From Pseudomonadota bacterium (GTDB lineage: Bacteria > Pseudomonadota > Alphaproteobacteria > UBA2136 > JAPKEQ01), in the NCBI GenBank assembly GCA_036141575.1, contig JAYZXF010000017.1, positions 1 to 64,000 of the forward strand: 64,000 bases of DNA, written 5' to 3'. Position 1 is the first letter of the stretch. Each line of letters begins with the position of its first letter. This document shows, piece after piece, positions 1 through 64,000 of this stretch. The translations under genes and the position numbers were made by a program. The notes beneath the pieces were generated by a model. That model was given only the letters and a program-made list of their open reading frames with translations, was not told the DNA's origin and did not search any database.

Positions 1-2
1 CA

Positions 3-413
3 TTCAGGGAAGAGGATATTGCCTTTGTGGTGTGCAAGGAGCCTCACGGCTTCCCCGTCTTTCCACGTTTGCAGGTTCCACCCCAGCCGAATATCAAACT
101 GTCGGTCTGCCGGGAGTATCACGCAGATATGGTCGCTTTTGACCCTGAAACAGTCCCCGCAGCCACAACCGGCGAGGTGGAGCAGCCTGAGCTGTTCTTT
201 AGTCGTCGTGTACCGCCAACGCGCCCGAATGTTTGGACATACCAACTTGAGGCACCCACACCTGCTGGCACGTCTGGCAGCCCTGTGCTGACAAAAGGAA
301 ATGCCATTGCAGCCATGCATGTGGGTATGCACACGCTAGACAATAAAGGCTATGGTATTTCTATGGAAACCATGAATGATGCCTTCCAACGCATGCTGTT
401 GCGTCAGTCTTAA
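3..413 (+). CDS. Trypsin-like serine protease, C-terminal part (5' end outside window)
   Basis: The reading frame is open from the left edge, so this is the C-terminal ~136 residues of a larger protein. It shows DIAFVV near its start, like the catalytic Asp strand of S1/chymotrypsin-fold proteases, and GTSGSPV about 85 residues later, like the GxSGSP catalytic-serine motif. The strand VAMHVG-type sequence after the serine (AIAAMHVG) also fits the fold. The catalytic His should lie upstream of the window. The substrate and the presence of a signal peptide cannot be judged. It ends in a clear terminator at 423-447. Confidence 0.7.
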   Translation, partial: FREEDIAFVVCKEPHGFPVFPRLQVPPQPNIKLSVCREYHADMVAFDPETVPAATTGEVEQPELFFSRRVPPTRPNVWTYQLEAPTPAGTSGSPVLTKGNAIAAMHVGMHTLDNKGYGISMETMNDAFQRMLLRQS

Positions 414-422
414 AAAAACGAG

Positions 423-447
423 AAAGCCCCCATGTTGGGGGCTTTTT
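423..447 (+). terminator. Rho-independent terminator of the protease gene
   Basis: Stem AAAGCCCC / GGGGGCTTTTT with a short loop and T-run, directly after the stop codon. Confidence 0.8.
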
Positions 448-524
448 AATTGTGTGTTTCTTCAAGCTGCTTTATAAAGCGCTTAGCTAACATATCTTCT
501 TTTTCTATTTTTAATGAGGTTTTA

Positions 525-1052
525 ATGTCTCGAACTCCAAAACGTAATAGCTACAGCGCCGTTGTCCGTTTGCTTGAAGGCTGGGTAAACTGGCCTTATG
601 CAGAGCGCATGGAAGAAGGCCAGATTGAGCGTTTCCGTCTTTATAATGAGGAGACCGCTCAAGCGCTTCTTAAAGGGGCTGGTCAAAATGCAAAAGGTGC
701 CGATAAAATTCTGTTTCAGCATTTTATGAGAGGTCAGCTGACAGCAGAAGAGTGGCGAAAGCCTTTTGATGACAAGCTGGATGATACAGACCCGCGTAGC
801 TTTGCGTTTGCACGAAAATTAGTGAAGTTTTGCATGGAAGAGCTTGATGCAGATAAAACCACAACCTTGAAAGTGCTGAAAGGTTTTGCGCGTTATCCGC
901 TAAAAGAGCAAAAGCGCCTGGCTGCAGAACTGCCTGAAAGTGTTGGCGGTATTGGCTATCTTCTGGATGAACACAGAGATTGGTTAATGCTTTTTCACTG
1001 CTATGGAAACTTGTATTTCCAAAGTTTACGTCTTGAGTTTCAGGACGTATAA
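525..1052 (+). CDS. Unknown soluble protein, 175 aa (class I)
   Basis: ATG at 525 was chosen because TGAGG lies about 7 nt upstream; the frame is open further upstream but without a ribosome site. The product is a charged, mostly helical soluble protein with no signal peptide or membrane helix, and I do not recognise a family. It has its own terminator, shared with the convergent gene on the minus strand. The stop codon is followed at once by ATCGA, the 3' tag seen on many single genes in this window. Confidence 0.75.
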   Translation: MSRTPKRNSYSAVVRLLEGWVNWPYAERMEEGQIERFRLYNEETAQALLKGAGQNAKGADKILFQHFMRGQLTAEEWRKPFDDKLDDTDPRSFAFARKLVKFCMEELDADKTTTLKVLKGFARYPLKEQKRLAAELPESVGGIGYLLDEHRDWLMLFHCYGNLYFQSLRLEFQDV

Positions 1053-1060
1053 ATCGAGAA

Positions 1061-1086
1061 AAACACCCCGCAAATGCGGGGTGTTT
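1061..1086. terminator. Bidirectional terminator
   Basis: Perfect stem AACACCCCGC / GCGGGGTGTT flanked by A- and T-rich sides, between two convergent genes. Confidence 0.85.
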
Positions 1087-1087
1087 C

Positions 1088-1654
1088 TTATTCGGGTACA
1101 AGGCGGTAGTCTTTATAAACACGCAGAGCGTAGCTAATAAATTCTTTCCATGTGCTTCTGCTGGTGCTGAAAGTTTTATCATCAACGGGCAGAAAGCGCA
1201 TACGGATCACCGCTTCAGTCACTTCCATGCGCTTATGCACAGGCAGCTGCGTATACGCATGAATGACCTTGTCAATGCCAGTCGCTTCAACCCAGCCATC
1301 ATCATGCAGCGCATGAAGCAGCAGAGCGAAGAAGTGGGCATTGGGTTCATGGATGGATCCTGCCACATCTTCCAGTGTGGGTTCGGTGTAGGTCTCACCA
1401 ATCCGGCGGAAGCTGTTGAAGAAGTCATCTTTCACCATTTGAGCAGGGCTACGCTCATCAGGCAGGCAGTCATGTGCGTTAATGCCTTCAAGAACCATAC
1501 GCTTAACAGTTTCGCGCTTCAGGGCCAAATAGGCTTGCACAGCAGGGAACTGCATATGGTTATGCCAGCGGTCTAGGAAGTTATTTCTCTGTCGGACATA
1601 TGTCCAGACAGCGTAGGCCGCATCAAAGCGATCCTGTCTTGGTAGGGAGGTCAT
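1088..1654 (-). CDS. Unknown soluble protein, 188 aa (class I)
   Basis: Start at 1654 follows GGAGAG at good spacing on the minus strand; an open frame extends upstream to 1789 but lacks a ribosome site. The protein is rich in charged and aromatic residues (runs such as WTYVRQRNNFLDRWHNH) and has no membrane helix or signal peptide. No family recognised. It faces the 525 gene and shares its terminator. Confidence 0.72.
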   Translation of the reverse strand: MTSLPRQDRFDAAYAVWTYVRQRNNFLDRWHNHMQFPAVQAYLALKRETVKRMVLEGINAHDCLPDERSPAQMVKDDFFNSFRRIGETYTEPTLEDVAGSIHEPNAHFFALLLHALHDDGWVEATGIDKVIHAYTQLPVHKRMEVTEAVIRMRFLPVDDKTFSTSRSTWKEFISYALRVYKDYRLVPE

Positions 1655-1886
1655 CTGTCTCTCCAGAAAAAGGGAAAAAAGGTGTGTGGATGGCCTTAAT
1701 GTAGAGGGAAAAACTGCATACATCAAATGAGGAATCGTATGAGGAGCCTTTTTTTCTAGAGTGCTTGCTTTTGCTGTGTTTTTAAGCAAGAAAGCTAATT
1801 ACTCCTTGCTTTTTTCTAGGGTAAGGTGTATTCAGCGGGTAATTCTTATCTTTTTTTCTTTTTTCCAGCTGAGGAGATTTTTCTCT

Positions 1887-2351
1887 ATGCGCGAGATTAC
1901 CAATGGCCGTGACCTCAACTCTGCACTTCATGCAGGTAAACGCTTTTTTAGCATGTCTGGACCTGAAGGACGGGGTAAATTTACCAGTTTGCTGCGTATG
2001 GTGCACCATGTGGGTGGCAAGACAACAATTCCCGAACTGAAAAAGAAAGATGGCTCTCTTCTTTCTTTGGGTGAGCAAATCCGCTCTGGCGCCATGACTG
2101 CCGGCACCGACAGTGATTTTGGCTTTATTTTGGTGAGTGTGCATAAAGCACATTTTGATGAAGTCACACAAAACAACTGGTCGGACGCCGCACGCGTACA
2201 ATATGCCTATGAACAGTTGATGACCAACGCCCTGCAAGAAGCCCGTGCAAATAACCTGGGCCGCAGAATGGCAATTATCTTCAACTTTGACAATGCGCCA
2301 TTTTCGCCTGATGGGGTACAGTTTTACCCTGTTGACCGCTTTGGCCTTTAA
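1887..2351 (+). CDS. Unknown soluble protein, 154 aa (class I)
   Basis: ATG at 1887 has GAGGAG about 10 nt upstream inside a pyrimidine-rich leader. The segment MSGPEGRGKFTSLL slightly resembles a P-loop but lacks a proper GxxxxGK[ST] spacing, so no ATPase call is made. No membrane helix. ATCGAA lies 15-20 nt after the stop, before the shared terminator. Confidence 0.72.
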   Translation: MREITNGRDLNSALHAGKRFFSMSGPEGRGKFTSLLRMVHHVGGKTTIPELKKKDGSLLSLGEQIRSGAMTAGTDSDFGFILVSVHKAHFDEVTQNNWSDAARVQYAYEQLMTNALQEARANNLGRRMAIIFNFDNAPFSPDGVQFYPVDRFGL

Positions 2352-2371
2352 GGTGTTATGAAATCGAAATG

Positions 2372-2400
2372 AAAAAGCATGCCCTCAGGCATGCTTTTTT
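2372..2400. terminator. Bidirectional terminator
   Basis: AAAAAGCATGCC / GGCATGCTTTTTT stem between the convergent 1887 and 4333 genes. Confidence 0.85.
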
Positions 2401-2401
2401 G

Positions 2402-4333
2402 TTATCTGTCGAGTTCCATCTCGTCTTCTGCTTCTTTCATGGGGGCGAGGTAAACGTCTTCACTGTCGAGTTCTGCTGACTCTTTTAAGTGATCAATCAC
2501 GGTGTCATATGCATCAAGGTGATGAATTTTTCCTTCAAACATATCAACCAACGTCAAGTATGCTTTACGTGCTGTTTTATCTTCAAGGGCGCCATCAAAC
2601 TTTGTGCGTTGATATGCATCGCTTGGGTCTTGAAGTGTTTCGTATGAATGAGCAGCTGCAGCCATTGCTTTCACGGGAGTAACATCCTCAGGGTGGCAAA
2701 AGACCACGTTATTCTCGTAGGCTGTCTCTGCAACTTTTGCCATTGTGTATTTATCTTGAGGGGCTGGGCTCGATTCCATAATAAATTGACCTTTGCCTTC
2801 ACCTTTACGAATGCTGATGAGAAGCTTTTGTGGGTTTTTGCTCCCGTCATTCACTTGATCTATGTATAGAACCGCTTTCGGTGACGTAATTTTTTCTTCA
2901 GGATCTGGCATCTCATTCAAAAAATCACCTGTGTCAGAGAGGGCAATGCGGTTCATATACGCGTTTTTAGACTGTGTAAAACGTCCAAAGACAGTATCAA
3001 TCTCACCATTTTCTGTGTACTCTTCAAGGGCAGCACAAACACCATCACTGATAGAAAGCAGCTCTAAGCCTTGGCGTTCAGCATTGGATTGCCTTGCAAT
3101 AATGGCATTGAGCGTTCTCGCATCTTCTAGCGTAATTTGTTCGGCAGCTTGCGGTCTTAAAATGCGTTGTGTCGCTTTTTCGCGCTCAGCCATGGTGTTT
3201 TGAAGCTCTTTTTTCTGAGCTTCGTTTAGACTATCTTCTGCAGGGAAAGTGTCATGTTCAATTGTATGAATGAAAGCAACATAAGCGCCTCCATCCATGT
3301 ACAGTTCGCGGTTATAAACCCACTCTCTAACACCAAAATGCAGAGCGCGTTCATGCATATTAAAAATTTCTTCTTCTTTTGGTGTTGTTGGGTATCCCAT
3401 GTTTTCAACATGTTCAACGGCATCAAAACCTTTGGTTTCAATCAGGCGCCTTGTCGCAGCAATGCCTTTATGAACGGTGTATTTTTTCATAGACTCAGCA
3501 GGAGTTGTAATACGCATATCATGTACGTAGTCAATGAGAGTTAAAACGTCATCTACGCTGTATCCACGCTCTTTTGCAAACTCTGTTGTTTTTAAAAGGC
3601 CATAAACATCTTGTCTTGTTTCATTCAGGCTTCTTAACCATTCATCTCGCGTCTGTGCAACTTTAGAAAGGGCAACTTCTTTACCTTCTACAGCATCGGA
3701 TATACGTTCAATTTCATCAATATCGTCTTTAAATACCTGTCTGTAAATGCTGGAATGATCCACTTCATGTGCAGGGAATTTGCAATCGAGTGCATGGCCT
3801 TCTTCATGGTTTGTAATATAGGCATAAAACAGGGGTTCAAGGTCTGCGGGTAACTGGCGTACTGTGTTTGATTTTCTGGTGTTTGAAAAGCCAACACTGC
3901 CAACCCCTGTTGATGGTGTGAAAATAATAGGGGAAGGTCTGCCATTTTTCATGGTGGTATCGATAGGGCCGAGCATGACGCCTGTTGGATACATGGCACC
4001 TGCAAGCATGTCTCTTGTATAGCGGCTTTGGTGTAAAGTTAGGCCTTGTGCTTCAGCCATAACTTCAAGGTGAGAGGCTTCAGGGAAACCCGCTTTTGTG
4101 TAAGAGGCTGTGCGGTCAAAAACTTGAATGTTTGAGGTAGCTGTGCTTGAGGAAAGCTCACGCTTTTTATGTTCAATCACATCCTGCACAGTGAGCCTGT
4201 TTTCATCTGCCAGACGCGCTTTTAGATCGGCAATGCCTTGCTCAATCACTTCATCTAAAGTGAGCGCTTGTTCTTCTTGGATATATCGGCCGTGACGCTT
4301 CTGATCACGTGCTTTTTGTAAAGCTTTGTGCAT
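2402..4333 (-). CDS. Large class II protein with HExxH zinc-protease motif, 643 aa
   Basis: Starts at 4333 after GGGAGA. Residues 176-180 read HEEGH, the HExxH zinc-binding and catalytic motif of metallopeptidases, and about 60 residues later ETRQD could supply an ExxxD third ligand as in gluzincins (inference). The rest is charged, helical and acidic toward the end, which reads EMELDR. No signal peptide or membrane helix, so a cytoplasmic or virion-delivered role is possible. It sits next to small acidic genes and GTA head-tail genes, and its acidic C-terminus resembles those of other class II proteins here. I do not recognise the family; protease activity is a motif-level suggestion. Confidence 0.7.
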   Translation of the reverse strand: MHKALQKARDQKRHGRYIQEEQALTLDEVIEQGIADLKARLADENRLTVQDVIEHKKRELSSSTATSNIQVFDRTASYTKAGFPEASHLEVMAEAQGLTLHQSRYTRDMLAGAMYPTGVMLGPIDTTMKNGRPSPIIFTPSTGVGSVGFSNTRKSNTVRQLPADLEPLFYAYITNHEEGHALDCKFPAHEVDHSSIYRQVFKDDIDEIERISDAVEGKEVALSKVAQTRDEWLRSLNETRQDVYGLLKTTEFAKERGYSVDDVLTLIDYVHDMRITTPAESMKKYTVHKGIAATRRLIETKGFDAVEHVENMGYPTTPKEEEIFNMHERALHFGVREWVYNRELYMDGGAYVAFIHTIEHDTFPAEDSLNEAQKKELQNTMAEREKATQRILRPQAAEQITLEDARTLNAIIARQSNAERQGLELLSISDGVCAALEEYTENGEIDTVFGRFTQSKNAYMNRIALSDTGDFLNEMPDPEEKITSPKAVLYIDQVNDGSKNPQKLLISIRKGEGKGQFIMESSPAPQDKYTMAKVAETAYENNVVFCHPEDVTPVKAMAAAAHSYETLQDPSDAYQRTKFDGALEDKTARKAYLTLVDMFEGKIHHLDAYDTVIDHLKESAELDSEDVYLAPMKEAEDEMELDR

Positions 4334-4402
4334 ATTTTCTCCCTGTGTCTAAAAGGTATGGGAATTCATAGGCTTTTACGCAAGGGCCAGGGGTAAAAAA
4401 AT

Positions 4403-4427
4403 GCCCCGATGGCAGAGCCGTCGGGGC
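4403..4427 (-). terminator. Terminator of the 4803 gene
   Basis: Stem GCCCCGA / TCGGGGC followed on the minus strand by a T-run (AAAAAAA on the plus strand at 4396-4401). Confidence 0.7.
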
Positions 4428-4515
4428 GAGTGGGAAGAGGGACTAATCTCTTCCGTTGTCCTAGGAAGCGGAGATGCGCATGTGATGCTACGCAGCTCCT
4501 ATTGAACAAAACTGG

Positions 4516-4803
4516 TTAGCGGTCAAACTCAATCCCTTGCTCTTGACCTTGCTCGATGCCGCGATCCATATCACGGTCCTTATCGACGCTGATGCCTCGG
4601 GCTTCAAGCTCGCGCTCAACGCTCATGGCTTTCTCTTCTAAATCTTGGAGTTTGGCTTGGCCTGCAGCAAGTTTCGTTTCTGCAGAAGCCTTTTGCTCTT
4701 CAAGAGGAACATCTAGAGCACCAAGAGGCTCACCGCTATCATCGGTTTCACTTACTGTGTCCAGTGTCTTTAGATCACTAAAATCGAGTTCTTGATTGTC
4801 CAT
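4516..4803 (-). CDS. Small acidic coiled-coil protein, 95 aa (class II)
   Basis: Start at 4803 follows GGGAGGAA. Very hydrophilic, with a predicted coiled coil around residues 35-70 (LEEQKASAETKLAAGQAKL and following) and a tail rich in Gln, Glu and Asp that ends IEFDR. It lies 24 nt downstream of the 5378 gene, so both may be co-transcribed. The C-terminal Phe/Leu-x-Arg is shared with three other class II proteins. Function unknown. Confidence 0.7.
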   Translation of the reverse strand: MDNQELDFSDLKTLDTVSETDDSGEPLGALDVPLEEQKASAETKLAAGQAKLQDLEEKAMSVERELEARGISVDKDRDMDRGIEQGQEQGIEFDR

Positions 4804-4826
4804 GGTGTATTCCTCCCAAAATACGT

Positions 4827-5378
4827 TTATTCGCTGCTACCGCCGCCTTGTACGTGGCGTTTAATAGCGTGAAGCTTACGCGCGCCTTGGTCATAGTAGC
4901 GGCGTAGCTCGTTGTAATTGGTTTTCTTGCGTGTTTGCTCGGCAACGTAACGCTCACCTCTCCAAAGCTTAGAAAGGGGAGACCCTTTCATGTCACCAAA
5001 TGTGGCTGGAGATGATTTAAATGTTTTGTGTGTTTTATCGATACCGTATTTTTGCTCGTGGCCCCAGCAGTTACGCTGTGCGCCTACAGGGTCACGGAAG
5101 ATGCGGCAAAAGACAAATGTAAGCTGCTGCGAAACCTGTTCCATAGCGCGGCGTACGCGCTCAAAGTCAAATCGGAATGCAGAAATCTGAGTGTCCACCG
5201 CACGCACGTCTCGTTGCATGTACCAGTTATCGGTCTCCTGGTGGTCAATCATATTGTTCAGTTTGCTGTACACCAGCTGAAGGTCAGCAGCGTCGAGCTC
5301 TGGCAAATAGCGCGCAAAGTCATTCGCAGTGGCCTGATCACTGAGCAAGAACTGAATAAGATCATCTTTTTGTGTCAT
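4827..5378 (-). CDS. Unknown protein next to GTA head-tail genes, 183 aa (class II)
   Basis: ATG at 5378 has GGGAGGGT just upstream; a longer start at 5396 has no ribosome site. N-terminal half is acidic and helical, C-terminal half is basic with Arg/Lys/Tyr-rich stretches. No signal peptide or membrane segment. It is divergent from the GTA-like block at 5581 and upstream of the small acidic 4803 gene, which suggests a related role, but no family is recognised. Confidence 0.7.
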   Translation of the reverse strand: MTQKDDLIQFLLSDQATANDFARYLPELDAADLQLVYSKLNNMIDHQETDNWYMQRDVRAVDTQISAFRFDFERVRRAMEQVSQQLTFVFCRIFRDPVGAQRNCWGHEQKYGIDKTHKTFKSSPATFGDMKGSPLSKLWRGERYVAEQTRKKTNYNELRRYYDQGARKLHAIKRHVQGGGSSE

Positions 5379-5580
5379 TGATACCCTCCCAAGCATCTAC
5401 CCTAATTTTGGTGTTTGGCCTTTATTGCCCAAACCTCGGACTTCACCCTAAGTCCTTTTTATTTATAGAGGGGGATCAAAAGGAGCATGATTATTTCCTG
5501 ACATCTTCGCACCTTGAGAGGTGGCTTTCATACTGGTGGTAAGTAAAAAGCCCAGAAAACAAATGAAAGTGAGGCCTCTC

Positions 5581-5790
5581 ATGAAAGTGAAATGCATTCG
5601 CCCTGTGGCGATCTCAAATGATGGTGTGCAAGTGAAACAGTACAAAACAGGCGATGTTTTAAGCCTTCGTAAAGAACTGGCAGTCTCACTCATTCAAGCG
5701 GGCTATTTGAAAGAAATTGAAGAAAAACTGACAAAGGCAAAAAGATGTGCGCCTGAAATGTCAATTGTTAAGAAAGGGGCAAAATCATGA
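5581..5790 (+). CDS. Small phage-like protein ahead of the head-tail connector, 69 aa
   Basis: ATG at 5581 is preceded by GTGAGG at 7 nt; upstream in-frame ATGs exist but have weaker sites. The sequence starts MKVKCIRPVAISNDG and is a small basic beta-rich protein. Its stop overlaps the start of the connector gene (ATGA), so the two are translationally coupled. Small genes at this position occur between capsid and connector genes in tailed phages. Exact function unknown. Confidence 0.65.
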   Translation: MKVKCIRPVAISNDGVQVKQYKTGDVLSLRKELAVSLIQAGYLKEIEEKLTKAKRCAPEMSIVKKGAKS

Positions 5791-6332
5791 GCCTGATTGA
5801 TCTCTCTAAACCTGCTGTGCCAGCAGTGTCTCTCAGCACCCTTAAGGAGCATCTGCGTATTGATGGAAGTGCAGAGGATACACTTCTACTGTCTCTGCTG
5901 GATGCCGCAACAAAGCTTGTTGAAGCAAAGGGCGATACCAAACTCATCCAACGCCAAGTGCGTTTGAGTACAGCTTTTAAAAAGAACATCATGCTGCCTA
6001 TTGGCCCGCTTGTCTCTTTAGATGCGCTAGACGTGCGTGATACAAACGGTGATCTGACCTCTCTGAATGTTGCAGACGCGATTGTAGATACAGACACGGG
6101 CGAGGTGAACCTGTCTCAGCTAGATACAGGCGTGCTTTCTGCCAAGCAAGTGAGGCTCACATGTACGGTGGGTCATGGTACACAGGCAGATGATATGCCA
6201 GATGACCTCGCCCATGCCGTGCTCCTACAAGCGTCACATATGTATGAAGCCCGTGGCCTTGCTGATGCTATGCTGGCGCACCCCATGGTAGAAACACTCT
6301 GCCAACCGTACCAACGCCCAACGCTTGTATAG
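5787..6332 (+). CDS. Phage gp6-like head-tail connector (GTA g6-like adaptor)
   Basis: 181 aa, matching the gp6-like/phiE125 gp8 connector family: N-terminal helices containing TLKEHLRIDG, then EDTLLLSLLDAA, are the hallmark of the adaptor that forms a ring under the portal and starts the neck. Usual length for the family. Overlaps its upstream neighbour by 4 nt and is followed 13 nt later by the stopper gene, which is the order g6-g7 of the Rhodobacter-type GTA. Portal, protease, capsid and terminase genes (g2-g5) are absent from the window. Confidence 0.85.
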   Translation: MSLIDLSKPAVPAVSLSTLKEHLRIDGSAEDTLLLSLLDAATKLVEAKGDTKLIQRQVRLSTAFKKNIMLPIGPLVSLDALDVRDTNGDLTSLNVADAIVDTDTGEVNLSQLDTGVLSAKQVRLTCTVGHGTQADDMPDDLAHAVLLQASHMYEARGLADAMLAHPMVETLCQPYQRPTLV

Positions 6333-6345
6333 AGGGGAGAGGCTT

Positions 6346-6711
6346 ATGTTTTCTTTTTCATCTGAAGCGAAAAACCGTATCACCCTGCAACAGCGCACCT
6401 TAAGTAATGACGGCTACGGCAGTGAGAATGCGAGCTGGAGCGATCTGGATACCGTATGGGCAGTGTTAAACGTACAAGCTGGTGGCTCTAGCCTTGAGGG
6501 CGGTGTGATTCCTCAAAGTACCCAAAACATGGTGGCATGGATCCGCTTTCGTGAGGAACTGGATGTCTCTTCTCCAGAAAACTATCGTGTAGAGGTTGAT
6601 GGCCGCACAGCTGTTGTGAACGCGATAGCGCGCCTTGATGCAGAACGCCGCACACTTGGGACGGCCTACTTGCGTCTTAATCTCACGTTTGATGCGCCAA
6701 CACGTGGTTAA
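6346..6711 (+). CDS. Phage head-tail adaptor/stopper (GTA g7-like)
   Basis: ATG at 6346 follows AGGGGAGAGG. 121 aa, beta-rich, with the SPP1 gp16-like layout: short N-terminus, RITLQQRTL strand, WSDLDTVWAVLNVQAG and a final beta hairpin. Such proteins close the neck after DNA packaging. Immediately downstream of the g6-like connector, as expected. The next expected GTA gene, g8, is not here but near 11.5 kb on the other strand. Confidence 0.82.
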   Translation: MFSFSSEAKNRITLQQRTLSNDGYGSENASWSDLDTVWAVLNVQAGGSSLEGGVIPQSTQNMVAWIRFREELDVSSPENYRVEVDGRTAVVNAIARLDAERRTLGTAYLRLNLTFDAPTRG

Positions 6712-6755
6712 AAATGCGTCTTTTTACGTCATAAATCTATAAGGGAGGGCGTCTG

Positions 6756-7553
6756 ATGCCAATTGATTTCTCTGGTGAATTTAAGCGCATAAAAGACGCC
6801 ATTCCTAAACATGCCAAAACCCGTGAAGAGGGCATGAAGTATGTACGTGCCTTTAATAAGGTGAGATCACATGAAAAGGTTGCAGCGCAGTTTCATGATC
6901 TAGATAATATTATTACCTCTGAGCTTTTGCGCCTGCGCGCAGGCCTTCCTCAAAAATATAAAGAGGCGATTATGATTTCCCCTCGCGCCGTAGACCCTGA
7001 TAAATATCAAAGGTACACCACGCCTTATGACTGGGCGCTAGATGAAGATTTGTCAGACGAAGACTTCTTTAAATATAGCCGTTATCACAACAGGCGTATG
7101 CGTGGCAGGCCTGGTAGCACCCAGACACGTGTAAAGCGCGGTGAGGGCAGTGAGGTTGTCATTCAAATCCCTGTGATTCCTGTGGTGGATTACAGCATTA
7201 CTGATGAAGGGCAGCTGAAGGTGTACCGTGTGGTGGTGATGCATGAAACAGAGTTTGAAGATTCCTACGACCCGCGTACCGACCCGTTAGATAGTGATTT
7301 GAAAAAGCTATCCGATCACGAGTGGGAGCGTATGCGTAAAAGTATTAATAACGCCATTCTCGCCACAGCGAGAGCTGGTGAGGGGATTCGCCAAACCGCA
7401 GTGAACACGGTCATGCCTGATATGATGCGTATCCGTGATGAAAACATTGGCATATTTAGTAAAATCTTTGCGCCTATCCATGACCGTATCAACGGAACAG
7501 AAGATAAGCCTTACCCTGATATGGGCGTGTTTGTGGGGGATGGTGAGGAATAG
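6756..7553 (+). CDS. Unknown 265-aa protein downstream of GTA g6/g7
   Basis: ATG at 6756 has GGGAGGG upstream. A soluble, charged protein with many Arg/Lys/Asp/Glu and no membrane helix or signal peptide. It follows the stopper gene by 44 nt in the same direction, so it probably belongs to the same transcript and may be a structural or assembly accessory of the particle (inference). No known GTA gene has this position and size, and no motif was recognised. Confidence 0.7.
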   Translation: MPIDFSGEFKRIKDAIPKHAKTREEGMKYVRAFNKVRSHEKVAAQFHDLDNIITSELLRLRAGLPQKYKEAIMISPRAVDPDKYQRYTTPYDWALDEDLSDEDFFKYSRYHNRRMRGRPGSTQTRVKRGEGSEVVIQIPVIPVVDYSITDEGQLKVYRVVVMHETEFEDSYDPRTDPLDSDLKKLSDHEWERMRKSINNAILATARAGEGIRQTAVNTVMPDMMRIRDENIGIFSKIFAPIHDRINGTEDKPYPDMGVFVGDGEE

Positions 7554-7634
7554 AAAGGTTTACAAAACCTATCTGTCGGCGTACAACATCTTCCACACAC
7601 AACCTTTCTTTTCGTTTTCTAAAGGAGCACCCGT

Positions 7635-8294
7635 ATGCTCAAAAACTTAACGCTGCAAAGTCGGCTATTTATTGCTACCGTGCTGATGCTGGTATTTGCT
7701 GGCGCTGAAGTGATTCTTGGTCGGCTGATTGGTCTATCTGTCATCAGTGCAGATGGCATCAATATGCTCGGCCATAGCTTGCTTTTGTTTATTGCTCTGG
7801 CCGTAGATGCTCTGCGCCGTGTCTTTGATAAGCAAGCCAAAGTGCTTGAAGCCATTGGTGGTCTGATAGGTGGGCTATTCCTTATTGGCATGGGCATTAT
7901 GATGGCGTTTGGTGCTGGTCACCACAATCACTCTCTTGCTGAGCATGCTCAGATGATGTCTATGATGGGCGCAAGTGACTTTTGCGGTATCTCACCTGGT
8001 TACTGGGTGAGTGGTATTGCTGCTTTTAGCTTTGTGCTTCACGCCGGGCTGGCGCTATACCTGCTGAAAGACATTCATAACCTGAATGTGGCGGGGGCTT
8101 GCTTGCACTTTGGGATTACCACACTTATGACGGCGCTGATGTTTGTCAGCGGTTTCCTGATGACATGGTTTGGCCTGTGGTACCTGAGTGACCTCCTGAT
8201 GTTTGGGATTACAGCCCTTATGGTGGTTTCTGGTGCACGGCTTGGCTATAAAAGCCACCAAATGCTCAATGAGTGCCTGACGAAGAAAAGTTAA
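7635..8294 (+). CDS. CDF-like membrane protein with altered metal site, 219 aa
   Basis: ATG at 7635 follows AAGGAG. About six membrane helices. Segments ISADGINMLGHSLLLFIALAV and NLNVAGACLHFGIT align with helices 2 and 5 of cation diffusion facilitators. However, the usual HxxxD of helix 5 reads H158-F-G-I-T162, and helix 2 has D40, N43 and H47 rather than paired Asp residues. A His-rich loop (GHHNHS at 95-100) between helices 3 and 4 remains, but the C-terminal cytoplasmic domain of CDFs is missing. This may be a divergent transporter with another metal preference or a non-transporting relative. Confidence 0.6.
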   Translation: MLKNLTLQSRLFIATVLMLVFAGAEVILGRLIGLSVISADGINMLGHSLLLFIALAVDALRRVFDKQAKVLEAIGGLIGGLFLIGMGIMMAFGAGHHNHSLAEHAQMMSMMGASDFCGISPGYWVSGIAAFSFVLHAGLALYLLKDIHNLNVAGACLHFGITTLMTALMFVSGFLMTWFGLWYLSDLLMFGITALMVVSGARLGYKSHQMLNECLTKKS

Positions 8295-8299
8295 TGCTC

Positions 8300-8498
8300 A
8301 AACAAATGCGAGGCGAGTAGCCGAGTCGCAGCCTTAAGAGGTTGCGGCGGCATAAAGTAGCTCTGCCCATACCGGGAGAGATGGGCAGTCATAAAAGCTT
8401 TATGCCAAGACTAAAAGCAGCGGCAAATTTCCTTTTGAAAATTTTATATTTTTAAAAGGGAAGGTGGAGAGCAGCTCAAAGTAGAGTATCGAAAAACC
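8300..8498 (-). repeat. Structured intergenic repeat, copy 1 (inverted orientation)
   Basis: On the minus strand this copy carries the AT-rich opening hairpin (around 8430-8460), the TCTTGG box, stem 1 (arms 8397-8406 and 8349-8358) capped by an inner stem CTGCCCA/TGGGCAG, and stem 2 (around 8320-8347, a GCAACCT-type arm). It lacks the long 3' part seen in other copies. Same family as the repeats at 11.7, 14.0, 19.1, 45.1, 49.4 and 52.6 kb. Confidence 0.75.
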
Positions 8499-8500
8499 AA

Positions 8501-8524
8501 AACACCCCGCAAATGCGGGGTGTT
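8501..8524 (-). terminator. Terminator of the 8977 gene
   Basis: Perfect AACACCCCGC / GCGGGGTGTT stem 12 nt after the stop of the minus-strand gene. Confidence 0.8.
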
Positions 8525-8536
8525 TCTTCGTGTGAT

Positions 8537-8977
8537 TTACGCGGCTTGGGCGTAGCTGTTTTCATAGCGTTCAGCAATGGCAGCTTGTGCTGCTGAACGT
8601 GAGGCTTGTTCTTCGCGCATCTTGTGTTTGATGGCATCGAAGTCATCAACGTAAGTGCGGCCGCTCACAGTGTAAGAACGGAAATTTTTGGATTTGACAG
8701 ACTCTGCAGCAGCTTTGGCAGCAGCGACAATCTCATCAATTGAGCCAGAAATATAGCCCGAGACGTGGCCGTTATGTTCTGCACGAAGTTCCTGCAGATA
8801 CTCTTTGACGGCGGCAATGCTTGCCATGCCCGTGGACATAGCAAATCCAAGCATCAGGGTGATGCCAGCGCTTTCAGGGTCGTAGCCGAAGAGGCTCATG
8901 ATACTGGCAGCGGCAACGGTGATGGTCATGCCAAAGCTGAAGACAACATCCGAGAGTTTTGCGAAGGTGGTTTGCAT
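8537..8977 (-). CDS. Small membrane protein, 146 aa (class I)
   Basis: Start at 8977 follows AGGAGA. Two hydrophobic helices at about residues 10-30 and 36-55, then a soluble, Ala-rich, helical C-terminal half (KAAAESVKSK, RSAAQAAIAERY) that is probably cytoplasmic. The upstream region on the minus strand has TATACT near 9022-9027. Unknown function; single gene with its own terminator. Confidence 0.72.
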   Translation of the reverse strand: MQTTFAKLSDVVFSFGMTITVAAASIMSLFGYDPESAGITLMLGFAMSTGMASIAAVKEYLQELRAEHNGHVSGYISGSIDEIVAAAKAAAESVKSKNFRSYTVSGRTYVDDFDAIKHKMREEQASRSAAQAAIAERYENSYAQAA

Positions 8978-9076
8978 GTGAGAATTCTCCTATCATGCGA
9001 GGTAGCGGAAAGAAAGGTGAAGTATAGTAATTAATATATAAGAGCTTAAAAAGCTGTTTTCAATAGCTGAAAAACA

Positions 9077-9103
9077 AAAGATGCCCAAAGGGCACCTTTT
9101 TTC
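9077..9103 (-). terminator. Terminator of the 9614-9107 gene pair
   Basis: On the minus strand GGTGCCC / GGGCATC stem followed by TTTTG-rich sequence. Confidence 0.65.
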
Positions 9104-9106
9104 GTT

Positions 9107-9427
9107 CTAATCAAACAAGGTTCCATTTACAGCGTAACGGCGGCCACGGCTATCAACTTCAATGTTTGGGTCATCTGAAGGCACCAAAACCGTGCGGTTA
9201 AAATCGGGGATTTGCCGGTTTTTCTGCCGTTCAGCATTGATATCTTGCCGCATAGAACGCACTTGGCATGCTGTGTTTTTGCTTGCATGCCACAAATTTT
9301 TTGCGGCGCGCTTACTGCGGTTTTTCAGTTTGTCTTCATCGGGGATTTTGAGGATGTCCTCAAAAATCCAAGTGATATAGCCAAGGGTACCTACGGTAAC
9401 CGTTAGGCCTGCTATAAATTTAAGCAT
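9107..9427 (-). CDS. Single-pass membrane protein, 106 aa
   Basis: One N-terminal hydrophobic helix (residues 3-23, possibly an uncleaved anchor), then a basic, Arg/Asn-rich soluble region. It starts inside the end of the 9614 gene (8-nt overlap), so the two are translationally coupled. No family recognised. Confidence 0.68.
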   Translation of the reverse strand: MLKFIAGLTVTVGTLGYITWIFEDILKIPDEDKLKNRSKRAAKNLWHASKNTACQVRSMRQDINAERQKNRQIPDFNRTVLVPSDDPNIEVDSRGRRYAVNGTLFD

Positions 9428-9614
9428 GATGATCCTCTATTGGGTTTTCTTGAGGTTTAGGGCTGGGGCGGGTTGCATTGGCAAGAAAGAACAGCAAGAT
9501 TGCAGCTCCATAGCACACAAAGCAGAGAGTGGCGTTGTTATACATGAAGTAGCTGAGAGAGCCAGCTCCTGAAATGACAACGCCAAAAGCCCCAAAAAGT
9601 ATGGGTAAGAGCAT
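9420..9614 (-). CDS. Two-helix membrane peptide, 64 aa
   Basis: Two hydrophobic helices (about 2-24 and 28-47) and a short polar tail. It is the first gene of an overlapping pair with the 9427 gene. The start at 9614 is preceded by AAAGGAGT. Unknown function. Confidence 0.65.
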   Translation of the reverse strand: MLLPILFGAFGVVISGAGSLSYFMYNNATLCFVCYGAAILLFFLANATRPSPKPQENPIEDHHA

Positions 9615-9713
9615 GAGGACTCCTTTTTTGAACGTGACGAAAAAGATAGTTTATGTCCGTAAAGATAGAAGCTGTTCTACAAATAATCAAGAGCACGGCG
9701 AGAATTAATCTGC

Positions 9714-9719
9714 TATACT
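9714..9719 (+). promoter_or_regulatory. Extended -10 element giving a leaderless DUF805 mRNA
   Basis: TGCTATACT (TGnTATACT) ends 7 nt before the ATG at 9727, so transcription would start at or next to the start codon. No ribosome binding site lies between. Confidence 0.55.
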
Positions 9720-9726
9720 CGCCTTC

Positions 9727-10338
9727 ATGGAAAAAAATCAGATTAAATTCTTATCTCTTGAGGATATGTGGGGCATTAAAGGGCGCCTCGGACGCCTGCA
9801 TTATGCTTTGATTCATGTACGTATTGTTGTGATGGCTCTTGCTATTTTTACATTGTTACCGTTACTCGTTCAGTTGGTGAGTGCATTGGGCGTAACACCA
9901 AAGCTTGCAGAGGCTGTTTTTGTAAGCCTTGTTCTTATCTGCATGGCAATTTCAAATGTTTCTATTATGATGCGCCGTGTGCAAGACATTGGTTACCCTT
10001 ACTGGGTTATTCTTATTATGATTCTTTTTGCTATGCTGACGCCTCTTGAAAACGGCATGATGACACAAATTGCTATTGCAGTTATTCTTTGTATCCAGAT
10101 GTGTTTGCTTCTTATTCCCGGTGAAATTGGAGAAAACACTTACGGCACTCCTGTTGAAAATACAGAACAAGCTTCAAGTTACAGATGGATGAAGCCAGCA
10201 ACACAAGGTATTGCTGTCTTTGGCATGGTTTTTATTATCGCAGGGTGTTTTATTGTACTCTTTAAAGACCATATCCCTGAAGAGTACCTTCCTGAAAATA
10301 TGGATATGGAAACCACCTACCGTACACCCAAATTATAA
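9727..10338 (+). CDS. DUF805 family inner-membrane protein, 203 aa
   Basis: Shows the DUF805 pattern: an N-terminal GRLGRLHYAL motif, four membrane helices, MMRRVQDIGYPYW in the middle (equivalent to the RRLHDIG motif) and LLLIPGEIGENTYGTP near the end (LxxPGxxGxNxYG). One extra C-terminal hydrophobic helix follows at about residues 160-182. The function of the family is unknown. It has an extended -10 box so close to the ATG that the mRNA is probably leaderless. Confidence 0.85.
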   Translation: MEKNQIKFLSLEDMWGIKGRLGRLHYALIHVRIVVMALAIFTLLPLLVQLVSALGVTPKLAEAVFVSLVLICMAISNVSIMMRRVQDIGYPYWVILIMILFAMLTPLENGMMTQIAIAVILCIQMCLLLIPGEIGENTYGTPVENTEQASSYRWMKPATQGIAVFGMVFIIAGCFIVLFKDHIPEEYLPENMDMETTYRTPKL

Positions 10339-10340
10339 AC

Positions 10341-10368
10341 AAAAAAGCACCTCGAGAGGTGCTTTTTT
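10341..10368. terminator. Bidirectional terminator
   Basis: AAAAAAGCACCTC / GAGGTGCTTTTTT stem between convergent genes. Confidence 0.85.
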
Positions 10369-10382
10369 GTTTGGTAGAAAAC

Positions 10383-10640
10383 TTAATATGTAAGTGGCGG
10401 TGTTGTAGCTAGCTCTTGTTCCATTGTTTTGTCATTGGCAATGGTGCGTGCTTTGGGTTTCTTGAATATCTCTTTGCTTTCCTTGACTTGAACATCGCCA
10501 TGGCCTTTTGCTGCGACATGTTCCTTACGGAATTCGTCAAACATGGCCTCAGTAAATGCGCTTGCTTGAGACGGCTTCTTCTTGCCATCTTTTGTCACAC
10601 AGTGATCTTGTCCTGTGAAGACTGCGCTCATAAGGTTCAT
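10383..10640 (-). CDS. Small basic protein, 85 aa
   Basis: A hydrophilic Lys-rich protein with no membrane helix. The start is either 10640 or the second Met at 10631; neither has a strong ribosome site. It ends at the terminator shared with DUF805. Unknown function. Confidence 0.55.
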   Translation of the reverse strand: MNLMSAVFTGQDHCVTKDGKKKPSQASAFTEAMFDEFRKEHVAAKGHGDVQVKESKEIFKKPKARTIANDKTMEQELATTPPLTY

Positions 10641-10770
10641 TAATATTCATTTCCCGTATTAGTAGTTGCCCTGAGAATCCCCATTCCCATCCATGTATAA
10701 ATTATGGTGTAATTTGCTGTATACTTCAAGGTGTTGAATTTATTATTCTATTCATGATTGTTCTACAGGA

Positions 10771-10799
10771 AAAGAACTCGCCTTAGAGGCGAGTTCTTT
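10771..10799 (-). terminator. Terminator of the GTA g8-g9 block
   Basis: AAAGAACTCGCC / GGCGAGTTCTTT stem downstream of the tail-tube gene. Confidence 0.8.
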
Positions 10800-10821
10800 G
10801 TAGGGGGCAACTTGGACGTGT

Positions 10822-11235
10822 TTAGCTGGCAGTAATGGCACCACTACTTTCAAGTGTGAGGGTATAAGCCACTTCACCGTTGTAGTCACCGCTGTAATCA
10901 AAACGTGTGATCATAAAGGCACCTTCGTAGGTTCTGTCAGAGCTACCTGGTACAAGAATTTGATAGTTCAGGTGCGTATTGTTTTCAGCTGCATCACGTA
11001 CACGTGCAAACGGCGCATCATCCTCAAACAGGCCACTGCCGCTTACGCTCATACTTTGGATGCCAGCGCCTTCAAGCAGGGTACGTTTACCAGCACTTCC
11101 TTTATGCGTTGCATCAATCAGCTCATTGTTGATGTTAAAGCTTGTGGCGCGGAGTCCACCGACAACGGTAAAGGTGCCTGAACCTTGAGAGTCTTCTACT
11201 TTTAGAAGTAAATCTTTTCCTTTTTGTGCTGACAT
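10822..11235 (-). CDS. TP901-1-type major tail (tube) protein, GTA g9-like
   Basis: 137 aa, the usual length of this tube family. Recognisable features are the N-terminal KGKDLLLKVEDS strand, the central TSFNINNELIDAT segment and C-terminal YTLTLESSGAI. It would polymerise into the tail tube. It follows the DUF3168 gene on the same strand with a 45-nt gap, keeping the g8-g9 order of Rhodobacter-type GTAs, but the pair is 3.5 kb from g6/g7 and on the opposite strand. Confidence 0.88.
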   Translation of the reverse strand: MSAQKGKDLLLKVEDSQGSGTFTVVGGLRATSFNINNELIDATHKGSAGKRTLLEGAGIQSMSVSGSGLFEDDAPFARVRDAAENNTHLNYQILVPGSSDRTYEGAFMITRFDYSGDYNGEVAYTLTLESSGAITAS

Positions 11236-11280
11236 GAGTGTGTTCTTCTTACTTAAATATCAGTTGGTTAAATGCTATTT

Positions 11281-11688
11281 TTAAATTGAGTCTGAAACTT
11301 TAACTGTGAGCCTGAGTGTGCTGCGCCATGTGGCGTTATCACGCATGAGGTGCGTACGGTTCGGGCCAATGCTACGCATGTTAATGAGCTTAAAACCATC
11401 TATGCTGAGGCTGCCGTTATGCAGTGCATCATGGGTGAGGCTTCTGAGTTCTAAAGCCTCTTTTGCGCCATGCGAACGGCTGAAAATCGTAATGCGGATT
11501 TCATGGTTCATACCGCTGGATGTGATGGTTTCAAATGGGGCGCTGGCTGTATCAATCTGGGCGCACGGAAAGCTCACATTTTCTGGCAGAGCTGTATAGA
11601 CACGTTCCCCTAAAAGAGGCGTAAGTGATGAATCTTCTTTTAGCTTGCCGAGTAGGGCTTGAATCAAGGGTAGGGTACTATCTGCCAT
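11281..11688 (-). CDS. DUF3168 tail terminator-like protein, GTA g8-like
   Basis: 135 aa. Begins with the typical helix LPLIQALLGKLKEDSSLTPLLGERVY and continues with PCAQID and EIRITIFSRSHG strands, which match DUF3168, the tail-terminator/head-tail joining family. It is the first gene of the g8-g9 pair. The start at 11688 has no strong ribosome site but is the only Met near the conserved beginning. Confidence 0.85.
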   Translation of the reverse strand: MADSTLPLIQALLGKLKEDSSLTPLLGERVYTALPENVSFPCAQIDTASAPFETITSSGMNHEIRITIFSRSHGAKEALELRSLTHDALHNGSLSIDGFKLINMRSIGPNRTHLMRDNATWRSTLRLTVKVSDSI

Positions 11689-11734
11689 GTATGCCTCTTG
11701 GATTTATCTGATTTGTAGAGGTAGTGTGAATGAG

Positions 11735-11995
11735 AGGGCATATGGTGATAAGGTGGTGTTTTCTTGTTTCTTTATATCTTTGCTTTACGCTTTCGCTTTT
11801 TTTATGCGTTCCACTACTTCAAATGTGAGCACGAATAGTGCTCAGGGCGCCGAGCGGAAACGTCCATGTATGTAAGCGCTTGGAAAGCGCGCAGCATTCA
11901 AAAAAAGGGCGTTTTCAAGATTGTGCTTCACGGGGAATCGTATTTTATAGATTTTACATTTGAAAAATACGAGGCTGAGAGTGAAGAAGTATTAA
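11735..11995 (+). repeat. Structured intergenic repeat, copy 2 (partial, with inverted ends)
   Basis: Lacks stems 1 and 2 but keeps the terminal stem (AAACGTCC at 11858-11865 with GGGCGTTT at 11907-11914), the inner AAGCGCTTGG/AAAGCGCGCAGCAT arm and the TTTTCAAGA box, followed by the inverted opening module that ends GAGAGTGAAGAAG. At its 5' side CTTTATATCT is the inverse of the AGATATAAA end box of other copies. This fills most of the 354-bp gap between the g8-like gene and the 12983 gene. Confidence 0.75.
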
Positions 11996-12004
11996 ACACA
12001 AACA

Positions 12005-12032
12005 AAAAGTCCCCCATTTCTGGGGGACTTTT
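12005..12032 (-). terminator. Terminator of the 12983 gene
   Basis: AAAAGTCCCCC / GGGGGACTTTT stem. Confidence 0.85.
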
Positions 12033-12041
12033 CTAAATCGT

Positions 12042-12983
12042 TTAAACCTTTTGTGCTTCGCCATGCGAAGCTTCAGGTTCATCGTCCAGTTCAATCAGAA
12101 CAGGACCTTTGGGAGCGTCTGCGGGCTGTTCAGCAGTGGGTGCTTTTGGCGTTGCCGATGCTTCGCTCAGCAGCTTGCGCAGAAGGTTTTGGTTGGCGAT
12201 GTCTTCTTCGCCCAGCTGACGCATACGTGCATCCTGTTCGGCAGCAAATTCTTCAGCGGCCTTGCGGTCATGTACAGCTTTTTGAGCTGCCATGGCAAGG
12301 GAGCCGATTTTCTTTGCATTCATGCCTTGCAGTTTGGCGGCCAGATTTTCATCTTCAATGCCAACGGCGCGCAGGTCTGCTTCAATAGACTCCACTTTGC
12401 TATAGGCAATGTGACGGTTATACTTGCCTTTGAGGAAAGCATAGGCCGAGCCATGCACGATTTGAATGCCAGAAGCAATGAAACCGTAGATAAGCACATT
12501 GTCAGCAAAAAATGACATCGCATAGGCTTGATCAGCAAAAGCAGCAGCGCCTTCAACGCCACTATTTGCCAGCCCTTGTGCCAGAAGCATCGGATAGGTC
12601 ACAAAAACAACTGTTGGGAAAAGCGTACGAATGACATGTTTGAAGTCAAAGTGGCTTTTGAGTTTCAGTTGCTTTTCGCCCCGTAGCAGGTAAGGCGCCG
12701 AAAACACAACCAAAATATTCAGAGCGGCAAAAGCTGTGCCAGCCCAGAATATTGGGACCATGTTGTTGAGGTACCAAATGGGATCAATGTAATCGAACAC
12801 GAACCCAAGGTAGGTAGCAGCTTGGCTAGCCACCCATCCAACGATGGGGGTGTTTTGAATGAGAGACTCTGTGCCAAAGCGACCGAGGCCGGTGAGAGCA
12901 AGGGTCAATGATGTCAGTACAAACAGGGTTGCGTATACTGGGTTCAGGCTGATGCGTGCATGAAGCACTGCAAGTTTACGCAT
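12042..12983 (-). CDS. Membrane protein with coiled-coil C-terminus, 313 aa (class I)
   Basis: Start at 12983 follows AAGGAGA. Four hydrophobic helices at about 18-36, 75-100, 115-135 and 155-175, then a long charged helical region (about 195-285, Ala/Glu/Lys/Gln-rich, likely coiled coil) and a Pro/Ala-rich acidic tail. The stop is followed by an ACGATT tag. A good promoter lies at 13041-13069. No family recognised; the C-terminal half is probably cytoplasmic. Confidence 0.75.
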   Translation of the reverse strand: MRKLAVLHARISLNPVYATLFVLTSLTLALTGLGRFGTESLIQNTPIVGWVASQAATYLGFVFDYIDPIWYLNNMVPIFWAGTAFAALNILVVFSAPYLLRGEKQLKLKSHFDFKHVIRTLFPTVVFVTYPMLLAQGLANSGVEGAAAFADQAYAMSFFADNVLIYGFIASGIQIVHGSAYAFLKGKYNRHIAYSKVESIEADLRAVGIEDENLAAKLQGMNAKKIGSLAMAAQKAVHDRKAAEEFAAEQDARMRQLGEEDIANQNLLRKLLSEASATPKAPTAEQPADAPKGPVLIELDDEPEASHGEAQKV

Positions 12984-13040
12984 AGAGAATTCTCCTTGTC
13001 ATGCGGAAAGAATAGGGACAGTAAGATAGTAAGTACCGTG

Positions 13041-13069
13041 GGTATAGGGGATGTTGTGTTAAAAATCAA
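13041..13069 (-). promoter_or_regulatory. Sigma70-like promoter of the 12983 gene
   Basis: On the minus strand TTGATT, 17-bp spacer, TATACC. Confidence 0.65.
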
Positions 13070-13083
13070 CCCTTAGGGTGCAA

Positions 13084-13112
13084 AAAAGCCCCCGAAATAT
13101 ACGGGGGCTTTT
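13084..13112 (-). terminator. Terminator of the 13870 gene
   Basis: AAAAGCCCCCG / CGGGGGCTTTT stem. Confidence 0.85.
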
Positions 13113-13123
13113 CTGGTATCGAT

Positions 13124-13870
13124 TTACTTGGGCATGGTCACGGCGTTGACGCCGTATTGCTCAAGGGTGGCAGCAATCACGTTTTGCAATAGGGCCAGCT
13201 TCACTTCCCCTTCAGGGGCAGGGATATCAAAGGACGGTGCATTGGTGGCTTCCATCCAGCAGCTGCATGCCATAACATGGTTAAAGCGCAGCCCTTCTTG
13301 GCTGAAAACGCTCTGGATGTGCAAGCTTACCGGGGTAACAAGCAACACGGCGTGCAGCGCGGCATCCATAATGCGGTCTTGCATCAGGAGCTCTTCATCT
13401 TTGAACATGGGGAACATGTCATCATCTGCAAACGCTGTTTGCAAAATGACTTGATAAAAAGCAGACGGCAGCTTGGTGCCGTAGATTTCACCAATGGTGC
13501 TGAGCACACGAACAGTGCGTTTCTGAATGCTGGTTTTTGCAGTCAGGTAGAAGCTATCCAGTTCAGGATACGCGTTGCACTGGAACGATTGGCCCAGCGC
13601 CGTCAGAGCTTCTTTGCCAAATGGTGTTTCCAGTGCGGCGAACATCTGCATGGCTTCCACATAAGCGGCGTGGTAGTCCTGCGGCAGGTCCAGGCAGTTG
13701 CCAGATTGCGCAAAGGCTTGGCAATGCAAAGGCAATGCACTGACCGGTACAGATTTCCCTGAGTTGGTGATCTTTTTGATGCGTTCAGCAAGGCGCTTGT
13801 CTTGAGAGCTCTTGCGGGCAGCCTCATAGGTGGGCTCACCTGCATTCAAAAATCCAAGGGTTACTCCCAT
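13124..13870 (-). CDS. Unknown soluble protein, 248 aa (class I)
   Basis: Start at 13870 follows AAGGAGAT. No signal peptide or membrane helix; helical, with several Cys residues (around residues 50, 58, 112 and two near 201-203). The stop codon TAA is followed directly by ATCGAT and the terminator. A promoter TTGATA-16-TATAAG lies upstream near 13931-13958. Function unknown. Confidence 0.75.
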   Translation of the reverse strand: MGVTLGFLNAGEPTYEAARKSSQDKRLAERIKKITNSGKSVPVSALPLHCQAFAQSGNCLDLPQDYHAAYVEAMQMFAALETPFGKEALTALGQSFQCNAYPELDSFYLTAKTSIQKRTVRVLSTIGEIYGTKLPSAFYQVILQTAFADDDMFPMFKDEELLMQDRIMDAALHAVLLVTPVSLHIQSVFSQEGLRFNHVMACSCWMEATNAPSFDIPAPEGEVKLALLQNVIAATLEQYGVNAVTMPK

Positions 13871-13967
13871 AGCAATATCTCCTTGTGCTAGGATGGTGGA
13901 AAGGAACAGTAGATAGATGTATTGGGTTCCTTATACGCCGATGAGGAATTTTATCAAGGGGATTCTT

Positions 13968-14365
13968 GCTTTACTTGCTTCCTGTTTCTCATTTTTCAAA
14001 TATAAAATTTGCAAAATAAAACCCATCGCAAGCTATAGTCTTGGTTTAAAGCGTTTTTAGTAAAAATAATGCTCCATCTTATTTTTAACTGCTTTAAACC
14101 GCTCAAAAGCCCTGAGGCTTTTGGGTCGCTAACGCTCCCACTCTACAAGGCCAACATTTCAGTTGTTTCCTAGTACTTTGCGAGCTGAATAAGAGAGCCG
14201 TAGCGTTCAGGCGCTACGGCGAAAATGCCCAATTATGCAAGCGCTTAGAAAGCGTGCAGCATGCAAAGATAAGGGCATTTTCAAGACCATACTTCACGGG
14301 GCACACTATTTTGAAAATTTTATATTTGAAAAATGGTGTGGTGAGAGTGAAGAAGAAAAGATCCC
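13968..14365 (+). repeat. Structured intergenic repeat, copy 3 (complete)
   Basis: Contains all modules: AT-rich opening hairpin (about 13998-14022), TATAGTCTTGG box, stem 1 GGTTTAAAGC (14043-14052) with GCTTTAAACC (14091-14100) capped by AAAAATAA/TTATTTTT, stem 2 CAAAAG/CTTTTG (about 14103-14121), a GCCGTAGCG/CGCTACGGC hairpin near 14200-14219, the terminal stem AAAATGCCC (14222-14230) with GGGCATTTT (14273-14281), CAAGACC, and an inverted copy of the opening module ending GAGAGTGAAGAA. It lies just upstream of the GTA tail block. Confidence 0.8.
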
Positions 14366-14418
14366 CCTTCACACATGCCTGTCTCTCTGCTCTTCTAAAT
14401 TGAAATAAGGAGTATGAT

Positions 14419-14727
14419 ATGTCCCCAACTGGAGAAGTGCTTTGCACCCTGCAAGGCAAATGTTATATCTTAAAGCCAACCTTTGGGGCACTTTGCCATA
14501 TTGAGCTTAAAACCCAGTGCTCTATATTAGAGCTCGCTGCACAGGCCTTAGATGGAACTTTGCAGGTGACCCATGCCGCAGCTATTTTAAACGCTTGCAT
14601 GGTAGAGAGGGTGGAAGAAGAGGTGCTTGGAGATCTTATCCTCTCAGAAGGCCTTGTAAAGGTGCTCCCAAGCGTCCATGCCCTTATGAAAGTAGTGCTA
14701 GAAGGCACGCTCTCTCTTGATGACTAA
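14419..14727 (+). CDS. GTA-type tail assembly chaperone (g10-like)
   Basis: 102 aa of the GTA tail-chaperone family (Phage_TAC_11 type): N-terminal GEVLCTLQGKCYILKPTFGALCHIE matches the typical pattern in which a small beta hairpin precedes the PTFxALxxIE helix. These chaperones coat the tape measure during tail assembly. Its 3' end overlaps the next gene by 8 nt. It starts 54 nt after the repeat element and has AAGGAG upstream. Confidence 0.82.
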   Translation: MSPTGEVLCTLQGKCYILKPTFGALCHIELKTQCSILELAAQALDGTLQVTHAAAILNACMVERVEEEVLGDLILSEGLVKVLPSVHALMKVVLEGTLSLDD

Positions 14728-14929
14728 ACTCCCGTATGACGCCTACTTGCAAGTGGCTGTGCTTGGCTTTGGTGTATCTATACATGAGTTTTGGCAGATG
14801 AGCCCGAGTGAGTTTAAAATTCTATGGCAAGCCTATAAAACAAAAGAAGGGCTAGACCCCCCTATAAGTAAATCAGATTTAGCGTCTCTCACTGAACGCT
14901 TTGGACGTACAGGGCAGAGTATTCGTTAG
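14720..14929 (+). CDS. Second tail assembly chaperone (DUF2376/Phage_TAC_6, GTA g10.1-like)
   Basis: 69 aa. The segment VAVLGFGVSIHEFWQMSPSEF matches the DUF2376 pattern (LGxGVLxxxPxxFWxMTPxEF). In GTAs this small gene lies between the first chaperone and the tape measure. ATG at 14720 overlaps the end of the g10-like gene. Its own end overlaps by 4 nt the end of the acidic gene on the other strand. Confidence 0.82.
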   Translation: MTKLPYDAYLQVAVLGFGVSIHEFWQMSPSEFKILWQAYKTKEGLDPPISKSDLASLTERFGRTGQSIR

Positions 14930-15819
14930 CGACTGAAGCCATCATCCATATCAAATACAGCATCAAAAGCGTCTTCGCCTAGATCAACTGTTTTATCAAC
15001 ACCTCGCTTAAGGGTATTGATAAGCCCATCTTCTTGTTCTGCGCGTTTCTCCTCAGCAATACGTTCAGCAATCTCTTTATCTGTGTATTCTTCACCTGCT
15101 GGGTTCACAATATATTCAGCAAGGTCTTTATCTTGATGCATATGATCAGCATTCAAGGCCTCTTTATCACCTCTTAGGGCGCCATCCATGGCTTCTTCTT
15201 GCATGGTTGCCTCAATGGCTTCATGACCACCAGCATGGAGTCTTGCATCCTCAGCAACGTCACGGACACGCTCTTCTTGGCGTTCTTTAGTATGGGCAAT
15301 GGCGTCTTTAATCGGCTGATCAGAGCCCATAGCTTTTTCAGCAAGTACAGCATCAAGCCTTGGGTTGGTGCCTTTTACAGCTTCGTGGGCGCGGTCTTTA
15401 CATTGGGTATGAAATCTATCGAGCTCTCTTGTGTCATGCTCATTGAGCCTAATCACCATACCAGTATCATCTTCAATGGATCTTGTCATATCACCATTTT
15501 GTGCGGCTAGGTTGGCATAAGATGGGTTGGCAAGTGAGGCTGTTTTTTCTGCTTTAGCAAGTTCTGAAGGTCTGTCTTTTGTATATTCTTTTGCGACCGT
15601 TTCTTTAGCGCGGGCATCACGTTCAGCATTTCTGAGGTTAATACTCAGGTCTTCATTGTCATTGGCGATTTCTTCACGCATCTTCGCCATTTCTGCTGGA
15701 GTGGGGTAAAGCTTTTGCATATGAATGTCAGCCATTTGGCCAGCGTATCTATCAATCATGGCCTCTTGATCCTCAAAAGGAAGCTCATAGATTTTTTCTA
15801 AGGCTTGCGATGCGCTCAT
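14926..15819 (-). CDS. Acidic coiled-coil protein inside the GTA tail block, 297 aa (class II)
   Basis: Highly hydrophilic, Glu/Asp/Ala/Lys-rich and almost entirely helical, with no membrane helix or signal peptide. Ends FDMDDGFSR, sharing the terminal Phe/Leu-x-Arg with the 4333, 4803 and 48187 proteins. It overlaps the upstream 74-aa gene by 4 nt and is wedged between the tail chaperone and tape measure genes on the opposite strand, which suggests co-selection with the particle genes (inference). Function unknown. Confidence 0.72.
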   Translation of the reverse strand: MSASQALEKIYELPFEDQEAMIDRYAGQMADIHMQKLYPTPAEMAKMREEIANDNEDLSINLRNAERDARAKETVAKEYTKDRPSELAKAEKTASLANPSYANLAAQNGDMTRSIEDDTGMVIRLNEHDTRELDRFHTQCKDRAHEAVKGTNPRLDAVLAEKAMGSDQPIKDAIAHTKERQEERVRDVAEDARLHAGGHEAIEATMQEEAMDGALRGDKEALNADHMHQDKDLAEYIVNPAGEEYTDKEIAERIAEEKRAEQEDGLINTLKRGVDKTVDLGEDAFDAVFDMDDGFSR

Positions 15820-16040
15820 ATTTTTTCAGCTTCTTTCTTCAAATGGTGCTGATAAAGGCTTTCTTTAATCTTGTGTTTATAAAAAGCTTTTAGCAACTCT
15901 CTTTGTTCGTTGAGTTCGAGGCTTACAGGGTCCATTCCCTCTGGGAAATTTACAGAAGTGTGCTCAACGTCAGGTTCAACAGTAATGGACTTGCCAGTCC
16001 TTAACTTTGCTAAACTTTTGAGCTTATCTATCATGCCCAT
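15816..16040 (-). CDS. Small charged protein, 74 aa (class II)
   Basis: Lys/Glu-rich, with the first ~20 residues basic (MGMIDKLKSLAKLRTGKS) and a helical C-terminal half. Start at 16040, preceded by GGGAGAGG at 11 nt. Overlaps the 297-aa acidic gene by 4 nt, forming a two-gene operon. A CCCCCATA box lies about 45 nt upstream. Confidence 0.65.
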   Translation of the reverse strand: MGMIDKLKSLAKLRTGKSITVEPDVEHTSVNFPEGMDPVSLELNEQRELLKAFYKHKIKESLYQHHLKKEAEKI

Positions 16041-16200
16041 GAGATATATGACCTCTCCCTGTACACCAAAAGTGTATTTACTTCCTTATACTTATATGGG
16101 GGTTCACAAATTAAAAATCAACACCTTATCAATATGTAAGCAGGTCTTTAAGCTGAAAGGGTAGGTGTGCATTCAATATATAACTGTCAGGAGAGTACTC

Positions 16201-16794
16201 ATGAGTCTTCAAATGGAAGAGCTGATTTACCAAATTAAAGCAGATGCCAGTGGCCTTGAGGCCCCTTTAAAGCAAGCAGAGAGCCGCATTGATAATTTTA
16301 GTCAAAAAACTTCCAGTAGCCTTAAAAAAGGTCTGCTTGAAAGCCTAAAAGAAGGTCGGGTGGAACTGAGTAATTTTTCTGATTTAATATCTGAAATTGC
16401 AGGGAATTTTGCAGGGCAAGCACTTGGCTCAACTCTTCCAGGAGATAGCTCTGGCATCTCAAATGCGATTGGCGCCAGTATTGGCGGAATTTTTGGAAAA
16501 GCGGGCGGCGGGACAGTCAGCCCGCACCGCCCAACGCTAATTGGTGAGCGTGGCCCTGAAGTATTTGTCCCTAAGGTGGCGGGCTCAGTGGTGCCAAATC
16601 ATCGTATTGGGGTGTCAGGAGGGAGCGGTGTAACTGTCAACAATAACTTCAGTATTAGTGCGGGTGTAGCCGGTACAGTGAAGTCAGAACTGATGAATGC
16701 CATCCCGGCTATTGAGAAGCGTGCCACAGCGAGTGTGATGCAGGCCGTAGGGCGCGGTGGTCGCGCTGCCAAAGCCATGAGTAACCAAGCATAG
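16201..16794 (+). CDS. Short phage tail tape measure protein (GTA g11-like)
   Basis: ATG at 16201 follows CAGGAGAG. 197 aa with an N-terminal helical region (YQIKADASGLEAPLKQAES), a Gly/Ala-rich middle and the hallmark LIGERGPEVFVPKVAGSVVPNH motif of tape measure C-termini. The very short length fits a GTA (RcGTA tape measure is of about this size) and predicts a short tail. It lies between the chaperones and the distal-tail gene as expected, apart from the two minus-strand genes placed between. Confidence 0.85.
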   Translation: MSLQMEELIYQIKADASGLEAPLKQAESRIDNFSQKTSSSLKKGLLESLKEGRVELSNFSDLISEIAGNFAGQALGSTLPGDSSGISNAIGASIGGIFGKAGGGTVSPHRPTLIGERGPEVFVPKVAGSVVPNHRIGVSGGSGVTVNNNFSISAGVAGTVKSELMNAIPAIEKRATASVMQAVGRGGRAAKAMSNQA

Positions 16795-16816
16795 TTTTAA
16801 GAAAGGTTTAAACCAG

Positions 16817-17419
16817 ATGACAACAGTTTCCCTCCCAGCATACTTTCCAATTGAAGAGCAGAGCTTTGCTTTAGAAGGTCATGTGAGTGTGTTTGAAAGT
16901 CCGCTAAGTAGAGCCTCTCAGCAGCAGGTGAGGGGCGGTAGTAGATGGATGAGTGAAGTGACCCTTGCACCTATGGCGATGCAACACGCTCGCCCCATCC
17001 TCTCATGGCTAGAAGATGTGCAGGCGCATGGCCATTTCTTTACGCTGGGTGATGTGGAAGCAGGTACAGCTCTAGGCGTTGCTACAGGCGCACCTGTGCT
17101 TGATGGCGCAGGCCAAACAGGCAGCACGCTGAACACCAGAGGCTGGACAGCATCAACCGCAGGTATTTTGCAAGCTGGTGATTTTATTCAAATTGGTGAT
17201 GAGCTTAAACGTGTGGTGAGTAATGTAAATAGTAATGCCAGTGGTGAGGCAGAGGTGAACATTACGCCACCTCTGCGTGGTACCTTTGCAGATGGCGTAG
17301 GTATTCAAGTTTCAAACACTGGCGCACTCATGCGATTGGTCGATAATAACCAAGCCCGTTATGAGAGCGGGGCAGATGGTACGGTAACCATTCGTTTGAG
17401 TGCTGTGGAAGTCTTTTAA
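16817..17419 (+). CDS. Phage distal-tail-like structural protein (GTA g12 position)
   Basis: 200 aa, beta-rich. Features GDFIQIGDELKRVVSNV and VNITPPLRGTFADG, which recur in tail proteins of alphaproteobacterial prophages. It directly follows the tape measure, where GTAs encode the distal tail (Dit) protein, but it does not show the DUF2460 pattern of the Rhodobacter GTA g12. The hub and peptidase genes that should follow are found 24 kb away near 41 kb. Confidence 0.7.
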   Translation: MTTVSLPAYFPIEEQSFALEGHVSVFESPLSRASQQQVRGGSRWMSEVTLAPMAMQHARPILSWLEDVQAHGHFFTLGDVEAGTALGVATGAPVLDGAGQTGSTLNTRGWTASTAGILQAGDFIQIGDELKRVVSNVNSNASGEAEVNITPPLRGTFADGVGIQVSNTGALMRLVDNNQARYESGADGTVTIRLSAVEVF

Positions 17420-17422
17420 ATT

Positions 17423-17450
17423 AAAGCCCTCTTGGGGGCTTTGTTTTTTG
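17423..17450 (+). terminator. Terminator of the GTA tail block
   Basis: AAAGCCC / GGGCTTT stem followed by GTTTTTTG. Confidence 0.7.
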
Positions 17451-17459
17451 TATTCAACA

Positions 17460-17488
17460 TTGACCTCTGCTTTGAAAACACGTATAAA
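17460..17488 (+). promoter_or_regulatory. Sigma70-like promoter of the 17536 gene
   Basis: TTGACC, 17-bp spacer, TATAAA, about 48 nt before the ATG. Confidence 0.65.
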
Positions 17489-17535
17489 ACAGGCACATTT
17501 CTATCTTGTTTTAATGTTTTCTACGGAGGTTCGCT

Positions 17536-18288
17536 ATGAGAGCGATTCTGTACTGGTATGCACGTGGGCTTGGTAAAGCCATGTGGTATATGTTGATTCC
17601 TTTTGCGATTCTGTTTGCTGGTATTACCTCAGAGCTACTGATGGTTTCTGGTGAACTTATGCAAGCTGCAACAGCGTGGGCAGATACATATTTGTATTGG
17701 CTTGCTGGTGGCGTGACTTTTTTGGGTGCTGTGGGTGTTGGCTCTTGGATTGCCCAAGGCTACCTCACAAAACCCAGTAACGCGCCTTTGCCGCCTTACT
17801 ATGAAAAGAACGCCATTCTGGCCATTGTGCCCATTATCCTTCCTGTGCTTGGGTTTGCTCTGCTTGCGGATGCAACATCCACACATGGAAACTATATGTG
17901 GGTCATTGTGACTGGACTTGTTGCATTTGGCAGTTTGGGCGTTGGTATTCTTTTGGGGCTGTGGTTCAAGCGTGCTTTTCGTTCGGATTGGCAAGCTGAA
18001 CACTTTGATGAACTGAAAGAAGAGACCGCTGAAGTGCTGCGTGTACAAGGCGCCTTTATGCCTCATGATATTGAGACGGCGTTTAAAGGCCGCACCTATG
18101 CCGAGGTGGCTGCCTTGAAAGGTCAGTGTCTGGTTATTAGTGATCTTACAGAGCGTCAAACAGATGCTTACAATACACTGATGAACACCATGAATGGTTA
18201 CGGTGTGAATGTGTCTACGGGTGCAGCTTTTGCCAATAAAACAGCTGCAGAGCTGCTGGCTGAAGAAAAGGAGCGTAACCGTGAGTGA
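17536..18288 (+). CDS. Four-helix membrane protein, 250 aa (class I)
   Basis: ATG at 17536 follows CGGAGG. Hydrophobic helices at about 13-35, 52-74, 93-113 and 120-145, then a soluble C-terminal domain of about 100 residues with coiled-coil character at the end. The next gene starts within its last codons, so the two form an operon. No family recognised. Confidence 0.75.
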   Translation: MRAILYWYARGLGKAMWYMLIPFAILFAGITSELLMVSGELMQAATAWADTYLYWLAGGVTFLGAVGVGSWIAQGYLTKPSNAPLPPYYEKNAILAIVPIILPVLGFALLADATSTHGNYMWVIVTGLVAFGSLGVGILLGLWFKRAFRSDWQAEHFDELKEETAEVLRVQGAFMPHDIETAFKGRTYAEVAALKGQCLVISDLTERQTDAYNTLMNTMNGYGVNVSTGAAFANKTAAELLAEEKERNRE

Positions 18289-18529
18289 GAGTAAAATTGT
18301 GATGACACCACGTGTTCGTGAGCGTTTGAAGTCACGCTTGATTGAACTGGGCTATGGCGCACGCCACGACCTTATGAGTGCTATTGACCACGGGAATTGG
18401 GAAGAGCTGAATGAACTTCGCCGCTCTATTGAAGCACATGTGCTTGCTGCTGACGCAGCGCGCATCGCAAAACAAAGCATGAAGCAAGTGTTTGAGAAGC
18501 TTGAAACTAAGGAGCGTACGCGCTCTTAA
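18281..18529 (+). CDS. Small helical protein coupled to the 17536 gene, 82 aa
   Basis: GTG start at 18281 has AAGGAG 7 nt upstream and overlaps the end of the membrane gene by 8 nt. The product is Arg/Glu-rich, helical and soluble. TAA is followed by AATCGA and a strong terminator. Possibly a cytosolic partner of the upstream membrane protein. Confidence 0.72.
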   Translation: MSESKIVMTPRVRERLKSRLIELGYGARHDLMSAIDHGNWEELNELRRSIEAHVLAADAARIAKQSMKQVFEKLETKERTRS

Positions 18530-18538
18530 AATCGACTT

Positions 18539-18576
18539 AAGAACACCCCTACGTTATGCGTGGGGGTGTTCTTTTA
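18539..18576 (+). terminator. Terminator of the 17536-18529 operon
   Basis: AAGAACACCCC / GGGGTGTTCTT stem with T-run. Confidence 0.8.
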
Positions 18577-18673
18577 TCTTCGCCTTGAATTCAGGAATAT
18601 CACCACCATAATATAAGGAACGCAATAACCTTGCGTACCGTTTTTTGGACTGCCAGACACGAGGAGATATCTC

Positions 18674-19039
18674 ATGGCACTTAAAACTTACCGCGCGATG
18701 ATTCTGCCGGGAACTGAAATGTGGGAAATGGTTGATGAACGTAAAGTTCTCTCCAGAACCGCCATTCCCAGCAATGCCTTCGGGTTCTATTTTTTTGACG
18801 CCGATGAAGAGGCGATGGAAGAAGACCCGAGGACAGCAGAGCGCAGCAATGTCAGCGGGTGCACTTACGTCGGCGTCGTTCACAAGGTGACCGACATCCT
18901 GTGGGACATCTCGACTGATGAAATGAAGAAAGCTGTAGACGGTGCAGACACAGACAAATGTGTTGTGTGCCCTTACGGTGATGCAGCAATGATCTTGCCT
19001 TTCTTTGAAGGCAAGGACTCGGTGGCTGCTTACGCTTAG
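18674..19039 (+). CDS. Unknown soluble protein, 121 aa (class I)
   Basis: ATG at 18674 follows GAGGAGAT. Contains GFYFFDADEEAMEEDP and three Cys (about residues 62, 95 and 98, the last two as CVVC). No membrane helix. ATCGAA and a terminator follow the stop. A longer minus-strand frame overlaps it but lacks a start signal and cassette features. Confidence 0.7.
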   Translation: MALKTYRAMILPGTEMWEMVDERKVLSRTAIPSNAFGFYFFDADEEAMEEDPRTAERSNVSGCTYVGVVHKVTDILWDISTDEMKKAVDGADTDKCVVCPYGDAAMILPFFEGKDSVAAYA

Positions 19040-19062
19040 GGCCTTGCCCAATCGAAAACAAG

Positions 19063-19086
19063 AAACCACCCCGCATGGGGTGGTTT
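19063..19086 (+). terminator. Terminator of the 18674 gene
   Basis: AAACCACCCC / GGGGTGGTTTT stem. Confidence 0.85.
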
Positions 19087-19094
19087 TGCTTTGT

Positions 19095-19300
19095 CGGTTA
19101 TTTTTTATGGCTCTCCATCTTTTATTTTTGAAATTGTAAACTTCAAAAATAAAATTTGCCGCCATGTATGGTCTTGGTGCGCAAGTTTTTGAGCGCAAAG
19201 GCACAAAGTAGGGTAGGCTACAGTGTAGCCGTGCCTTTGCAAGATATACATAAAAACAGCAAGTGACAGGCAAATAGGCTGTGTACATGGCACAGTTTTT
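19095..19300 (+). repeat. Structured intergenic repeat, copy 4 (shortened)
   Basis: Has the AT-rich opening hairpin (about 19122-19155), ATGGTCTTGG, a reduced stem 1 (TGCGC/GCGCA near 19178-19197), then the terminal stem CAAAGGCAC (19196-19204) with GTGCCTTTG (19231-19239) around a GGCTACAG/GTAGCC hairpin, and the CAAGATATACATAAAA end box. Stem 2 is missing. Confidence 0.72.
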
Positions 19301-19308
19301 TTTATGGC

Positions 19309-19707
19309 CTATGAGAGTGCAAAACGCAGAGCTATCATCCCATAAATCTTATAAGCGGCGCTTAGGCACACGATCCACCCTACAAGTACGCCAGCAAAAA
19401 AGGCGAGGGGTGTACCGTAAATGCAGGCACAGATTAGGCCGCCAAATCCGCCACCTCCCCATTTTGCAAGAACAGACCAACCATGAAGGTTATAGGTCTG
19501 GCTATCAATGTAACGATAGAGGAACATCTCGAACTTGTAGCTGAATGCTTCGATGGTAAACCACACCATGGGGTAAGCCATAAGAGTGAGTGTCGCATAA
19601 AGCGGATGAAGCGAGATATAGAGCGTGATGACCATCCATAAATGCAGGATGATATTAAAGGGCGTATGGAGCCTTTTCCAAAGCATCCAAATCCAGATGT
19701 TGGGCAT
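19309..19707 (-). CDS. Membrane protein, 132 aa
   Basis: Start at 19707 (MPNIWIWMLWK) is the most likely Met; the frame is open upstream to 19800. Several hydrophobic helices, including residues 15-45 and 85-125, with a Gly-rich KWGGGGFGG loop. No family recognised and no strong ribosome site. Confidence 0.55.
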   Translation of the reverse strand: MPNIWIWMLWKRLHTPFNIILHLWMVITLYISLHPLYATLTLMAYPMVWFTIEAFSYKFEMFLYRYIDSQTYNLHGWSVLAKWGGGGFGGLICACIYGTPLAFFAGVLVGWIVCLSAAYKIYGMIALRFALS

Positions 19708-19799
19708 GGTGTTATATCCATATAAACGGGACAGAAAGTGAATGTACTTTATGTATAAAGGGGCGGGGTACTGAGTGTCAAAAAAGAAATGGAAAAACA

Positions 19800-19824
19800 A
19801 ACACCCCGCAGTGTGCGGGGTGTT
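19800..19824 (-). terminator. Terminator of asnB
   Basis: ACACCCCGC / GCGGGGTGTT stem. Confidence 0.8.
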
Positions 19825-19838
19825 CAGTTATATCTTGC

Positions 19839-21806
19839 TTATGCAACCATACGTTTTGGCAGGGCGCTATCCATAAACTGCTGCGCCCAAAGCTCTACCG
19901 TAAGCAGAGAGAGGAGCGTATAAGCACCATCAACCTTGCCAGCTTTCGTGGCGTTAAACAGGTCTTCAATGCCGTTTACATCGTACCAGCCGCGTGTATG
20001 TGCTTTTTCACCCATAAGAATATCTCGTACCATGTCGGCGTTATCATCTACAATCCAGCTGCGCACAGGGGCACCAAAGCCAGCCTTAGAGCGGTAAAGA
20101 ACTTGCTTTGGAAGTCTTGGCTCCATCGCTTTCTTCAGCATAATTTTGGCACGCTTACCGTTACACTTCTGGTTAATGGGTAGTTTGGATGCAAAAGTCA
20201 GAAGGCGTGGATCTAGGAAAGGTACACGAATCTCAACCCCTTCAGCCATACCGAGTTTATCTGTGTAATTCAGGTTATGGTCTGGGAGGAAGCCGTGCTG
20301 CTCCATAAATAGCATTTGGTTCAGAGGGTGATGGTTCTTAAGAGGAACAGTCTCACCAAGGCCGTCATGGCTGCTTGGCACAGACATGTTACGCACTTCG
20401 TTTAGGAACCCACCATTGTAGTTTGCAAACTCTTGCTTCATGTCATCGCTTAGGAGGCTGAGTGTCATGCCTGCTGGCGTGCTATGGAAGGCGCTAAGGA
20501 GTGCATCATGAATGTTATTACCAAGGATGTAGCGTAGGCGTTGAGCACGACGTTTCATAAAGCTTGGTGCTTGAATAAGGCCAAGGCCAGCTGAAAGTGT
20601 ACCTTTAAGGCCTGACGGCATGCCGTCTAGGGCTTGCATCAATAGAATCGCTTGGTGACGACGGTATCCACTGAAGATGTCATCTCCACCAGTTCCGCTC
20701 ATCAATACTTTAATGTTGTGCTCACGGGCCTTTTTAGAAATCGCTGCCACGTAAAGTGGAGCAGGGTCGGCCTGTGGCTCATCCAGAGCGTACACCATTT
20801 CACTCAGGTGCTTCATGCCGTCTGGTTCTGCAATGACGTTTTCAAGAATAGCACCTGTATGTTTTGCCACCATGCGGGCGTAAGCGCTGTCGTCACTAAA
20901 GCCTTCTTTCTTGTAGCGGCTATCTTCAAAGCCAATACAGAAAGTTTTAAGGGGGCGTTTGTCCTGTGCCATAACACTGGCAACAATGGCGCTACTATCT
21001 ACACCACCTGAAAGGAATGCCCCAACAGGCACATCTGCAACCAGTTGGTCACGGACCACATCATCAAACAGGTCAAGCAGATGGACAGGCTTAATAGATT
21101 TATCGTAAACAGGTTGGCCTTTTTTATCCAACTCAGGAAGAGGTGGGCTGTACCACTGTTTTGTGCGCATACCTTCTTCGCTGTAGAGCATATAATGGCC
21201 GGGCAGAAGTTTCTTCACGTCTTTAAACATTGTGTCTTCACCAGCGCTCCATAGGTATGTGAGGCTGTTGAACATCGCTGTTGGGTTCATAGTGCGTGGT
21301 AGCTCTTCATGTTGAAGAAGCGCTTTCATTTCACTAGCAAATAGGAGGCCTTTTTCACAAAGGGCATAGTAAAGTGGTTTAATACCAAGGTGGTCACGGG
21401 CCACAAACAGAGTTTGGTCTTTTCTATCCCAAATGGCGAATGAGAAGATACCATTCAGCTTGCCGAGCATGTTCGGGCCGTAGCTATCGTAAAGAGGGCC
21501 CAAAATAGCGGTATCAGAGTTTTCATTAAATTGGTAACCGCGGCGTTTGAGATCAGCCGCAAGAGAACGGTAGTTATAAATTTCACCGTTGAACACGACA
21601 ACGTAACGGTTACGTACGGCACTCATTGGCTGTGCTGCCGCGTCGCTGAGGTCAATAATAGACAGGCGACGGTGGCCAAGGCCAACACCTTGCATGCCAT
21701 CAATCCAGTGGCCTTCACCATCAGGCCCGCGGTGGGCAATGGCATCTGTCATGTTTTTGAGTAGTGCTGGCTCAAACGAGCCTACAAATCCAGCGAGTCC
21801 GCACAT
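19839..21806 (-). CDS. asnB: Glutamine-hydrolysing asparagine synthase
   Basis: 655 aa. Cys2 (MCGLAGFVG) is the glutaminase nucleophile of a class II amidotransferase domain that spans about residues 2-200 (RGPDG, HRRLSIIDLS, NGEIYNY). The synthase domain follows, with the ATP-binding SGGVDS loop at 266-271. It transfers ammonia from glutamine to aspartate in the cytoplasm. The length fits the AsnB subgroup often found in polysaccharide loci, so a role in modifying a sugar or peptide is an alternative to plain asparagine supply. The neighbours are not biosynthetic and the stop lacks the class I ATCGA tag. Confidence 0.93.
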   Translation of the reverse strand: MCGLAGFVGSFEPALLKNMTDAIAHRGPDGEGHWIDGMQGVGLGHRRLSIIDLSDAAAQPMSAVRNRYVVVFNGEIYNYRSLAADLKRRGYQFNENSDTAILGPLYDSYGPNMLGKLNGIFSFAIWDRKDQTLFVARDHLGIKPLYYALCEKGLLFASEMKALLQHEELPRTMNPTAMFNSLTYLWSAGEDTMFKDVKKLLPGHYMLYSEEGMRTKQWYSPPLPELDKKGQPVYDKSIKPVHLLDLFDDVVRDQLVADVPVGAFLSGGVDSSAIVASVMAQDKRPLKTFCIGFEDSRYKKEGFSDDSAYARMVAKHTGAILENVIAEPDGMKHLSEMVYALDEPQADPAPLYVAAISKKAREHNIKVLMSGTGGDDIFSGYRRHQAILLMQALDGMPSGLKGTLSAGLGLIQAPSFMKRRAQRLRYILGNNIHDALLSAFHSTPAGMTLSLLSDDMKQEFANYNGGFLNEVRNMSVPSSHDGLGETVPLKNHHPLNQMLFMEQHGFLPDHNLNYTDKLGMAEGVEIRVPFLDPRLLTFASKLPINQKCNGKRAKIMLKKAMEPRLPKQVLYRSKAGFGAPVRSWIVDDNADMVRDILMGEKAHTRGWYDVNGIEDLFNATKAGKVDGAYTLLSLLTVELWAQQFMDSALPKRMVA

Positions 21807-22053
21807 ATACTTTTTATTCTTCCTTCTCGAAATATTCCCTGAGTTTCATCCTAGCAAACTTCCCAGAAACCTTCTAGGTTTTTGTCGTCAAAAGAATGTG
21901 TATACATGGTGTTTTTTGATAGGATGAAGCCAAATTGCATCTCTTGTTTTTTTGCTTCACTTGAAAGTTTATGTCGTCGTTGCTGCTGCCGTTAGCGGTA
22001 CACATAAACAGGCAGGAAAGAAAAGTGCAGCCTTTTTTGGTGCTGGATATACA

Positions 22054-22081
22054 AAAATGCCCCTTGAAGAAGGGGCATTTT
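22054..22081 (-). terminator. Terminator of the 22815 gene
   Basis: AAAATGCCCCTT / AAGGGGCATTTT stem. Confidence 0.85.
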
Positions 22082-22101
22082 CAATCGTTTAGCAAGGAAA
22101 C

Positions 22102-22815
22102 TTAATCTTGAAGTTCTTGCTTGGCAGCTTGGGCGCGTTCACGCACTGCTTGGCGTGCTTGTGTGGCGCTTTGCTGAATGGACTGACGCGTATCTGTGAT
22201 GCGTTGGCCTACAGCATGGCGTGCCGATGTAACGCCTTGGCGTATGGATTGGCCAGCTGCAGCAGCACGTTTACTGACGCTTTGACGCGTGCCATTTGTA
22301 TTGCCATAGACGGCTTGGCAAAACTCACGTGTCGCCTGAGACCCCGCGATCAGTTTTTTGATCAGTGGCTCTGGGTCTTGTGCGCTCAGGATGGGAGCCC
22401 AGCACGCAGCAACCGCACAGTACACCGCAATGGTGATGACGGTATTTGCATCCAGCAGGAATGCCAGAAGCAAGCAGACGATGAGACCGATGAAGCCCGC
22501 AGCAGCAGCTTTCAACAAGAAGATTTGCGCTGTGATAAACACAGCTTGCCAGCCTTTGGACACCTCAGCGATGTGCGGTAAGGTAAACATTTTCTTGATC
22601 TTGGGGACATTCCGTTTGGTCACCCAGCTGGACATGGCCAGCAAAGTGAGAACCGGGAAAATGGCCCACGCGCCAACGGCAAGGGTGAAGTAGATAGATG
22701 CGATCGTCATGGCAGTTGCTACGGCATAACCGAGCGCATGCAGCGGCTTGTCGAGTGTGTAATCCAGAAGGATCCACCCAAGGCCAGCAGGGGACGTATT
22801 CAGTTTAATGGACAT
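22102..22815 (-). CDS. Membrane protein with 11-residue coiled-coil repeats, 237 aa (class I)
   Basis: Start at 22815 follows ATGAGG. Four hydrophobic helices between about residues 22 and 145. The C-terminal ~70 residues are repeated segments of the type RQSI-QSATQARQAV, Arg/Gln/Ala-rich and spaced by about 11, which suggests a right-handed or 11-mer coiled coil in the cytoplasm. Function unknown. Confidence 0.73.
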   Translation of the reverse strand: MSIKLNTSPAGLGWILLDYTLDKPLHALGYAVATAMTIASIYFTLAVGAWAIFPVLTLLAMSSWVTKRNVPKIKKMFTLPHIAEVSKGWQAVFITAQIFLLKAAAAGFIGLIVCLLLAFLLDANTVITIAVYCAVAACWAPILSAQDPEPLIKKLIAGSQATREFCQAVYGNTNGTRQSVSKRAAAAGQSIRQGVTSARHAVGQRITDTRQSIQQSATQARQAVRERAQAAKQELQD

Positions 22816-22892
22816 GAAAACCTCATAGTGAAAGGAACGGAAGAGTTGTGACAAAGATGACATGGGGGCTGAGTACCTTTCTGTCAAGGGGA

Positions 22893-22921
22893 CAAAGCCA
22901 CCTTTCATGAAGGTGGCTTTG
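22893..22921 (-). terminator. Terminator of the 23332 gene
   Basis: CAAAGCCACCTT / AAGGTGGCTTTG stem. Confidence 0.8.
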
Positions 22922-22933
22922 CTGTATCTCGTG

Positions 22934-23332
22934 TTATTCGTTCTCGCCGCCGCGCCATTTATTCAATAGGCCGGCTGCGCCATCCGCGATGCCATCTGCA
23001 ATGTTGCCAGCTTGGTCACGGAAGCTTTCCGGTACCGTGGGGCGCCATGCGTGGCCTGTGGCTTCAAGCGCAATCAGAATGTTGGCTTGTGCGTAGTCAG
23101 GCATTTCTTGAAAGCGTTCGCAGTTTTGGCTAAGGCTTTGTGCAAATCTATAGTTGCCTGCCATAGAGATATGACAGACTTGCTCTGTCACAGTGTTGAT
23201 GCTAATGACGGTAGAGATCAGATAGTTACGATCAGTTGTCAAAGCTTGAGATGTTTCATCCAGAATGATGGTCTCAGCAGAAACAGCGCCAGCTGCAAGA
23301 GTCAGGGCCGAAGCCAGAAGCAGTTTTTTCAT
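22934..23332 (-). CDS. Secreted periplasmic protein, 132 aa (class I)
   Basis: A clear Sec signal peptide: MKKLLLASALTLAAGAVSA followed by ETIILDE, so cleavage is expected after residue 19. The mature protein of ~113 residues has two Cys (about residues 53 and 74) that could form a disulfide. Promoter at 23382-23410 and a TTTCCCTAAC leader. No family recognised. Confidence 0.75.
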   Translation of the reverse strand: MKKLLLASALTLAAGAVSAETIILDETSQALTTDRNYLISTVISINTVTEQVCHISMAGNYRFAQSLSQNCERFQEMPDYAQANILIALEATGHAWRPTVPESFRDQAGNIADGIADGAAGLLNKWRGGENE

Positions 23333-23381
23333 AGGAGTTCTCCGTGGTTAGGGAAAGGAAAAAGAGATGGTTGATAAAGTG

Positions 23382-23410
23382 TGTATACCATTGAAGGGCT
23401 GAGCTATCAA
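23382..23410 (-). promoter_or_regulatory. Sigma70-like promoter of the 23332 gene
   Basis: On the minus strand TTGATA, 17-bp spacer, TATACA. Confidence 0.7.
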
Positions 23411-23426
23411 GCTTTTTCCAAAAGTA

Positions 23427-23451
23427 AACAGCCCTCACTTTGGGGCTGTTT
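23427..23451 (-). terminator. Terminator of the 25004-23466 gene group
   Basis: AAACAGCCC / GGGCTGTTT stem. Confidence 0.75.
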
Positions 23452-23465
23452 ATTTTTTGTTTTGG

Positions 23466-24125
23466 TTACTTCCATTCGTCTTGAGAAAAATCACCCGCAC
23501 TTTCATCGTAAGCAAAGAATTCTTTGAGCGGCACAGTCATTGGGTCCATACCCCATAGGAAGCGTGTATCAATGAGATCGTCGCCACTTTTATGAATGAT
23601 TTGCGGCACACCATCTACGAGAGGGAAGGTCAGGGGGCGACCGTTCACATGCTTACGATGAATTTCACTTGGTGTGGTTTCTATTTCTAGGACTTGCAGA
23701 TTGTCTTGCTCCAAAAAGGCATCAATACGGTTTTTAATATGGGTCTTTTTGCCTTCTCCGTAAAAGACTTCTGGGTCAGCGGGGCCGCGCCTGTCACTAA
23801 ACATGTGAGTGAGGGCAAAGAGGTCTACATCAAGGGCGAGGTCCTTACCTTCTTGGCCAGTAACGGCCATACCGTCCTGTGTCCAGAACGTAGTGTGTTT
23901 GGTGATTTTTACCACGTCTTCAGTAAGGCAGCTGACAAAGTTAAACTCAGGCATGCGCTGTTTAAACAGTGTAAAGCCTTCAAGTTGAGCGGTTTCACTG
24001 CTATCAATCATGTGTTTTCCGCCACCTTTAACAAGGCCTGTAATATAGCCTTCATACTTAGGGTTTGTGAGAGGCACTTTAATAATAAAGCGTTTGCGAG
24101 AGAGAGTTTGAGTTTGGGCATTCAT
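23466..24125 (-). CDS. Unknown soluble protein, 219 aa, downstream of replication-like genes
   Basis: Start at 24125 follows CAGGAGAA. A beta-rich soluble protein with no membrane helix. It lies 17 nt downstream of the helicase-loader-like gene on the same strand and probably ends the operon. Contains ETTPSEIHRKHVNGRP and LTFPLVDGVPQIIHK but no recognisable catalytic motif. It could be a phage-derived accessory. Confidence 0.68.
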   Translation of the reverse strand: MNAQTQTLSRKRFIIKVPLTNPKYEGYITGLVKGGGKHMIDSSETAQLEGFTLFKQRMPEFNFVSCLTEDVVKITKHTTFWTQDGMAVTGQEGKDLALDVDLFALTHMFSDRRGPADPEVFYGEGKKTHIKNRIDAFLEQDNLQVLEIETTPSEIHRKHVNGRPLTFPLVDGVPQIIHKSGDDLIDTRFLWGMDPMTVPLKEFFAYDESAGDFSQDEWK

Positions 24126-24142
24126 TGTTTTTCTCCTGTTAT

Positions 24143-24544
24143 TTATATGTTTGATTGATGTTGGTTGATGAGGGAGAGGGCGTCTCTGAGCCTTGTGTAT
24201 GGGAGGATTTCCTCCTTTACGCGGCTGAGAATATCTCTTGGGAAAGGTTTTTTGTTTTGGTGCATGAGCCAGTTTTCACAAGCGCGCTCAATGGCCCAGT
24301 TTGGGTAAGGGGCAAGTACACTGAGCCAGTCACTAAACACGGCGCTGTGGAGTTTTTCTGGCAGCGGCGTAATAAAGAAATGAGCCAGTAGGGCCATAAT
24401 GCGGCCCATGGTGCGCTCAGGTTCACCTTCAGTAAGAGACTCATTTGTTTTGTTCAGGCACTCCTCTAAGGTGTGCCAGTCTTGTTCTGTCATGACTTGC
24501 GCCACGCTCATGGCACTGAGTTGAGATTTATCTTGGCCTGTCAT
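24143..24544 (-). CDS. Phage replication-like protein (helicase-loader-like), 133 aa
   Basis: Start at 24544 (MTGQDKSQ) with GAGG upstream, 1 nt after the stop of the DUF1376 gene. Features WAIERACENWLMHQNKKPFPRDILSRVKEEI, the pattern seen in small loaders and DnaT-like proteins encoded next to DUF1376 genes in prophages. Role as a loader is inferred from context. An open frame runs upstream to 24655 but overlaps DUF1376 and lacks a start signal. Confidence 0.6.
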   Translation of the reverse strand: MTGQDKSQLSAMSVAQVMTEQDWHTLEECLNKTNESLTEGEPERTMGRIMALLAHFFITPLPEKLHSAVFSDWLSVLAPYPNWAIERACENWLMHQNKKPFPRDILSRVKEEILPYTRLRDALSLINQHQSNI

Positions 24545-24545
24545 A

Positions 24546-25004
24546 TCATACACCTCGTGTACGTTTATAAACCGCATCACAGGCACCGGAAGTCCATGCG
24601 TGAGTGACGCTCTGCATGGCGGTGTGCTTCGGTTTTGGGTGAGGGGTTGTGTCATGGTTCTCCTCCGTTTTGTTCCAACGTTTTAGGGCGTTTTTGCGCG
24701 CGGCAGCGCTTTTGCTTGCACGCTTTCCAATTTCAATCATCAGGCGTGGGTGGTGCCATGCTGTGTCTGTCACTGTAAAAAGAGGTTCTAGAGTGGGGCG
24801 GACTTTGCTCCACTGGCTTTGCGTGCAGCTGGCCATAAAGGCGAGGCGCTTGTTACTGCTTGGCAGGCCGTCTTCACCGCGAACCCAGTGGGCCATAAGT
24901 AGCAACATGTAAGCGCCATGCTCTTGAGCATTAAAATGGCGGGTCTCGCGGAGGTAATCTCCAACATAAAGCGGCATCCAAATGGTGAGGTTGTTATTGT
25001 TCAT
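24546..25004 (-). CDS. DUF1376 phage replication protein
   Basis: 152 aa. N-terminal WMPLYVGDYLRETRHFNAQEHGAYMLLLMAHWVRGEDGLP is the DUF1376 signature; this domain is a winged-helix-like module of phage replication initiators. The C-terminal ~60 residues are low-complexity and Thr/His/Pro-rich. It forms a unit with the loader-like and 23466 genes. No other prophage genes are next to it, so this may be a remnant module. Confidence 0.82.
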   Translation of the reverse strand: MNNNNLTIWMPLYVGDYLRETRHFNAQEHGAYMLLLMAHWVRGEDGLPSSNKRLAFMASCTQSQWSKVRPTLEPLFTVTDTAWHHPRLMIEIGKRASKSAAARKNALKRWNKTEENHDTTPHPKPKHTAMQSVTHAWTSGACDAVYKRTRGV

Positions 25005-25202
25005 TGCAGAGCGTCTCCTCAGGCATTACGAGCGCAAGTGCGCGAGCTAAATTGCTCTGTCCTGAGCAATTTTGAGCGGGCGGAGCCCAAGACATACGTT
25101 TTGAGCGCAAGAGAAAAAGATCTAAGCGCGTATGCGAAGCTATATGTGAAAAAGCTATGTTAAAGGAGCACTCTATACCTCTAACACTGCTCAACAAAAA
25201 AA

Positions 25203-25233
25203 CACCCCCGGTCTGCAAAGCAGACGGGAGGTG
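25203..25233 (-). terminator. Terminator of the 25631 gene
   Basis: Imperfect long stem: CACC and GTCTGC pair with CAGAC and AGGTG around AAAG; A-run on the upstream plus side becomes a T-run on the minus strand. Confidence 0.65.
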
Positions 25234-25241
25234 CGAATCGA

Positions 25242-25631
25242 TTAAAAGACCAGTCCAAAGGCCCAAGGCGAGGCTGCCATTGTGGCTGCGGTAAACAACA
25301 CGGTGACAGTGACCTTGAGGAATTGTCCTTGGTCCCACTCGTTGACTTTTGGCCAAACGACGTAGCGTGCAAAGATGTAGGTCAGCAGTGCCATGGCGCT
25401 TGTCATCATAGTGGGGCCAATCTGTTCGTGCAGAGTTGTGGAAACCGAGACAAACAAACCCAAAATAGCGATGATTGGCAGAATGATGCAGGACAGCAGC
25501 AGGTTGGTGCTGTTGGTTTTCATGGCGTTGATAAAGCCAAAAACGGCGCCCAAAATGCTGGGCAGAAACAAAACGCCAACCACAAGCAGGAACATCAGCG
25601 CGAGTTCCCATCCTTCGTAAAACATAAGCAT
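25242..25631 (-). CDS. Four-helix membrane protein, 129 aa (class I)
   Basis: Hydrophobic segments at about residues 8-32, 42-65, 72-92 and 103-125 with very short loops. The stop overlaps an ATCGATT tag. It follows the 26180 gene by 55 nt and probably shares its promoter. A 434-residue open frame covering both genes in another frame is a shadow. Function unknown. Confidence 0.72.
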   Translation of the reverse strand: MLMFYEGWELALMFLLVVGVLFLPSILGAVFGFINAMKTNSTNLLLSCIILPIIAILGLFVSVSTTLHEQIGPTMMTSAMALLTYIFARYVVWPKVNEWDQGQFLKVTVTVLFTAATMAASPWAFGLVF

Positions 25632-25685
25632 AGGAATAAATCCTTCTATGAATAGCAGGTGTGAAAGAAGAGAAGAGAAGGGCGC

Positions 25686-26180
25686 CTAGGCGTCCTCTTC
25701 TTCGGCGGAAGATCTGGTTTGCTTGAAGCCCATTACGGCAAAGTAAACAACCAAAAGAATGGATGTTGCAAACCAAAGGGTCATGGGTAGTGCGAGAACC
25801 AGACAGAGACTCTTCAGGATCAGCAATGACGTATTCGGAAGGATGCCCAACTTGACAATGATGGGGAATTTTTCCAGAAAACGTGTGATTTTGACACTGT
25901 ATTTTGCCATGATTCCGTGAATGAGCAAGGCGTTGAACGCGAGAGCCAGTGGATGCTGGAGCAGCGCAATTGCCATGCTTTGCGGAAAGAAGGCGCCTGA
26001 AATAACCACGGTCACAACAACCACTGTGAACAGAATGAGGATCAGTCGTCCACGGTGCTTGAGCCGGTTGTAGGCAAGGGTATATGCCATGCAAACGCCC
26101 ATAAACCCAAGAATGTTGAGGGCTGCGGAAAAGGTAAGCAAGCTTAGCCAAGTCCAGACCTCGAGTATGTACTCCCACAT
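25686..26180 (-). CDS. Four-helix membrane protein, 164 aa (class I)
   Basis: Start at 26180; GAGGTTCCCT lies upstream. Hydrophobic helices at about 12-38, 46-70, 74-92 and 118-150, then an acidic Ser/Glu tail. Promoter at 26232-26259. Unknown function; probably an operon with the 25631 gene. Confidence 0.72.
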   Translation of the reverse strand: MWEYILEVWTWLSLLTFSAALNILGFMGVCMAYTLAYNRLKHRGRLILILFTVVVVTVVISGAFFPQSMAIALLQHPLALAFNALLIHGIMAKYSVKITRFLEKFPIIVKLGILPNTSLLILKSLCLVLALPMTLWFATSILLVVYFAVMGFKQTRSSAEEEDA

Positions 26181-26231
26181 AGGGAACCTCTTGAGCTAGA
26201 AAAGAGAAGAGAAAGATATTTGTATCAGGAC

Positions 26232-26259
26232 AGTATACATTTTTTGCTTCAGAAGGCAA
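26232..26259 (-). promoter_or_regulatory. Sigma70-like promoter of the 26180-25242 pair
   Basis: On the minus strand TTGCCT, 16-bp spacer, TATACT. Confidence 0.7.
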
Positions 26260-26269
26260 GTGCATGGGC

Positions 26270-26590
26270 TTATTCCTTCTCTTTAATTTCAAAATCATGC
26301 AAATGACACAAAAGATGTGTGTGGGGTGTCTGTGCGATATCTTGCAAATTTAAAATATTTAGCACATTGCTTTTTCTTGATGATTCAAGGTTTCTAACCA
26401 TGTAAGCCTTGCTTTGCGGATAGCTCACCCACCATGAGCAGGTGTTATTTATGGCCTGTCCGATATATGTAAGGCCTGTAAAGAAACTGAGGGATTCTGC
26501 GGTCCATGAGAGATCGTCAGGGGCAGAAAGGGCAGGCTTCTCCTGAAAAGAAGCGAAATTCAGAGAAAAATCTTGCCTGTTTACTAACAT
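26270..26590 (-). CDS. Unknown protein divergent from the XRE regulator, 106 aa
   Basis: I take ATG at 26590 (MLVNRQDF), although the frame is open upstream to 26653 with a TTG. The protein is soluble with Trp/Cys residues (NNTCSWWVSY) and a His-rich end. No strong ribosome site. It is divergent from the regulator gene, with operator-like repeats over its start region, so it may be the regulated partner. Confidence 0.5.
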   Translation of the reverse strand: MLVNRQDFSLNFASFQEKPALSAPDDLSWTAESLSFFTGLTYIGQAINNTCSWWVSYPQSKAYMVRNLESSRKSNVLNILNLQDIAQTPHTHLLCHLHDFEIKEKE

Positions 26591-26660
26591 ATTTTGTATT
26601 CTAAACACATATTTTGTTGCTATGCCCCTTGTAAGAGCGACCAATAATAACAATATGTGT
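26587..26660. promoter_or_regulatory. Operator-like repeats between divergent genes
   Basis: ACATATTTTGT occurs at 26587-26597 and 26607-26617, exactly 20 bp apart (two helical turns), and an inverse relative ACAATATGTGT at 26650-26660. These are plausible binding sites for the XRE-family protein encoded next to them. Confidence 0.55.
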
Positions 26661-26792
26661 GTATAAAGCGCTAAAGTGTGTGTATTTGCAACGGAAATAT
26701 TTTTCGTGTGCAGGGTTCACACTTTAGGATTTGAAGTTAAGTTGTTTAATTTCAATGGTTTGTGCTTATGCATAATTATGGAATTTTTTGAG

Positions 26793-27242
26793 ATGCAAAC
26801 ACCAGAACAATCAATTACAGCCAGACTGAAGGCACTGAGAACCTCACTTGGACTGACCCAAGCGCAAATGGCTGCACGCCTTGGTTATAGAAGCTATAGA
26901 AGTTGGCAAGAGTTTGAGAGCGGCAATAGAACCCCCACATTTGATGTGCTTGAAGCATTGTTTAAAAATGGCTTTAGTGTGGATTGGATTCTATGCGGGC
27001 AGGGGCCAATGCTGAGTGCGGATAGAGGTGTAGGCATTGATCATCAACTTCTTGTAGATGCACTGCGTGATGTGAAGGAAGAGACTGTTGTGCAGAAGGT
27101 GTCTCTTTCACCTGAAAAAGAAGCAGATATTGTGGCAGAAATTTATATGGATGCCCTTGAAGAGCAAGCCAGCGCGGCACCTGAAGCGCCACTCGAAGTG
27201 AACCACCAAAATGTGGTGCGCTTTGTAAGGTTTAGTAAATAG
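26793..27242 (+). CDS. XRE-family HTH transcriptional regulator, 149 aa
   Basis: Helix-turn-helix at about residues 6-62: ITARLKALRTSLGLTQAQMAARLGYRSYRSWQEFESGNRTP then VDWILCGQGP, a pattern common in phage-repressor-like XRE proteins. The C-terminal ~75 residues are acidic and helical without a peptidase domain. Start chosen at 26793 (MQTPEQS) with GGAA at 9 nt; 26778 is also possible. Probably autoregulates through the repeats at 26587-26660. Confidence 0.85.
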   Translation: MQTPEQSITARLKALRTSLGLTQAQMAARLGYRSYRSWQEFESGNRTPTFDVLEALFKNGFSVDWILCGQGPMLSADRGVGIDHQLLVDALRDVKEETVVQKVSLSPEKEADIVAEIYMDALEEQASAAPEAPLEVNHQNVVRFVRFSK

Positions 27243-27243
27243 C

Positions 27244-27271
27244 AAAAAACCCCGCAACTGCGGGGTTTTTT
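27244..27271. terminator. Bidirectional terminator
   Basis: Perfect AAAAAACCCCGC / GCGGGGTTTTTT stem between convergent genes. Confidence 0.9.
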
Positions 27272-27284
27272 AGGGTCGATTGAG

Positions 27285-27578
27285 TTAGCGCGCGGCTTTG
27301 TAAAAGCTTACAAAGGCTTGGTAGTCTTTGCTGGCTTTCAGCTTTTGGCGCACTTCGCTCGACAGAGTCTGGTCATCTTTGAACTTCTGAAACAGAGCAT
27401 AACCACGCACAACAGAGCGTTGCTTGTCTTGGTTCATGAGGTCAAAAAGGGCCAGCATATCTCTGGTTTCGTTTGCATTAAAGTGAGGCGCATCTTTGAT
27501 GTCCTGTTTAAACGCAGCGATACGCTCGGCGTACCGGTCGCAGCGGCTGCAATTATTGGGATCGCAATTGTCACCCAT
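27285..27578 (-). CDS. Small protein with N-terminal Cys cluster, 97 aa (class I)
   Basis: Start at 27578 follows CGGAGG. The N-terminus has Cys5, Cys10 and Cys13 (MGDNCDPNNCSRC), a possible metal site; the rest is helical and charged. Second gene of an operon with the 28048 gene (23-nt gap). ATCGA lies 5 nt after the stop. Function unknown. Confidence 0.72.
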   Translation of the reverse strand: MGDNCDPNNCSRCDRYAERIAAFKQDIKDAPHFNANETRDMLALFDLMNQDKQRSVVRGYALFQKFKDDQTLSSEVRQKLKASKDYQAFVSFYKAAR

Positions 27579-27601
27579 TGGATACCTCCGTTGGAAAGAG
27601 T

Positions 27602-28048
27602 TTAGAAGTGTGTGTGCGGATCATTCGGATCCCACGGTTCGTATGTGGGCAAGTTTTGCCGTACCAATGGCTTGAGAAATGCTTCCATATCTTGGAGCAT
27701 GATGTAATCCTCTTGCCAAGCTTGTAGCATAGCTCTGTTGCGCAAAGCAGCAGGCTTACTTTTGAGTTCTGAAAGCATGCCGATTGCAGCAGTGGCCTCA
27801 TAGTTGAGGAATGACAGAACAGCATCAATATGCTTACCAGGAAACAGCGTTTGGCACATAGCAATAGGCGTGCCTTGTGCTTTTTTGTAGCGTTGATATG
27901 ACCCTGACATATTACGGATCATGAGGGGGAAAGACGCGTCGCCATCCAGCTTTTGTAGGCGATAGATGGGAAAGGCGCGATTTAGATTTTCGAGCTCGCG
28001 GCGTGCATCATCATTGAGTCCATCGGCAGAGCGAGGGAGTTGTGACAT
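27602..28048 (-). CDS. Unknown soluble protein, 148 aa (class I)
   Basis: ATG at 28048 has GGAGG 8 nt upstream; the GTG at 28063 has none. Helical, soluble. The leader contains TTTCCCTAAC. Forms an operon with the 27578 gene. No family recognised. Confidence 0.7.
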   Translation of the reverse strand: MSQLPRSADGLNDDARRELENLNRAFPIYRLQKLDGDASFPLMIRNMSGSYQRYKKAQGTPIAMCQTLFPGKHIDAVLSFLNYEATAAIGMLSELKSKPAALRNRAMLQAWQEDYIMLQDMEAFLKPLVRQNLPTYEPWDPNDPHTHF

Positions 28049-28110
28049 GAAGGGAACCTCCACAGAAAACGTTAGGGAAAGATTGGTATTCGTATCCCTT
28101 ATGTTACCTG

Positions 28111-28263
28111 TTAAAGGTTAAGCAGTGCAAGTCCTAAAAGAAGAGTGATACAAACCACCGGAATGATAATAAAGTTCATCACCAGTTTTTTGTCTTCTGA
28201 TTTAAAGAGCCCCCAAGAGAGCTCTTTTTTCAAATCTGTATCTTTTTTGTTTTTATTATTCAA
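28111..28263 (-). CDS. Hidden 50-aa membrane peptide downstream of gmhA
   Basis: TTG start at 28263 has AAGGA 7 nt upstream. The product begins with a charged segment (NNKNKKDTDLKKELSWGLF) and ends with one hydrophobic helix of about 20 residues (FIIIPVVCITLLLGLALLNL). It lies 24 nt after gmhA on the same strand and would be co-transcribed. Too short for usual gene calling; supported by ribosome site, position and topology. Confidence 0.6.
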   Translation of the reverse strand: MNNKNKKDTDLKKELSWGLFKSEDKKLVMNFIIIPVVCITLLLGLALLNL

Positions 28264-28287
28264 AAGAATAGTCCTTATAGAAGGGGG

Positions 28288-28899
28288 TTATTTTGCGTAG
28301 CCCATTTTGCTTTCAACAAGAGAGCACATCATGTGTAGTGCAGTTGTGTGCGTTTCTTGAATGTGCATCGTTGTTTTATCTTCAACGTGGAAAGCAATGT
28401 CAGAAGTATCGCGAACGATCCCACCGTTTTTACCCGTCAGGCCAATCACAGTGATGCCTTTCTTCTTGGCAGCTTCAATGGCTTTCACAACGTTCGGGCT
28501 TGTGCCACTTGTAGAGATTGCAAACAGAACATCACCCTTGTTACCAAGGCCTTCAATCTGGCGGCTGAACACAAAGTCGTAACCGTAGTCGTTACCACAA
28601 GCTGTCACAGCACTTGTATCTGTGTTAAGGGCAATTGCAGGAAGAGAAGGGCGGTCATCTACAAAACGAATCACGAACTCAGCGCTAAAGTGTTGCGCGT
28701 CAGCGGCGCTACCACCGTTACCACAGAACATAAGCTTGTTGCCGTTTTCAAAGGCAGCAACACAAGCGTCAGCCATAGCTTCAATTGTGTCTGTGTTGTT
28801 CTTAATCGTTGTTTCTACAGTCTCTAGGTGGTTGCCTAGCATTTGTAGAATACGTCTTTCGTAAATAGACGTAACTTGAGCGGTATTTGTTGCAGTCAT
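28288..28899 (-). CDS. gmhA: Phosphoheptose isomerase (sedoheptulose 7-phosphate isomerase)
   Basis: 203 aa with the SIS fold: FCGNGGSAADAQHFSAEFV, IALNTDTSAVTACGNDYGY, ISTSGTSPNVVKAIEAA and a late HIQETHTTALHMMC, all standard for GmhA. It makes D-glycero-D-manno-heptose 7-phosphate for the LPS inner core in the cytoplasm. DiaA is a paralogue, but the NTDTS and HIQExH motifs favour GmhA. Other heptose genes are not in the window. Promoter at 28941-28968. Confidence 0.9.
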   Translation of the reverse strand: MTATNTAQVTSIYERRILQMLGNHLETVETTIKNNTDTIEAMADACVAAFENGNKLMFCGNGGSAADAQHFSAEFVIRFVDDRPSLPAIALNTDTSAVTACGNDYGYDFVFSRQIEGLGNKGDVLFAISTSGTSPNVVKAIEAAKKKGITVIGLTGKNGGIVRDTSDIAFHVEDKTTMHIQETHTTALHMMCSLVESKMGYAK

Positions 28900-28940
28900 G
28901 TTGAGACCTTATCCTTATTACCCGTTTAAATCAGAAAAGT

Positions 28941-28968
28941 AGTATACAGTTTTTTCCTTGTCTGTAAA
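28941..28968 (-). promoter_or_regulatory. Sigma70-like promoter of gmhA
   Basis: On the minus strand TTTACA, 16-bp spacer, TATACT. Confidence 0.65.
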
Positions 28969-29099
28969 CAGCTTATTTGGAGTGTATCAAAGGAAGTTGA
29001 TTTTTTCTCATAAAAAGTGAATTTTATGCCTTGAAAATGGCATCTTGAATCACCATACCTTTATATACGGACACTGTGTGTACCGTTTTACCGTGAAAT

Positions 29100-29319
29100 T
29101 CCTCTTGTGAAGGGGGAACAAGGGTTAGAATCCAGAACTCGTGAGTGCATTTCCTCCCGATTCGCACGAACTAGAGTTCGGATGACCCGCAGGGGTGCTT
29201 TAGTAGAAGGCGCGTTGCCTCCTCCTCCCTGTGACGTGACTCCTAAAGCACCCCTGAGGGGAAGAGATTTTTCAAGATCCCTCCCTGAACTAGGCCTCCC
29301 TTCGGGGAGGCCTTTTTTT
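29100..29319 (+). ncRNA. Candidate structured small RNA, ~200 nt
   Basis: No convincing ORF. Predicted helices: GAACTC/GAGTTC with GTGC/GCAC around 29136-29177; a 13-bp perfect helix with arms AGGGGTGCTTTAG (29191-29203) and CTAAAGCACCCCT (29252-29264); and a perfect tetraloop terminator GGCCTCCC-ttcg-GGGAGGCC plus seven T (29293-29319). The general form (long interrupted rod ending in a terminator) recalls 6S-like RNAs, but I cannot confirm a family. It lacks the SRP RNA loop and the TPP box. It could also be a leader of the 29414 gene, though the strong terminator argues for an independent RNA. Confidence 0.5.
29293..29319 (+). terminator. Terminator of the candidate RNA
   Basis: Eight-bp GC stem with TTCG loop and seven T. 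Confidence 0.85.
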
Positions 29320-29413
29320 ATGTCCGGCCCTTGACTGAGACCAGATACATCCCATACCCTGTTTATATATCGTAATCTATGTTCGTCCCATTTTTCCCTG
29401 AAAGGAGACTGTT

Positions 29414-30220
29414 ATGGCTGTTGTAAAAGCAGCTCAAGACACTTTGGCGATTGTGGCTGCAGAGAGTGTTGCCCGCTACCGGGTTGTGCTTCATTCCTAT
29501 ATGCAGGGGCGCATCTTTGTAGATGCTCCCAAGACGCATGTGGAAATTCGTATGGCCACGTATGCACTGAACCGTTATATCGCTTTTGGTGGTGACCCTA
29601 AGCTGTTTGTTGATGTCATCAGCAACGGCCAAGGCGTGAAAATTGTGCGTAAAGCTGCAAAGCATAACAAGAAAGCGCATGCTGAAAACTTGGAGCGTTT
29701 GGGTTCTTTGCCTGAACCTTCTTTTGATGCAGAGGCAACACTTGCAGGGCTCATTGCTTACTATGAACTCATCGAAGAGTTCTGTGCTGAGCTGTTTACT
29801 GGTATTGTCAGTGAGTCTCTCTCAAACTTGCAAGATGATGCACAAAATGCTGTTGAAAAAGCGCAAGAAAGCATGGTGGCAGCGTTCAAGCAAGATGCAA
29901 CACCGTGTTTGGAGAGCTATGAAGTCTGTGAGCAAGACGCTCAGGTTGCCATCACAGCGTTGAAGCAAGTTGCAGGTCGCCTGAAAGACGGTGAAGTGCC
30001 AACACGTGAGTATCCTTTGTCTGAAGAGCGTTGGGCACAAGCCGAAGAAATGGCCAGCCAAATGCAAGACATGTATGGTCAGTACCACAAGCAACTACGT
30101 GGCGGTGATGCCAGTGAATATAGCAAACCGCGTTTGGAGGCTCTGCGGAGCTTCTGCTTTATGTTGGTGGCTTTGTTCAATGTGCGTAAAGTGCACCCTG
30201 GTGCATCTACCAAAAGCTAA
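29414..30220 (+). CDS. Unknown soluble protein, 268 aa (class I)
   Basis: ATG at 29414 follows AAAGGAG in a TTTTTCCCTGAAAGGAG leader. Helical throughout, no membrane segment or signal peptide. The middle part is acidic (LIAYYELIEEFCAELFTG, then Gln/Glu/Ala-rich). ATCGAA lies 12 nt after the stop. Function unknown. Confidence 0.72.
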   Translation: MAVVKAAQDTLAIVAAESVARYRVVLHSYMQGRIFVDAPKTHVEIRMATYALNRYIAFGGDPKLFVDVISNGQGVKIVRKAAKHNKKAHAENLERLGSLPEPSFDAEATLAGLIAYYELIEEFCAELFTGIVSESLSNLQDDAQNAVEKAQESMVAAFKQDATPCLESYEVCEQDAQVAITALKQVAGRLKDGEVPTREYPLSEERWAQAEEMASQMQDMYGQYHKQLRGGDASEYSKPRLEALRSFCFMLVALFNVRKVHPGASTKS

Positions 30221-30240
30221 CAAGCTGAATCGAAATAAGA

Positions 30241-30263
30241 AAGCCGCCCTACGGGGCGGTTTT
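30241..30263 (+). terminator. Terminator of the 29414 gene
   Basis: AAGCCGCCC / GGGCGGTTTT stem. Confidence 0.8.
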
Positions 30264-30266
30264 CAT

Positions 30267-30293
30267 TTGACGGGAAAGGGTGGTTTGTATACG
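30267..30293 (+). promoter_or_regulatory. Sigma70-like promoter of the 30351 gene
   Basis: TTGACG, 15-bp spacer, TATACG. Confidence 0.6.
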
Positions 30294-30350
30294 TTGTGGG
30301 TGTTCTTACATCTGTTCTTCTTTTTTCTCATCAACTTGCGAGGTCTTGCT

Positions 30351-30623
30351 ATGCAGACGATTGATTACCTGATGATCTTCACAAACACTTTCCTGTACGC
30401 TCTGTTTGCCTATATGAGCTGGCAGCTCTGGCACACCAAAGTGTCTGAGGTGATGATGCACATTCTGCGTATCACATGCCTTTTCGGCTACGCAATGCTC
30501 GGTTATATCTTTTGGGATATGTCTTTCCAGCAGTTTGGCGCAGCAACGGCTATTATCCCGCTGGCCCTAACATTGCCTGTTACGATGATGTACCACAAGT
30601 TTGTGCATCCGCACATGGTGTAA
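30351..30623 (+). CDS. Three-helix membrane protein, 90 aa (class I)
   Basis: ATG at 30351 has GCGAGG upstream. Three hydrophobic helices with short loops; the tail is His/Met-rich (MMYHKFVHPHMV). TAA is followed at once by ATCGAT and a terminator. Unknown function. Confidence 0.7.
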   Translation: MQTIDYLMIFTNTFLYALFAYMSWQLWHTKVSEVMMHILRITCLFGYAMLGYIFWDMSFQQFGAATAIIPLALTLPVTMMYHKFVHPHMV

Positions 30624-30633
30624 ATCGATTTTG

Positions 30634-30663
30634 AACCATCCCCAACTCGGGGGTGGTTTTTTT
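30634..30663 (+). terminator. Terminator of the 30351 gene
   Basis: AACCATCCCC / GGGGTGGTT stem and T-run. Confidence 0.85.
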
Positions 30664-30676
30664 GTGGGGTAGGGGG

Positions 30677-30682
30677 TATGAT
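30677..30682 (+). promoter_or_regulatory. -10 element giving a leaderless kdsB mRNA
   Basis: TATGAT ends 7 nt before the kdsB ATG at 30689; no ribosome site is present between. Confidence 0.5.
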
Positions 30683-30688
30683 GGCGCC

Positions 30689-31492
30689 ATGACACAAAAT
30701 ATCGCTATTATTATCCCTGCACGCTTTGGCTCTACAAGGCTACCAGGTAAGCCTCTTAAACTCATTGCGGGCCAGAGCATGCTCTCTCGCGTAATTGATA
30801 TCGCAACAGATGCAGCGGAAGGTCTCTCTCATGTACAGGTTGCTGTGGCAACAGACCATGAAGATATTATCGCCCATGCTGAAGCTTGTGGCGCTGAAGC
30901 GATTATGACAGATGATACCTGCAAAACAGGAAGTGACCGCGTACTCCAAGCGGCCCTCAAAATGAAGGTACAGCCTGATATTGTTATTAACTTACAAGGT
31001 GATGCACCGTTTACACCAGCTGACTTTGTGCGTAGCGTGATTGATGTTTTCCGTGATAACCCAGAAGCTGACGTGGCAACGCCTGTTGTAAACCTTACTT
31101 GGGACGCACTGGATAACCTGCGTGAACAGAAAAAGACCACACCTTACAGCGGTACAACATGTGTAATGGGCAAAAACGGCAAAGCCAAATGGTTCAGTAA
31201 GCACATTATTCCAGCCATCCGTAAGGAAGAAAAACTCCGCGTAAATACCGAATTTAGCCCCGTGTATCGTCATATTGGCTTGTACGGGTACCGTTTAGAC
31301 GCCCTTAAAAAGTTTGTGACCCTTCCTGAGGGGCACTTTGAAGCCCTAGAAGGTCTAGAGCAACTCCGCTTTCTTGAGAATGACATTGAGATTTACACAA
31401 CAACGGTAGATTACGAAGGCCGCCCCGCTATGAACGGTGTGGATAGCCCTGAAGATCTTGCACGTGCAGAGGCTTTACTTAAATCCGCTTAA
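30689..31492 (+). CDS. kdsB: 3-deoxy-manno-octulosonate cytidylyltransferase (CMP-KDO synthetase)
   Basis: 267 aa. IIIPARFGSTRLPGKPL is the nucleotide-binding start of the family, NLQGDAPF is the metal-site motif (usually QGDEP), and GVDSPEDLARAEAL is the standard C-terminal signature. It activates KDO with CTP for lipid A/LPS synthesis. ATG at 30689 begins the conserved region; the mRNA is probably leaderless. Only gmhA, 2 kb away, shares the LPS pathway nearby. Confidence 0.92.
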   Translation: MTQNIAIIIPARFGSTRLPGKPLKLIAGQSMLSRVIDIATDAAEGLSHVQVAVATDHEDIIAHAEACGAEAIMTDDTCKTGSDRVLQAALKMKVQPDIVINLQGDAPFTPADFVRSVIDVFRDNPEADVATPVVNLTWDALDNLREQKKTTPYSGTTCVMGKNGKAKWFSKHIIPAIRKEEKLRVNTEFSPVYRHIGLYGYRLDALKKFVTLPEGHFEALEGLEQLRFLENDIEIYTTTVDYEGRPAMNGVDSPEDLARAEALLKSA

Positions 31493-31600
31493 GGGTTGTA
31501 AAAGGCTCTATCATCCCTATAATCCAGATATAACCAGAAAGGGCGATCTTTGCTCTTTCTTTATCTGTGTTTACTTTTCCCTAAACGAAGGAGATGTTCT

Positions 31601-31921
31601 ATGAGCTTGTTTGTTTATAGTTCGTTCAAATGGATGAATGATCCGCAGGTGGATTTTGATGCGATCAAAACCGCTGATGCTGCTGAATTTACAGGTGCTT
31701 TGCTGGGGGCTTTTGTCGCTCAGCATCATCCGTACAAAACAGCAATTGAGTTGCCTTACCAGTTCCCTTTTGCCGAGGCTTTGGCAAAAGGCGTTGTTGG
31801 CTGGCTGTCCAAGTATGGTGATTCCAATGAGCAATATGGTGTTGGTATGTGGGAAAAAGATGTTCCCACTTTCCAAGCCGCCGCACGCGATAAAAACTTT
31901 TTGGCCCTGCCTAAAAGTTAA
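31601..31921 (+). CDS. Unknown soluble protein, 106 aa (class I)
   Basis: ATG at 31601 follows AAGGAG in a TTTTCCCTAAACGAAGGAG leader. A compact soluble protein rich in aromatics. It precedes the aminopeptidase gene by 52 nt with no terminator between, so the two are likely co-transcribed. Function unknown. Confidence 0.7.
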   Translation: MSLFVYSSFKWMNDPQVDFDAIKTADAAEFTGALLGAFVAQHHPYKTAIELPYQFPFAEALAKGVVGWLSKYGDSNEQYGVGMWEKDVPTFQAAARDKNFLALPKS

Positions 31922-31973
31922 GGGGAAGGGCTTCTGCCCTTTCCATCCTTCTCTTACTCTCACGAGGTTCTAA

Positions 31974-33263
31974 ATGTTGAAAGACCGACTCCAAGTCACC
32001 ACTGATGCAAGTGACTCCACCCCCGTTCAAGTTTCCATTGGAGACTTGAGCACACCTGAAAAGGCGCGCGCTGCTGGCGTGCGTACGGCCAAGAAATTGG
32101 CCCAAAAGACCGGCAAGTATGCTCTGTGCATGTCCCCAAAGGCCAAAAATGTGCATGAATTTGCCATTGGGTTTGGCCAAGGTGTTCCTGCATTTTCCAT
32201 GAAATCTGATGCAGCCGTGATAACGGTCAGCGTGCCAGATGCGCATGTGGACGTGTTCCAAGCCGCAGCGCTTGGCATTGCAAAAGCGCGTCAGTTGGTA
32301 GTTGCTCCGGCAAATATTGCGACGCCAAGCGGCATTGCCAATCAAATTGAACGCGTCACTCAAGGCAACTCTGCCTTTAGCAGACGCGGCTACCATCTAC
32401 AGAAGAACAACTTCACCGAGGTGATTGGCCGCAGCAGTGAAAACACGCCGCAGCTGGTGACAGTGCTTTACAAAGGCAATGATGACTCTGACGAGCTTGA
32501 CCTAGGTCTGGCTTTTAAGGGCTGTACGTTTGACTCTGGCGGCATGAACATGAAACCTTCCGCATCTGTTTCCAAGATGAAGAAGGACATGGGCGCAGCT
32601 GCTTTGGGTGTTGGCCTGTTGAAATGGCTGAGCATTGCAAAGCCGAAGGTGAACGTTGTACTGGGTTTCAGCATGGCTGAAAACGCAGTGAGCTCCACCG
32701 CCATGCGGACGGGTGACATTTACCCGTTCAAAGGCAAGAGCGTTGAAATCACCAACACTGATGCCGAGGGCCGTTTGCTTTTGGCGGATGCCATGCTGGC
32801 CATGTCCACGCAGTATCCAGAGGCACCGAATGCATTGATTGCACTGGGTACTCTGACGGCGCTGGGTAAATCCGTGTTTGGCGGTAGCCGTATCCCGCTG
32901 TGGGCTGGCGCAGGTGACTGTGACAGCGCAACAGAGTTTGCTGGTGACACCAGCGGTGACCTTGTTTGGTCGCTGCCGTTGGATGATCTGTTCTATAAGA
33001 ACATCCAAAGCTCGCAGATTGCTGACTATGTCAACAGTGTGTCGGGCAAGGGTGCAGCCAGTGGTGTTGCGGCGGTGTTCCTGCATGAAATGGCCAAACT
33101 TTGCTACGGTGAAGAGATTGACTTCAGTATGCTGGATATCTCCAGCTCTGCCATGGGCGGCGACGGCGTGTGTAACTACGCTGGTGAAGCTGTTCACCCG
33201 CAAGATGCATCTGGCGCATGCCTGAATCTTTTGATTCACCGCATTCTTCAGGATGCTGCATAA
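31974..33263 (+). CDS. pepA: M17-family leucyl aminopeptidase
   Basis: 429 aa. The C-terminal catalytic domain carries FKGCTFDSGGMNMKPS (metal-binding Lys and Asp), MKKDMGAAA (metal Asp) and NTDAEGRLLLADAM (metal Asp and Glu plus the catalytic Arg), all intact. It removes N-terminal residues from peptides using two metal ions, normally as a hexamer in the cytoplasm. The N-terminal domain is shorter than in E. coli PepA (about 500 aa). It is unusual in carrying class I features, with ACGA after the stop and a shared terminator. Confidence 0.9.
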   Translation: MLKDRLQVTTDASDSTPVQVSIGDLSTPEKARAAGVRTAKKLAQKTGKYALCMSPKAKNVHEFAIGFGQGVPAFSMKSDAAVITVSVPDAHVDVFQAAALGIAKARQLVVAPANIATPSGIANQIERVTQGNSAFSRRGYHLQKNNFTEVIGRSSENTPQLVTVLYKGNDDSDELDLGLAFKGCTFDSGGMNMKPSASVSKMKKDMGAAALGVGLLKWLSIAKPKVNVVLGFSMAENAVSSTAMRTGDIYPFKGKSVEITNTDAEGRLLLADAMLAMSTQYPEAPNALIALGTLTALGKSVFGGSRIPLWAGAGDCDSATEFAGDTSGDLVWSLPLDDLFYKNIQSSQIADYVNSVSGKGAASGVAAVFLHEMAKLCYGEEIDFSMLDISSSAMGGDGVCNYAGEAVHPQDASGACLNLLIHRILQDAA

Positions 33264-33269
33264 ACGAAA

Positions 33270-33300
33270 AAAATACCCCGCCGTTTGGCGGGGTATTTTT
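33270..33300. terminator. Bidirectional terminator
   Basis: ATACCCCGCC / GGCGGGGTAT stem between convergent genes. Confidence 0.9.
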
Positions 33301-33308
33301 TTATCGAT

Positions 33309-34058
33309 TTAGCTGAGAGGTACTAAGTGGATAATGCTTTCAAGCATTTCACGTGTGGTGTCATCAGGGCTGCTAGACATGGCGTCATGCAAGCCTTTGT
33401 AAAACTTGCCCAGTTCTTCTTGGTGCTCTTTGTTCATGAGCGTTTCCAAAAAGTCCGCGGTCTCCTTGGTGGGAGCGGGGCCAACATGTTTGGCATCCTT
33501 GTTACGGGAGGCTTCAATGCGCAGGCCGCCAATGGCGCTGTTTTGGTTTACGTAGAAGGTTTGCCCATCCAGCTCAAAGCTGACAGTTTTGCTGTCGCCA
33601 GCTGTTTTGTAAGCATGGTCCAAAGCCATCATGGTGCGCATTACGCCTTCTTGGCTCAAAATGCGTTCAGGGATGGTAATGGCTTCTGCCTCGGGCGGGT
33701 AGGGTTCAGCCTCTTGTGCGGCGGCATCTTTACGCATGCCGTCGTACAGAGATTTGACAACCTGCTGAGACGACGACGGGCCAACAAATGCCACTTGGCC
33801 GTTGCCGTTCGTGTATTCCATAACAGATTGGATGGTGTTGGTTTTGTACGAAACAAAGAACACGCAGCCTTTGTACGTAAACCAGAAGATGCTGCCAGAG
33901 ATGGCTGCTTGTGCCTTGGTGAGAGCATAGTCAAGCCGCAGCTTAAGCAAATCTTCCGGTGCAGTTTCATCTGTCAGGCTGACATCAAACAGCGGGCAAT
34001 TGCTGTCAGGTGCGGATGCGTCTTCCAGATGAAAAAGTTGAATGGGAATATCAAGCAT
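33309..34058 (-). CDS. Unknown soluble protein, 249 aa (class I)
   Basis: ATG at 34058 follows AAGGA and overlaps the end of the upstream gene by 8 nt (coupled). It contains IFWFTYKGCVFFVSYKTNT, which weakly resembles CCFTFFGTTFVLKEDST of the upstream protein, so the two may be distant relatives. TAA is followed by ATCGATAA. Function unknown. Confidence 0.72.
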   Translation of the reverse strand: MLDIPIQLFHLEDASAPDSNCPLFDVSLTDETAPEDLLKLRLDYALTKAQAAISGSIFWFTYKGCVFFVSYKTNTIQSVMEYTNGNGQVAFVGPSSSQQVVKSLYDGMRKDAAAQEAEPYPPEAEAITIPERILSQEGVMRTMMALDHAYKTAGDSKTVSFELDGQTFYVNQNSAIGGLRIEASRNKDAKHVGPAPTKETADFLETLMNKEHQEELGKFYKGLHDAMSSSPDDTTREMLESIIHLVPLS

Positions 34059-34518
34059 GTGAAGTTCCTTGGGAGCGTGGCGCAGGATTGAAAATGGAAT
34101 GCTCGGCGAGCGTTTCAATCATGCGAATGGATGTTGCCTCTGCACAGGACTGCCGGTTGTTATAGGCATGTGAGAGGTGGTGAAGGTAGGTGTTTTGAGC
34201 CCTTTCATTATATGAAGGGTAAGGGCCAATGGCGCGCAGCGTATTGCCAGCGCTGTCACCTTGCAGGTATTCAGCCATGAGCTTGTCAGGTGTGCTGTCC
34301 TCTTTCAGTACAAAAGTGGTGCCGAAAAAAGTAAAGCAGCAGTAGTGGACAAAGTCAGCGTCTTGGCTGTTGCAGGTTTGGGCGTCAAGGGATGCATAAA
34401 TTAGCCTCCCTTTGAGCTCTTCATGGTAGCGCATGCGCGCCTCATGAGTTTCAGGGAAGGGTTTATCTTCAGGGGTGTAGCAGAGATCTGCGAACACATA
34501 GAAGAGAGGTTTATGCAT
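34051..34518 (-). CDS. Unknown soluble protein, 155 aa (class I)
   Basis: Start at 34518; the leader has GTTTCCCTAAC and AGG. Soluble, rich in His/Tyr/Cys. First gene of a coupled pair with the 34058 gene. No family recognised. Confidence 0.7.
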   Translation of the reverse strand: MHKPLFYVFADLCYTPEDKPFPETHEARMRYHEELKGRLIYASLDAQTCNSQDADFVHYCCFTFFGTTFVLKEDSTPDKLMAEYLQGDSAGNTLRAIGPYPSYNERAQNTYLHHLSHAYNNRQSCAEATSIRMIETLAEHSIFNPAPRSQGTSHA

Positions 34519-34606
34519 AGACTGGACATACCTGTAGTTAGGGAAACAAGGGAAGAAAGGTTGTATATATGCATAGTTATATAGGAGAGTTTATTTTAGA
34601 TGCAAC

Positions 34607-34635
34607 AAAAACACCCCAAATGAGGGGTGTTTTTT
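34607..34635 (-). terminator. Terminator of the 35011 gene
   Basis: AAAACACCCC / GGGGTGTTTT stem. Confidence 0.8.
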
Positions 34636-34648
34636 GATGAAGCTTTGG

Positions 34649-35011
34649 TTAGTCCGCGAGACTAAACTCTTGGCTTAGACCTTCTTCATGGTCCATATCT
34701 GCAAATTGCTCTGCGCGTTCCATTGTCATGGTTTGTCGTGCATCATCGCGCAAAGCTTCAAAGTCTGGAGAGTCATTAATTTGGAGTTCACCTTGTGTAA
34801 GGTACTCTTCAGCAATGTCATAATTTTTTTGATCGAGTGCAGGATCTGCACCTCTATCAAATTCTGAGCGGTCGTCTTCTAGGCAGAGCATATCTACGCC
34901 GTCTTCTCTTTGGAAGTACATTGTACCGTCTACATCTCTAGAAACAGCGCCACCTTTTTCAGCGAAATCTTCTAGGTATTGCTCAATGTCATTATGTTTA
35001 TTTAAATCCAT
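34649..35011 (-). CDS. Acidic class II protein, 120 aa
   Basis: ATG at 35011 has GGAGGG 5 nt upstream. Strongly acidic (for example EDDRSEFDRGADPALDQ), helical, no membrane helix. It contains EFDR internally and ends EFSLAD, without the terminal Arg of its relatives. A CCCCCATA box lies about 80 nt upstream. Function unknown. Confidence 0.7.
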   Translation of the reverse strand: MDLNKHNDIEQYLEDFAEKGGAVSRDVDGTMYFQREDGVDMLCLEDDRSEFDRGADPALDQKNYDIAEEYLTQGELQINDSPDFEALRDDARQTMTMERAEQFADMDHEEGLSQEFSLAD

Positions 35012-35267
35012 GGTTACCCTCCATGTGACAGTTTGAATTGTCACCACATTTAACTTATCCCTGTTAACCACTTTTGTGGTCCCTATGCTTTGTATGGGGG
35101 TGGCTTCAAGCGTTTTCAAGTGGGGGATGACAAAAAAATGACAGGTAAGGGTGTCAGCAAGGTTGAAGTGTCATTAATGCGATGAACTATAGATGTGTAT
35201 ACAGTGCCGTTTAATAAATATAAAACTTGCTAAATGAGATAAAAAAATAGAGAAGAGGAAAGCGAAA

Positions 35268-35585
35268 ATGTCAGCCCATGTATTACCCTTTACAGATGAT
35301 TTAGAGACTTTGCCGTATCAGGCGTTTCTAAAACTATCTAGGCCAGATGATAGTTATCTGTTGTTTGAATGTGACCATGAAAACTTAACAGTAGATATTA
35401 TGTTAATCAACGCGTCACGTGCAGAAGAGATGATGGATTCAATGAGTTGCATGCTCAGTACCGCAGATGCCATTGCACTGCTGCGAACCGCAAAGCACCA
35501 AGACTACCTGCTTGAGATTGTAGAAAGTCCTGATCACCACTTTGAGGCGGTGCCAGAAGCGCTCAGCCAGCTTGGTGCTTGGTAG
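35268..35585 (+). CDS. Small acidic protein, 105 aa
   Basis: ATG at 35268 follows AAGAGGAAAG. Acidic, soluble, mixed alpha/beta (LPYQAFLKLSRPDDSYLLFECDHENL). Divergent from the 35011 gene and without an ATCGA tag, so grouped with class II. Function unknown. Confidence 0.68.
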   Translation: MSAHVLPFTDDLETLPYQAFLKLSRPDDSYLLFECDHENLTVDIMLINASRAEEMMDSMSCMLSTADAIALLRTAKHQDYLLEIVESPDHHFEAVPEALSQLGAW

Positions 35586-35731
35586 AAAAAAATAAGAGAA
35601 CTGCCTTTTTGTAATTTTGCTCGCTTATGTATTATCAATACACTGCGCTTACAATTTAGCAAAAATTCAGTACTTATTTTTTCCTAAAGGTGTTTTTCAT
35701 ATGCCAATATTCAACATTTATTATAAATAAC

Positions 35732-35756
35732 AAAAGCCCCCAAATAGGGGGCTTTT
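35732..35756 (-). terminator. Terminator of the inverse autotransporter gene
   Basis: AAAAGCCCCC / GGGGGCTTTT stem. Confidence 0.85.
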
Positions 35757-35769
35757 ACTTGAGTATGTC

Positions 35770-38133
35770 TTATGGTGCAGAGGTTCTAAAGTTAGAACCA
35801 TCAACAGATGATGTTGTATCCATACGGTAAAGCTCCGTCACTTCAGCATCACCAAGGGCGCGATCATAAAAACGTACCTCTCTGATGTAGTAGTCATTGG
35901 TTGTAGGCTGTCCAAGCTCTCCGATGCGGACAGGGAGGTCATTCCTATGGGTAATGCCAGCTTCAACGCGGTCAACCCAACCAGAGGCATTCACCGAAGC
36001 CCGGTAAGTTGTGCCATCATACGTACCTGTGATCAGGTTCATCTGCCCAGCTGCAAACGTACCATTTGCTGTTATGGCAGTTCTTTGCGCGCCGCCTGTT
36101 TGAACACCCCATGTACCAAATATTAGACGTCCTGCTCCATTCACAAATAAGTTCCATGAGTTAGGGTTGGCACCAGCGTTCCAATTGTTTGAAACATGGT
36201 CATACCAGTTTACAAGGTTAGGCTGTTCAACCCATGTCATAATTGTCATATCTGACGTTGGTAGGTGGCTGGCATCATCAATTGAAATATGATCATTTTG
36301 AGCATCAAGTTGTAGACATTCAGAACCACCACAGGCTTCTACATCTGCTGCGGAAAGCCCGCCAGCGAGTGTGTTCGCATCCCCTGAAACACGGTCATAA
36401 GCAGCACTGCTAATCCATGAGCTGCTCAGCACGTGATGACTTACAAGTCCATCATGTATTGGCGCACCATAATAAATTTGAGGGTTAATGCCAATGTTCG
36501 GTGCGTCTTCATCAGCACCTGTGGCTTGGCCCCACCAGTTGTTTTGTGCGCTCAGTGTACGGCCATCATACTCAATGGCAAGGTCTTCCATGGTGTTACC
36601 AGCCAGGGTGTTGAGACCAAGTGAATTTTGAGATCCACCACCAAGGTCCACATCAAAAGTGCTGCCCGTATCATCATAAATGGCAATTCCGTGCTGGGTG
36701 TTTCCTGCTGCAACTGTGCCTTCAATTTTTACAGAGGCCGCACCATCATTCAGGCCGTGTACGTAAATACCATGCCTATTGCCTGAAACAGTGACGTTTT
36801 CAATTTCTACATTTTGTGCACTGGCGCCAGCACCATCTGCTTCGACCAAAATACCGTCACGTGTTGCGCCTGTTACGTTTAGGCCTGAGACACGTACATT
36901 ATCAGCACTAATGGTAATCCCGTCGCTATTGGCGTTCATGTTTGTAAGAGTAGGGGCTACCGTTGCAGCAATAAGAACATTGCTGTTTGGTGTAAAGCCA
37001 TTTTCTGTGCTGTAAATATCTGCATTAAAGGTTAGGTCTGAGCCTGCACCAATCAGTTGGAGGCCAGCAAGGTCGAGTGTAATGCCTTGGTTTTGACCTG
37101 CGGTCCCTGCACCTGTGTGTACATAAATAATGGTATGTGCTGAGGCTGCTGCTCTGGCATCTGCAAGCGTGTTAAATGGAGTTTCAACACTCCCATCACC
37201 ACCTGCTGCGGCTGTGTTATCTACATGAAGAATTTCCTGCGCTGTACCTGTTTGGTCATTAATAAGGGCTGTTGCCACGCCACTCTCAATAACGGTTGTA
37301 CCTGCGACAATGTCAATATCACGCTCAGGACTATCATCTAGGCGTGCGTAGAGGCCTTTACTGCGGTAGCTCTGTTTGTTTTTGAATGGAAAGCGCAAAG
37401 TCGCCTCAAGAAAACCTTGATCACCGCGCTGGTCATCTTTTTGGTAAATGGTGCCAATTTGGAAGTCTGGGGTAATGGCAAGCTCTGTACGAGTACGCCA
37501 TCCCGCTGTTTTTTCTGCGTTGGCACTATCAAAGTAGTACAGGCCACCATATACACGGAAGCTATCAGTATTCTTTCTGATCCAGTCAGATTTGTAACCA
37601 AGCTCGTAACCAGCTTCAATATCAAGACCATATTGTGGCTCTTCTTGAATGAGACCAGGCGTATTAACACTGATGCCTGTACCAGCAAGCTGCGCGCCTG
37701 AAGATGTGCTTGTGACATGCCTTTGCTTTTTAGAAAAAGGCACGTAAGCGTTCATGCGGTAGTCCATAGACTCAGTCAACCATTCAGCGCCAAGTGTCAT
37801 CTGCATAAAGTTAGAGCCAAGGTTGGTTTGACGGCGGTCAAGCCATGCATGTGCGCCTGCAACTCCTTTACCAAGGCCGTTGCAGCAGGTGATTTGCCTA
37901 TAACCAATACCTGCGTTGAACTCACTGTTGTTCTTATCATCATCCATGAGGCGAATATCACCATAAACAACACGGTCGCCCGACTGTTGCAGCGGCACCC
38001 AAAACTCATTAAGGAGAATAGAGCGTTCATTACCGGCTTGCCAACTTACATCCGCACGTGGTTCCAGTGCGTCTTCAGCATAGAGATGGGCACTTGCCAG
38101 GATAGTAGATGTCAAAAGTAAAAATGTACGCAT
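35770..38133 (-). CDS. Inverse autotransporter (intimin/invasin-like) with beta-helix and LamG-like domains
   Basis: 787 aa. Signal peptide at 1-19 (ASAHLYA then EDALEP). Residues about 25-270 show the inverse-autotransporter beta-barrel pattern (ADVSWQAGNERSILLNEFWVPL, GVAGAHAWLDRRQTN, MTLGAEWLTESMDYRMNAYVPF). A right-handed beta-helix follows from about 300 (LHVDNTAAAGGDGSVETPFNTL, then repeated ISADNVRVSGLNV-type rungs) to about 560. The last ~180 residues form a laminin-G/concanavalin-like domain (DMTIMTWVEQP, IREVRFYDRAL). The barrel would anchor the passenger outside the outer membrane as an adhesin or glycan binder. The beta-helix replaces the Ig-like repeats of classical invasins. Confidence 0.82.
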   Translation of the reverse strand: MRTFLLLTSTILASAHLYAEDALEPRADVSWQAGNERSILLNEFWVPLQQSGDRVVYGDIRLMDDDKNNSEFNAGIGYRQITCCNGLGKGVAGAHAWLDRRQTNLGSNFMQMTLGAEWLTESMDYRMNAYVPFSKKQRHVTSTSSGAQLAGTGISVNTPGLIQEEPQYGLDIEAGYELGYKSDWIRKNTDSFRVYGGLYYFDSANAEKTAGWRTRTELAITPDFQIGTIYQKDDQRGDQGFLEATLRFPFKNKQSYRSKGLYARLDDSPERDIDIVAGTTVIESGVATALINDQTGTAQEILHVDNTAAAGGDGSVETPFNTLADARAAASAHTIIYVHTGAGTAGQNQGITLDLAGLQLIGAGSDLTFNADIYSTENGFTPNSNVLIAATVAPTLTNMNANSDGITISADNVRVSGLNVTGATRDGILVEADGAGASAQNVEIENVTVSGNRHGIYVHGLNDGAASVKIEGTVAAGNTQHGIAIYDDTGSTFDVDLGGGSQNSLGLNTLAGNTMEDLAIEYDGRTLSAQNNWWGQATGADEDAPNIGINPQIYYGAPIHDGLVSHHVLSSSWISSAAYDRVSGDANTLAGGLSAADVEACGGSECLQLDAQNDHISIDDASHLPTSDMTIMTWVEQPNLVNWYDHVSNNWNAGANPNSWNLFVNGAGRLIFGTWGVQTGGAQRTAITANGTFAAGQMNLITGTYDGTTYRASVNASGWVDRVEAGITHRNDLPVRIGELGQPTTNDYYIREVRFYDRALGDAEVTELYRMDTTSSVDGSNFRTSAP

Positions 38134-38170
38134 GGCGGCTATTATAGATTAAAGGTTGTAAAAGAAAACA

Positions 38171-38199
38171 AAAAAAGCCCCCTATTTTGGGGGCTTTTT
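38171..38199 (-). terminator. Terminator of the 39081-38213 operon
   Basis: AAAAAAGCCCCC / GGGGGCTTTTT stem. Confidence 0.85.
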
Positions 38200-38212
38200 A
38201 TATCGTTCGATT

Positions 38213-38488
38213 TTACTGTCGTTTGTGTGCGGCAGCGCATGTGCCAAGCACAAATGCAAGCGGTGCTGACATAGCAATACCGAACGTGACAAGGAAGGTG
38301 ATGCCTTGAATCAGCGCATAGGCACAGACCACGACACCAGCAAGAGACAGAATACCTGTTGTTTTGATTTGGCCTTTCATGGCTGCCGTTGCTTCTGTGA
38401 TGTCTCCTTCAGAAACCGTCAGAAATACAAAGCCAGCAACAAATGCCATGATCACAGGGATAAGACCAAAAGCCACCAGAGGTCCCAT
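38213..38488 (-). CDS. Three-helix membrane protein, 91 aa
   Basis: ATG at 38488 lies 4 nt after the stop of the upstream gene; a TTG at 38503 is the alternative. Hydrophobic helices at about 4-26, 45-65 and 68-88. Third gene of a coupled operon. Its stop is followed by AATCGAA. Unknown function. Confidence 0.65.
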   Translation of the reverse strand: MGPLVAFGLIPVIMAFVAGFVFLTVSEGDITEATAAMKGQIKTTGILSLAGVVVCAYALIQGITFLVTFGIAMSAPLAFVLGTCAAAHKRQ

Positions 38489-38492
38489 AGTT

Positions 38493-38780
38493 TTAGCTGG
38501 CAACTGTGAGGCAATTGGTGTTTTTCAGGGCCACGGTGTAAAAGGACACCACAGCCAGAATAACCGCAGGAAGTAGCATCCAGAAAGATTCTGTCGCTAT
38601 GATGGCACCGCAAATGAGAACGCCAACACTGCCAGCAGCAACTGTGCCATAAAGGCTAAATTTGTTGGCGATGCGTACTTGGCTGCTCAAATGGCGCATG
38701 GGGCGCTCAAGGGCAGTTGTAGCGTAACCACTGATACCAGAAAGAACAGCAATCATCACGAAGAGGAAGGGGGCAAGCAT
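38493..38780 (-). CDS. Three-helix membrane protein, 95 aa
   Basis: Start at 38780 follows AAGGAGAA. Helices at about 3-20, 38-60 and 66-86. Second gene of the operon, starting 2 nt before the end of the first. Similar in size and topology to its neighbours, but no clear sequence match among them. Confidence 0.68.
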   Translation of the reverse strand: MLAPFLFVMIAVLSGISGYATTALERPMRHLSSQVRIANKFSLYGTVAAGSVGVLICGAIIATESFWMLLPAVILAVVSFYTVALKNTNCLTVAS

Positions 38781-38781
38781 A

Positions 38782-39081
38782 TTATTTCTCCTTGCTGAGG
38801 TGGAAGTTATAAACGTGCCGAAAGTTAAAGACGGCAACGCCGAGAGCAATAATGCTAAACAGCACAAAAGAGCCAACGGATAGGGTGAAGAGTGCTACGG
38901 GGAATTTAAATCCAAGCCAGACAAAAACAGCAATAAGTGCCGGATTTGCTACGTAATCCATCAAAGGGTTGGAGGAAGCTTTTTCAGGTTTAATGTTATA
39001 GATGAGCTCTGCCAGCAATGCGCTGATGAGATAAGCTGCACCTACGTACATCATCCCAAAAAGGATGAGAAGATAGATCAT
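38782..39081 (-). CDS. Three-helix membrane protein, 99 aa
   Basis: Start at 39081 follows GAAAGGA. Helices at about 1-24, 45-62 and 65-85, with a polar loop (YNIKPEKASSNP). First gene of a three-gene operon of small membrane proteins. Promoter at 39135-39163. Function unknown. Confidence 0.7.
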   Translation of the reverse strand: MIYLLILFGMMYVGAAYLISALLAELIYNIKPEKASSNPLMDYVANPALIAVFVWLGFKFPVALFTLSVGSFVLFSIIALGVAVFNFRHVYNFHLSKEK

Positions 39082-39134
39082 CTGTCGTCCTTTCAAAATT
39101 AGGGGAAAAGAGAAAAAGATTTGATCTGTATACA

Positions 39135-39163
39135 TGTATAAGAAGTTTTGCGGAAAGAGGCAA
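39135..39163 (-). promoter_or_regulatory. Sigma70-like promoter of the small membrane operon
   Basis: On the minus strand TTGCCT, 17-bp spacer, TATACA. Confidence 0.65.
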
Positions 39164-39263
39164 TAAAAAAGTGCTTGAAAAGCTTGTATCTTTTTAAGAA
39201 AGCCTATACCTAAGAGTGGATTCATATCTATGTCATTTTTCATAGCCTAGAGAGGTAAACGCT

Positions 39264-39461
39264 ATGTCTTTGTGCCAACGTGTGAAAACTGCCATTTGCG
39301 GCCCTGACAAAACGAAGAGCAAGCCGCAAGGCCCAAAGCCAGGTGATCCCGGCTATAACCGCTATGACCACTGCGATCCGCTGACGCGCTCCTATGACAA
39401 AAACGTGCACGGCATTGACGTGAACAAAACCGATGATGAGCGTGCAGCACAGATGTACTGA
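39264..39461 (+). CDS. Small hydrophilic protein, 65 aa (class I)
   Basis: ATG at 39264 has AGAGAGG upstream. Basic, Pro/Gly/Lys-rich in the middle (KTKSKPQGPKPGDPG), probably disordered, with Cys at 4, 12 and 37. TGA is followed by CACGAAA and a terminator. Function unknown. Confidence 0.65.
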   Translation: MSLCQRVKTAICGPDKTKSKPQGPKPGDPGYNRYDHCDPLTRSYDKNVHGIDVNKTDDERAAQMY

Positions 39462-39471
39462 CACGAAAAAG

Positions 39472-39497
39472 AAAGCCCCCGCATGTGCGGGGGCTTT
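39472..39497. terminator. Bidirectional terminator
   Basis: AAAGCCCCCGC / GCGGGGGCTTT stem. Confidence 0.9.
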
Positions 39498-39502
39498 TCA
39501 GT

Positions 39503-39769
39503 TTAATCGATGGAGTCGTTCATCTCAGCGCGTTTGCGGCCAAAAATAAACGCCGCAATAGAGCACAAAGCAGCAGCGCCAGCATGAGGCATAGACATGC
39601 TTGCTGTAAAGAGCATTAGGACAATACAAAATGCGCCAATTAGGGCAAATGTAATGTGGTGCTGCTTTTCCATCTCAGGGCTGTACTCATTGTAAATACT
39701 CGGAACATAACTCATTGAGCCACAGGCAAGGGCCAGAACAACAATGAGTATCGTTAGGGCAGTCAACAT
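39503..39769 (-). CDS. Three-helix membrane protein, 88 aa (class I)
   Basis: Start at 39769 follows GAAAGGCC. Helices at about 2-22, 38-56 and 62-78. The last codons themselves read ATCGAT before TAA. The leader has TTTTCCTAAC. Function unknown. Confidence 0.68.
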   Translation of the reverse strand: MLTALTILIVVLALACGSMSYVPSIYNEYSPEMEKQHHITFALIGAFCIVLMLFTASMSMPHAGAAALCSIAAFIFGRKRAEMNDSID

Positions 39770-39860
39770 TCGGGGCCTTTCAGATAGTTAGGAAAATAGG
39801 AAAAGTTAAAAAGATAAAATGCGTAGGAGGTTTTAGCGGAAGAGAGCCCGTTATGCAACA

Positions 39861-39890
39861 AAAAACATCCCCCGTTGGGGAGATGTTTTT
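39861..39890 (-). terminator. Terminator of the 40483 gene
   Basis: AAAAACATC and CCCC pair with GGGG and GATGTTTTT. Confidence 0.8.
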
Positions 39891-39898
39891 ATTTCGTG

Positions 39899-40483
39899 TT
39901 ATGCGGTGCTGGATGAGGGCAGAATTTCCGGTTTGGGGAGCTTCTCGACATCGTCCACTTTGGTGACTCTCTCAAACGGTGAGAGAAATTGCACCTCAAT
40001 AGCACGGGCTGCACCTTCTGTCATATCCTTTTGCAAGGTGATGGTGGGCATACCGCGACGCTTTTTGAAGTTGCTGATTTTTGAACCAGCTTGCCGTGCC
40101 GTTGCGTGAGGGCCAAACATGCCTTTGCCAATCAGCTCTTTGCTGAAGAAGCTAAAGTCAATGGCCTGCATGGCATCAACAAAGTTGTTGTTGCTGGGCG
40201 TGCTTTGGTGCAGTTCCAGTTTTCTCAACGTTTCTGCAATGCGCGTAATATCGATATCCATAAAGGCGGCGATACTCTCGATATAGGCAACTTGGCGTGC
40301 TCGGTCTGGAATATTACTTCCACCCAGCCACTGATAGAACACGTCATTATCGACGTTAAAATAGGCGGCAAACATTTCTGGCGACCAGTTGGTGTTTTGA
40401 ACCAGAACCTGCAGCGTATTGGAGAAAAGAGTCTTTTCTTCCATGAACCCTTTGAGGGTATAGATGATTTGATGAATGCGCAT
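39899..40483 (-). CDS. Possible HTH-containing regulator, 194 aa (class I)
   Basis: The N-terminal ~85 residues show an XRE-like layout (NTNWSPEMFAAYFNVDNDVFYQWLGGSNIP then VAYIESIAAFMDIDI), as in lambda-repressor-type folds. The C-terminal half contains a basic segment (SKISNFKKRRGMP) and ends in a disordered Ser-rich tail. Function as a DNA-binding regulator is inferred. Start at 40483; a second Met is at 40444. Confidence 0.6.
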   Translation of the reverse strand: MRIHQIIYTLKGFMEEKTLFSNTLQVLVQNTNWSPEMFAAYFNVDNDVFYQWLGGSNIPDRARQVAYIESIAAFMDIDITRIAETLRKLELHQSTPSNNNFVDAMQAIDFSFFSKELIGKGMFGPHATARQAGSKISNFKKRRGMPTITLQKDMTEGAARAIEVQFLSPFERVTKVDDVEKLPKPEILPSSSTA

Positions 40484-40545
40484 AGGCTTTACTCATTTAA
40501 AAAAGAAAGGGATAACAGATCAGTTTGTCCCTTTTTTATAAAGAT

Positions 40546-40935
40546 TTATAGGGTTTTGCAAGGGTTTTTCGGTTTTAAAAAAGTATCTGCTGAAGAACTA
40601 GGCAAAATTGTGAGCCCTTTACTGTGTCTAAAGGCAGATGTTTGGCCCAAATAAATGCCGCAGGCCGTTCCTTTAAGGGCAATGCAGCCACGTATAGGGG
40701 AAGAGACATGCCATATGGTTTGAATGGCTTCTGTAAAAGAGCGTGTATGTGTCTGATGAGCAAAGTAGGTAATGGCACTACGCTTAGAGTGATACTTGCC
40801 TTTATGCTCTAAGTAGGAATCCGTACCATACAGAGCATCTTGTATATGGCAAGCAAAGAGGAAGCAATCACTTGTACCCCATATAAACGGAAGGGTTCTA
40901 TACTGTTCTAAAACCTCCCATGCCTGTACGTTCAT
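40546..40935 (-). CDS. DUF6950-like phage protein (GTA g14 position)
   Basis: 129 aa. Begins LEQYRTLPFIWGTSDCFLFA, the DUF6950 pattern related to NlpC/P60 folds, with C24 as a possible nucleophile in SDC; GIYLGQ later matches the G-hxhG strand. A clear catalytic His is not obvious. It lies 3 nt after the 41496 gene, as a peptidase gene follows the hub in GTAs. Probably a tail-tip protein for cell-wall passage or assembly. Confidence 0.65.
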   Translation of the reverse strand: MNVQAWEVLEQYRTLPFIWGTSDCFLFACHIQDALYGTDSYLEHKGKYHSKRSAITYFAHQTHTRSFTEAIQTIWHVSSPIRGCIALKGTACGIYLGQTSAFRHSKGLTILPSSSADTFLKPKNPCKTL

Positions 40936-40938
40936 ATA

Positions 40939-41496
40939 TTACGCACGGCCCCATAGGATGGTCTTCTCTGTGGCTTGGGCCACAAAGGCAAAGCCTTCAT
41001 CAGCGGGAAATCGTGTTTTTTGACTTTCTGCATTAAAGCGCAGGGTACGTGGACGGCTCCAGTCAACAAGCCTGTTCTCTGCGGTAAGAGTCAAAATAGC
41101 TTGTTCCCCTAGGGTAAGGGTATGGGTATCAAGCCTGCCTCTAAAAATCAGGTGCGGGGTATCAACCAATGTACGGTTCTCATCTAAGTAGCCAATCCAT
41201 ACATGAACGGGTCTACCTTGGTGGGGCGCATGCATAGCTTGAGAGAGAAGGGTAGGGTCAATCCCTGCAAGGGTCATGGTAAGCCCTGAGGCGGCAAGGT
41301 CACCTTGTTCTTCAATACCACTGATACTGCCAAGCTGCCCTACACCGGTAAAGGTCTCTCCATGAAAGCTAAGGGTGCCTGTATCGCTATGGGCGTAAAC
41401 AGGGTTGTCTGTATAGTCAATTTTCACAAAGATAACAGGGTGTACTGTTTTGCCTGATGTGGCTGCGGCATTATAGCTAGAGAGTGCGCGTGTCAT
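40939..41496 (-). CDS. Phage tail-tip/hub-associated protein (GTA g13-like)
   Basis: 185 aa, beta-rich. The pattern VKIDYTDNPVYAHSDTGTLSFHGETFTGVGQLGSISGIEE, then MTLAGIDPTLLSQAM and ENRLVDWSRPRTLRF, is typical of tail-tip proteins upstream of peptidase genes in siphophages and GTAs (DUF2163-like). First gene of a tight pair. It is 24 kb from the rest of the tail genes. Confidence 0.7.
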   Translation of the reverse strand: MTRALSSYNAAATSGKTVHPVIFVKIDYTDNPVYAHSDTGTLSFHGETFTGVGQLGSISGIEEQGDLAASGLTMTLAGIDPTLLSQAMHAPHQGRPVHVWIGYLDENRTLVDTPHLIFRGRLDTHTLTLGEQAILTLTAENRLVDWSRPRTLRFNAESQKTRFPADEGFAFVAQATEKTILWGRA

Positions 41497-41637
41497 AAGG
41501 GAGCCCTTCTTTAAGGTTTAGGGAGAGTATAGGAGGGGGAACATAAGGTGCGAAGAGGGGGGATACTTATTGGAAAAAATCACAGACTCCGCTACACTGC
41601 CCCTACGCCTATAAAAATATAAAAAGCGAAAACCCAT

Positions 41638-42612
41638 ATGAAACCCAAAAAAGCTTCTCCTAAAGTTCTTCTGATGTTTGCCTCTGTTGGTGTCCTAATG
41701 ACCCAGTTCTGGACCATTACGATGCTACATCCTGAAGTGATGAATGAGTCAACGCTCGCCTTTATGGCTGCTTTTGTTGTGAGTGTTTGTATGTTGGTTA
41801 TGCTACTGCCTTTTACCACGCAGGAAGAAGAGAAGCCGCATTTGTCTGATGAGAGTCTAAGTTATATCCCATCAGATGAGCCGATGATGCATGAGGCGTT
41901 TTATGAAGATTTTTACAACCTTTCTGAAAAGTTTAAGCAAGGCTTTATGAAGATAGACACATTGAAGAAAGAGCTTGATACACTCTTCCCAATGGTAAAA
42001 GGGCTTATGGATGAGCAAAAGGATTCTAAAGAAGCTTTTGGGAAGGTGAAGTTCTCATCTCAAGGGGTGCTTCATCTGGCAAAGAAGAATGCAAAAGCCA
42101 CACGTGAAGCCCAAGGCGTTATGACACAAATGGAAGAAGCGCTCACACAGATTGTAAGCGCCAATACTATGATTGGTGATATTGCCAGCAAAACAAACCT
42201 GCTTGCTCTTAACGCAAGTATTGAGGCTGCCCGTGCAGGAGACGCTGGTGTTGGCTTTAGTGTGGTTGCGGATGAGATTAAAAAGCTCTCGTCTATGACA
42301 GCAAAAGCGACTGGCGAAATTCAAAACAGTGTGAAGTCTGTGACGGAAGTTAACAATGAAAGCCAAAAATCTCTGCAAAGTATGGGGCAAAATATGCGTG
42401 ATGTGGTAGAACACACCGAGCAGCTCAATACGCTTATGCCAGAAGAAACAGACGAGACCGTTTCAACAGAAGGTATTGTGGCAGAGCTTAAAGTGATTAA
42501 AAAAGCGGTGGATAAGCTCCGCATAGTCTCAGAAGAGATGCAGGGCTATCAAACGCAAATGGAAGGCGTGCTCGCCAGAGCCGCCAAGCAAGAACAAGGA
42601 TTAGCAGCATGA
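41638..42612 (+). CDS. Minimal methyl-accepting chemotaxis transducer without sensor domain, 324 aa
   Basis: Two membrane helices at about 8-28 and 42-62 separated by a short loop, so there is almost no periplasmic domain, and no recognisable HAMP. The signalling hairpin [40 protein letters not shown] (about 180-220) is intact for binding CheA/CheW. It may sense membrane state or act with a partner. The last codon overlaps the start of the histidine phosphatase gene (ATGA), so the two are coupled. Confidence 0.85.
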
Positions 42613-43229
42613 CAACATTGGTTGTGATTCGCCACGGAAATACATTTGAAGCAGGGGAAGAGCCACGCCGCGTTGGCGCGCGCACAGATATGCCCCTTAC
42701 AGAAACAGGCCAACAGCAGGCAGAAAAGCTTGGTGTAATGTTAAAAGAAAAAGGTCTGTCTCCAAACTGGGTTGTAAGTGGCCCGTTGCAACGCACCATT
42801 CAAACGGCGCACATTGCAACAGAAGCGGCGGGTACGTCATCTTTTCCAGATGTAGAAGAGTTTCTGCGTGAGATTGATTACGGTAAGGATGAAAACCAGC
42901 CTGAGAGCGTCGTTGTCTCTCGTCTTGGTGAAGAGGCCATTGAGAAGTGGGAGAAAGAAGCGCTTGTTCCTGATGGGTGGAACCTTGATATTGGAGGGGT
43001 CATTGACGGGTGGAATGATCTTGCTGATCGTGCAATTGAACACCATAAAGGTGGCGTGGTTTGGGCTGTAACAAGTAACGGTATTGCGCGCTTTGCCCCG
43101 CATGTAACAGGTGACTTTAACCGCTTTGCAAGTGAGCACGGTTTAAAGTTAAAAACAGGCGCTTGCGGCATTCTTAAATGTAATGAGCATGGCCAGTGGC
43201 ACGTGGAATCTTGGAACCTACGCGGTTAA
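42609..43229 (+). CDS. Histidine phosphatase (phosphoglycerate mutase) family protein, 206 aa
   Basis: VVIRHGNT at the start gives the catalytic RHG (Arg8-His9-Gly10); [13 protein letters not shown] and [11 protein letters not shown] match the family. The C-terminal [11 protein letters not shown] supplies the late phosphate-pocket strand but with Asn where a second His often lies (SHGG usually), so activity may be altered. Coupled to the chemotaxis transducer by a 4-nt overlap. Substrate unknown. Confidence 0.82.
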
Positions 43230-43240
43230 CATCTCATTAA

Positions 43241-43270
43241 AAAAAAGCCCCTCAAGTGAGGGGCTTTTTT
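43241..43270. terminator. Bidirectional terminator
   Basis: AAAAAAGCCCCT / AGGGGCTTTTTT stem between convergent genes. Confidence 0.9.
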
Positions 43271-43276
43271 AATCGA

Positions 43277-43672
43277 TTAATCTTCGTCTTTGGTGTCAAA
43301 CGCGCTGCCCCAGCCATAGCCATAGAACGCCGTAAACAGGTTGACGGCACCTATGGTTACCAGCATGTAAAGCAGGCTTTGACCCATAACCAGCCAGGCG
43401 CCAAAAGGCAGGCCTACGCAGAAAAGAGCGGTGAAAAAGATTGTTGAGACATAGTAACCAGAAGGGTCACGCCACTCTTTTTTCGGATCCTTGTCATAAA
43501 ACATGCGCCAATAGGCGTCTAGGTTCATCCAAAACGAGTAGAACGTCGTTACGGCCAAAATTGCAATGAACAGGGCAAACTGTGAGAGCAAAATCATGAA
43601 TGCGATGACCGCAATCACATGAATAGGAGTGTGTTTGCCAAGGGTAAGAAAGGGTTTTGCTTTGGTTTTCAT
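43277..43672 (-). CDS. Four-helix membrane protein, 131 aa (class I)
   Basis: Start at 43672 follows TCTGGAGC. Hydrophobic helices at about 14-32, 30-46, 74-95 and 97-115 around a polar loop (DKDPKKEWRDPSGYY). The stop overlaps ATCGATT. Promoter at 43723-43751. Function unknown. Confidence 0.72.
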   Translation of the reverse strand: MKTKAKPFLTLGKHTPIHVIAVIAFMILLSQFALFIAILAVTTFYSFWMNLDAYWRMFYDKDPKKEWRDPSGYYVSTIFFTALFCVGLPFGAWLVMGQSLLYMLVTIGAVNLFTAFYGYGWGSAFDTKDED

Positions 43673-43722
43673 AAGATAGAGCTCCAGAAAGTGAAAAGAA
43701 AAACAGGATATGAATTGCCCTG

Positions 43723-43751
43723 AAGGTATGCAAAGCTGATTTTTCTGTCAA
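43723..43751 (-). promoter_or_regulatory. Sigma70-like promoter of the 43672 gene
   Basis: On the minus strand TTGACA, 17-bp spacer, TACCTT (within GCATACCTT). Confidence 0.6.
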
Positions 43752-43847
43752 CTCTAAACGCTTGAAATGTGTTGTAAGAGGTGAGGCCTTCCTGTAAGTT
43801 GAAGGTATACATCATCTTTTCTTCTGTTTTTTATGGAGATTACTCAC

Positions 43848-44549
43848 ATGCGACGCTTTTTAAAGAGCGTTTTGAATGCTTGTGGCATCTGGATACTCTT
43901 CTTGATTGTTGGAGGTGTCTTTTGGGGCTTTTTTAGCCTAGATACTTTGAAACTGCCATTTTGGGAGTTGCAAGAAGGGGCATATCTACCAGATATTGCT
44001 GGTGTTCTCTACGCTGTTCTACTCAGTTTGTTTGCTGTTGTTTTCCGTTTCTTCTACTGGATTGTTGAGCCGAAGGAAAACGGCAATCGTGAAAGAGTGA
44101 AAGCGCAAGAAGTCATCATGTTTTATGGCATTGGCGGCGTGTTGCTTTTATTGTTTGCTGTAAAGATTGCCCTGCACAGCCAGCCTGACGCGATTTATTT
44201 GCGCTACTTGATGGTAGGGGCGCCTGTTGTAAGTTTTATTTTTGCGAGTGTGGCGTTGAAAAAGCCCATTCAAACATCTTGGCAAAATCAGGCTTATGCG
44301 AATAGGCGTGCTTATACACGTATAGCGCTGCTGCAGACAGGTATAGATTCCGACGCAGTCGTCGCTTACATGAAACAAAAGCACTCTTATGAGACGCTGG
44401 GCCAGGTGTTGAACCTCATTGATTCTTTGAACTACACACGCTCCAGAGTGGGGCAGTTGGAAGAAGAGTTGGTGGCAACACAGAAAAGCCTAGATGGCGC
44501 CCGCGACAGCGAACAGAAACTGTTTGCCAGTTTGCAAGGTGCGCTTTAA
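43848..44549 (+). CDS. Membrane protein with coiled-coil tail, 233 aa (class I)
   Basis: ATG at 43848 follows TGGAG. Hydrophobic helices at about 12-34, 50-72, 88-106 and 118-136, then a soluble domain ending in a coiled coil (RVGQLEEELVATQKSLDGA). TAA overlaps ATCGAA and a terminator follows. TATACA at about 43806 marks the promoter. Function unknown. Confidence 0.72.
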   Translation: MRRFLKSVLNACGIWILFLIVGGVFWGFFSLDTLKLPFWELQEGAYLPDIAGVLYAVLLSLFAVVFRFFYWIVEPKENGNRERVKAQEVIMFYGIGGVLLLLFAVKIALHSQPDAIYLRYLMVGAPVVSFIFASVALKKPIQTSWQNQAYANRRAYTRIALLQTGIDSDAVVAYMKQKHSYETLGQVLNLIDSLNYTRSRVGQLEEELVATQKSLDGARDSEQKLFASLQGAL

Positions 44550-44557
44550 TCGAAATG

Positions 44558-44584
44558 AAACACCCCGCATAATGCGGGGTGTTT
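44558..44584. terminator. Bidirectional terminator
   Basis: AAACACCCCGCA / TGCGGGGTGTTT stem. Confidence 0.9.
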
Positions 44585-44587
44585 TCT

Positions 44588-45019
44588 TTATGTCCAGTCT
44601 TTATCCCAACGGGCAAGCTCAGTTGGAGACCTGAGAGGTTTGTATGGATTGGCCATTTTATAGCGTTCAATGAGTTCAATCATGTCATGTTTTTCAAAAG
44701 TGGCTTCACGGTATTCTGTTTCGCGGTATCCGTCTTCGCTAGCGGCTTGTTCATGGAGCGTTACAAAGAGTGTGCCTGAATCTTCTTTCATGCTGAAGGT
44801 GGCCTTATGAGACATCTCGTCTTTCCAAGTACTGCTAACTTCTGTGAGCTTCTTTTGCTTTTTAAGTGCGCGCTCAAGTTCAGCAAGAGAAAGATCAACA
44901 GCTTTTACCATACCATTATCATTGTGTAGCTCTAGCGTAAGATAGCGATCAGCGTACATCTCTGAGTTCTTCAGCTTTAAAATGCCGCTTTTTGATGTCA
45001 ATTCAAATGTTGTGTGCAT
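44588..45019 (-). CDS. Unknown soluble protein, 143 aa (class II)
   Basis: Start at 45019 follows GGGGAGGAA. Acidic/basic mixed, soluble, beta then helical (GILKLKNSEMYADRYLTLELHN). No ATCGA tag. Located next to the repeat at 45.1 kb. Function unknown. Confidence 0.68.
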   Translation of the reverse strand: MHTTFELTSKSGILKLKNSEMYADRYLTLELHNDNGMVKAVDLSLAELERALKKQKKLTEVSSTWKDEMSHKATFSMKEDSGTLFVTLHEQAASEDGYRETEYREATFEKHDMIELIERYKMANPYKPLRSPTELARWDKDWT

Positions 45020-45089
45020 GTGGATTTCCTCCCCTGGTATAAAACCCTTAATGATTTATGTGATTGATAAAAAAGGGGAGGCTGACATT

Positions 45090-45480
45090 GCTTTGGTGCT
45101 TGCTCTCAGCCTCGTATTTGGAAATTTTTTTATTCTTTGCTTTACGCTCTCGCTTTTTTCATTCGCTGCGCTACTTCAAAAAGACGATAGCCCGCAAAGT
45201 AGTATCATGGTTTAAAACTTTCATTTTCAAAAGCATTGCTCCGCTCTGCTTTTAATTGTTTTAAACCGCTCAAAACGCCTGAACGTTTTGGGTCGCATTC
45301 GCTCCCGCTCTATAAGGATAAAACCTCGGCTATGTCTTCATGCTTCGCGAGCAATTAGCGAGCCGGCGCTTAAGGGCGCCGAGCGGTGGGGCGCAATGTA
45401 ATGTGACGCCCGAACGAAGTGAGGCGCCCCGCCAAGATATAAAGAAAACAGGCATTGGTAGAAACAGTGTTTATGTATGG
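45090..45480 (+). repeat. Structured intergenic repeat, copy 5
   Basis: Has a variant opening region, stem 1 GGTTTAAAAC (45209-45218) with GTTTTAAACC (45258-45267) capped by AAAAGC/GCTTTT, stem 2 CAAAACG/CGTTTTG (about 45270-45288), CGCTCCCGCTCTATAAGG, a GCGCC-rich hairpin near 45363-45380, and a long terminal stem GGTGGGGCGC (45385-45394) with GCGCCCCGCC (45424-45433), then AAGATATAAAGAAAA. Most of the 567-bp gap between genes is this element. Confidence 0.78.
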
Positions 45481-45585
45481 GGCACATTCTTAACCTGCCC
45501 GCTGTCAGACAAATCTAAGTTGCATTTCTATGTCCCCCTATAAACAGATAGGGTAACAGGGAAAATAGGGATAATAATAGGTAAA

Positions 45586-46347
45586 ATGGTTCCGACACTC
45601 AGCTATAAAGGATTAAAACGGAAGCTGCACGAAAGCAGCCAAGACTCCGTATACTTTATTGATATACGTCATTTGATTTTGAAAGATGATCATCCGTCTA
45701 ATCCATCACTCATGAAACTCCACATGCGTATGGGGCCTGTGGCGCAGCGCATTCTTGATGAAATGATTAAGTTGAGAAAAAGCTACCATATCTACTTTAA
45801 TGAAACAGATAACCTGCACGCCTCAGCGCAGCAGTGTATTGTTGAAGCTCCAGCACTTGATATTGAAGATACGCTTATTTCGCTTGGCGTAGAGCTACAA
45901 GAGATTGACGGCTCAGATTACATGTATGTGAAGAAGATGCACATGGTGAATATTGCACCTGTACGCGGTATTTTCTTTAATACAGATACAACAATTGAAG
46001 TTGAGACGATTGATAAGAATACGCACACGTATGAGGCAGGACAGCATACGCTTCTGATTCAACGTGATGGTATGCTTGATATACGAGACTTAAGTCGTCC
46101 GGCAGAGTTTAAATCGACCAGGTTCCTTATTCATGGGGATCCAATCACAACGCACCTTGGTGGGTGTGTGCAGGTGAGCTATCACGAGTTCAGTAGTGTA
46201 AATGTTATGGGCGATCTTCTACCATGCGGTATGAGTACTTATGGTGATTTGATTCCGCTGGCTGGGCCAAATCCACGTACGTTTGCTTGCCCAACCATGA
46301 ATGAACTACAACGTATTTTACAAGACTTAAATGCTAAGGCAGCCTAG
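45586..46347 (+). CDS. Unknown soluble protein, 253 aa (class II)
   Basis: ATG at 45586, weak ribosome site (ATAGG). Soluble, beta-rich in the middle. Contains NTHTYEAGQHTLL, close to ETHVYQAGEHQTV in the 48362 protein, so the two may share a domain. A CCCCCTATA box is about 50 nt upstream. Precedes the 60-aa gene by 15 nt. Confidence 0.7.
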   Translation: MVPTLSYKGLKRKLHESSQDSVYFIDIRHLILKDDHPSNPSLMKLHMRMGPVAQRILDEMIKLRKSYHIYFNETDNLHASAQQCIVEAPALDIEDTLISLGVELQEIDGSDYMYVKKMHMVNIAPVRGIFFNTDTTIEVETIDKNTHTYEAGQHTLLIQRDGMLDIRDLSRPAEFKSTRFLIHGDPITTHLGGCVQVSYHEFSSVNVMGDLLPCGMSTYGDLIPLAGPNPRTFACPTMNELQRILQDLNAKAA

Positions 46348-46362
46348 AGGAGAGGGGAAGAT

Positions 46363-46545
46363 ATGACAGATGTAAAAACAAAAGCAGATATTGATACCTC
46401 GACAGTTGAAGGCTTTATTAAGCTTTCAGAACATCTAGAAATACAGAGGGAAAAGAGACTCGCTATTCAAGCTCGCAAAGAGGCGCAAGCCGAGCAAAAC
46501 GTGGTTCCAATGGAACAAGAAGAAGATAAAAGCCATGAGAGGTAG
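46363..46545 (+). CDS. Small charged protein, 60 aa (class II)
   Basis: ATG at 46363 follows GAGGAGAGGGG. Glu/Lys/Gln-rich single helix (REKRLAIQARKEAQAEQN) ending HER. In operon with the 45586 gene. Function unknown; resembles the other small helical class II products in composition. Confidence 0.65.
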   Translation: MTDVKTKADIDTSTVEGFIKLSEHLEIQREKRLAIQARKEAQAEQNVVPMEQEEDKSHER

Positions 46546-46562
46546 GCTATTTTCTCCTACAT

Positions 46563-46597
46563 AAAAAATCCCCCACTCAAACCGTGGGGGATTTTTT
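46563..46597. terminator. Bidirectional terminator
   Basis: AAAAAATCCCCCAC / GTGGGGGATTTTTT stem. Confidence 0.9.
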
Positions 46598-46612
46598 TTA
46601 TCGATTTATGGT

Positions 46613-46993
46613 CTAGACGATGATGCTTGGACCAGTAGAAGACTTGTCTGGAACAAACTGTTTGCCATCAAATGTTTCATTCAGGTGAAATGTGACATTT
46701 AGTTCATAGCCATGATGCTCGTAGAGCCGAATGCATACGTTCAGCTCCTTAGCACGTGCTTGAAGGAGTGCCCATGCCTTAGAGTTTTCAACCAGATCTT
46801 TTGTGAGGAGAAGGTTCTTCAACCATTGGCCTTCTTCCAGAAGGTTGTGGCCTTTGTACGTTTGACCTTCATCAGCCATGCCAGAGAAGATATCTTCCAG
46901 CTGCGGAATCAGTTCACGAATTTTTTCTTCGAGAGTGGCCAAGTTTTTGGATTGTGCTGCGTCGCGAAGTTTATCGCCAAATGGTTTGTCCAT
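46613..46993 (-). CDS. Unknown soluble protein, 126 aa (class I)
   Basis: Start at 46993; GGAGCACC lies upstream. Helical N-terminal two thirds (SKNLATLEEKIRELIPQLEDIF) and a beta-rich end. ATCGAT lies 8 nt after the stop. A near-consensus promoter is at 47042-47070. Function unknown. Confidence 0.72.
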   Translation of the reverse strand: MDKPFGDKLRDAAQSKNLATLEEKIRELIPQLEDIFSGMADEGQTYKGHNLLEEGQWLKNLLLTKDLVENSKAWALLQARAKELNVCIRLYEHHGYELNVTFHLNETFDGKQFVPDKSSTGPSIIV

Positions 46994-47041
46994 TGTGGTG
47001 CTCCATGTCAGAAAACATAAAAAGAGATGTGATATATATTT

Positions 47042-47070
47042 GGTATACGTCTTGGCGCAGGCTCTGTCAA
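47042..47070 (-). promoter_or_regulatory. Strong sigma70-like promoter of the 46993 gene
   Basis: On the minus strand TTGACA, 17-bp spacer, TATACC. Confidence 0.8.
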
Positions 47071-47086
47071 ACTCTTACAAGAAAGT

Positions 47087-47115
47087 AAAAATCCCCCGCA
47101 CAGTGCAGGGGATTT
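47087..47115 (-). terminator. Terminator of the 48187 gene
   Basis: AAAATCCCC and GCA pair with TGC and GGGGATTT. Confidence 0.75.
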
Positions 47116-47128
47116 GAATGGCGTTTTT

Positions 47129-48187
47129 TTAGCGGCCAAAGTCACTAGCCATGTCAGGCTCTTCAAGGCTATCTAGGTCGTAGCCTCGCTCTTGTAGCTT
47201 GGCTTTTACATCGTCTAGAAACTCTTGCTCGCGGGCATGCATTTCTGCAGCATCAGGTTGGTGCTGTTCAAGAACCTCTTGAAGTCTCGCCATTTCCTCT
47301 TTTTCAGCTTCATCTAGGCCACGTGGCTCTTCGTCCCAGTACCCTTCAGGGTCTTTCTCATAAAGGTCTCGTTCATCTTGGATGGCTTTGAGGTCCATGT
47401 ACTCAATATCTGCATCTTGAAAATCTGTATTGTTAGACCAGTAACGTTTGTAATGGTTACTGCGGTTTACACCAGCTTCAAAAGAGTCCATAGCGGCTTG
47501 GAGCGCTGGTACCTCTCGGTTGGAAAGATCAGGCTCTTCGTTGCCACGCATAGGGTCTACATCGTAATAATCTGCAACAGCGCGGCGGATCTCTGCTTCA
47601 TAATCACGCAGTTCAGCTTTTTCTACCTCGTCTAGAGGTGGGTGAGAGTCATCTTCAGCGCTCATTGGCTGGTAATTGGCACGCAGGCTGAGCTCTTCGT
47701 AGCGGTCAGTGGCACCGCCAAGGGCACCGCGTATAATCTCTTGTCGTTTTTCTGGAGAAAGCTCTTCAACATCTCTATCTCCAAGGCCGTTTGTTTCATC
47801 GGCAAAGTCAAACCCTTCATTACGCTCTTCAAGAACGTAGACCATGTTTTGTGTCACATCCTCTAGAAGGTTTTGATACGCAGGGTCATTCTCACGTACG
47901 TCTCTTGGCAGGCAGCAAAGATCACGCACGGCATCAAACTGTCTATCAGTCATGCTATCTGCAACAAGCTCATCAAATGCAGGCGTGCTGCGTTCTGCTG
48001 GATTGTCTTCAAAATATTTATCGCCCTCATAGTCATCGTTTGGTGTATGAGGTTCCTCATCACGGCTTGGGCCAGACATGTTTGTTGAATGAATCAATTT
48101 ACCAGATTGTGTAGATGTTGGACCGTGGCCAACAAATAGATTGTCTTCATTAAGCAGCTCGTGCTGAATGTTTTGATCCTGTGACAT
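47129..48187 (-). CDS. Large acidic class II protein, 352 aa
   Basis: ATG at 48187 (MSQDQNIQ) with GGGAGA at 11 nt. Extremely acidic and hydrophilic, mostly helical, with no membrane helix or signal peptide. Ends PDMASDFGR, the Phe/Leu-x-Arg terminus shared with three other class II proteins. A CCCCCCATA box lies about 45 nt upstream. Function unknown; composition suggests a scaffold, a DNA mimic or an exported substrate (inference only). Confidence 0.72.
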   Translation of the reverse strand: MSQDQNIQHELLNEDNLFVGHGPTSTQSGKLIHSTNMSGPSRDEEPHTPNDDYEGDKYFEDNPAERSTPAFDELVADSMTDRQFDAVRDLCCLPRDVRENDPAYQNLLEDVTQNMVYVLEERNEGFDFADETNGLGDRDVEELSPEKRQEIIRGALGGATDRYEELSLRANYQPMSAEDDSHPPLDEVEKAELRDYEAEIRRAVADYYDVDPMRGNEEPDLSNREVPALQAAMDSFEAGVNRSNHYKRYWSNNTDFQDADIEYMDLKAIQDERDLYEKDPEGYWDEEPRGLDEAEKEEMARLQEVLEQHQPDAAEMHAREQEFLDDVKAKLQERGYDLDSLEEPDMASDFGR

Positions 48188-48361
48188 GACGTGGTTTATC
48201 TCCCTATTTACCATGAATAATAAAGATATGGTTATGGGGGGCGTCAGTTTCAAGCGTGAGCCTAGAAAAATGTATCAATAAGAAGAACATAGCCCATAAA
48301 TTGAGCATGTTTCAGTGCCTTAACACTTGCTTTTACTTGTGAAGGAGGACAAAATATATAT

Positions 48362-49336
48362 ATGACAACTGCAAAACATATCTCTTTTGAAGAACTCACT
48401 GAAATTTTAGCTGATCCATTTGAATGCTTATTTTACCGCCATGCGGCGCATGTGGTGCATATGATGGATGACCCTGAAATGGAACAAGACCTCCTTATTA
48501 CAATGCTAGATAGCAGCTACAGCGACATCCTTGAGGATGCGTTTACGCTTGCTAAGGCAGAAGTAGAGGTAGCGCAAGAGCAAGAAGGTGGCCCAATCCA
48601 GTTTGCTGGAAATAAAAAGGCCATGCTACAAGCCCTTGAAGATGCCATGGTTGAGTTTACGCCTCTAGCAGAGCACGGTGAGGACTTTTTGCTTCTCACC
48701 CAAATGCAGGTGGATGGTGAGCTGTTTTCACTTGGTGAGACACATGTGTACCAAGCAGGTGAGCATCAGACTGTTGAGATTATTGACCATAAAGAAGAAT
48801 CGCACACGTTTGACCTGCAAAAAGGCAATGTGATTGTAGAAGATAGCGGTGTCTTCTTTGTGTATGACCTATCTGAAATGGGCCAAATTGGTGTAACGGC
48901 TATTCTGAGCCAAAACTTTGACCGCAACATCTTTAGTGATATCAGTGACCACCGTATGTTTATGGTGTATGAGCTGCTCGACAGGATTGAGGAGGGCGGG
49001 ACAACGCTTGAGGTGAGCCTGAACTTTGTACCTGAGGCGGTGATTGAAAACCTTGTACCAGCAGATGTGCTGGGTGAACCGTTGGTTCTACCAGATGAAG
49101 AAACGCTCACAACGCCAGAACTTGGCCTCATTGAGCAGCGCCTTCGTACGGTGAACATGGTGACAAACGATACTGAGGTTCTAGAGAACTTCCATACGAT
49201 GCTGGGCCATCACATTCAGTTTGTGAGCCAGCTTGCAGATCTGAAATGGAAGTACAGCCAAGCTATGGGCGATGAAGGGGACGGCGAAGACATGCCTGAA
49301 CCAACGCACATGGTTGATAAAACAATGATTCACTAG
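48362..49336 (+). CDS. Acidic soluble protein, 324 aa (class II)
   Basis: ATG at 48362 follows GGAGG at 13 nt, with AT-rich sequence between. Acidic, mixed alpha/beta. Contains ETHVYQAGEHQTVEII, similar to a segment of the 45586 protein. Divergent from the 48187 gene. No ATCGA tag; a structured repeat begins right after its stop. Function unknown. Confidence 0.72.
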   Translation: MTTAKHISFEELTEILADPFECLFYRHAAHVVHMMDDPEMEQDLLITMLDSSYSDILEDAFTLAKAEVEVAQEQEGGPIQFAGNKKAMLQALEDAMVEFTPLAEHGEDFLLLTQMQVDGELFSLGETHVYQAGEHQTVEIIDHKEESHTFDLQKGNVIVEDSGVFFVYDLSEMGQIGVTAILSQNFDRNIFSDISDHRMFMVYELLDRIEEGGTTLEVSLNFVPEAVIENLVPADVLGEPLVLPDEETLTTPELGLIEQRLRTVNMVTNDTEVLENFHTMLGHHIQFVSQLADLKWKYSQAMGDEGDGEDMPEPTHMVDKTMIH

Positions 49337-49344
49337 TTTGGCTT

Positions 49345-49885
49345 GCTCTCTGTCTTTCATTTTGAAAATCGTAGATTTTACAAAATAAAATCCAACACAA
49401 GCTATGGTCTTGGCATAAAGCTTCTTTTGCCTGCCCATCTTTCACAATCTGGGCAGAGCTGTTTTATGCCGTTCAAAAGTTCTTAAACTTTTGGCTTCGT
49501 TTCACTGGGCACTCTATGAGGCCGATACCTCTGTTGATTCATATTACTTTGCGAATGCAGTGAGCCGAAAGCGCCAGCGCTTTCGATGCTGCCTCGCAGG
49601 GTAAGCCTCACCAGCACGCGGAGCGTGCGGCGGGGCAGCTAAACATACACAAAACAGCCTGTGGCAGGCAGAGTGCTTGTGTGCAGGGCAACACCTTATA
49701 TGATGGGGAAGGTCAGCGCTTCAGCTATATCTTCATGTTTCGCAGAGCGATAGCGTAGCCGGCGCATAAGAGCGCCGAGCGAAAAGGCACAGTGTAGGGT
49801 AGGCTACAGCGTAGCCGTGCCTTTTCAAGATATAAATAAAGCAGTAATTGGCGGCACAGTCCTTATGTACAAGGGACACCCTGAA
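49345..49885 (+). repeat. Structured intergenic repeat, copy 6 (longest)
   Basis: Opening hairpin near 49362-49392, ATGGTCTTGG, stem 1 GGCATAAAGC (49412-49421) with GTTTTATGCC (49461-49470) capped by CTGCCCA/TGGGCAG, stem 2 CAAAAGTT/AACTTTTG (about 49473-49492), then an extra ~200-nt insertion with hairpins (AAAGCGCCAGCGCTTT near 49570; CAGCACGCGGAGCGTGC near 49612), GGCGC/GCGCC hairpin, terminal stem AAAAGGCAC (49782-49790) with GTGCCTTTT (49817-49825), and CAAGATATAAATAAA. It occupies most of a 769-bp gene-free gap. Confidence 0.8.
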
Positions 49886-49894
49886 TATATTTAG

Positions 49895-49917
49895 CCAGTA
49901 TTATATATTAATACTGG
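49895..49917. promoter_or_regulatory. Perfect 9-bp inverted repeat in a gene-free gap
   Basis: CCAGTATTA and TAATACTGG separated by 5 nt. Could be an operator or a hairpin just after the repeat; no T-run follows. The rest of the gap to 50020 shows no clear feature. Confidence 0.4.
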
Positions 49918-50025
49918 TGATTTCTATTCTGTGGTAAGGATAGGCTTTGTAGGCTTGTTGTATGCTGCCTTGCAGATCCTTTCGCATCTTCTTTTTAAAG
50001 GGTTTCCAAAAGTTTAGGGTTTTTA

Positions 50026-50054
50026 TTGCTGTCTAAAAGGAGGGGTGGTATACA
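50026..50054 (+). promoter_or_regulatory. Sigma70-like promoter of the 50105 gene
   Basis: TTGCTG, 17-bp spacer, TATACA. Confidence 0.6.
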
Positions 50055-50104
50055 GAGGGCAGCAACTCATCTATCTTTCTCGTTTTTACATATAAGGTTT
50101 TCCC

Positions 50105-50611
50105 ATGAAAGGACCAAGGTTTACCCTTGCAGGGCTTTTAATTAAGCCCGTTAAATTCCATGTGGATCATCCATTTTGGATGGGGCCATGGACACTTCTG
50201 CTTCTGGTGGTATTGGGATTTACACAGGCCTGGCTTGTGTTTATTGGCTATATCATCGGCTATTGGGGTGTACACTACATCACAAGCTATCAAAACTACC
50301 ATGATCTTTATTATGGTAGCAGCAGCCCTGAAGCCAGTGTTGGTGGAAAGTTTGACCGTCTAGGTTCCCAGTATGGTTGGGGCATTATTGTGGCTGCTGT
50401 CTGTTTGATTGCAAGTGCCATTATGACCGGCATCTACTATGATGAAGGGCTGGGTGGAAACGGCTGGACTCTATTGATTCCCCTTGGCGTTATGGCGCTG
50501 TATGAGTGGATTATCATTGAGCCCTATGAAAGCCGTCCAACGCTGCTTGAGCGCTTCAAAGAGGCTGTCTACAAAGCTGATGAACAGTGGAATGGCAGTG
50601 GCCAAGACTAA
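50105..50611 (+). CDS. Four-helix membrane protein, 168 aa (class I, paralogue of 50739)
   Basis: Hydrophobic helices at about 25-44, 44-60, 92-112 and 118-136. The C-terminal EWIIIEPYESRPTLLERFKEAVYKADEQWN aligns with TWIVLPPETPRDSLMTALRKWINNQDEAWN of the next gene, which has the same length, so they are tandem paralogues. ATCGATT lies 12 nt after the stop. Function unknown. Confidence 0.73.
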   Translation: MKGPRFTLAGLLIKPVKFHVDHPFWMGPWTLLLLVVLGFTQAWLVFIGYIIGYWGVHYITSYQNYHDLYYGSSSPEASVGGKFDRLGSQYGWGIIVAAVCLIASAIMTGIYYDEGLGGNGWTLLIPLGVMALYEWIIIEPYESRPTLLERFKEAVYKADEQWNGSGQD

Positions 50612-50630
50612 GCTGTTTGAATCGATTGAA

Positions 50631-50656
50631 GAAAGCTCCCTTGTGGAGCTTTCTTT
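50631..50656 (+). terminator. Terminator of the 50105 gene
   Basis: GAAAGCTCC / GGAGCTTTC stem with T-run. Confidence 0.8.
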
Positions 50657-50659
50657 ATG

Positions 50660-50686
50660 TTGACAGGGATGTTTACTTTGTATACA
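50660..50686 (+). promoter_or_regulatory. Sigma70-like promoter of the 50739 gene
   Basis: TTGACA, 15-bp spacer, TATACA. Confidence 0.7.
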
Positions 50687-50738
50687 TTTATGTTGATTAT
50701 TCAATCTTTTATCACGTTCTCTAACCCATGAGGTCATC

Positions 50739-51245
50739 ATGAAGGTCAAGACACTGAGTGGGAGCAGCTTTTTGGAGCGGCTCGTAGGTGGCTTTTTTAG
50801 CCACCTGAATCTAATTTCTAACTACTGGGTGCTTATGGTGCCAGCTTTTCTGGCAACTGTGGCTGTTGTTGCCGTTTTGGGCCGCCCAATGATTGTGTTT
50901 GCATATGCAACTCTATCCATGGGGGTTTGGGCCGGTCGTCGTGTGACGGGCTATGAAAAAACCAAAAAGAACCACAACAAGAGGCAGCCTGAGTATAAGC
51001 ACTATGAATCTTTATCGTCTTATTACTTGGCGGCTTGCATCTTCTTCTTCCTGTTTTCTGTTCTGGCAACTATTCTGGCCCTGCACCCCGAAGCCATGGT
51101 GTTTGCGCCCGTAGTTTTTGTTTTTACGCTGGCATATACATGGATTGTTCTTCCGCCTGAAACGCCGCGTGATTCGCTGATGACCGCTTTACGCAAGTGG
51201 ATCAATAATCAAGATGAAGCTTGGAACAAGCCGACAGAGGATTGA
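50739..51245 (+). CDS. Four-helix membrane protein, 168 aa (class I, paralogue of 50105)
   Basis: ATG at 50739 follows ATGAGG. Helices at about 28-50, 50-66, 92-113 and 115-133 around a basic loop (KTKKNHNKRQPEYKHYESL). Same topology, length and C-terminal pattern as the 50105 protein. Own promoter and terminator although adjacent, typical of class I. Function unknown. Confidence 0.73.
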   Translation: MKVKTLSGSSFLERLVGGFFSHLNLISNYWVLMVPAFLATVAVVAVLGRPMIVFAYATLSMGVWAGRRVTGYEKTKKNHNKRQPEYKHYESLSSYYLAACIFFFLFSVLATILALHPEAMVFAPVVFVFTLAYTWIVLPPETPRDSLMTALRKWINNQDEAWNKPTED

Positions 51246-51267
51246 TTCTCTGTATTGAAACCGAATA

Positions 51268-51295
51268 AAAGGCCTCCCAAACGGGAGGCCTTTTT
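51268..51295. terminator. Bidirectional terminator
   Basis: AAAGGCCTCCC / GGGAGGCCTTT stem between convergent genes. Confidence 0.9.
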
Positions 51296-51311
51296 GTGTG
51301 CTGTAAACCTA

Positions 51312-51683
51312 CTAAGGTTTTGGGTACATGCTTTTTACGGCTTGTACAGTTTCAAGCATGCCAGATGTATATGCATCTAGTGTTGTGCCACTTGCTTCAA
51401 GAGCAGCAAAACCTTTCCAGATGGCATCCAGTTGTTCACCCATATCTGGGTAAGCTTTTTTACGCTCTGTTTTATAAACAGTGGCATTATGTTCTGCTTC
51501 TGCTTGCATGACATATGGGGCCAACTCTTCAAGTGTTGGCTCTGCAAGGCCTGCAACGTTCCAGCCATCAATAATAGTACTCTGACCATCATGAATAATT
51601 ACAAAATCAGTCATGTTATTAATTGTTTTTCCGTTTTCTTTTCCGTAAATATCAATGGCTTTTGAGATGAAATTGAGGTTCAT
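51312..51683 (-). CDS. Tail-fibre-associated protein (XkdW/tail assembly type), 123 aa
   Basis: ATG at 51683 (MNLNFISKAIDIYG) follows AAAGGA; the longer frame lacks a start signal. Contains NVAGLAEPTLEELAPYVMQAEAEHNATVY and YPDMGEQLDAIWKGF, the kind of pattern found in small proteins encoded next to tail fibres (assembly chaperone-like). Lies 22 nt after the fibre gene. Function by context. Confidence 0.6.
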   Translation of the reverse strand: MNLNFISKAIDIYGKENGKTINNMTDFVIIHDGQSTIIDGWNVAGLAEPTLEELAPYVMQAEAEHNATVYKTERKKAYPDMGEQLDAIWKGFAALEASGTTLDAYTSGMLETVQAVKSMYPKP

Positions 51684-51705
51684 AATTAAATTCCTTTTTA
51701 GACGC

Positions 51706-52482
51706 TTAGTTTGAAAGCTTAATGGCTGTAAATGTCGTGTCACCTGTGTATTGAGACAGGTTTTGATTGCTGCCATGGCTATGCCAAACGTAACCTTCTA
51801 GGTAATCTGTTGTGCCGTTCATCTGTACAATGTAGCTGGCAGAAAATGAGGACTTAATTGTGCCCGCATATTGAGAAAGACCCCAAAGTGATGGCGTATG
51901 AGCTGAACCATTTTTATAGAGTGAAGCGTATGTATAAGCACCATCCGTACCGTTGTTAAACTTCCAGTCCATACGCACAAGGTATGAACCTGATTCTGTG
52001 GGCTGGAAACGGTGGTTGGTTGTGGTATCAAACCAGCTTTCATTATCGGTAAAGTCACCTATTGCGCTATTAAACTGCACTTTTGTAAGTGTGTTTGTAT
52101 TAATGCTTTGGCTACCGCTGCGGCCTACAAACGTATGCTTGAGTCCTGCACCACCAAGGGCAGCAATCGCTTCAGCTGTACGTTCTGGTGTCATAAGCTT
52201 ATCAGTCGCTGTACCAGCCTCAGCTTCAGCTGTGCTTGCGACCGCACTGTTTGTAAGGGCTGCAAAGTCTACGGTAGATGGGGCAGGAATGTTGTCCCAA
52301 GCGCTACCATTGTACATTTTAAGCAGGCTGTTTGCTGTGTCGTACCACAGCATGCCCGCAACAGGGCTACTTGGCGCCGTCGTGCCGCTGTTCATACTTT
52401 TAAGAGCTGAGAGCGCACTGTTTAGGTCGCTTCTAAAGCTTGGAAATGCCTGATTGGCAATGCTCAAACCATGTTGACTCAT
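51706..52482 (-). CDS. Phage tail-fibre-like protein with C1q/TNF-like C-terminal domain, 258 aa
   Basis: The N-terminal part (FPSFRSDLNSALSALKSMNSGTTAPSSPVAGMLWYDTANSLLKMYNGSAWD) is the repeat typical of phage tail fibres that carry a GMLWYDT motif. A helical linker ends in MTPERTAEAIAAL, and the last ~140 residues form a beta-sandwich resembling C1q-like heads (FNSAIGDFTDNESWFDTTTNHRFQPTESGSYLVRM). It would bind a cell-surface receptor. Dispersed from the other GTA genes. Confidence 0.8.
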   Translation of the reverse strand: MSQHGLSIANQAFPSFRSDLNSALSALKSMNSGTTAPSSPVAGMLWYDTANSLLKMYNGSAWDNIPAPSTVDFAALTNSAVASTAEAEAGTATDKLMTPERTAEAIAALGGAGLKHTFVGRSGSQSINTNTLTKVQFNSAIGDFTDNESWFDTTTNHRFQPTESGSYLVRMDWKFNNGTDGAYTYASLYKNGSAHTPSLWGLSQYAGTIKSSFSASYIVQMNGTTDYLEGYVWHSHGSNQNLSQYTGDTTFTAIKLSN

Positions 52483-52569
52483 GTGTTTATATCCTTCCTA
52501 TTTATGCATAAATATTTGGAAGTATTGGAGCATGGGTATACTGAGGTGAGAAGGTGGTGAAGTATTGGT

Positions 52570-53025
52570 GCTAGCCACTGGCTGCTTTATTTATATTCTT
52601 CACTCTCAGCCTTCCATTTAGAAAATGTAAAATTTTCAAAATGAAACTCTCCGTGAAGTATGGTCTTAGTTTAAAGCTTATTTTTGCAAAAATAGCGCTC
52701 CGCTCTATTTTTAGTTGCTTTAAACCGATCAAAACCTCTTAAGGTTTTGGCTACACTTCGTTTCGCACCTTATAAGGCAAACACCTCTACCGTCTCCCCA
52801 TGCATCGCGGTGCGACAGCGTAGCCGTAGCGTTCAGGCGCTACGGCGGAAATGCCCAGTTATGCAAGCGCTTGGAAAGCGTGCAGCATGCAAAAGAATGG
52901 GCATTTTCAAGACCATACTTCACGGGGTACGCTATTTAACAAATTTTATATTTGAAAAATAGTGGGCTGAGAGTGAAGAAAAAATACCGCCCCACCAAGA
53001 TATAAATAAAGCAGTATCAGACAAA
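52570..53025 (+). repeat. Structured intergenic repeat, copy 7 (complete, with inverted terminal modules)
   Basis: Outer inverted arms GCTGCTTTATTTATAT (52583-52598) and ATATAAATAAAGCAG; next, an opening module beginning TTCTTCACTCTCAGCC (52597-52612) whose inverse ends the element at about 52965-52980. Inside: stem 1 GTTTAAAGC (52669-52677) with GCTTTAAAC (52717-52725) capped by AAAAATAG/CTATTTTT; stem 2 CAAAACCT/AGGTTTTG; GCCGTAGCG/CGCTACGGC hairpin; terminal stem AAATGCCC (52849-52856) with GGGCATTT (52899-52906). No ORF of note lies within. Confidence 0.8.
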
Positions 53026-53026
53026 T

Positions 53027-53056
53027 AAAAACTCCCTCGGGGTGAGAGGGAGTTTT
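53027..53056 (-). terminator. Terminator of the 53417 gene
   Basis: AAAAACTCCCTC / GAGGGAGTTTTT stem. About 95 nt separate it from the stop. Confidence 0.75.
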
Positions 53057-53153
53057 TGGATTTTGCGAAAGGACTTAAGACGTTGGGTAGGGGGATAAGG
53101 AGGGGAATAAGAACGTCCTAAATCCATGCGCAAAACTGTTTGAAAGGCTTGGC

Positions 53154-53417
53154 TTAGTGGCTCACCATCTTTGGTGAAACGTGGCGCAGGATGCGGTCTT
53201 GGCGACCAGACATGCGGATTGTGCCTTTGCCTTCGTTATGCTCAATATCAACATCTGATGCTTTAAGCATAAGTGTTAGGTAACCTTTTGATACTGTTGT
53301 GTCTTTCATTTCAACAGTTGCCTTAGTATCATCTTCAAGGTCTTGTTTAACATTTAGTACGCCAGGTACGTCTTCTAGCATTTCGCTCAATGTCATCACT
53401 TCAAAGTTTGCTGTCAT
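53154..53417 (-). CDS. Small soluble protein, 87 aa (class II)
   Basis: ATG at 53417 has GGAGGAA 8 nt upstream. Acidic N-terminal half, basic C-terminal end (RQDRILRHVSPKMVSH), mixed alpha/beta. The leader carries the palindrome CCCTAAAATTAGGG (about 53466-53485). Function unknown. Confidence 0.65.
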   Translation of the reverse strand: MTANFEVMTLSEMLEDVPGVLNVKQDLEDDTKATVEMKDTTVSKGYLTLMLKASDVDIEHNEGKGTIRMSGRQDRILRHVSPKMVSH

Positions 53418-53504
53418 AATATGTTCCTCCATTACAGGCTTTGGTTTGTGTGTACTTAGTCTGTTTTCCCTAATTTTAGGGAGCAGTTGAGCGTTCTCTT
53501 GCTA

Positions 53505-53630
53505 TGAAGAGTCAGCTCAGGAGACTGCGCGCCGATCCGTGTGTGGCGTGCTTCTCCAAAAAGGTTAGGTAGGTTTGTGCTAACTGCACTAAGGTTTTTT
53601 TATACTGGGGCGACCGTACCAGTGCAGCTT
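53505..53630 (+). other. Cluster of three hairpins upstream of the chemotaxis receptor gene
   Basis: In the 404-bp gap: GGAGA and TGCGCGCC pair with GGCGTGC and CTCC (about 53519-53557); GTTAG pairs with CTAAC (about 53563-53586); ACTGG pairs with CCAGT (about 53603-53623). No ORF. May be a leader RNA of the receptor gene or a small RNA; no known riboswitch motif recognised. Sequence 53640-53820 is AT-rich without clear features. Confidence 0.4.
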
Positions 53631-53820
53631 GGAAGTTTGATGTCTGTTTCCTCGCTGGTAATTAGGATATGATAAGTCTTGCATACAATTTCAAGGGTGA
53701 TCAAACAAAAAAGTTAAAATTAATAAAAAAATTCTTCTGAAGACCCAAAGAAACAAAGGTTTTCACTATGGTGTTTTTAGTTTATGATGGTGAACAAATA
53801 ATAATAAAAAGTAAGAATTT

Positions 53821-55752
53821 ATGCGCCGTTTGACGCCTTTTTCTTTGCCCTTTTTCAAAGATGGGCTTTCGTTTCGTGACCGTTTTGAAGGGTTTGTAGA
53901 TAGCCTGCTGTTTCGTATTTACCTGTTTGGCCTGGTGCCTGTTATTGCCATTTGTGCGCTAGGTATTAATATTTTATACCCTAAAGGGTATGACTACGTT
54001 CAGATCACTGAAGAACAAAGCCTGCTGGATACACACCGCACGCTCTTTAGCTTGCACACAAGCCTTGTTGAAGAACAACGTGAAAGCGTGATTTATACGC
54101 TGAGTGCTTTTAGAGAGAACAGAAACAAGCTGGCAGACATTCATGCAGATGTCTCTGCTGCTTTCTCACGTTTAGAGGCGGCACAGGATAAGCTTTCTAA
54201 AGAAAATTCATGGATTAAAGACGAGGGGATTGAATCTGCTCTGATTGAAAAAATTCTTCAAACCTCAGAGCTCTTAGAGCGCCTGCGTTTTGGCATTAAA
54301 TCTGAAGAATTAACGGATGCAACGCTCGTTTATGAGAGTTATACAGAGATTTTGGCTGATTTACGCATTGCTTTTGAAGAGGCGATTGCTCTGTCACCGA
54401 GTATGGCTGAGCGTAGTTTAGCGCTCCTCACAGCTATGGATGCGACGTACGCATTGTCTAGCATTGAGCTTCAAGCACAATTAAAACTGCTTCCAGAAGG
54501 CACACAAGAGGTGAAAACCTATCCTCATGCCGCAGGAAAAGCAGAAGTATATCTCGCTCTGATTCGTCAATCTCTACCAGATGTTGAGCGATTCTCATTC
54601 TCTATGGGTGAGCAGGATGTGATGGCTTACCTTGCTGGTACAGATGAAGGCACCTATGAACGTAGCATAAAGGCTCTAGACGACCTCTCTAGCCACATTT
54701 GGGCGCAAGTGAACACGGAGATGCTCGCAGAGCAAAATATGATTTTGAGAAGCTTTACAGCTTGGACCTTTGGTGTGGTTTCCCTTCTTCTGTTGATGAC
54801 GTGGTTTGGTTGGATGATTGCTGGACGTATTCGCAAAGGCGTAAATGAAGTCACAGCCGCTCTTGAAGCACTTAAAAGCTGTGAACTGTCTCGCCGTTGT
54901 GATCTGTACGGTCATGATGAGTTTTCTAAGTTGGGTGATACGTACAATAACGTTACAGAACACCTGGAAGGGGTGATTCAAGCGGTACGCGGTACCTCTA
55001 AAGACCTTATGGAAGAAACGCAGAAGGTGGCTCTTAACTCGAGCCGCATGAGTGTATCTTGCCACGATCAAGTTAAGAGTATTGGCCATATTCAAACAGC
55101 AATGGATGCGTCTAGCTCTGCGGTAACAAACGCAAACGAGGCCGCGCGTGTTGCAACACATATGATCCAGAAGATGACAGGGAACTTAAGTGCCGTAAAC
55201 GCTTCTGTAAAAGACCTTGAAACCAATGCAGATGAAATTTCTTTCGTAACAGACTCTATTGATGAGATTGCTGGCAAAATTAACTTGCTATCCCTAAACG
55301 CTGCCATTGAGGCTGCGCGTGCAGGTGAAGCTGGGCAAGGGTTTGCTGTTGTTGCAGATGAAATTCGCAAGCTTGCACAAAGTGCAGCAAAGTCTAACGC
55401 ACAAATTAAATCTGCTATGGAAAAAATGGCAGAGAATGTTCGTGATAGTGTTGGTGAAATTCATGGTGTAAGTACCATTCTTGGTGATGTAGAAGGTAAG
55501 GTGCAGCACCTGAACCAAACCATGGACAGCCAAATGACAGCTTACGGCAATATGGTGGATGCCATTGAAGACTTCAACACGCGTATGGATACTCTAAAAG
55601 CAGATGTAGACGCAACAAACAGTGTGGCAGGTACGCTTTCACAATACGCATATAACATGGATTACCAGGTTCAGGTGTTTAGCCTAACTGGTGATACACC
55701 TCTTGAAGAAGAGGTAAACATTACAGACGATGATGACATTGATCTGTTTTAA
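53821..55752 (+). CDS. Methyl-accepting chemotaxis protein, 643 aa
   Basis: Membrane helices at about 30-52 and 308-330 enclose a helical periplasmic sensor domain of about 255 residues. A HAMP-like segment follows (GRIRKGVNEVTAALEALKSCELSRRCDL), then the signalling domain with the hairpin IAGKINLLSLNAAIEAARAGEAGQGFAVVADEIRKLAQSAAKS (about 475-525). Couples ligand binding to CheA/CheW. The acidic C-terminus has no CheR/CheB tethering pentapeptide. Ligand unknown; no che genes in the window. No clear ribosome site at the chosen ATG. Confidence 0.9.
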   Translation: MRRLTPFSLPFFKDGLSFRDRFEGFVDSLLFRIYLFGLVPVIAICALGINILYPKGYDYVQITEEQSLLDTHRTLFSLHTSLVEEQRESVIYTLSAFRENRNKLADIHADVSAAFSRLEAAQDKLSKENSWIKDEGIESALIEKILQTSELLERLRFGIKSEELTDATLVYESYTEILADLRIAFEEAIALSPSMAERSLALLTAMDATYALSSIELQAQLKLLPEGTQEVKTYPHAAGKAEVYLALIRQSLPDVERFSFSMGEQDVMAYLAGTDEGTYERSIKALDDLSSHIWAQVNTEMLAEQNMILRSFTAWTFGVVSLLLLMTWFGWMIAGRIRKGVNEVTAALEALKSCELSRRCDLYGHDEFSKLGDTYNNVTEHLEGVIQAVRGTSKDLMEETQKVALNSSRMSVSCHDQVKSIGHIQTAMDASSSAVTNANEAARVATHMIQKMTGNLSAVNASVKDLETNADEISFVTDSIDEIAGKINLLSLNAAIEAARAGEAGQGFAVVADEIRKLAQSAAKSNAQIKSAMEKMAENVRDSVGEIHGVSTILGDVEGKVQHLNQTMDSQMTAYGNMVDAIEDFNTRMDTLKADVDATNSVAGTLSQYAYNMDYQVQVFSLTGDTPLEEEVNITDDDDIDLF

Positions 55753-55773
55753 TGTTGCTTAGAGGTAGGCAAA

Positions 55774-55804
55774 AAAAAGCCCCGCTGTCATAGCGGGGCT
55801 TTTC
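55774..55804. terminator. Bidirectional terminator
   Basis: AAGCCCCGCT / AGCGGGGCTT stem between convergent genes. Confidence 0.9.
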
Positions 55805-55818
55805 GTATCGATTAGGCT

Positions 55819-56280
55819 TTATTGGGGCGCATTGTCATCAGCAAACTTCTGCAAGTCTTCTTTCTTCTGTTTGGCTTTAAAAGAAAAAACACTCAGTGCT
55901 TTAGACAGGAGCAGGATGTAAGCTTCTCCCAAAAAGGGCACGGTCGCAAAGAGTAGGTACATCACTAGTAAAATTTTGCCGATATAGTTCAGGCCAAAAA
56001 TCATGAGGACCAGACTGATGACAAACCCGTAGAAGCAGGTCATGAACAGCATGGCGTAGTAGTCCATCAGGTTACCCTTTTTAGGGTGAGGGTTGGACTC
56101 GTAGTCCTCGCCATGTGAGAGAGCAAGGCCGTGAACACACAGGCCAAAAATCATGGCGCCAGTTGCAGGGGTGAAGTCAATGAAGGAGACCATAACATAA
56201 ACCAGCATGAATAGATGGCCTACGACATAACCTGAAAAGTTCAGCACATAATTCAGTGCATTTGCAAAATAGGATTTCAT
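55819..56280 (-). CDS. Four-helix membrane protein, 153 aa (class I)
   Basis: Start at 56280 follows ACGGAGC. Helices at about 17-35, 38-55, 75-97 and 100-128; loop HGEDYESNPHPKKGN between helices 2 and 3, then a basic cytoplasmic tail. TAA overlaps ATCGAT. Resembles the 50105/59804/56410 proteins in topology. Function unknown. Confidence 0.73.
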   Translation of the reverse strand: MKSYFANALNYVLNFSGYVVGHLFMLVYVMVSFIDFTPATGAMIFGLCVHGLALSHGEDYESNPHPKKGNLMDYYAMLFMTCFYGFVISLVLMIFGLNYIGKILLVMYLLFATVPFLGEAYILLLSKALSVFSFKAKQKKEDLQKFADDNAPQ

Positions 56281-56370
56281 GAAGAAGCTCCGTGTAAGTA
56301 GCGGGAAGGAAGATGTAAGTATTAAGGTGGATATAGGGAGGTTCTATTTTAAATCAACCCTAGCATGAAG

Positions 56371-56402
56371 AAAAAGCCCCCCAAAACATGGGGGAGCTTT
56401 TC
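56371..56402 (-). terminator. Terminator of the 56901 gene
   Basis: AAAAAGC and CCCC pair with GGGG and GCTTTT. Confidence 0.8.
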
Positions 56403-56409
56403 ATATCGA

Positions 56410-56901
56410 TTAGGCTTTGTTGTTCTCAGCCCATTTCCACATGGAAGCCCATTTACGGGCAACCGCAGCGCGGAAAGGCGCCAGTGCATCGGTCAGCCAT
56501 TCAAAAACAAACTCAGTTGCACGGCCAACAGGGCGGGGCAGAAGGCGTGCTGCCACGTAGTAGCCCAGAAGAATATGCTGAATCAGAGTAAACTGCGTAT
56601 TGGTCGCAGAGCCCATCATGAACAAGTTCATACTGATCAGGCCAAAGAACAGGCAGTATATGCCCATCAGGCCATTGCGTTCATAGGCTGCCATTTCAAA
56701 AGATTTGGTACCGTACTCGGTAAACTTCCAAACCCAAAAGTGGATAAAGCCGCCAATTGCCAAAATGAAAGGTGTGGCAACAGCAAGGCTGGGGGCCATG
56801 ATCACTGCAAAGGCTGAAAGCACCAGCCCAACAGCATGAATGAACAGAAGTTCTACGCGCTCACGCACCAGAACCATCGTATTTGCAATCAAGGTTTTCA
56901 T
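56410..56901 (-). CDS. Membrane protein, 163 aa (class I)
   Basis: Start at 56901 has GGAGATACC upstream on the minus strand. Helices at about 20-38, 40-60, 76-96 and 103-118, then a basic tail with Trp residues (WASMWKWAENN). TAA overlaps ATCGAT. Own terminator although the neighbour 55819 runs in the same direction. Function unknown. Confidence 0.72.
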   Translation of the reverse strand: MKTLIANTMVLVRERVELLFIHAVGLVLSAFAVIMAPSLAVATPFILAIGGFIHFWVWKFTEYGTKSFEMAAYERNGLMGIYCLFFGLISMNLFMMGSATNTQFTLIQHILLGYYVAARLLPRPVGRATEFVFEWLTDALAPFRAAVARKWASMWKWAENNKA

Positions 56902-57000
56902 GAGGAGGTATCTCCAGAAAAGGGAAGGAAAGGTTATGAATTACAACGAGGTATACAGGTGGTTAGGGGAGGCCGTCAAAATAAAAATCTCACCACAGGC

Positions 57001-57029
57001 TTGCAATGCCTATTTTTTATGCATACACT
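57001..57029 (+). promoter_or_regulatory. Promoter of the first MFS attenuator leader
   Basis: TTGCAA, 17-bp spacer, TACACT; the start site would fall at the leader ORF ATG (57036). The same TTGCAA-GCCTA block occurs at 63486 before the third MFS gene. Confidence 0.5.
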
Positions 57030-57033
57030 TTAA

Positions 57034-57190
57034 GTATGAGACAGTATGTACCAGCACAAAATCAAGCCACTCGTTCTATGGGTGATTTTGTTGTGTCTGA
57101 AGGTAAACTTGCCATTACTGGTGGTAACCCTCAGCGGTAGGTCGGTCTCATACAATAAACACCGACCAACAGTTCCAAGGTCGGTTTTTT
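57034..57190 (+). promoter_or_regulatory. Transcription attenuator upstream of MFS gene 1
   Basis: Four pairing segments: 0 GTATGAGAC (57034-57042), 1 GGTCGGTCTCATAC (57140-57153), 2 ACCGACC (57161-57167), 3 GGTCGGT (57179-57185) followed by TTTTT. Segments 2:3 form a terminator, 1:2 an antiterminator, and 0:1 would block the antiterminator. The leader ORF spans segment 0 to segment 1. Confidence 0.7.
57036..57140 (+). CDS. Leader peptide of MFS gene 1, 34 aa
   Basis: ATG at 57036 lies at the expected transcription start, so translation would be leaderless. The peptide MRQYVPAQNQATRSMGDF and following ends at TAG 57138-57140, directly next to attenuator segment 1. A 33-codon ORF with the same placement precedes the third MFS gene. 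Likely function: its translation controls the attenuator rather than producing a useful peptide. Confidence 0.55.
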   Translation: MRQYVPAQNQATRSMGDFVVSEGKLAITGGNPQR

Positions 57191-57246
57191 AAACTCTAAA
57201 ATTCTCTCTCTGTAACTGTGGTCCCTAACAATAAGGAGACAGACCT

Positions 57247-58458
57247 ATGCGGACTTTACGCACACAGCATCCGCTTGATAGAAACACATACTTACTAAAT
57301 CTACTTGCCTTTTTAAACAACGCAATGTTCGTCATTCCGATTATTGTGGTGTATTACAAGGCGCATAAAAGCGTCGGTTTTACAGGCTTCCTTATCGGGG
57401 AAGCGGCTTTCGCTCTGGTGGTTATTCTGATGGAAGTTCCGAGTGGTTACCTGAGTGATGTATGGCGCCGTAAGTCTGTGTTATGGCTTGGTATGGCTTG
57501 GCAGATTCTTGGTTTCGGTCTCCTTTGGTTAGGAGATGGACTCTTCATGATGGTGCTTGCACAATCTATCGTTGGAGTAGGGGTAAGCCTCTACAGTGGT
57601 ACCAACAGGGCACTGCTTTACGATAGCTTGCAAGAGCGTGGCAAGGCTGCTGCTTATACCAAGCATAGCGGTGGTTTACACACTTGGGGTATGATCGGTG
57701 GTGCTGTGAGTGCACTTGTGGGTGGTTTCTTTTATGAAGCTCAACCGCATTTGCCAGCGATGCTTACTGTTGTATCTGTTGCGCTTGCTGCTTTGGTTGC
57801 TCTGTTTTTGGTGGAGCCGAACCGTCACAAGCAAGAGGTACAGAAAAATCCACTTGCTGATATGGTAAGTGTGATGAAATATACCCTTCACGGCCATAAA
57901 GAGGTGGCATGCCTAATCCTCTTTATGACCAGCGTATTCGTGACAACCAACCTGATGTTCTGGCTGCACCAACGCTACTGGGTTGATGGTGGCATTCCTG
58001 AGAGCATGTTTGGTGTTTTGATGGCTGTTGGTATGGGTATTAACGCCATTGGAGCGGGCTTTGCGCACCGTATAGAAAGCAAATTACGCTTTGTGCATAT
58101 TGTGTGTGTACTGACGTTTGTGACATTTGTGGCTTACGGGCTTGCTGTGCTTATGCCGCATAGGTTGGGTATCTTTGCTTTATTGCTAGGTGGCCTTGCC
58201 TATGGTATGGGAACGCCGCTTATGGATGCCGCTGTCAATAAACGCATTGAAAGCCATCGCCGTGCAACGGTGTTAAGTGTTAAAAGCCTAGTACACCGTT
58301 TGATCTTTCTGCCATTGAGCCTCTTGATTGGCCCACTTGCAGACGATTATAGCGCAAAGGTTGCTATGGCGAGCTTGTTGGTGTTCATGATTGTAGGTGT
58401 GGCGCTCAGCTTCATCTGTATGGCAAGGCACCATATGTTTGCGCCAAAAGGCACATAA
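57247..58458 (+). CDS. MFS transporter, 403 aa (copy 1)
   Basis: ATG at 57247 follows AAGGAGAC. About 12 membrane helices; helix 2-3 loop carries GYLSDVWRRKSVLWLG, the MFS GxLaDrxGRK-type signature. Closest relatives in the window are the next gene and the partial gene at 63738 (shared FLNNAMFV-PI-V-Y, VGFTGFLI-E, EVPSGYLSD, NPLADMVSVMKYTLHGHKE). Probably a proton-coupled drug/metabolite exporter of the inner membrane. Expression appears controlled by the attenuator upstream. Unlike most transporters here it has an ATCGAA tag after the stop. Confidence 0.88.
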   Translation: MRTLRTQHPLDRNTYLLNLLAFLNNAMFVIPIIVVYYKAHKSVGFTGFLIGEAAFALVVILMEVPSGYLSDVWRRKSVLWLGMAWQILGFGLLWLGDGLFMMVLAQSIVGVGVSLYSGTNRALLYDSLQERGKAAAYTKHSGGLHTWGMIGGAVSALVGGFFYEAQPHLPAMLTVVSVALAALVALFLVEPNRHKQEVQKNPLADMVSVMKYTLHGHKEVACLILFMTSVFVTTNLMFWLHQRYWVDGGIPESMFGVLMAVGMGINAIGAGFAHRIESKLRFVHIVCVLTFVTFVAYGLAVLMPHRLGIFALLLGGLAYGMGTPLMDAAVNKRIESHRRATVLSVKSLVHRLIFLPLSLLIGPLADDYSAKVAMASLLVFMIVGVALSFICMARHHMFAPKGT

Positions 58459-58467
58459 TCGAACCAT

Positions 58468-58503
58468 AAAACCACCCTTTGCATGTGCAGGGGGTGGTTT
58501 TTT
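58468..58503 (+). terminator. Terminator between the two MFS genes
   Basis: AAACCACCC / GGGTGGTTT stem with a larger loop and T-run. Confidence 0.75.
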
Positions 58504-58539
58504 CTTGCCTGTTTTAGACGCTCACAACAGAGTAAAAGT

Positions 58540-59730
58540 ATGAACAGTCACCTCAACAGAAACGTCTATCTTCTCAATGTGCTCGGCTTTTTAAATAATG
58601 CCATGTTTATTGTGCCGATTGTGGTTTTGTATTTAGAGGCACAAAAAGGTGTTGGCTTTACTGGGTTTTTAATTGGTGAATCTCTGTTTTCTCTGGTGAT
58701 GATCTTTATGGAAATTCCTAGCGGTTATTTAAGTGATGTATGGCGCAGGAAGCAGGTGCTTGCCATTGCCATGGTTTGGAAGACCATTGGTCTTTGTGTG
58801 CTCTTTTTCGGGAGCGGTTTTGCTATGGTTCTTTTCGCGCAGTGCCTTATTGGCATTGGCGCTAGCTTGAATAGTGGTACCAACAGTGCGCTGCTATACG
58901 ATACCTTGCTCTCTCAGGGGAGGGAAAAACTGTTTAGTAAGCTTAATGGGCGCCGACTTATGTTTGGTATGATTGGCTCATCGAGTACGGCTCTGGTGGG
59001 TGGCTACCTTTATACGCTCCATCCAGAGTTCCCAGTATTGATCTCTATTGTCTCTCTTATGCTGGCTGTACTAATTTGTGTATTTATGATTGAGCCTGAG
59101 CGTCATAAAGAGACCGTCCAGAAAAACCCGTTTGCAGATATGTTGAGCGTTATGAAATATACGCTTCATGGCCATAAAGAGCTGGCCTGCTTGATTGCCT
59201 TTATTACCAGCATCTTTGTGACTTGTAATTTGATGCTATGGGTACAGCAGCGCTACTGGATTGAAAGCGGTATCAGTGAAATTTGGTTTGGTGTGCTGAT
59301 GGCCATTGGTGTTGGCTTTAATGCTGTAGGGGCATTTTTTGCGCATAAGCTGGAAGAACGTTTGCGCTTTATTCATATTGTGAGCCTTATGGCGGCACTG
59401 CCTTTTATCTTTTATGGGCTCTCTATTGTACTGCCATACTCTGCGGGTATTTATACGCTTATGCTGGGTGGTTTTGCTTGGGGCATTGGTCAGCCGCTTA
59501 TGGATAGCGCAATTAACCACCGTGTGGGGAGTTCAAGGCGTGCAACAGTTTTGAGCGTAAAGAGCTTGGTGCACCGCTTTGCCTTTATTCCTTTAACGCT
59601 TCTGGCTGGGCCTCTCGCGGATATGTATAACGCAAAAGTCGCGATGACAGGGTTGTTGATCTTGATGGTTATGGGCGTGTTTTTCAGTGTTCTATGTATG
59701 AGGCACCACCATATGTTGAATGAGAGGTAG
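58540..59730 (+). CDS. MFS transporter, 396 aa (copy 2)
   Basis: ATG at 58540 (MNSHLNRNVYLLN) aligns with copy 1; the longer frame runs into the terminator. Twelve helices, EIPSGYLSDVWRRKQVLA motif, and the same NPFADMLSVMKYTLHGHKE loop. High similarity along the whole length shows tandem duplication. It lacks its own attenuator and starts 37 nt after the terminator, so it may be read through from copy 1. Weak ribosome site. Confidence 0.88.
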   Translation: MNSHLNRNVYLLNVLGFLNNAMFIVPIVVLYLEAQKGVGFTGFLIGESLFSLVMIFMEIPSGYLSDVWRRKQVLAIAMVWKTIGLCVLFFGSGFAMVLFAQCLIGIGASLNSGTNSALLYDTLLSQGREKLFSKLNGRRLMFGMIGSSSTALVGGYLYTLHPEFPVLISIVSLMLAVLICVFMIEPERHKETVQKNPFADMLSVMKYTLHGHKELACLIAFITSIFVTCNLMLWVQQRYWIESGISEIWFGVLMAIGVGFNAVGAFFAHKLEERLRFIHIVSLMAALPFIFYGLSIVLPYSAGIYTLMLGGFAWGIGQPLMDSAINHRVGSSRRATVLSVKSLVHRFAFIPLTLLAGPLADMYNAKVAMTGLLILMVMGVFFSVLCMRHHHMLNER

Positions 59731-59744
59731 CTATAAGCAAAAGC

Positions 59745-59771
59745 AAACACCCCGCAAAAGCGGGGTGTTTT
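59745..59771. terminator. Bidirectional terminator
   Basis: AAACACCCCGC / GCGGGGTGTTT stem. Confidence 0.9.
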
Positions 59772-59803
59772 ATGTTTTATCGATAACTCACAGGGAAAGT
59801 GTG

Positions 59804-60322
59804 TTACTGGCTCTGGAAAGAGCCTGAAAAAGATTTGATCTTGTTTTCAGCAAGAAAAAAGAACCAGGAGACGATGCCTATGAAAAAGGCAACGCTGTTT
59901 AGCCCGTGCATAATGGGAGCACGCTCGAGCATGCTATACGGGTTTGTATCGGCCCATGCAGGCGGAGTCGTGACGGTCCATGCCATCGCTAAAATAACTA
60001 GGATGGCCATGGCGCCCATCCTTGAAAACGTTGCCGTCGAATCTCTCCTGTGGGTATCTTCTTCCCATTGAGGGTCGCCTTCATAGTAGGTCATATCACC
60101 ATGGGGAGGCTCGACGATTTCTCCACGCTGGGTGCTATTTGCCCAGCAGGCAAGCAGCACAAGGGGGAGAAGGCCGATGGCATAGCTGCCAAAGAACCAA
60201 AGGAGCCCGCCATAGGTCAGAACAGTTGCAAAGGTTTGCCAGAAAATGAGTCCACCTTTCAGGTGGTTGAGGGCAAACATTGCAAAATCTTGCTTGGCAA
60301 GTGTGATGAATGTCGGTTTCAT
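59804..60322 (-). CDS. Four-helix membrane protein, 172 aa (class I)
   Basis: ATG at 60322 has GAGG 8 nt upstream; the Met at 60340 is less likely. Two helices at about 22-65, an acidic loop (MTYYEGDPQWEEDTHRRD), then helices at about 103-122 and 140-160 and a basic tail. ATCGAT lies before the terminator. Function unknown. Confidence 0.72.
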   Translation of the reverse strand: MKPTFITLAKQDFAMFALNHLKGGLIFWQTFATVLTYGGLLWFFGSYAIGLLPLVLLACWANSTQRGEIVEPPHGDMTYYEGDPQWEEDTHRRDSTATFSRMGAMAILVILAMAWTVTTPPAWADTNPYSMLERAPIMHGLNSVAFFIGIVSWFFFLAENKIKSFSGSFQSQ

Positions 60323-60410
60323 GGGAGGTACCTCATGCAAAGAACGGTTTAGATTGGGTTAGTACCTTGTGTTATGGGGTTGGTTTCCTTTATTTTCAAG
60401 AGGCAAAAAG

Positions 60411-60439
60411 TAAAACCCCAGCACATTGCAGGGGTTTTA
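60411..60439 (-). terminator. Terminator of the 60985 gene
   Basis: TAAAACCCC and GCA pair with TGC and GGGGTTTTA. Confidence 0.8.
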
Positions 60440-60448
60440 CTTTATCGC

Positions 60449-60985
60449 TTAATCAGTTGGGACGGCAATTTCATCAACCCGTTTTTTCAGAGCGTGATAG
60501 CTGTTGGCAACAGCATTGCGCTTTTCCATCAGCCATGGCATGGGCACATCCCAAACGAAAAGGGCAAGTGCAAAGCCAATCAGGTGGCCGCTGGGGTGAA
60601 TTAGGCTGACGCCAAATGTGACAGGTACGCAGCAGCAAGCCACTTTAGCCTTAAGGCCGTAAAGCTTGTTTTCTGCTTGGTGCGCATCCCACGTTTTTTG
60701 CCATTCTGCATGGAATTTTTCGAATTCCTCACCAGTTTTGGCATTGCAGTCATGAATCATGATGTCGAGGCTTTGTTCGTCATGAACGGTGTATTTGGCG
60801 CTCATCAGGTAAGCAAGCAAAAACACCACGATAAAGCCTGTGCCCAAGAAGGCAAGTGAGACACCAATCAAGGTGAGAGCGGCCAAGTAAATTGGCGCAA
60901 CAGAAAGAATCTCTTTCTCAACATGGCGAAAAGTAAACCATTTGAGGAAGGCGAGATCTCTTAAAACACGGCTATGTGTTCTCAT
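60449..60985 (-). CDS. Membrane protein, 178 aa (class I)
   Basis: Start at 60985 follows AAAGGAT. Two helices around residues 27-65, a long soluble loop (EEFEKFHAEWQKTWDAHQAE), two more helices around 112-145 with a CCC run (VACCCVPV), and a short helical tail. TAA is followed by GCGATAAAG. Function unknown. Confidence 0.72.
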   Translation of the reverse strand: MRTHSRVLRDLAFLKWFTFRHVEKEILSVAPIYLAALTLIGVSLAFLGTGFIVVFLLAYLMSAKYTVHDEQSLDIMIHDCNAKTGEEFEKFHAEWQKTWDAHQAENKLYGLKAKVACCCVPVTFGVSLIHPSGHLIGFALALFVWDVPMPWLMEKRNAVANSYHALKKRVDEIAVPTD

Positions 60986-61069
60986 GTTTTTGATCCTTTG
61001 AAAGGGGTGCAGATTGAAAGTTATGGCTTTTATATAGTGCTTCTCTTATATGCTTTCAACCTCTAAAAG

Positions 61070-61100
61070 CCAAAGCCCTGCAACATGTGCAGAGCTTTGG
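61070..61100 (-). terminator. Terminator of the 61417 gene
   Basis: CCAAAGC and CTGCA pair with TGCAG and GCTTTGG. Confidence 0.65.
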
Positions 61101-61111
61101 GTCTTAATCGT

Positions 61112-61417
61112 TTAGAAGATGTTGATGAAATCCTCAACATTATAGCCAGCCAGGCCAGCGCAGATTGCGGTAATGGACAGGGGAATGCCCAAAAACGAAA
61201 TGTTGCCGATGAGGTTGGCGTTATAGCGTGTCGCAATCCATGAAATGAGGATGCTGAGGGTCAATGCACCAATGCTGTACTGCATCAGTGCTGACAGCTC
61301 CATAAAGGTGCCTGGCAAGCCGCCAAAAAACGTGGTCAGCGTCTCCAAGACATTTTGCCAGGAGAGGTCGATGTTCGTTGCGGTGGTTTCGGAGGAAGGT
61401 GCAGGCGTATTTGCCAT
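61112..61417 (-). CDS. Small membrane protein, 101 aa (class I)
   Basis: ATG at 61417 has ATGAGG upstream in a TTCCCTAACC leader. A soluble N-terminus of about 40 residues, then helices at about 44-64 and 70-92. TAA is followed by ACGATTAAG. Function unknown. Confidence 0.7.
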   Translation of the reverse strand: MANTPAPSSETTATNIDLSWQNVLETLTTFFGGLPGTFMELSALMQYSIGALTLSILISWIATRYNANLIGNISFLGIPLSITAICAGLAGYNVEDFINIF

Positions 61418-61505
61418 GGTAAACCTCATAAGGTTAGGGAAGGAAGATATTACGTCACCTTAAAATGGGGTAGGGGGCACGCTTTTTCAAGTCTTAAGCA
61501 TAATA

Positions 61506-61532
61506 AAAAGTCCCTCAGTTGAGGGACTTTTA
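61506..61532 (-). terminator. Terminator of the Cys-rich gene array
   Basis: AAAAGTCCCTC / GAGGGACTTTT stem. Confidence 0.85.
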
Positions 61533-61534
61533 GA

Positions 61535-62152
61535 TTATCGGCAATCGCCGCGCCATTCGCCGTTAGAGTTGTAGCGACAGAAGCTATTACTTTGAATTTC
61601 ATAGCTACCGTTATTACAACGGACAAAAGCTGTACCATAATTGGTGTCATGGCTACATTCTCCGCCGTAAGCATCAGATGTTGAAGAAATGACGCCATGT
61701 GGTGTTGGAGATGTGCGTGCAGTACACGTGAGTGCTCTGCTGCCATATGAACCTGTCCATGTAATTGTAACTTGCCCACATCCGTTACCTGATGAAACAG
61801 TATCCGTGCCGCCGAGATCTTCATGAGAGACACAACCACTTCCATTGGCTTCAGGATGGTCAGGCCAGTAAATACTTGTAGTGCTGCGGTCATTACAAGC
61901 CGTACGTCTGTTTTCTTGCGCGGTAAGTGCATTAATTTGTGCTTCTGCGGCATCCATTTCCGCCTCAACTGTATCCATCTCACTTTCAAGTGTATCAATG
62001 CGAGGCCTTACACTATTGGCAAAGCTTTCCATCATGTTTTTGAGGGATGTCATTTGACGAGACAGCCCTTCACCGCGCGTTGTTTGCGTAAAGGCAGTCA
62101 CGCCTACTGAGACGCAGAGAGTTGTTGTGAGAATAAGTTTTGTATATTTCAT
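61535..62152 (-). CDS. Secreted Cys-rich coiled-coil protein, 205 aa (array member 3)
   Basis: Signal peptide at about 1-23 (LILTTTLCVSVGVTAFTQT). A heptad coiled coil at about 30-80 (LKNMMESFANSVRPRIDTLESEMDTVEAEMDAAEAQINAL) precedes a conserved block SIYWPDHPEANGSGCVSHEDLG and a Cys-rich C-terminus ending GDCR. Closely related to the two upstream genes. The coiled coil suggests trimeric or dimeric surface or periplasmic assembly; disulfides would stabilise the C-terminal domain. No known family recognised. Confidence 0.78.
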   Translation of the reverse strand: MKYTKLILTTTLCVSVGVTAFTQTTRGEGLSRQMTSLKNMMESFANSVRPRIDTLESEMDTVEAEMDAAEAQINALTAQENRRTACNDRSTTSIYWPDHPEANGSGCVSHEDLGGTDTVSSGNGCGQVTITWTGSYGSRALTCTARTSPTPHGVISSTSDAYGGECSHDTNYGTAFVRCNNGSYEIQSNSFCRYNSNGEWRGDCR

Positions 62153-62171
62153 AGCTTTTTCTTTTGTTTAA

Positions 62172-62744
62172 TTAACGACAGCTATTCCAAGTACGTCTAC
62201 ATGTTCTACCCGTTCCAACAAATGAGTATGAACCATTAGAGCAACGTACTCGAGCTGATCCTAGATATTGATCTCGGCAACCTGTGTCAGGATCATTGAT
62301 GATAATTTCAATAGAATCAGGTGTTGGAGGAGTGCTTGCCATACATGTAGCCCCATTACCTGTCCATGTAATAGTTTGCACACCACATCCTTGGTTGGTT
62401 GTGGTGGTTGTCTGTCCTGTACCAAGGTCATTATGAGAGACGCAGCCATTTCCATTAGCATCAGGATGATCAGGCCAATAGATACTTGTATTAGTACGGT
62501 CATTACAAGCCGTTCGTCTGTTTTCCTGAGCTGTAAGTGCGTTAATTTGCGCTTCAGCAGCATTCATTTCAGTTTCTAAGGTTGTAATGCGAGGTCGTAT
62601 ATCATTGGCAAAACTTTCCATCATGTTTTTGAGAGAGACCACTTGGCGAGAAATACCTTCACCTGCACGCGTTTGTGAAAAGGCAGCTGTACCAAGCGAA
62701 GCGCTCAATACTGTTACAATAAGTAGTTTCTGAAATTTCATCAT
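62172..62744 (-). CDS. Secreted Cys-rich coiled-coil protein, 190 aa (array member 2)
   Basis: Start at 62744 or the adjacent Met 62741, with AAAGGAC upstream. Same layout as its neighbours: signal peptide, coiled coil (MMESFANDIRPRITTLETEM), SIYWPDHPDANGNGCVSHNDLG and C-terminal RCSNGSY followed by CR. The coiled coil is one heptad set shorter than in member 3. The 19-nt gap to member 3 indicates an operon. Confidence 0.78.
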   Translation of the reverse strand: MMKFQKLLIVTVLSASLGTAAFSQTRAGEGISRQVVSLKNMMESFANDIRPRITTLETEMNAAEAQINALTAQENRRTACNDRTNTSIYWPDHPDANGNGCVSHNDLGTGQTTTTTNQGCGVQTITWTGNGATCMASTPPTPDSIEIIINDPDTGCRDQYLGSARVRCSNGSYSFVGTGRTCRRTWNSCR

Positions 62745-62756
62745 AATGTCCTTTAT

Positions 62757-63353
62757 CTATCGACAACTGCCGCCCCAGTCTGGATGGCTTCTTGATACGC
62801 CTTCGCAAACAGTTGGCTCTGATGTTACATGCTCATATGTTCCGTTATTACATCTAAAGGTGGCTTGTCCTCGTACGCCTGTGGTGTATCTGTTTTGGCA
62901 AGTTGGACTCGGGGCAGTGTTGTAGTTAAATACATATGTAAGCCCATCAGGAATTGAGCTCGCATTACCACTGCATGTTCTGCCGTTAGCTGTCCATGAT
63001 ACCGTACGGTTTTGACAGCCTGCACCTGTTGTTACAGTTTCACCTGTACCAAGGTCTTCGTGAGAAACACAGCCTGTTGTCGCATCTGCTTCTGGATGGT
63101 TTGGCCAGTAGATGCTGGAATCACCAGAAATGTTGTTACACGTCGTACGTTCATTTTCACGGTCTTGAAGGTCTGAAACATCGGTTTCTAGTGTGTTGAT
63201 GCGTGGGCGGATGTCATTGGCAAAGCTTTCCATCATGCTTTTAAGAGAGATAACTTGGCGAGATAGTCCTTCGCCACGTATCGTTTGTGCAAACGCCGCA
63301 AAGCCAACAGATGTACAAACAACTGCTGTAATAATTAAACTCTTGTATTTCAT
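62757..63353 (-). CDS. Secreted Cys-rich coiled-coil protein, 198 aa (array member 1)
   Basis: First gene of the array. Signal peptide, shorter coiled coil (PRINTLETDVSDLQDRENERTTC), SIYWPNHPEADATTGCVSHEDLG, and RCNNGTY before the last Cys pair, ending GGSCR. Only 12 nt separate it from member 2. The variable C-terminal loops contrast with the constant N-terminal half, which suggests diversification for binding. Confidence 0.78.
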   Translation of the reverse strand: MKYKSLIITAVVCTSVGFAAFAQTIRGEGLSRQVISLKSMMESFANDIRPRINTLETDVSDLQDRENERTTCNNISGDSSIYWPNHPEADATTGCVSHEDLGTGETVTTGAGCQNRTVSWTANGRTCSGNASSIPDGLTYVFNYNTAPSPTCQNRYTTGVRGQATFRCNNGTYEHVTSEPTVCEGVSRSHPDWGGSCR

Positions 63354-63485
63354 AGCAATACCCCTTTATCAAGTCCCAGTAATATTTTATGGATCATAGC
63401 ATTAATTAAACTGCCATTTTATATTGCGACGCTAAGAGTTTGTTTCCAGAATGACCTATGTTGCGAAAAAAACTCAAAAAAGGGG

Positions 63486-63683
63486 TTGCAACGCCTAAAA
63501 ATACGCGTCATGCTTTTAGTTATGAAAAGATTTAACGACCAAAAACCTATGATGAACCATATGCACTCCACTTGGGGTATGTATGGCATGTTTACGTGTA
63601 AACGTAATCGCTTCATCGGGTAAAAGGGTCGTTACCAGAATAAAAACAACACAATCGACCCAGTTCTAGGGTCGAATTTTTTA
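63486..63683 (+). promoter_or_regulatory. Promoter and transcription attenuator upstream of MFS gene 3
   Basis: TTGCAACGCCTA at 63486 matches the start of the first attenuator. Segments: 0 AACGACC (63534-63540), 1 GGGTCGTT (63626-63633), 2 TCGACCC (63655-63661), 3 GGGTCGA (63669-63675) followed by ATTTTTT. Pairings 0:1, 1:2 and 2:3 are mutually exclusive, as in the 57 kb leader, although the sequences differ. Confidence 0.7.
63522..63623 (+). CDS. Leader peptide of MFS gene 3, 33 aa
   Basis: ATG at 63522 in TTTAGTTATGAAA corresponds to TTTAAGTATGAGA at the first leader. The peptide MKRFNDQKPMMNHMHSTW continues to TAA 63621-63623, 2 nt before segment 1. Met-rich and basic. Same length class and placement as the first leader but a different sequence. 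Confidence 0.5.
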   Translation: MKRFNDQKPMMNHMHSTWGMYGMFTCKRNRFIG

Positions 63684-63737
63684 TATTTAAGCAAAGTCTG
63701 TCCATAGAACTGGGGTAAAACCACAGGAGAAAACGTC

Positions 63738-64000
63738 ATGAGTGACGTACTGGACGCAAATAGGATTGCGAGACAAAACATTATCATTACAAACGCATTA
63801 TCTTTCCTGAATAATGCCATGTTTGTTGTGCCGATTATTGTGGTGTATTACGCCGCACAAAAAAGCGTAGGGCTTACTGGGTTTCTAGTAAGTGAAGCTG
63901 CGTTTGCTTTGGCCATGGTCATGATGGAAGTACCAAGCGGGTACCTTAGTGACCACTGGAAGCGTAAGTACACGCTGGCTCTTGGGTTTGTTATTCAAAC
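63738..64000 (+). CDS. MFS transporter, N-terminal part (copy 3, cut by window edge)
   Basis: ATG at 63738 follows CAGGAGA. The visible 87 residues match copies 1 and 2: SFLNNAMFVVPIIVVYYAAQKSVGLTGFL and MEVPSGYLSDHWKRK. Two to three membrane helices are visible. Preceded by the second attenuator leader. Confidence 0.85.
   Translation, partial: MSDVLDANRIARQNIIITNALSFLNNAMFVVPIIVVYYAAQKSVGLTGFLVSEAAFALAMVMMEVPSGYLSDHWKRKYTLALGFVIQ

Follow-up and report, generated by a model that had tools for sequence, protein, structure and literature searches.

What is a short reading frame without a ribosome-binding site, set among four mutually complementary RNA segments, doing in front of an exporter gene? 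The question arises near the end of a 64,000-nt stretch of an alphaproteobacterial contig (JAYZXF010000017.1, positions 1 to 64,000; hereafter the window), where such a leader precedes the MFS gene MFS1. We consider it likely that this leader is a ribosome-read transcription attenuator of the trp/mef type, whose leaderless ORF senses slowed elongation and thereby turns on the exporter.

The product of MFS1 is of the exporter type. It matches the HP1165 and Tet efflux models weakly, far below their cut-offs, and sequence comparison revealed no relative of solved structure. MFS2, upstream of which we saw no leader, probably belongs to the same operon. Both are probable drug-export genes. The start of a paralog, MFS3, lies at the end of the window. 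No leader precedes the remaining MFS genes that we saw in this genome (C11:78916 and C17:284090). At 61535-63355, the minus strand encodes adjacent paralogous small secreted-looking proteins with a signal-peptide-like start and a similar coiled N-terminal region; the one tested (61535-62152) has no Pfam match.

A previous sequence-only reading of this locus had proposed that four segments upstream of MFS1 can form three mutually exclusive pairings, that the ORF starts within segment 0, and that its stop codon lies against segment 1. We found all of these elements, with boundaries shifted by about one base (Table 1). Segments 0, 1, 2 and 3, the last ending in a run of six T, can pair as 0:1, 1:2 or 2:3; the ATG lies inside segment 0, and segment 1 shares its first base with the end of the stop codon. 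No Shine-Dalgarno sequence precedes the 34-codon ORF, which had been described as leaderless, and the spacing of the putative promoter, with 6 nt between the -10 element and the ATG, predicts a transcription start at the ATG. By our own count this promoter matches the consensus at 8 of 12 positions. A generic promoter scan, which demands a closer match, listed no site at this leader, and we call the promoter because it is conserved across leaders (see below). The terminated RNA is predicted to be about 155 nt long. As a free 166-nt RNA, the leader folds with -53 kcal/mol, 4.1 sd lower than dinucleotide shuffles (-36.9 +/- 3.9; 0 of 200 shuffles as low), and in this fold 0:1 and 2:3 are formed together. 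The terminator was missed by a generic scan because its loop of 11 nt exceeds the 8-nt limit of that scan, and Rfam returned no family match above the gathering score anywhere in the window.

Table 1. Features of the two leaders in the window and of the MFS genes downstream.
Feature	Position	Strand	Remarks
Predicted promoter, MFS1 leader	57001..57029	+	-35 TTGCAA 57001-57006, 17-nt spacer, -10 TACACT 57024-57029
Predicted transcription start, MFS1 leader	at ATG 57036 or 1-2 nt 5' of ATG	+	from promoter spacing
MFS1 leader ORF, 34 codons	57036..57140	+	MRQYVPAQNQATRSMGDFVVSEGKLAITGGNPQR, then stop; no Shine-Dalgarno; predicted leaderless
Segment 0, GTATGAGAC	57034..57042	+	includes start codon; pairs with segment 1; putative anti-antiterminator
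Segment 1, GGTCGGTCTCATAC	57140..57153	+	first G is last base of TAG stop
Segment 2, ACCGACC	57161..57167	+	partner of segment 1 (antiterminator) or segment 3 (terminator)
Segment 3, GGTCGGT, and T-run	57179..57190	+	segment 3 57179-57185, five more T 57186-57190 (six T in all); predicted intrinsic terminator
MFS1	57247..58458	+	403 aa; exporter-type MFS; PF07690, E 2.4e-26; RBS AAGGAGA 57233-57239
MFS2	58540..59730	+	58% identical to MFS1; 81 nt 3' of MFS1
Predicted promoter, second leader	63486..63514	+	TTGCAA, 17 nt, CATGCT; geometry common to leaders
Second leader ORF, 33 codons	63522..63623	+	MKRFNDQKPMMNHMHSTWGMYGMFTCKRNRFIG, then stop; peptide unrelated to MFS1 leader; ortholog in L012
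Second leader segment 0, AACGACC	63534..63540	+	from fold; pairs with GGTCGTT
Second leader segment 1, GGGTCGTT	63626..63633	+	
Second leader segment 2, TCGACCC	63655..63661	+	
Second leader segment 3, GGGTCGA, and T-run	63669..63682	+	predicted terminator
MFS3 (start only)	63738..64000	+	510-aa paralog; runs past window end

Absent from the sequence-only reading is a second four-segment leader at 63486-63682, upstream of MFS3. Since it possesses its own promoter, ORF and segments 0 to 3, the four-segment plan recurs in front of a paralog with a different leader sequence. A genome of the same genus (G001) contains orthologs of both leaders. Its MFS1 leader peptide is 65% identical to that in the window and of equal length, and the 1:2 and 2:3 pairings are retained; segment 1 has changed so that 0:1 is reduced to 5 of 9 bp (GAGAC:GTCTC), but folding still sequesters segment 1. 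In the MFS3 leader of G001, segment 0 has changed from AACGACC to AGCGACC, and its pairing with GGTCGTT is kept by way of G-U. Segment 1 begins -1 to +2 nt from the stop codon in the four leaders of the genus. The pN/pS ratios of the leader ORFs (0.58 for the MFS1 leader, 0.33 for the MFS3 leader), next to those of the MFS coding regions (0.23 and 0.11), are consistent with ORFs that are translated into peptides under only loose constraint.

Sequence similarity carries no further than this congener. A search of 143 relatives with the leader peptide gave a convincing match in G001 only, together with weak matches in G032, G043, G076, G093 and G120 (E 0.017-0.75), and one weak peptide match that we read through, L007, had no leader anatomy. 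A scan of genome contigs matched only the contig of the congener, and one scan of viral contigs with MFS1 found nothing. Anatomy reaches further: when we inspected the regions ahead of MFS homologs across genomes of the order, we found leaders in eight further genomes, where sequence search had failed. Leaders of the same promoter-ATG geometry are present in 10 of the 11 order genomes with this MFS subfamily (G000, G001, G002, G004, G006, G007, G009, G012, G013 and G015), and G011 has none upstream of its subfamily member. In a tree of the MFS proteins, every leader-bearing MFS falls in one clade with support of 98/98, within which some members, including the second genes of pairs (MFS2 and G006b), have no leader.

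All 13 leaders, one of them from outside the order, conform to TTG-16..18-NANNNT-6..7-ATG without any motif resembling a Shine-Dalgarno sequence, and the spacer after TTGNNN is 17 nt in 11 of them. For comparison, 2.9% of the 2733 ATGs in the window satisfy the promoter-ATG rule when a wider gap of 4-9 nt is allowed. The full score of 13 is somewhat favoured by selection, since we picked out the ORFs by eye while looking for a promoter, but their uniform spacing was no part of that choice. From this spacing we infer that transcription starts at the leader ATG. The peptides, including that of the outlier G117, are 27-34 aa long, mostly without mutual similarity and without a recognisable motif common to the order, and the leaders can be aligned by sequence only between pairs of orthologs.

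The downstream parts vary more. The leaders of G004, G006, G007, G009 and G117 have no good T-run, and those of G002, G004, G007, G009, G013 and G015 combine a leaderless ORF and a hairpin with no clear switch in our model; these six may switch by other pairings or not at all. G117 (L060), from another order, carries a full and perfect set of four segments (ACCAGCC, GGGGCTGG, ACCAGCCC and GGGCTGGT) after a leaderless ORF. Because AAACTCC instead of a T-run follows this set, the output step in G117 must be something other than an ordinary intrinsic terminator. Among the MFS members outside the order, L059, L061 and L063-L067 showed no leader, L060 and L062 have one, and L068 was left out of this survey for want of a usable upstream region. 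The leader at L062 (G196, minus strand) is a 39-codon uORF with an SD-like GGAG upstream of the MFS gene; just past its stop codon lies GTTTTTA, for which the A-tract of a strong terminator is a possible partner, and this pairing would be an antiterminator of different design. Some local sequence sharing was seen as well. The leader peptides of the congeners G002 and G013 (L021 and L039) differ almost throughout and have a C-terminal VRxSSVExVV in common; ACCACAGGCGGCC downstream of the leader is common to both genomes and nearly so in G015; and at L015, L018, L019 and L020 the hairpins 3' of the leader ORF finish in a common CCGTTTC(CC) tail instead of a T-run.

To judge how often such an arrangement occurs by chance, we scanned 240 kb blindly for a terminator with an overlapping segment 1, an ORF stop within 3 nt and a promoter at leaderless spacing. 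The scan returned five leaders and one probably false match (L012:4543), against a mean of 0.15 per shuffle in 40 shuffles, which were built from the same sequence, the scanned loci being enriched for MFS genes. The five are the window leader, the MFS3 leader, their G001 orthologs and a leader of G012, which is counted once. A relaxed scan also picked up, at position 19164 of the window, a promoter-like site, a 15-codon ORF and a terminator with an overlapping upstream segment, probably by chance.

Codon choice in the leader ORFs provides a separate line of evidence. We recoded six leader ORFs synonymously, with the codon usage of three window genes applied to all six, and computed the probability of the 1:2 pairing, P(1:2), without a ribosome. 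Recoding raised the mean P(1:2) to 0.52-0.90 and freed segment 1 in most cases. The observed values were 0.000, 0.026, 0.035, 0.539, 0.095 and 0.004, which rank, in the same order, at 0.3%, 2%, 0%, 11.7%, 3% and 11.3%, hence all within the lowest 0-12% of recodings. The first of these is the leader singled out by the sequence-only reading, and the other five are independent of that choice. Only 0.3% of synonymous recodings of the window leader sequester segment 1 as well as the native codons do, and for the second leader 0 of 300 gave a P(1:2) as low. Because the observed P(1:2) ranks so low among recodings, codon choice helps to shut segment 1 in the absence of a ribosome; at the level of sequence, this demonstrates selection on codons for the 0:1 pairing.

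How the leader may switch was computed for the six leaders with a ribosome mask that hides the RNA as far as 16 nt beyond the P-site; the remainder was folded as it stands before segment 3 is made. In these calculations P(1:2) is 0-0.10 without a ribosome (0.54 in the MFS3 leader of G001), mostly 0.7-1.0 when a ribosome occupies one of codons 1 to about 29, and 0 when it has reached the last codons. The last value agrees with the earlier suggestion that segment 1 is covered once a ribosome reaches the stop codon, which favours the terminator. The companion claim, that a ribosome stalled early opens 0:1 and lets 1:2 form, needs amending: the switching logic is supported by mask folding, the G001 ortholog, the divergent paralog and recoding, but opening is not confined to early stalls, as in the model the antiterminator becomes available with a block at almost every codon between 1 and about 30. 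Exceptions are codons 7-10 of the window leader (P(1:2) 0.15-0.39) and a dip at codons 17-23 in that of G012. When the folds of the window and MFS3 leaders are taken to full equilibrium, the terminator outcompetes 1:2 for many positions of the ribosome, so that in the genus the decision must be kinetic, with 1:2 forming first and RNA polymerase passing. In the leader of G006, and in that of G012 for the pairing followed, the terminator is disfavoured at equilibrium too. The window leader thus displays what is expected of a trp-type attenuator: exclusive antiterminator and intrinsic-terminator hairpins after a short ORF, a stop codon placed where a terminating ribosome would mask the antiterminator strand, and a 0:1 pairing predicted to give termination without translation, although this last is weaker in the MFS3 leader of G001.

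An attenuator could respond to signals other than a general slowing of elongation. In arrest leaders such as those of erm and mef, the nascent peptide stalls with one antibiotic class only and its sequence matters. The MFS3 leaders retain STWGMYxMFTCKRNRxIG, in which R-N-R (+X+) is reminiscent of the MRLR of mef(E) and erm(K) (PMC4335068), and the pN/pS of 0.33 for the MFS3 leader points in the same direction. However, the +X+ motif is absent from the MFS1 leaders, with RNR confined to the MFS3 leaders; a conserved motif such as MRLR was not found, nor is any peptide motif recognisable across the order; the peptide search was convincing for the congener only, and the leader pN/pS exceeds that of the MFS coding sequences (0.11-0.23). 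Drug-specific arrest therefore seems unlikely to us. Sensing of one charged tRNA, as in the trp and his attenuators, would employ the same four-segment plan, and slow codons would act likewise. No leader contains a run of a single codon, though, and the controlled gene encodes an MFS exporter and not a biosynthetic enzyme, which makes this reading improbable; the Met-rich MFS3 leader leaves a small doubt.

It is more improbable still that the leader acts mainly in trans, as a small RNA or peptide after the manner of rnTrpL/peTrpL in Sinorhizobium, with control in cis being secondary. A leaderless RNA of about 155 nt with a translatable ORF is predicted here, for which there is a precedent (PMC7298713), but the peptide is poorly conserved beyond the genus and the selection seen on the sequence fits a switch in cis. 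Short ORFs being common, a promoter, an ORF and the ordinary terminator of the upstream region could also have come together by chance. The independent recurrence of the arrangement before MFS3, in G001 and in other families, together with the shuffle, background and recoding tests, makes such a coincidence barely credible.

We thus return to a ribosome-read attenuator that responds to slowed elongation. With transcription starting at the ATG, a ribosome could load on the nascent RNA at its 5' end. If none did, segment 0 would trap segment 1 and leave segment 2 free for the 2:3 terminator; if translation ran smoothly, the ribosome at the stop codon would cover segment 1 and the terminator would form again. 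If instead the ribosome slowed down or halted at most positions ahead of the final four codons, segment 0 would be held open, and the freed segment 1 would capture segment 2 before segment 3 is made, so that RNA polymerase would carry on into the downstream exporter gene or genes. Since a block at almost any point suffices and peptide sequences vary freely from one species to the next, what the leader reports is most likely elongation stress in general, such as that imposed by drugs acting on the ribosome, rather than one amino acid. As no leader contains a run of control codons and the gene probably encodes an exporter, the most economical signal would be a general slowing, with compounds that target the ribosome as its most natural cause, and induction of the exporter by translation inhibitors is plausible. 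For the order as a whole, with G117 as at least one outlier in another order, we see an even case for a leaderless ORF of 27-34 codons that serves as a general elongation-stress sensor through its length and stop position rather than its peptide, with geometry kept while peptides and RNA sequences drift almost without restraint; this device would be common to the members of one MFS exporter subfamily. Were this mechanism correct, it would constitute a compact translation-stress sensor that works with neither a protein regulator nor a conserved arrest peptide, in bacteria with small genomes that are represented here mainly by fragmented assemblies. With translation beginning at the very 5' end, the first ribosome could load immediately and elongation speed would be uncoupled from Shine-Dalgarno recognition, and induction of the exporter by chemically different ribosome drugs would be accounted for.

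Among the systems with which the window leader can be compared is cmlA, an MFS pump of Gram-negatives. This chloramphenicol export gene is likewise controlled by a leader, but through translation attenuation instead of transcription termination (reviewed in PMC5418344). The mef(E)/mel attenuator of streptococci puts an MFS drug pump under transcription attenuation by a translated leader ORF and a Rho-independent terminator, with readthrough favoured by a stalled ribosome, as is proposed for the window leader and its probable exporter; it differs by its Gram-positive host, an 8-codon leader (MTASMRLR) with a Shine-Dalgarno sequence, a 327-nt leader and macrolide-specific arrest (PMC4335068). 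The trp-type attenuator of Sinorhizobium trpLE(G) has the four-segment logic in an alphaproteobacterium and an RNA that begins with the ATG of its leader, whereas its 14-aa peptide contains Trp codons, senses Trp and controls biosynthesis (PMC7298713). In ilvBNC of Corynebacterium glutamicum, a leaderless leader ORF is followed by a first hairpin termed the antiantiterminator, then by the antiterminator and the terminator, but the host is an actinobacterium and branched-chain amino acids are sensed (PMC11857589). The multipurpose uORF of toiL-topAI in Gram-negative E. coli, where a stall anywhere, caused by at least five antibiotic classes, relieves repression, resembles the proposed leader in its breadth, yet acts on the RBS and Rho without an intrinsic terminator and has a toxin-antitoxin target (PMC12121999). 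The duf1127 uORF of S. meliloti is an alphaproteobacterial case of uORF-dependent transcription attenuation relieved by tetracycline, although it involves a Rho-dependent element, a uORF with an RBS and an unrelated target (PMC12218461). In view of the leaderless Sinorhizobium trpL (PMC7298713), this tetracycline-responsive uORF (PMC12218461) and similar leaders across the order, to call the arrangement unexpected in an alphaproteobacterium, as had been done from sequence, was too strong. A leaderless attenuator for efflux genes in Alphaproteobacteria was not reported in the open-access literature that we searched; there are precedents both for leaderless leader ORFs and for uORFs that sense antibiotics, and what appears to be new is their joint use, across an order, to regulate one MFS subfamily.
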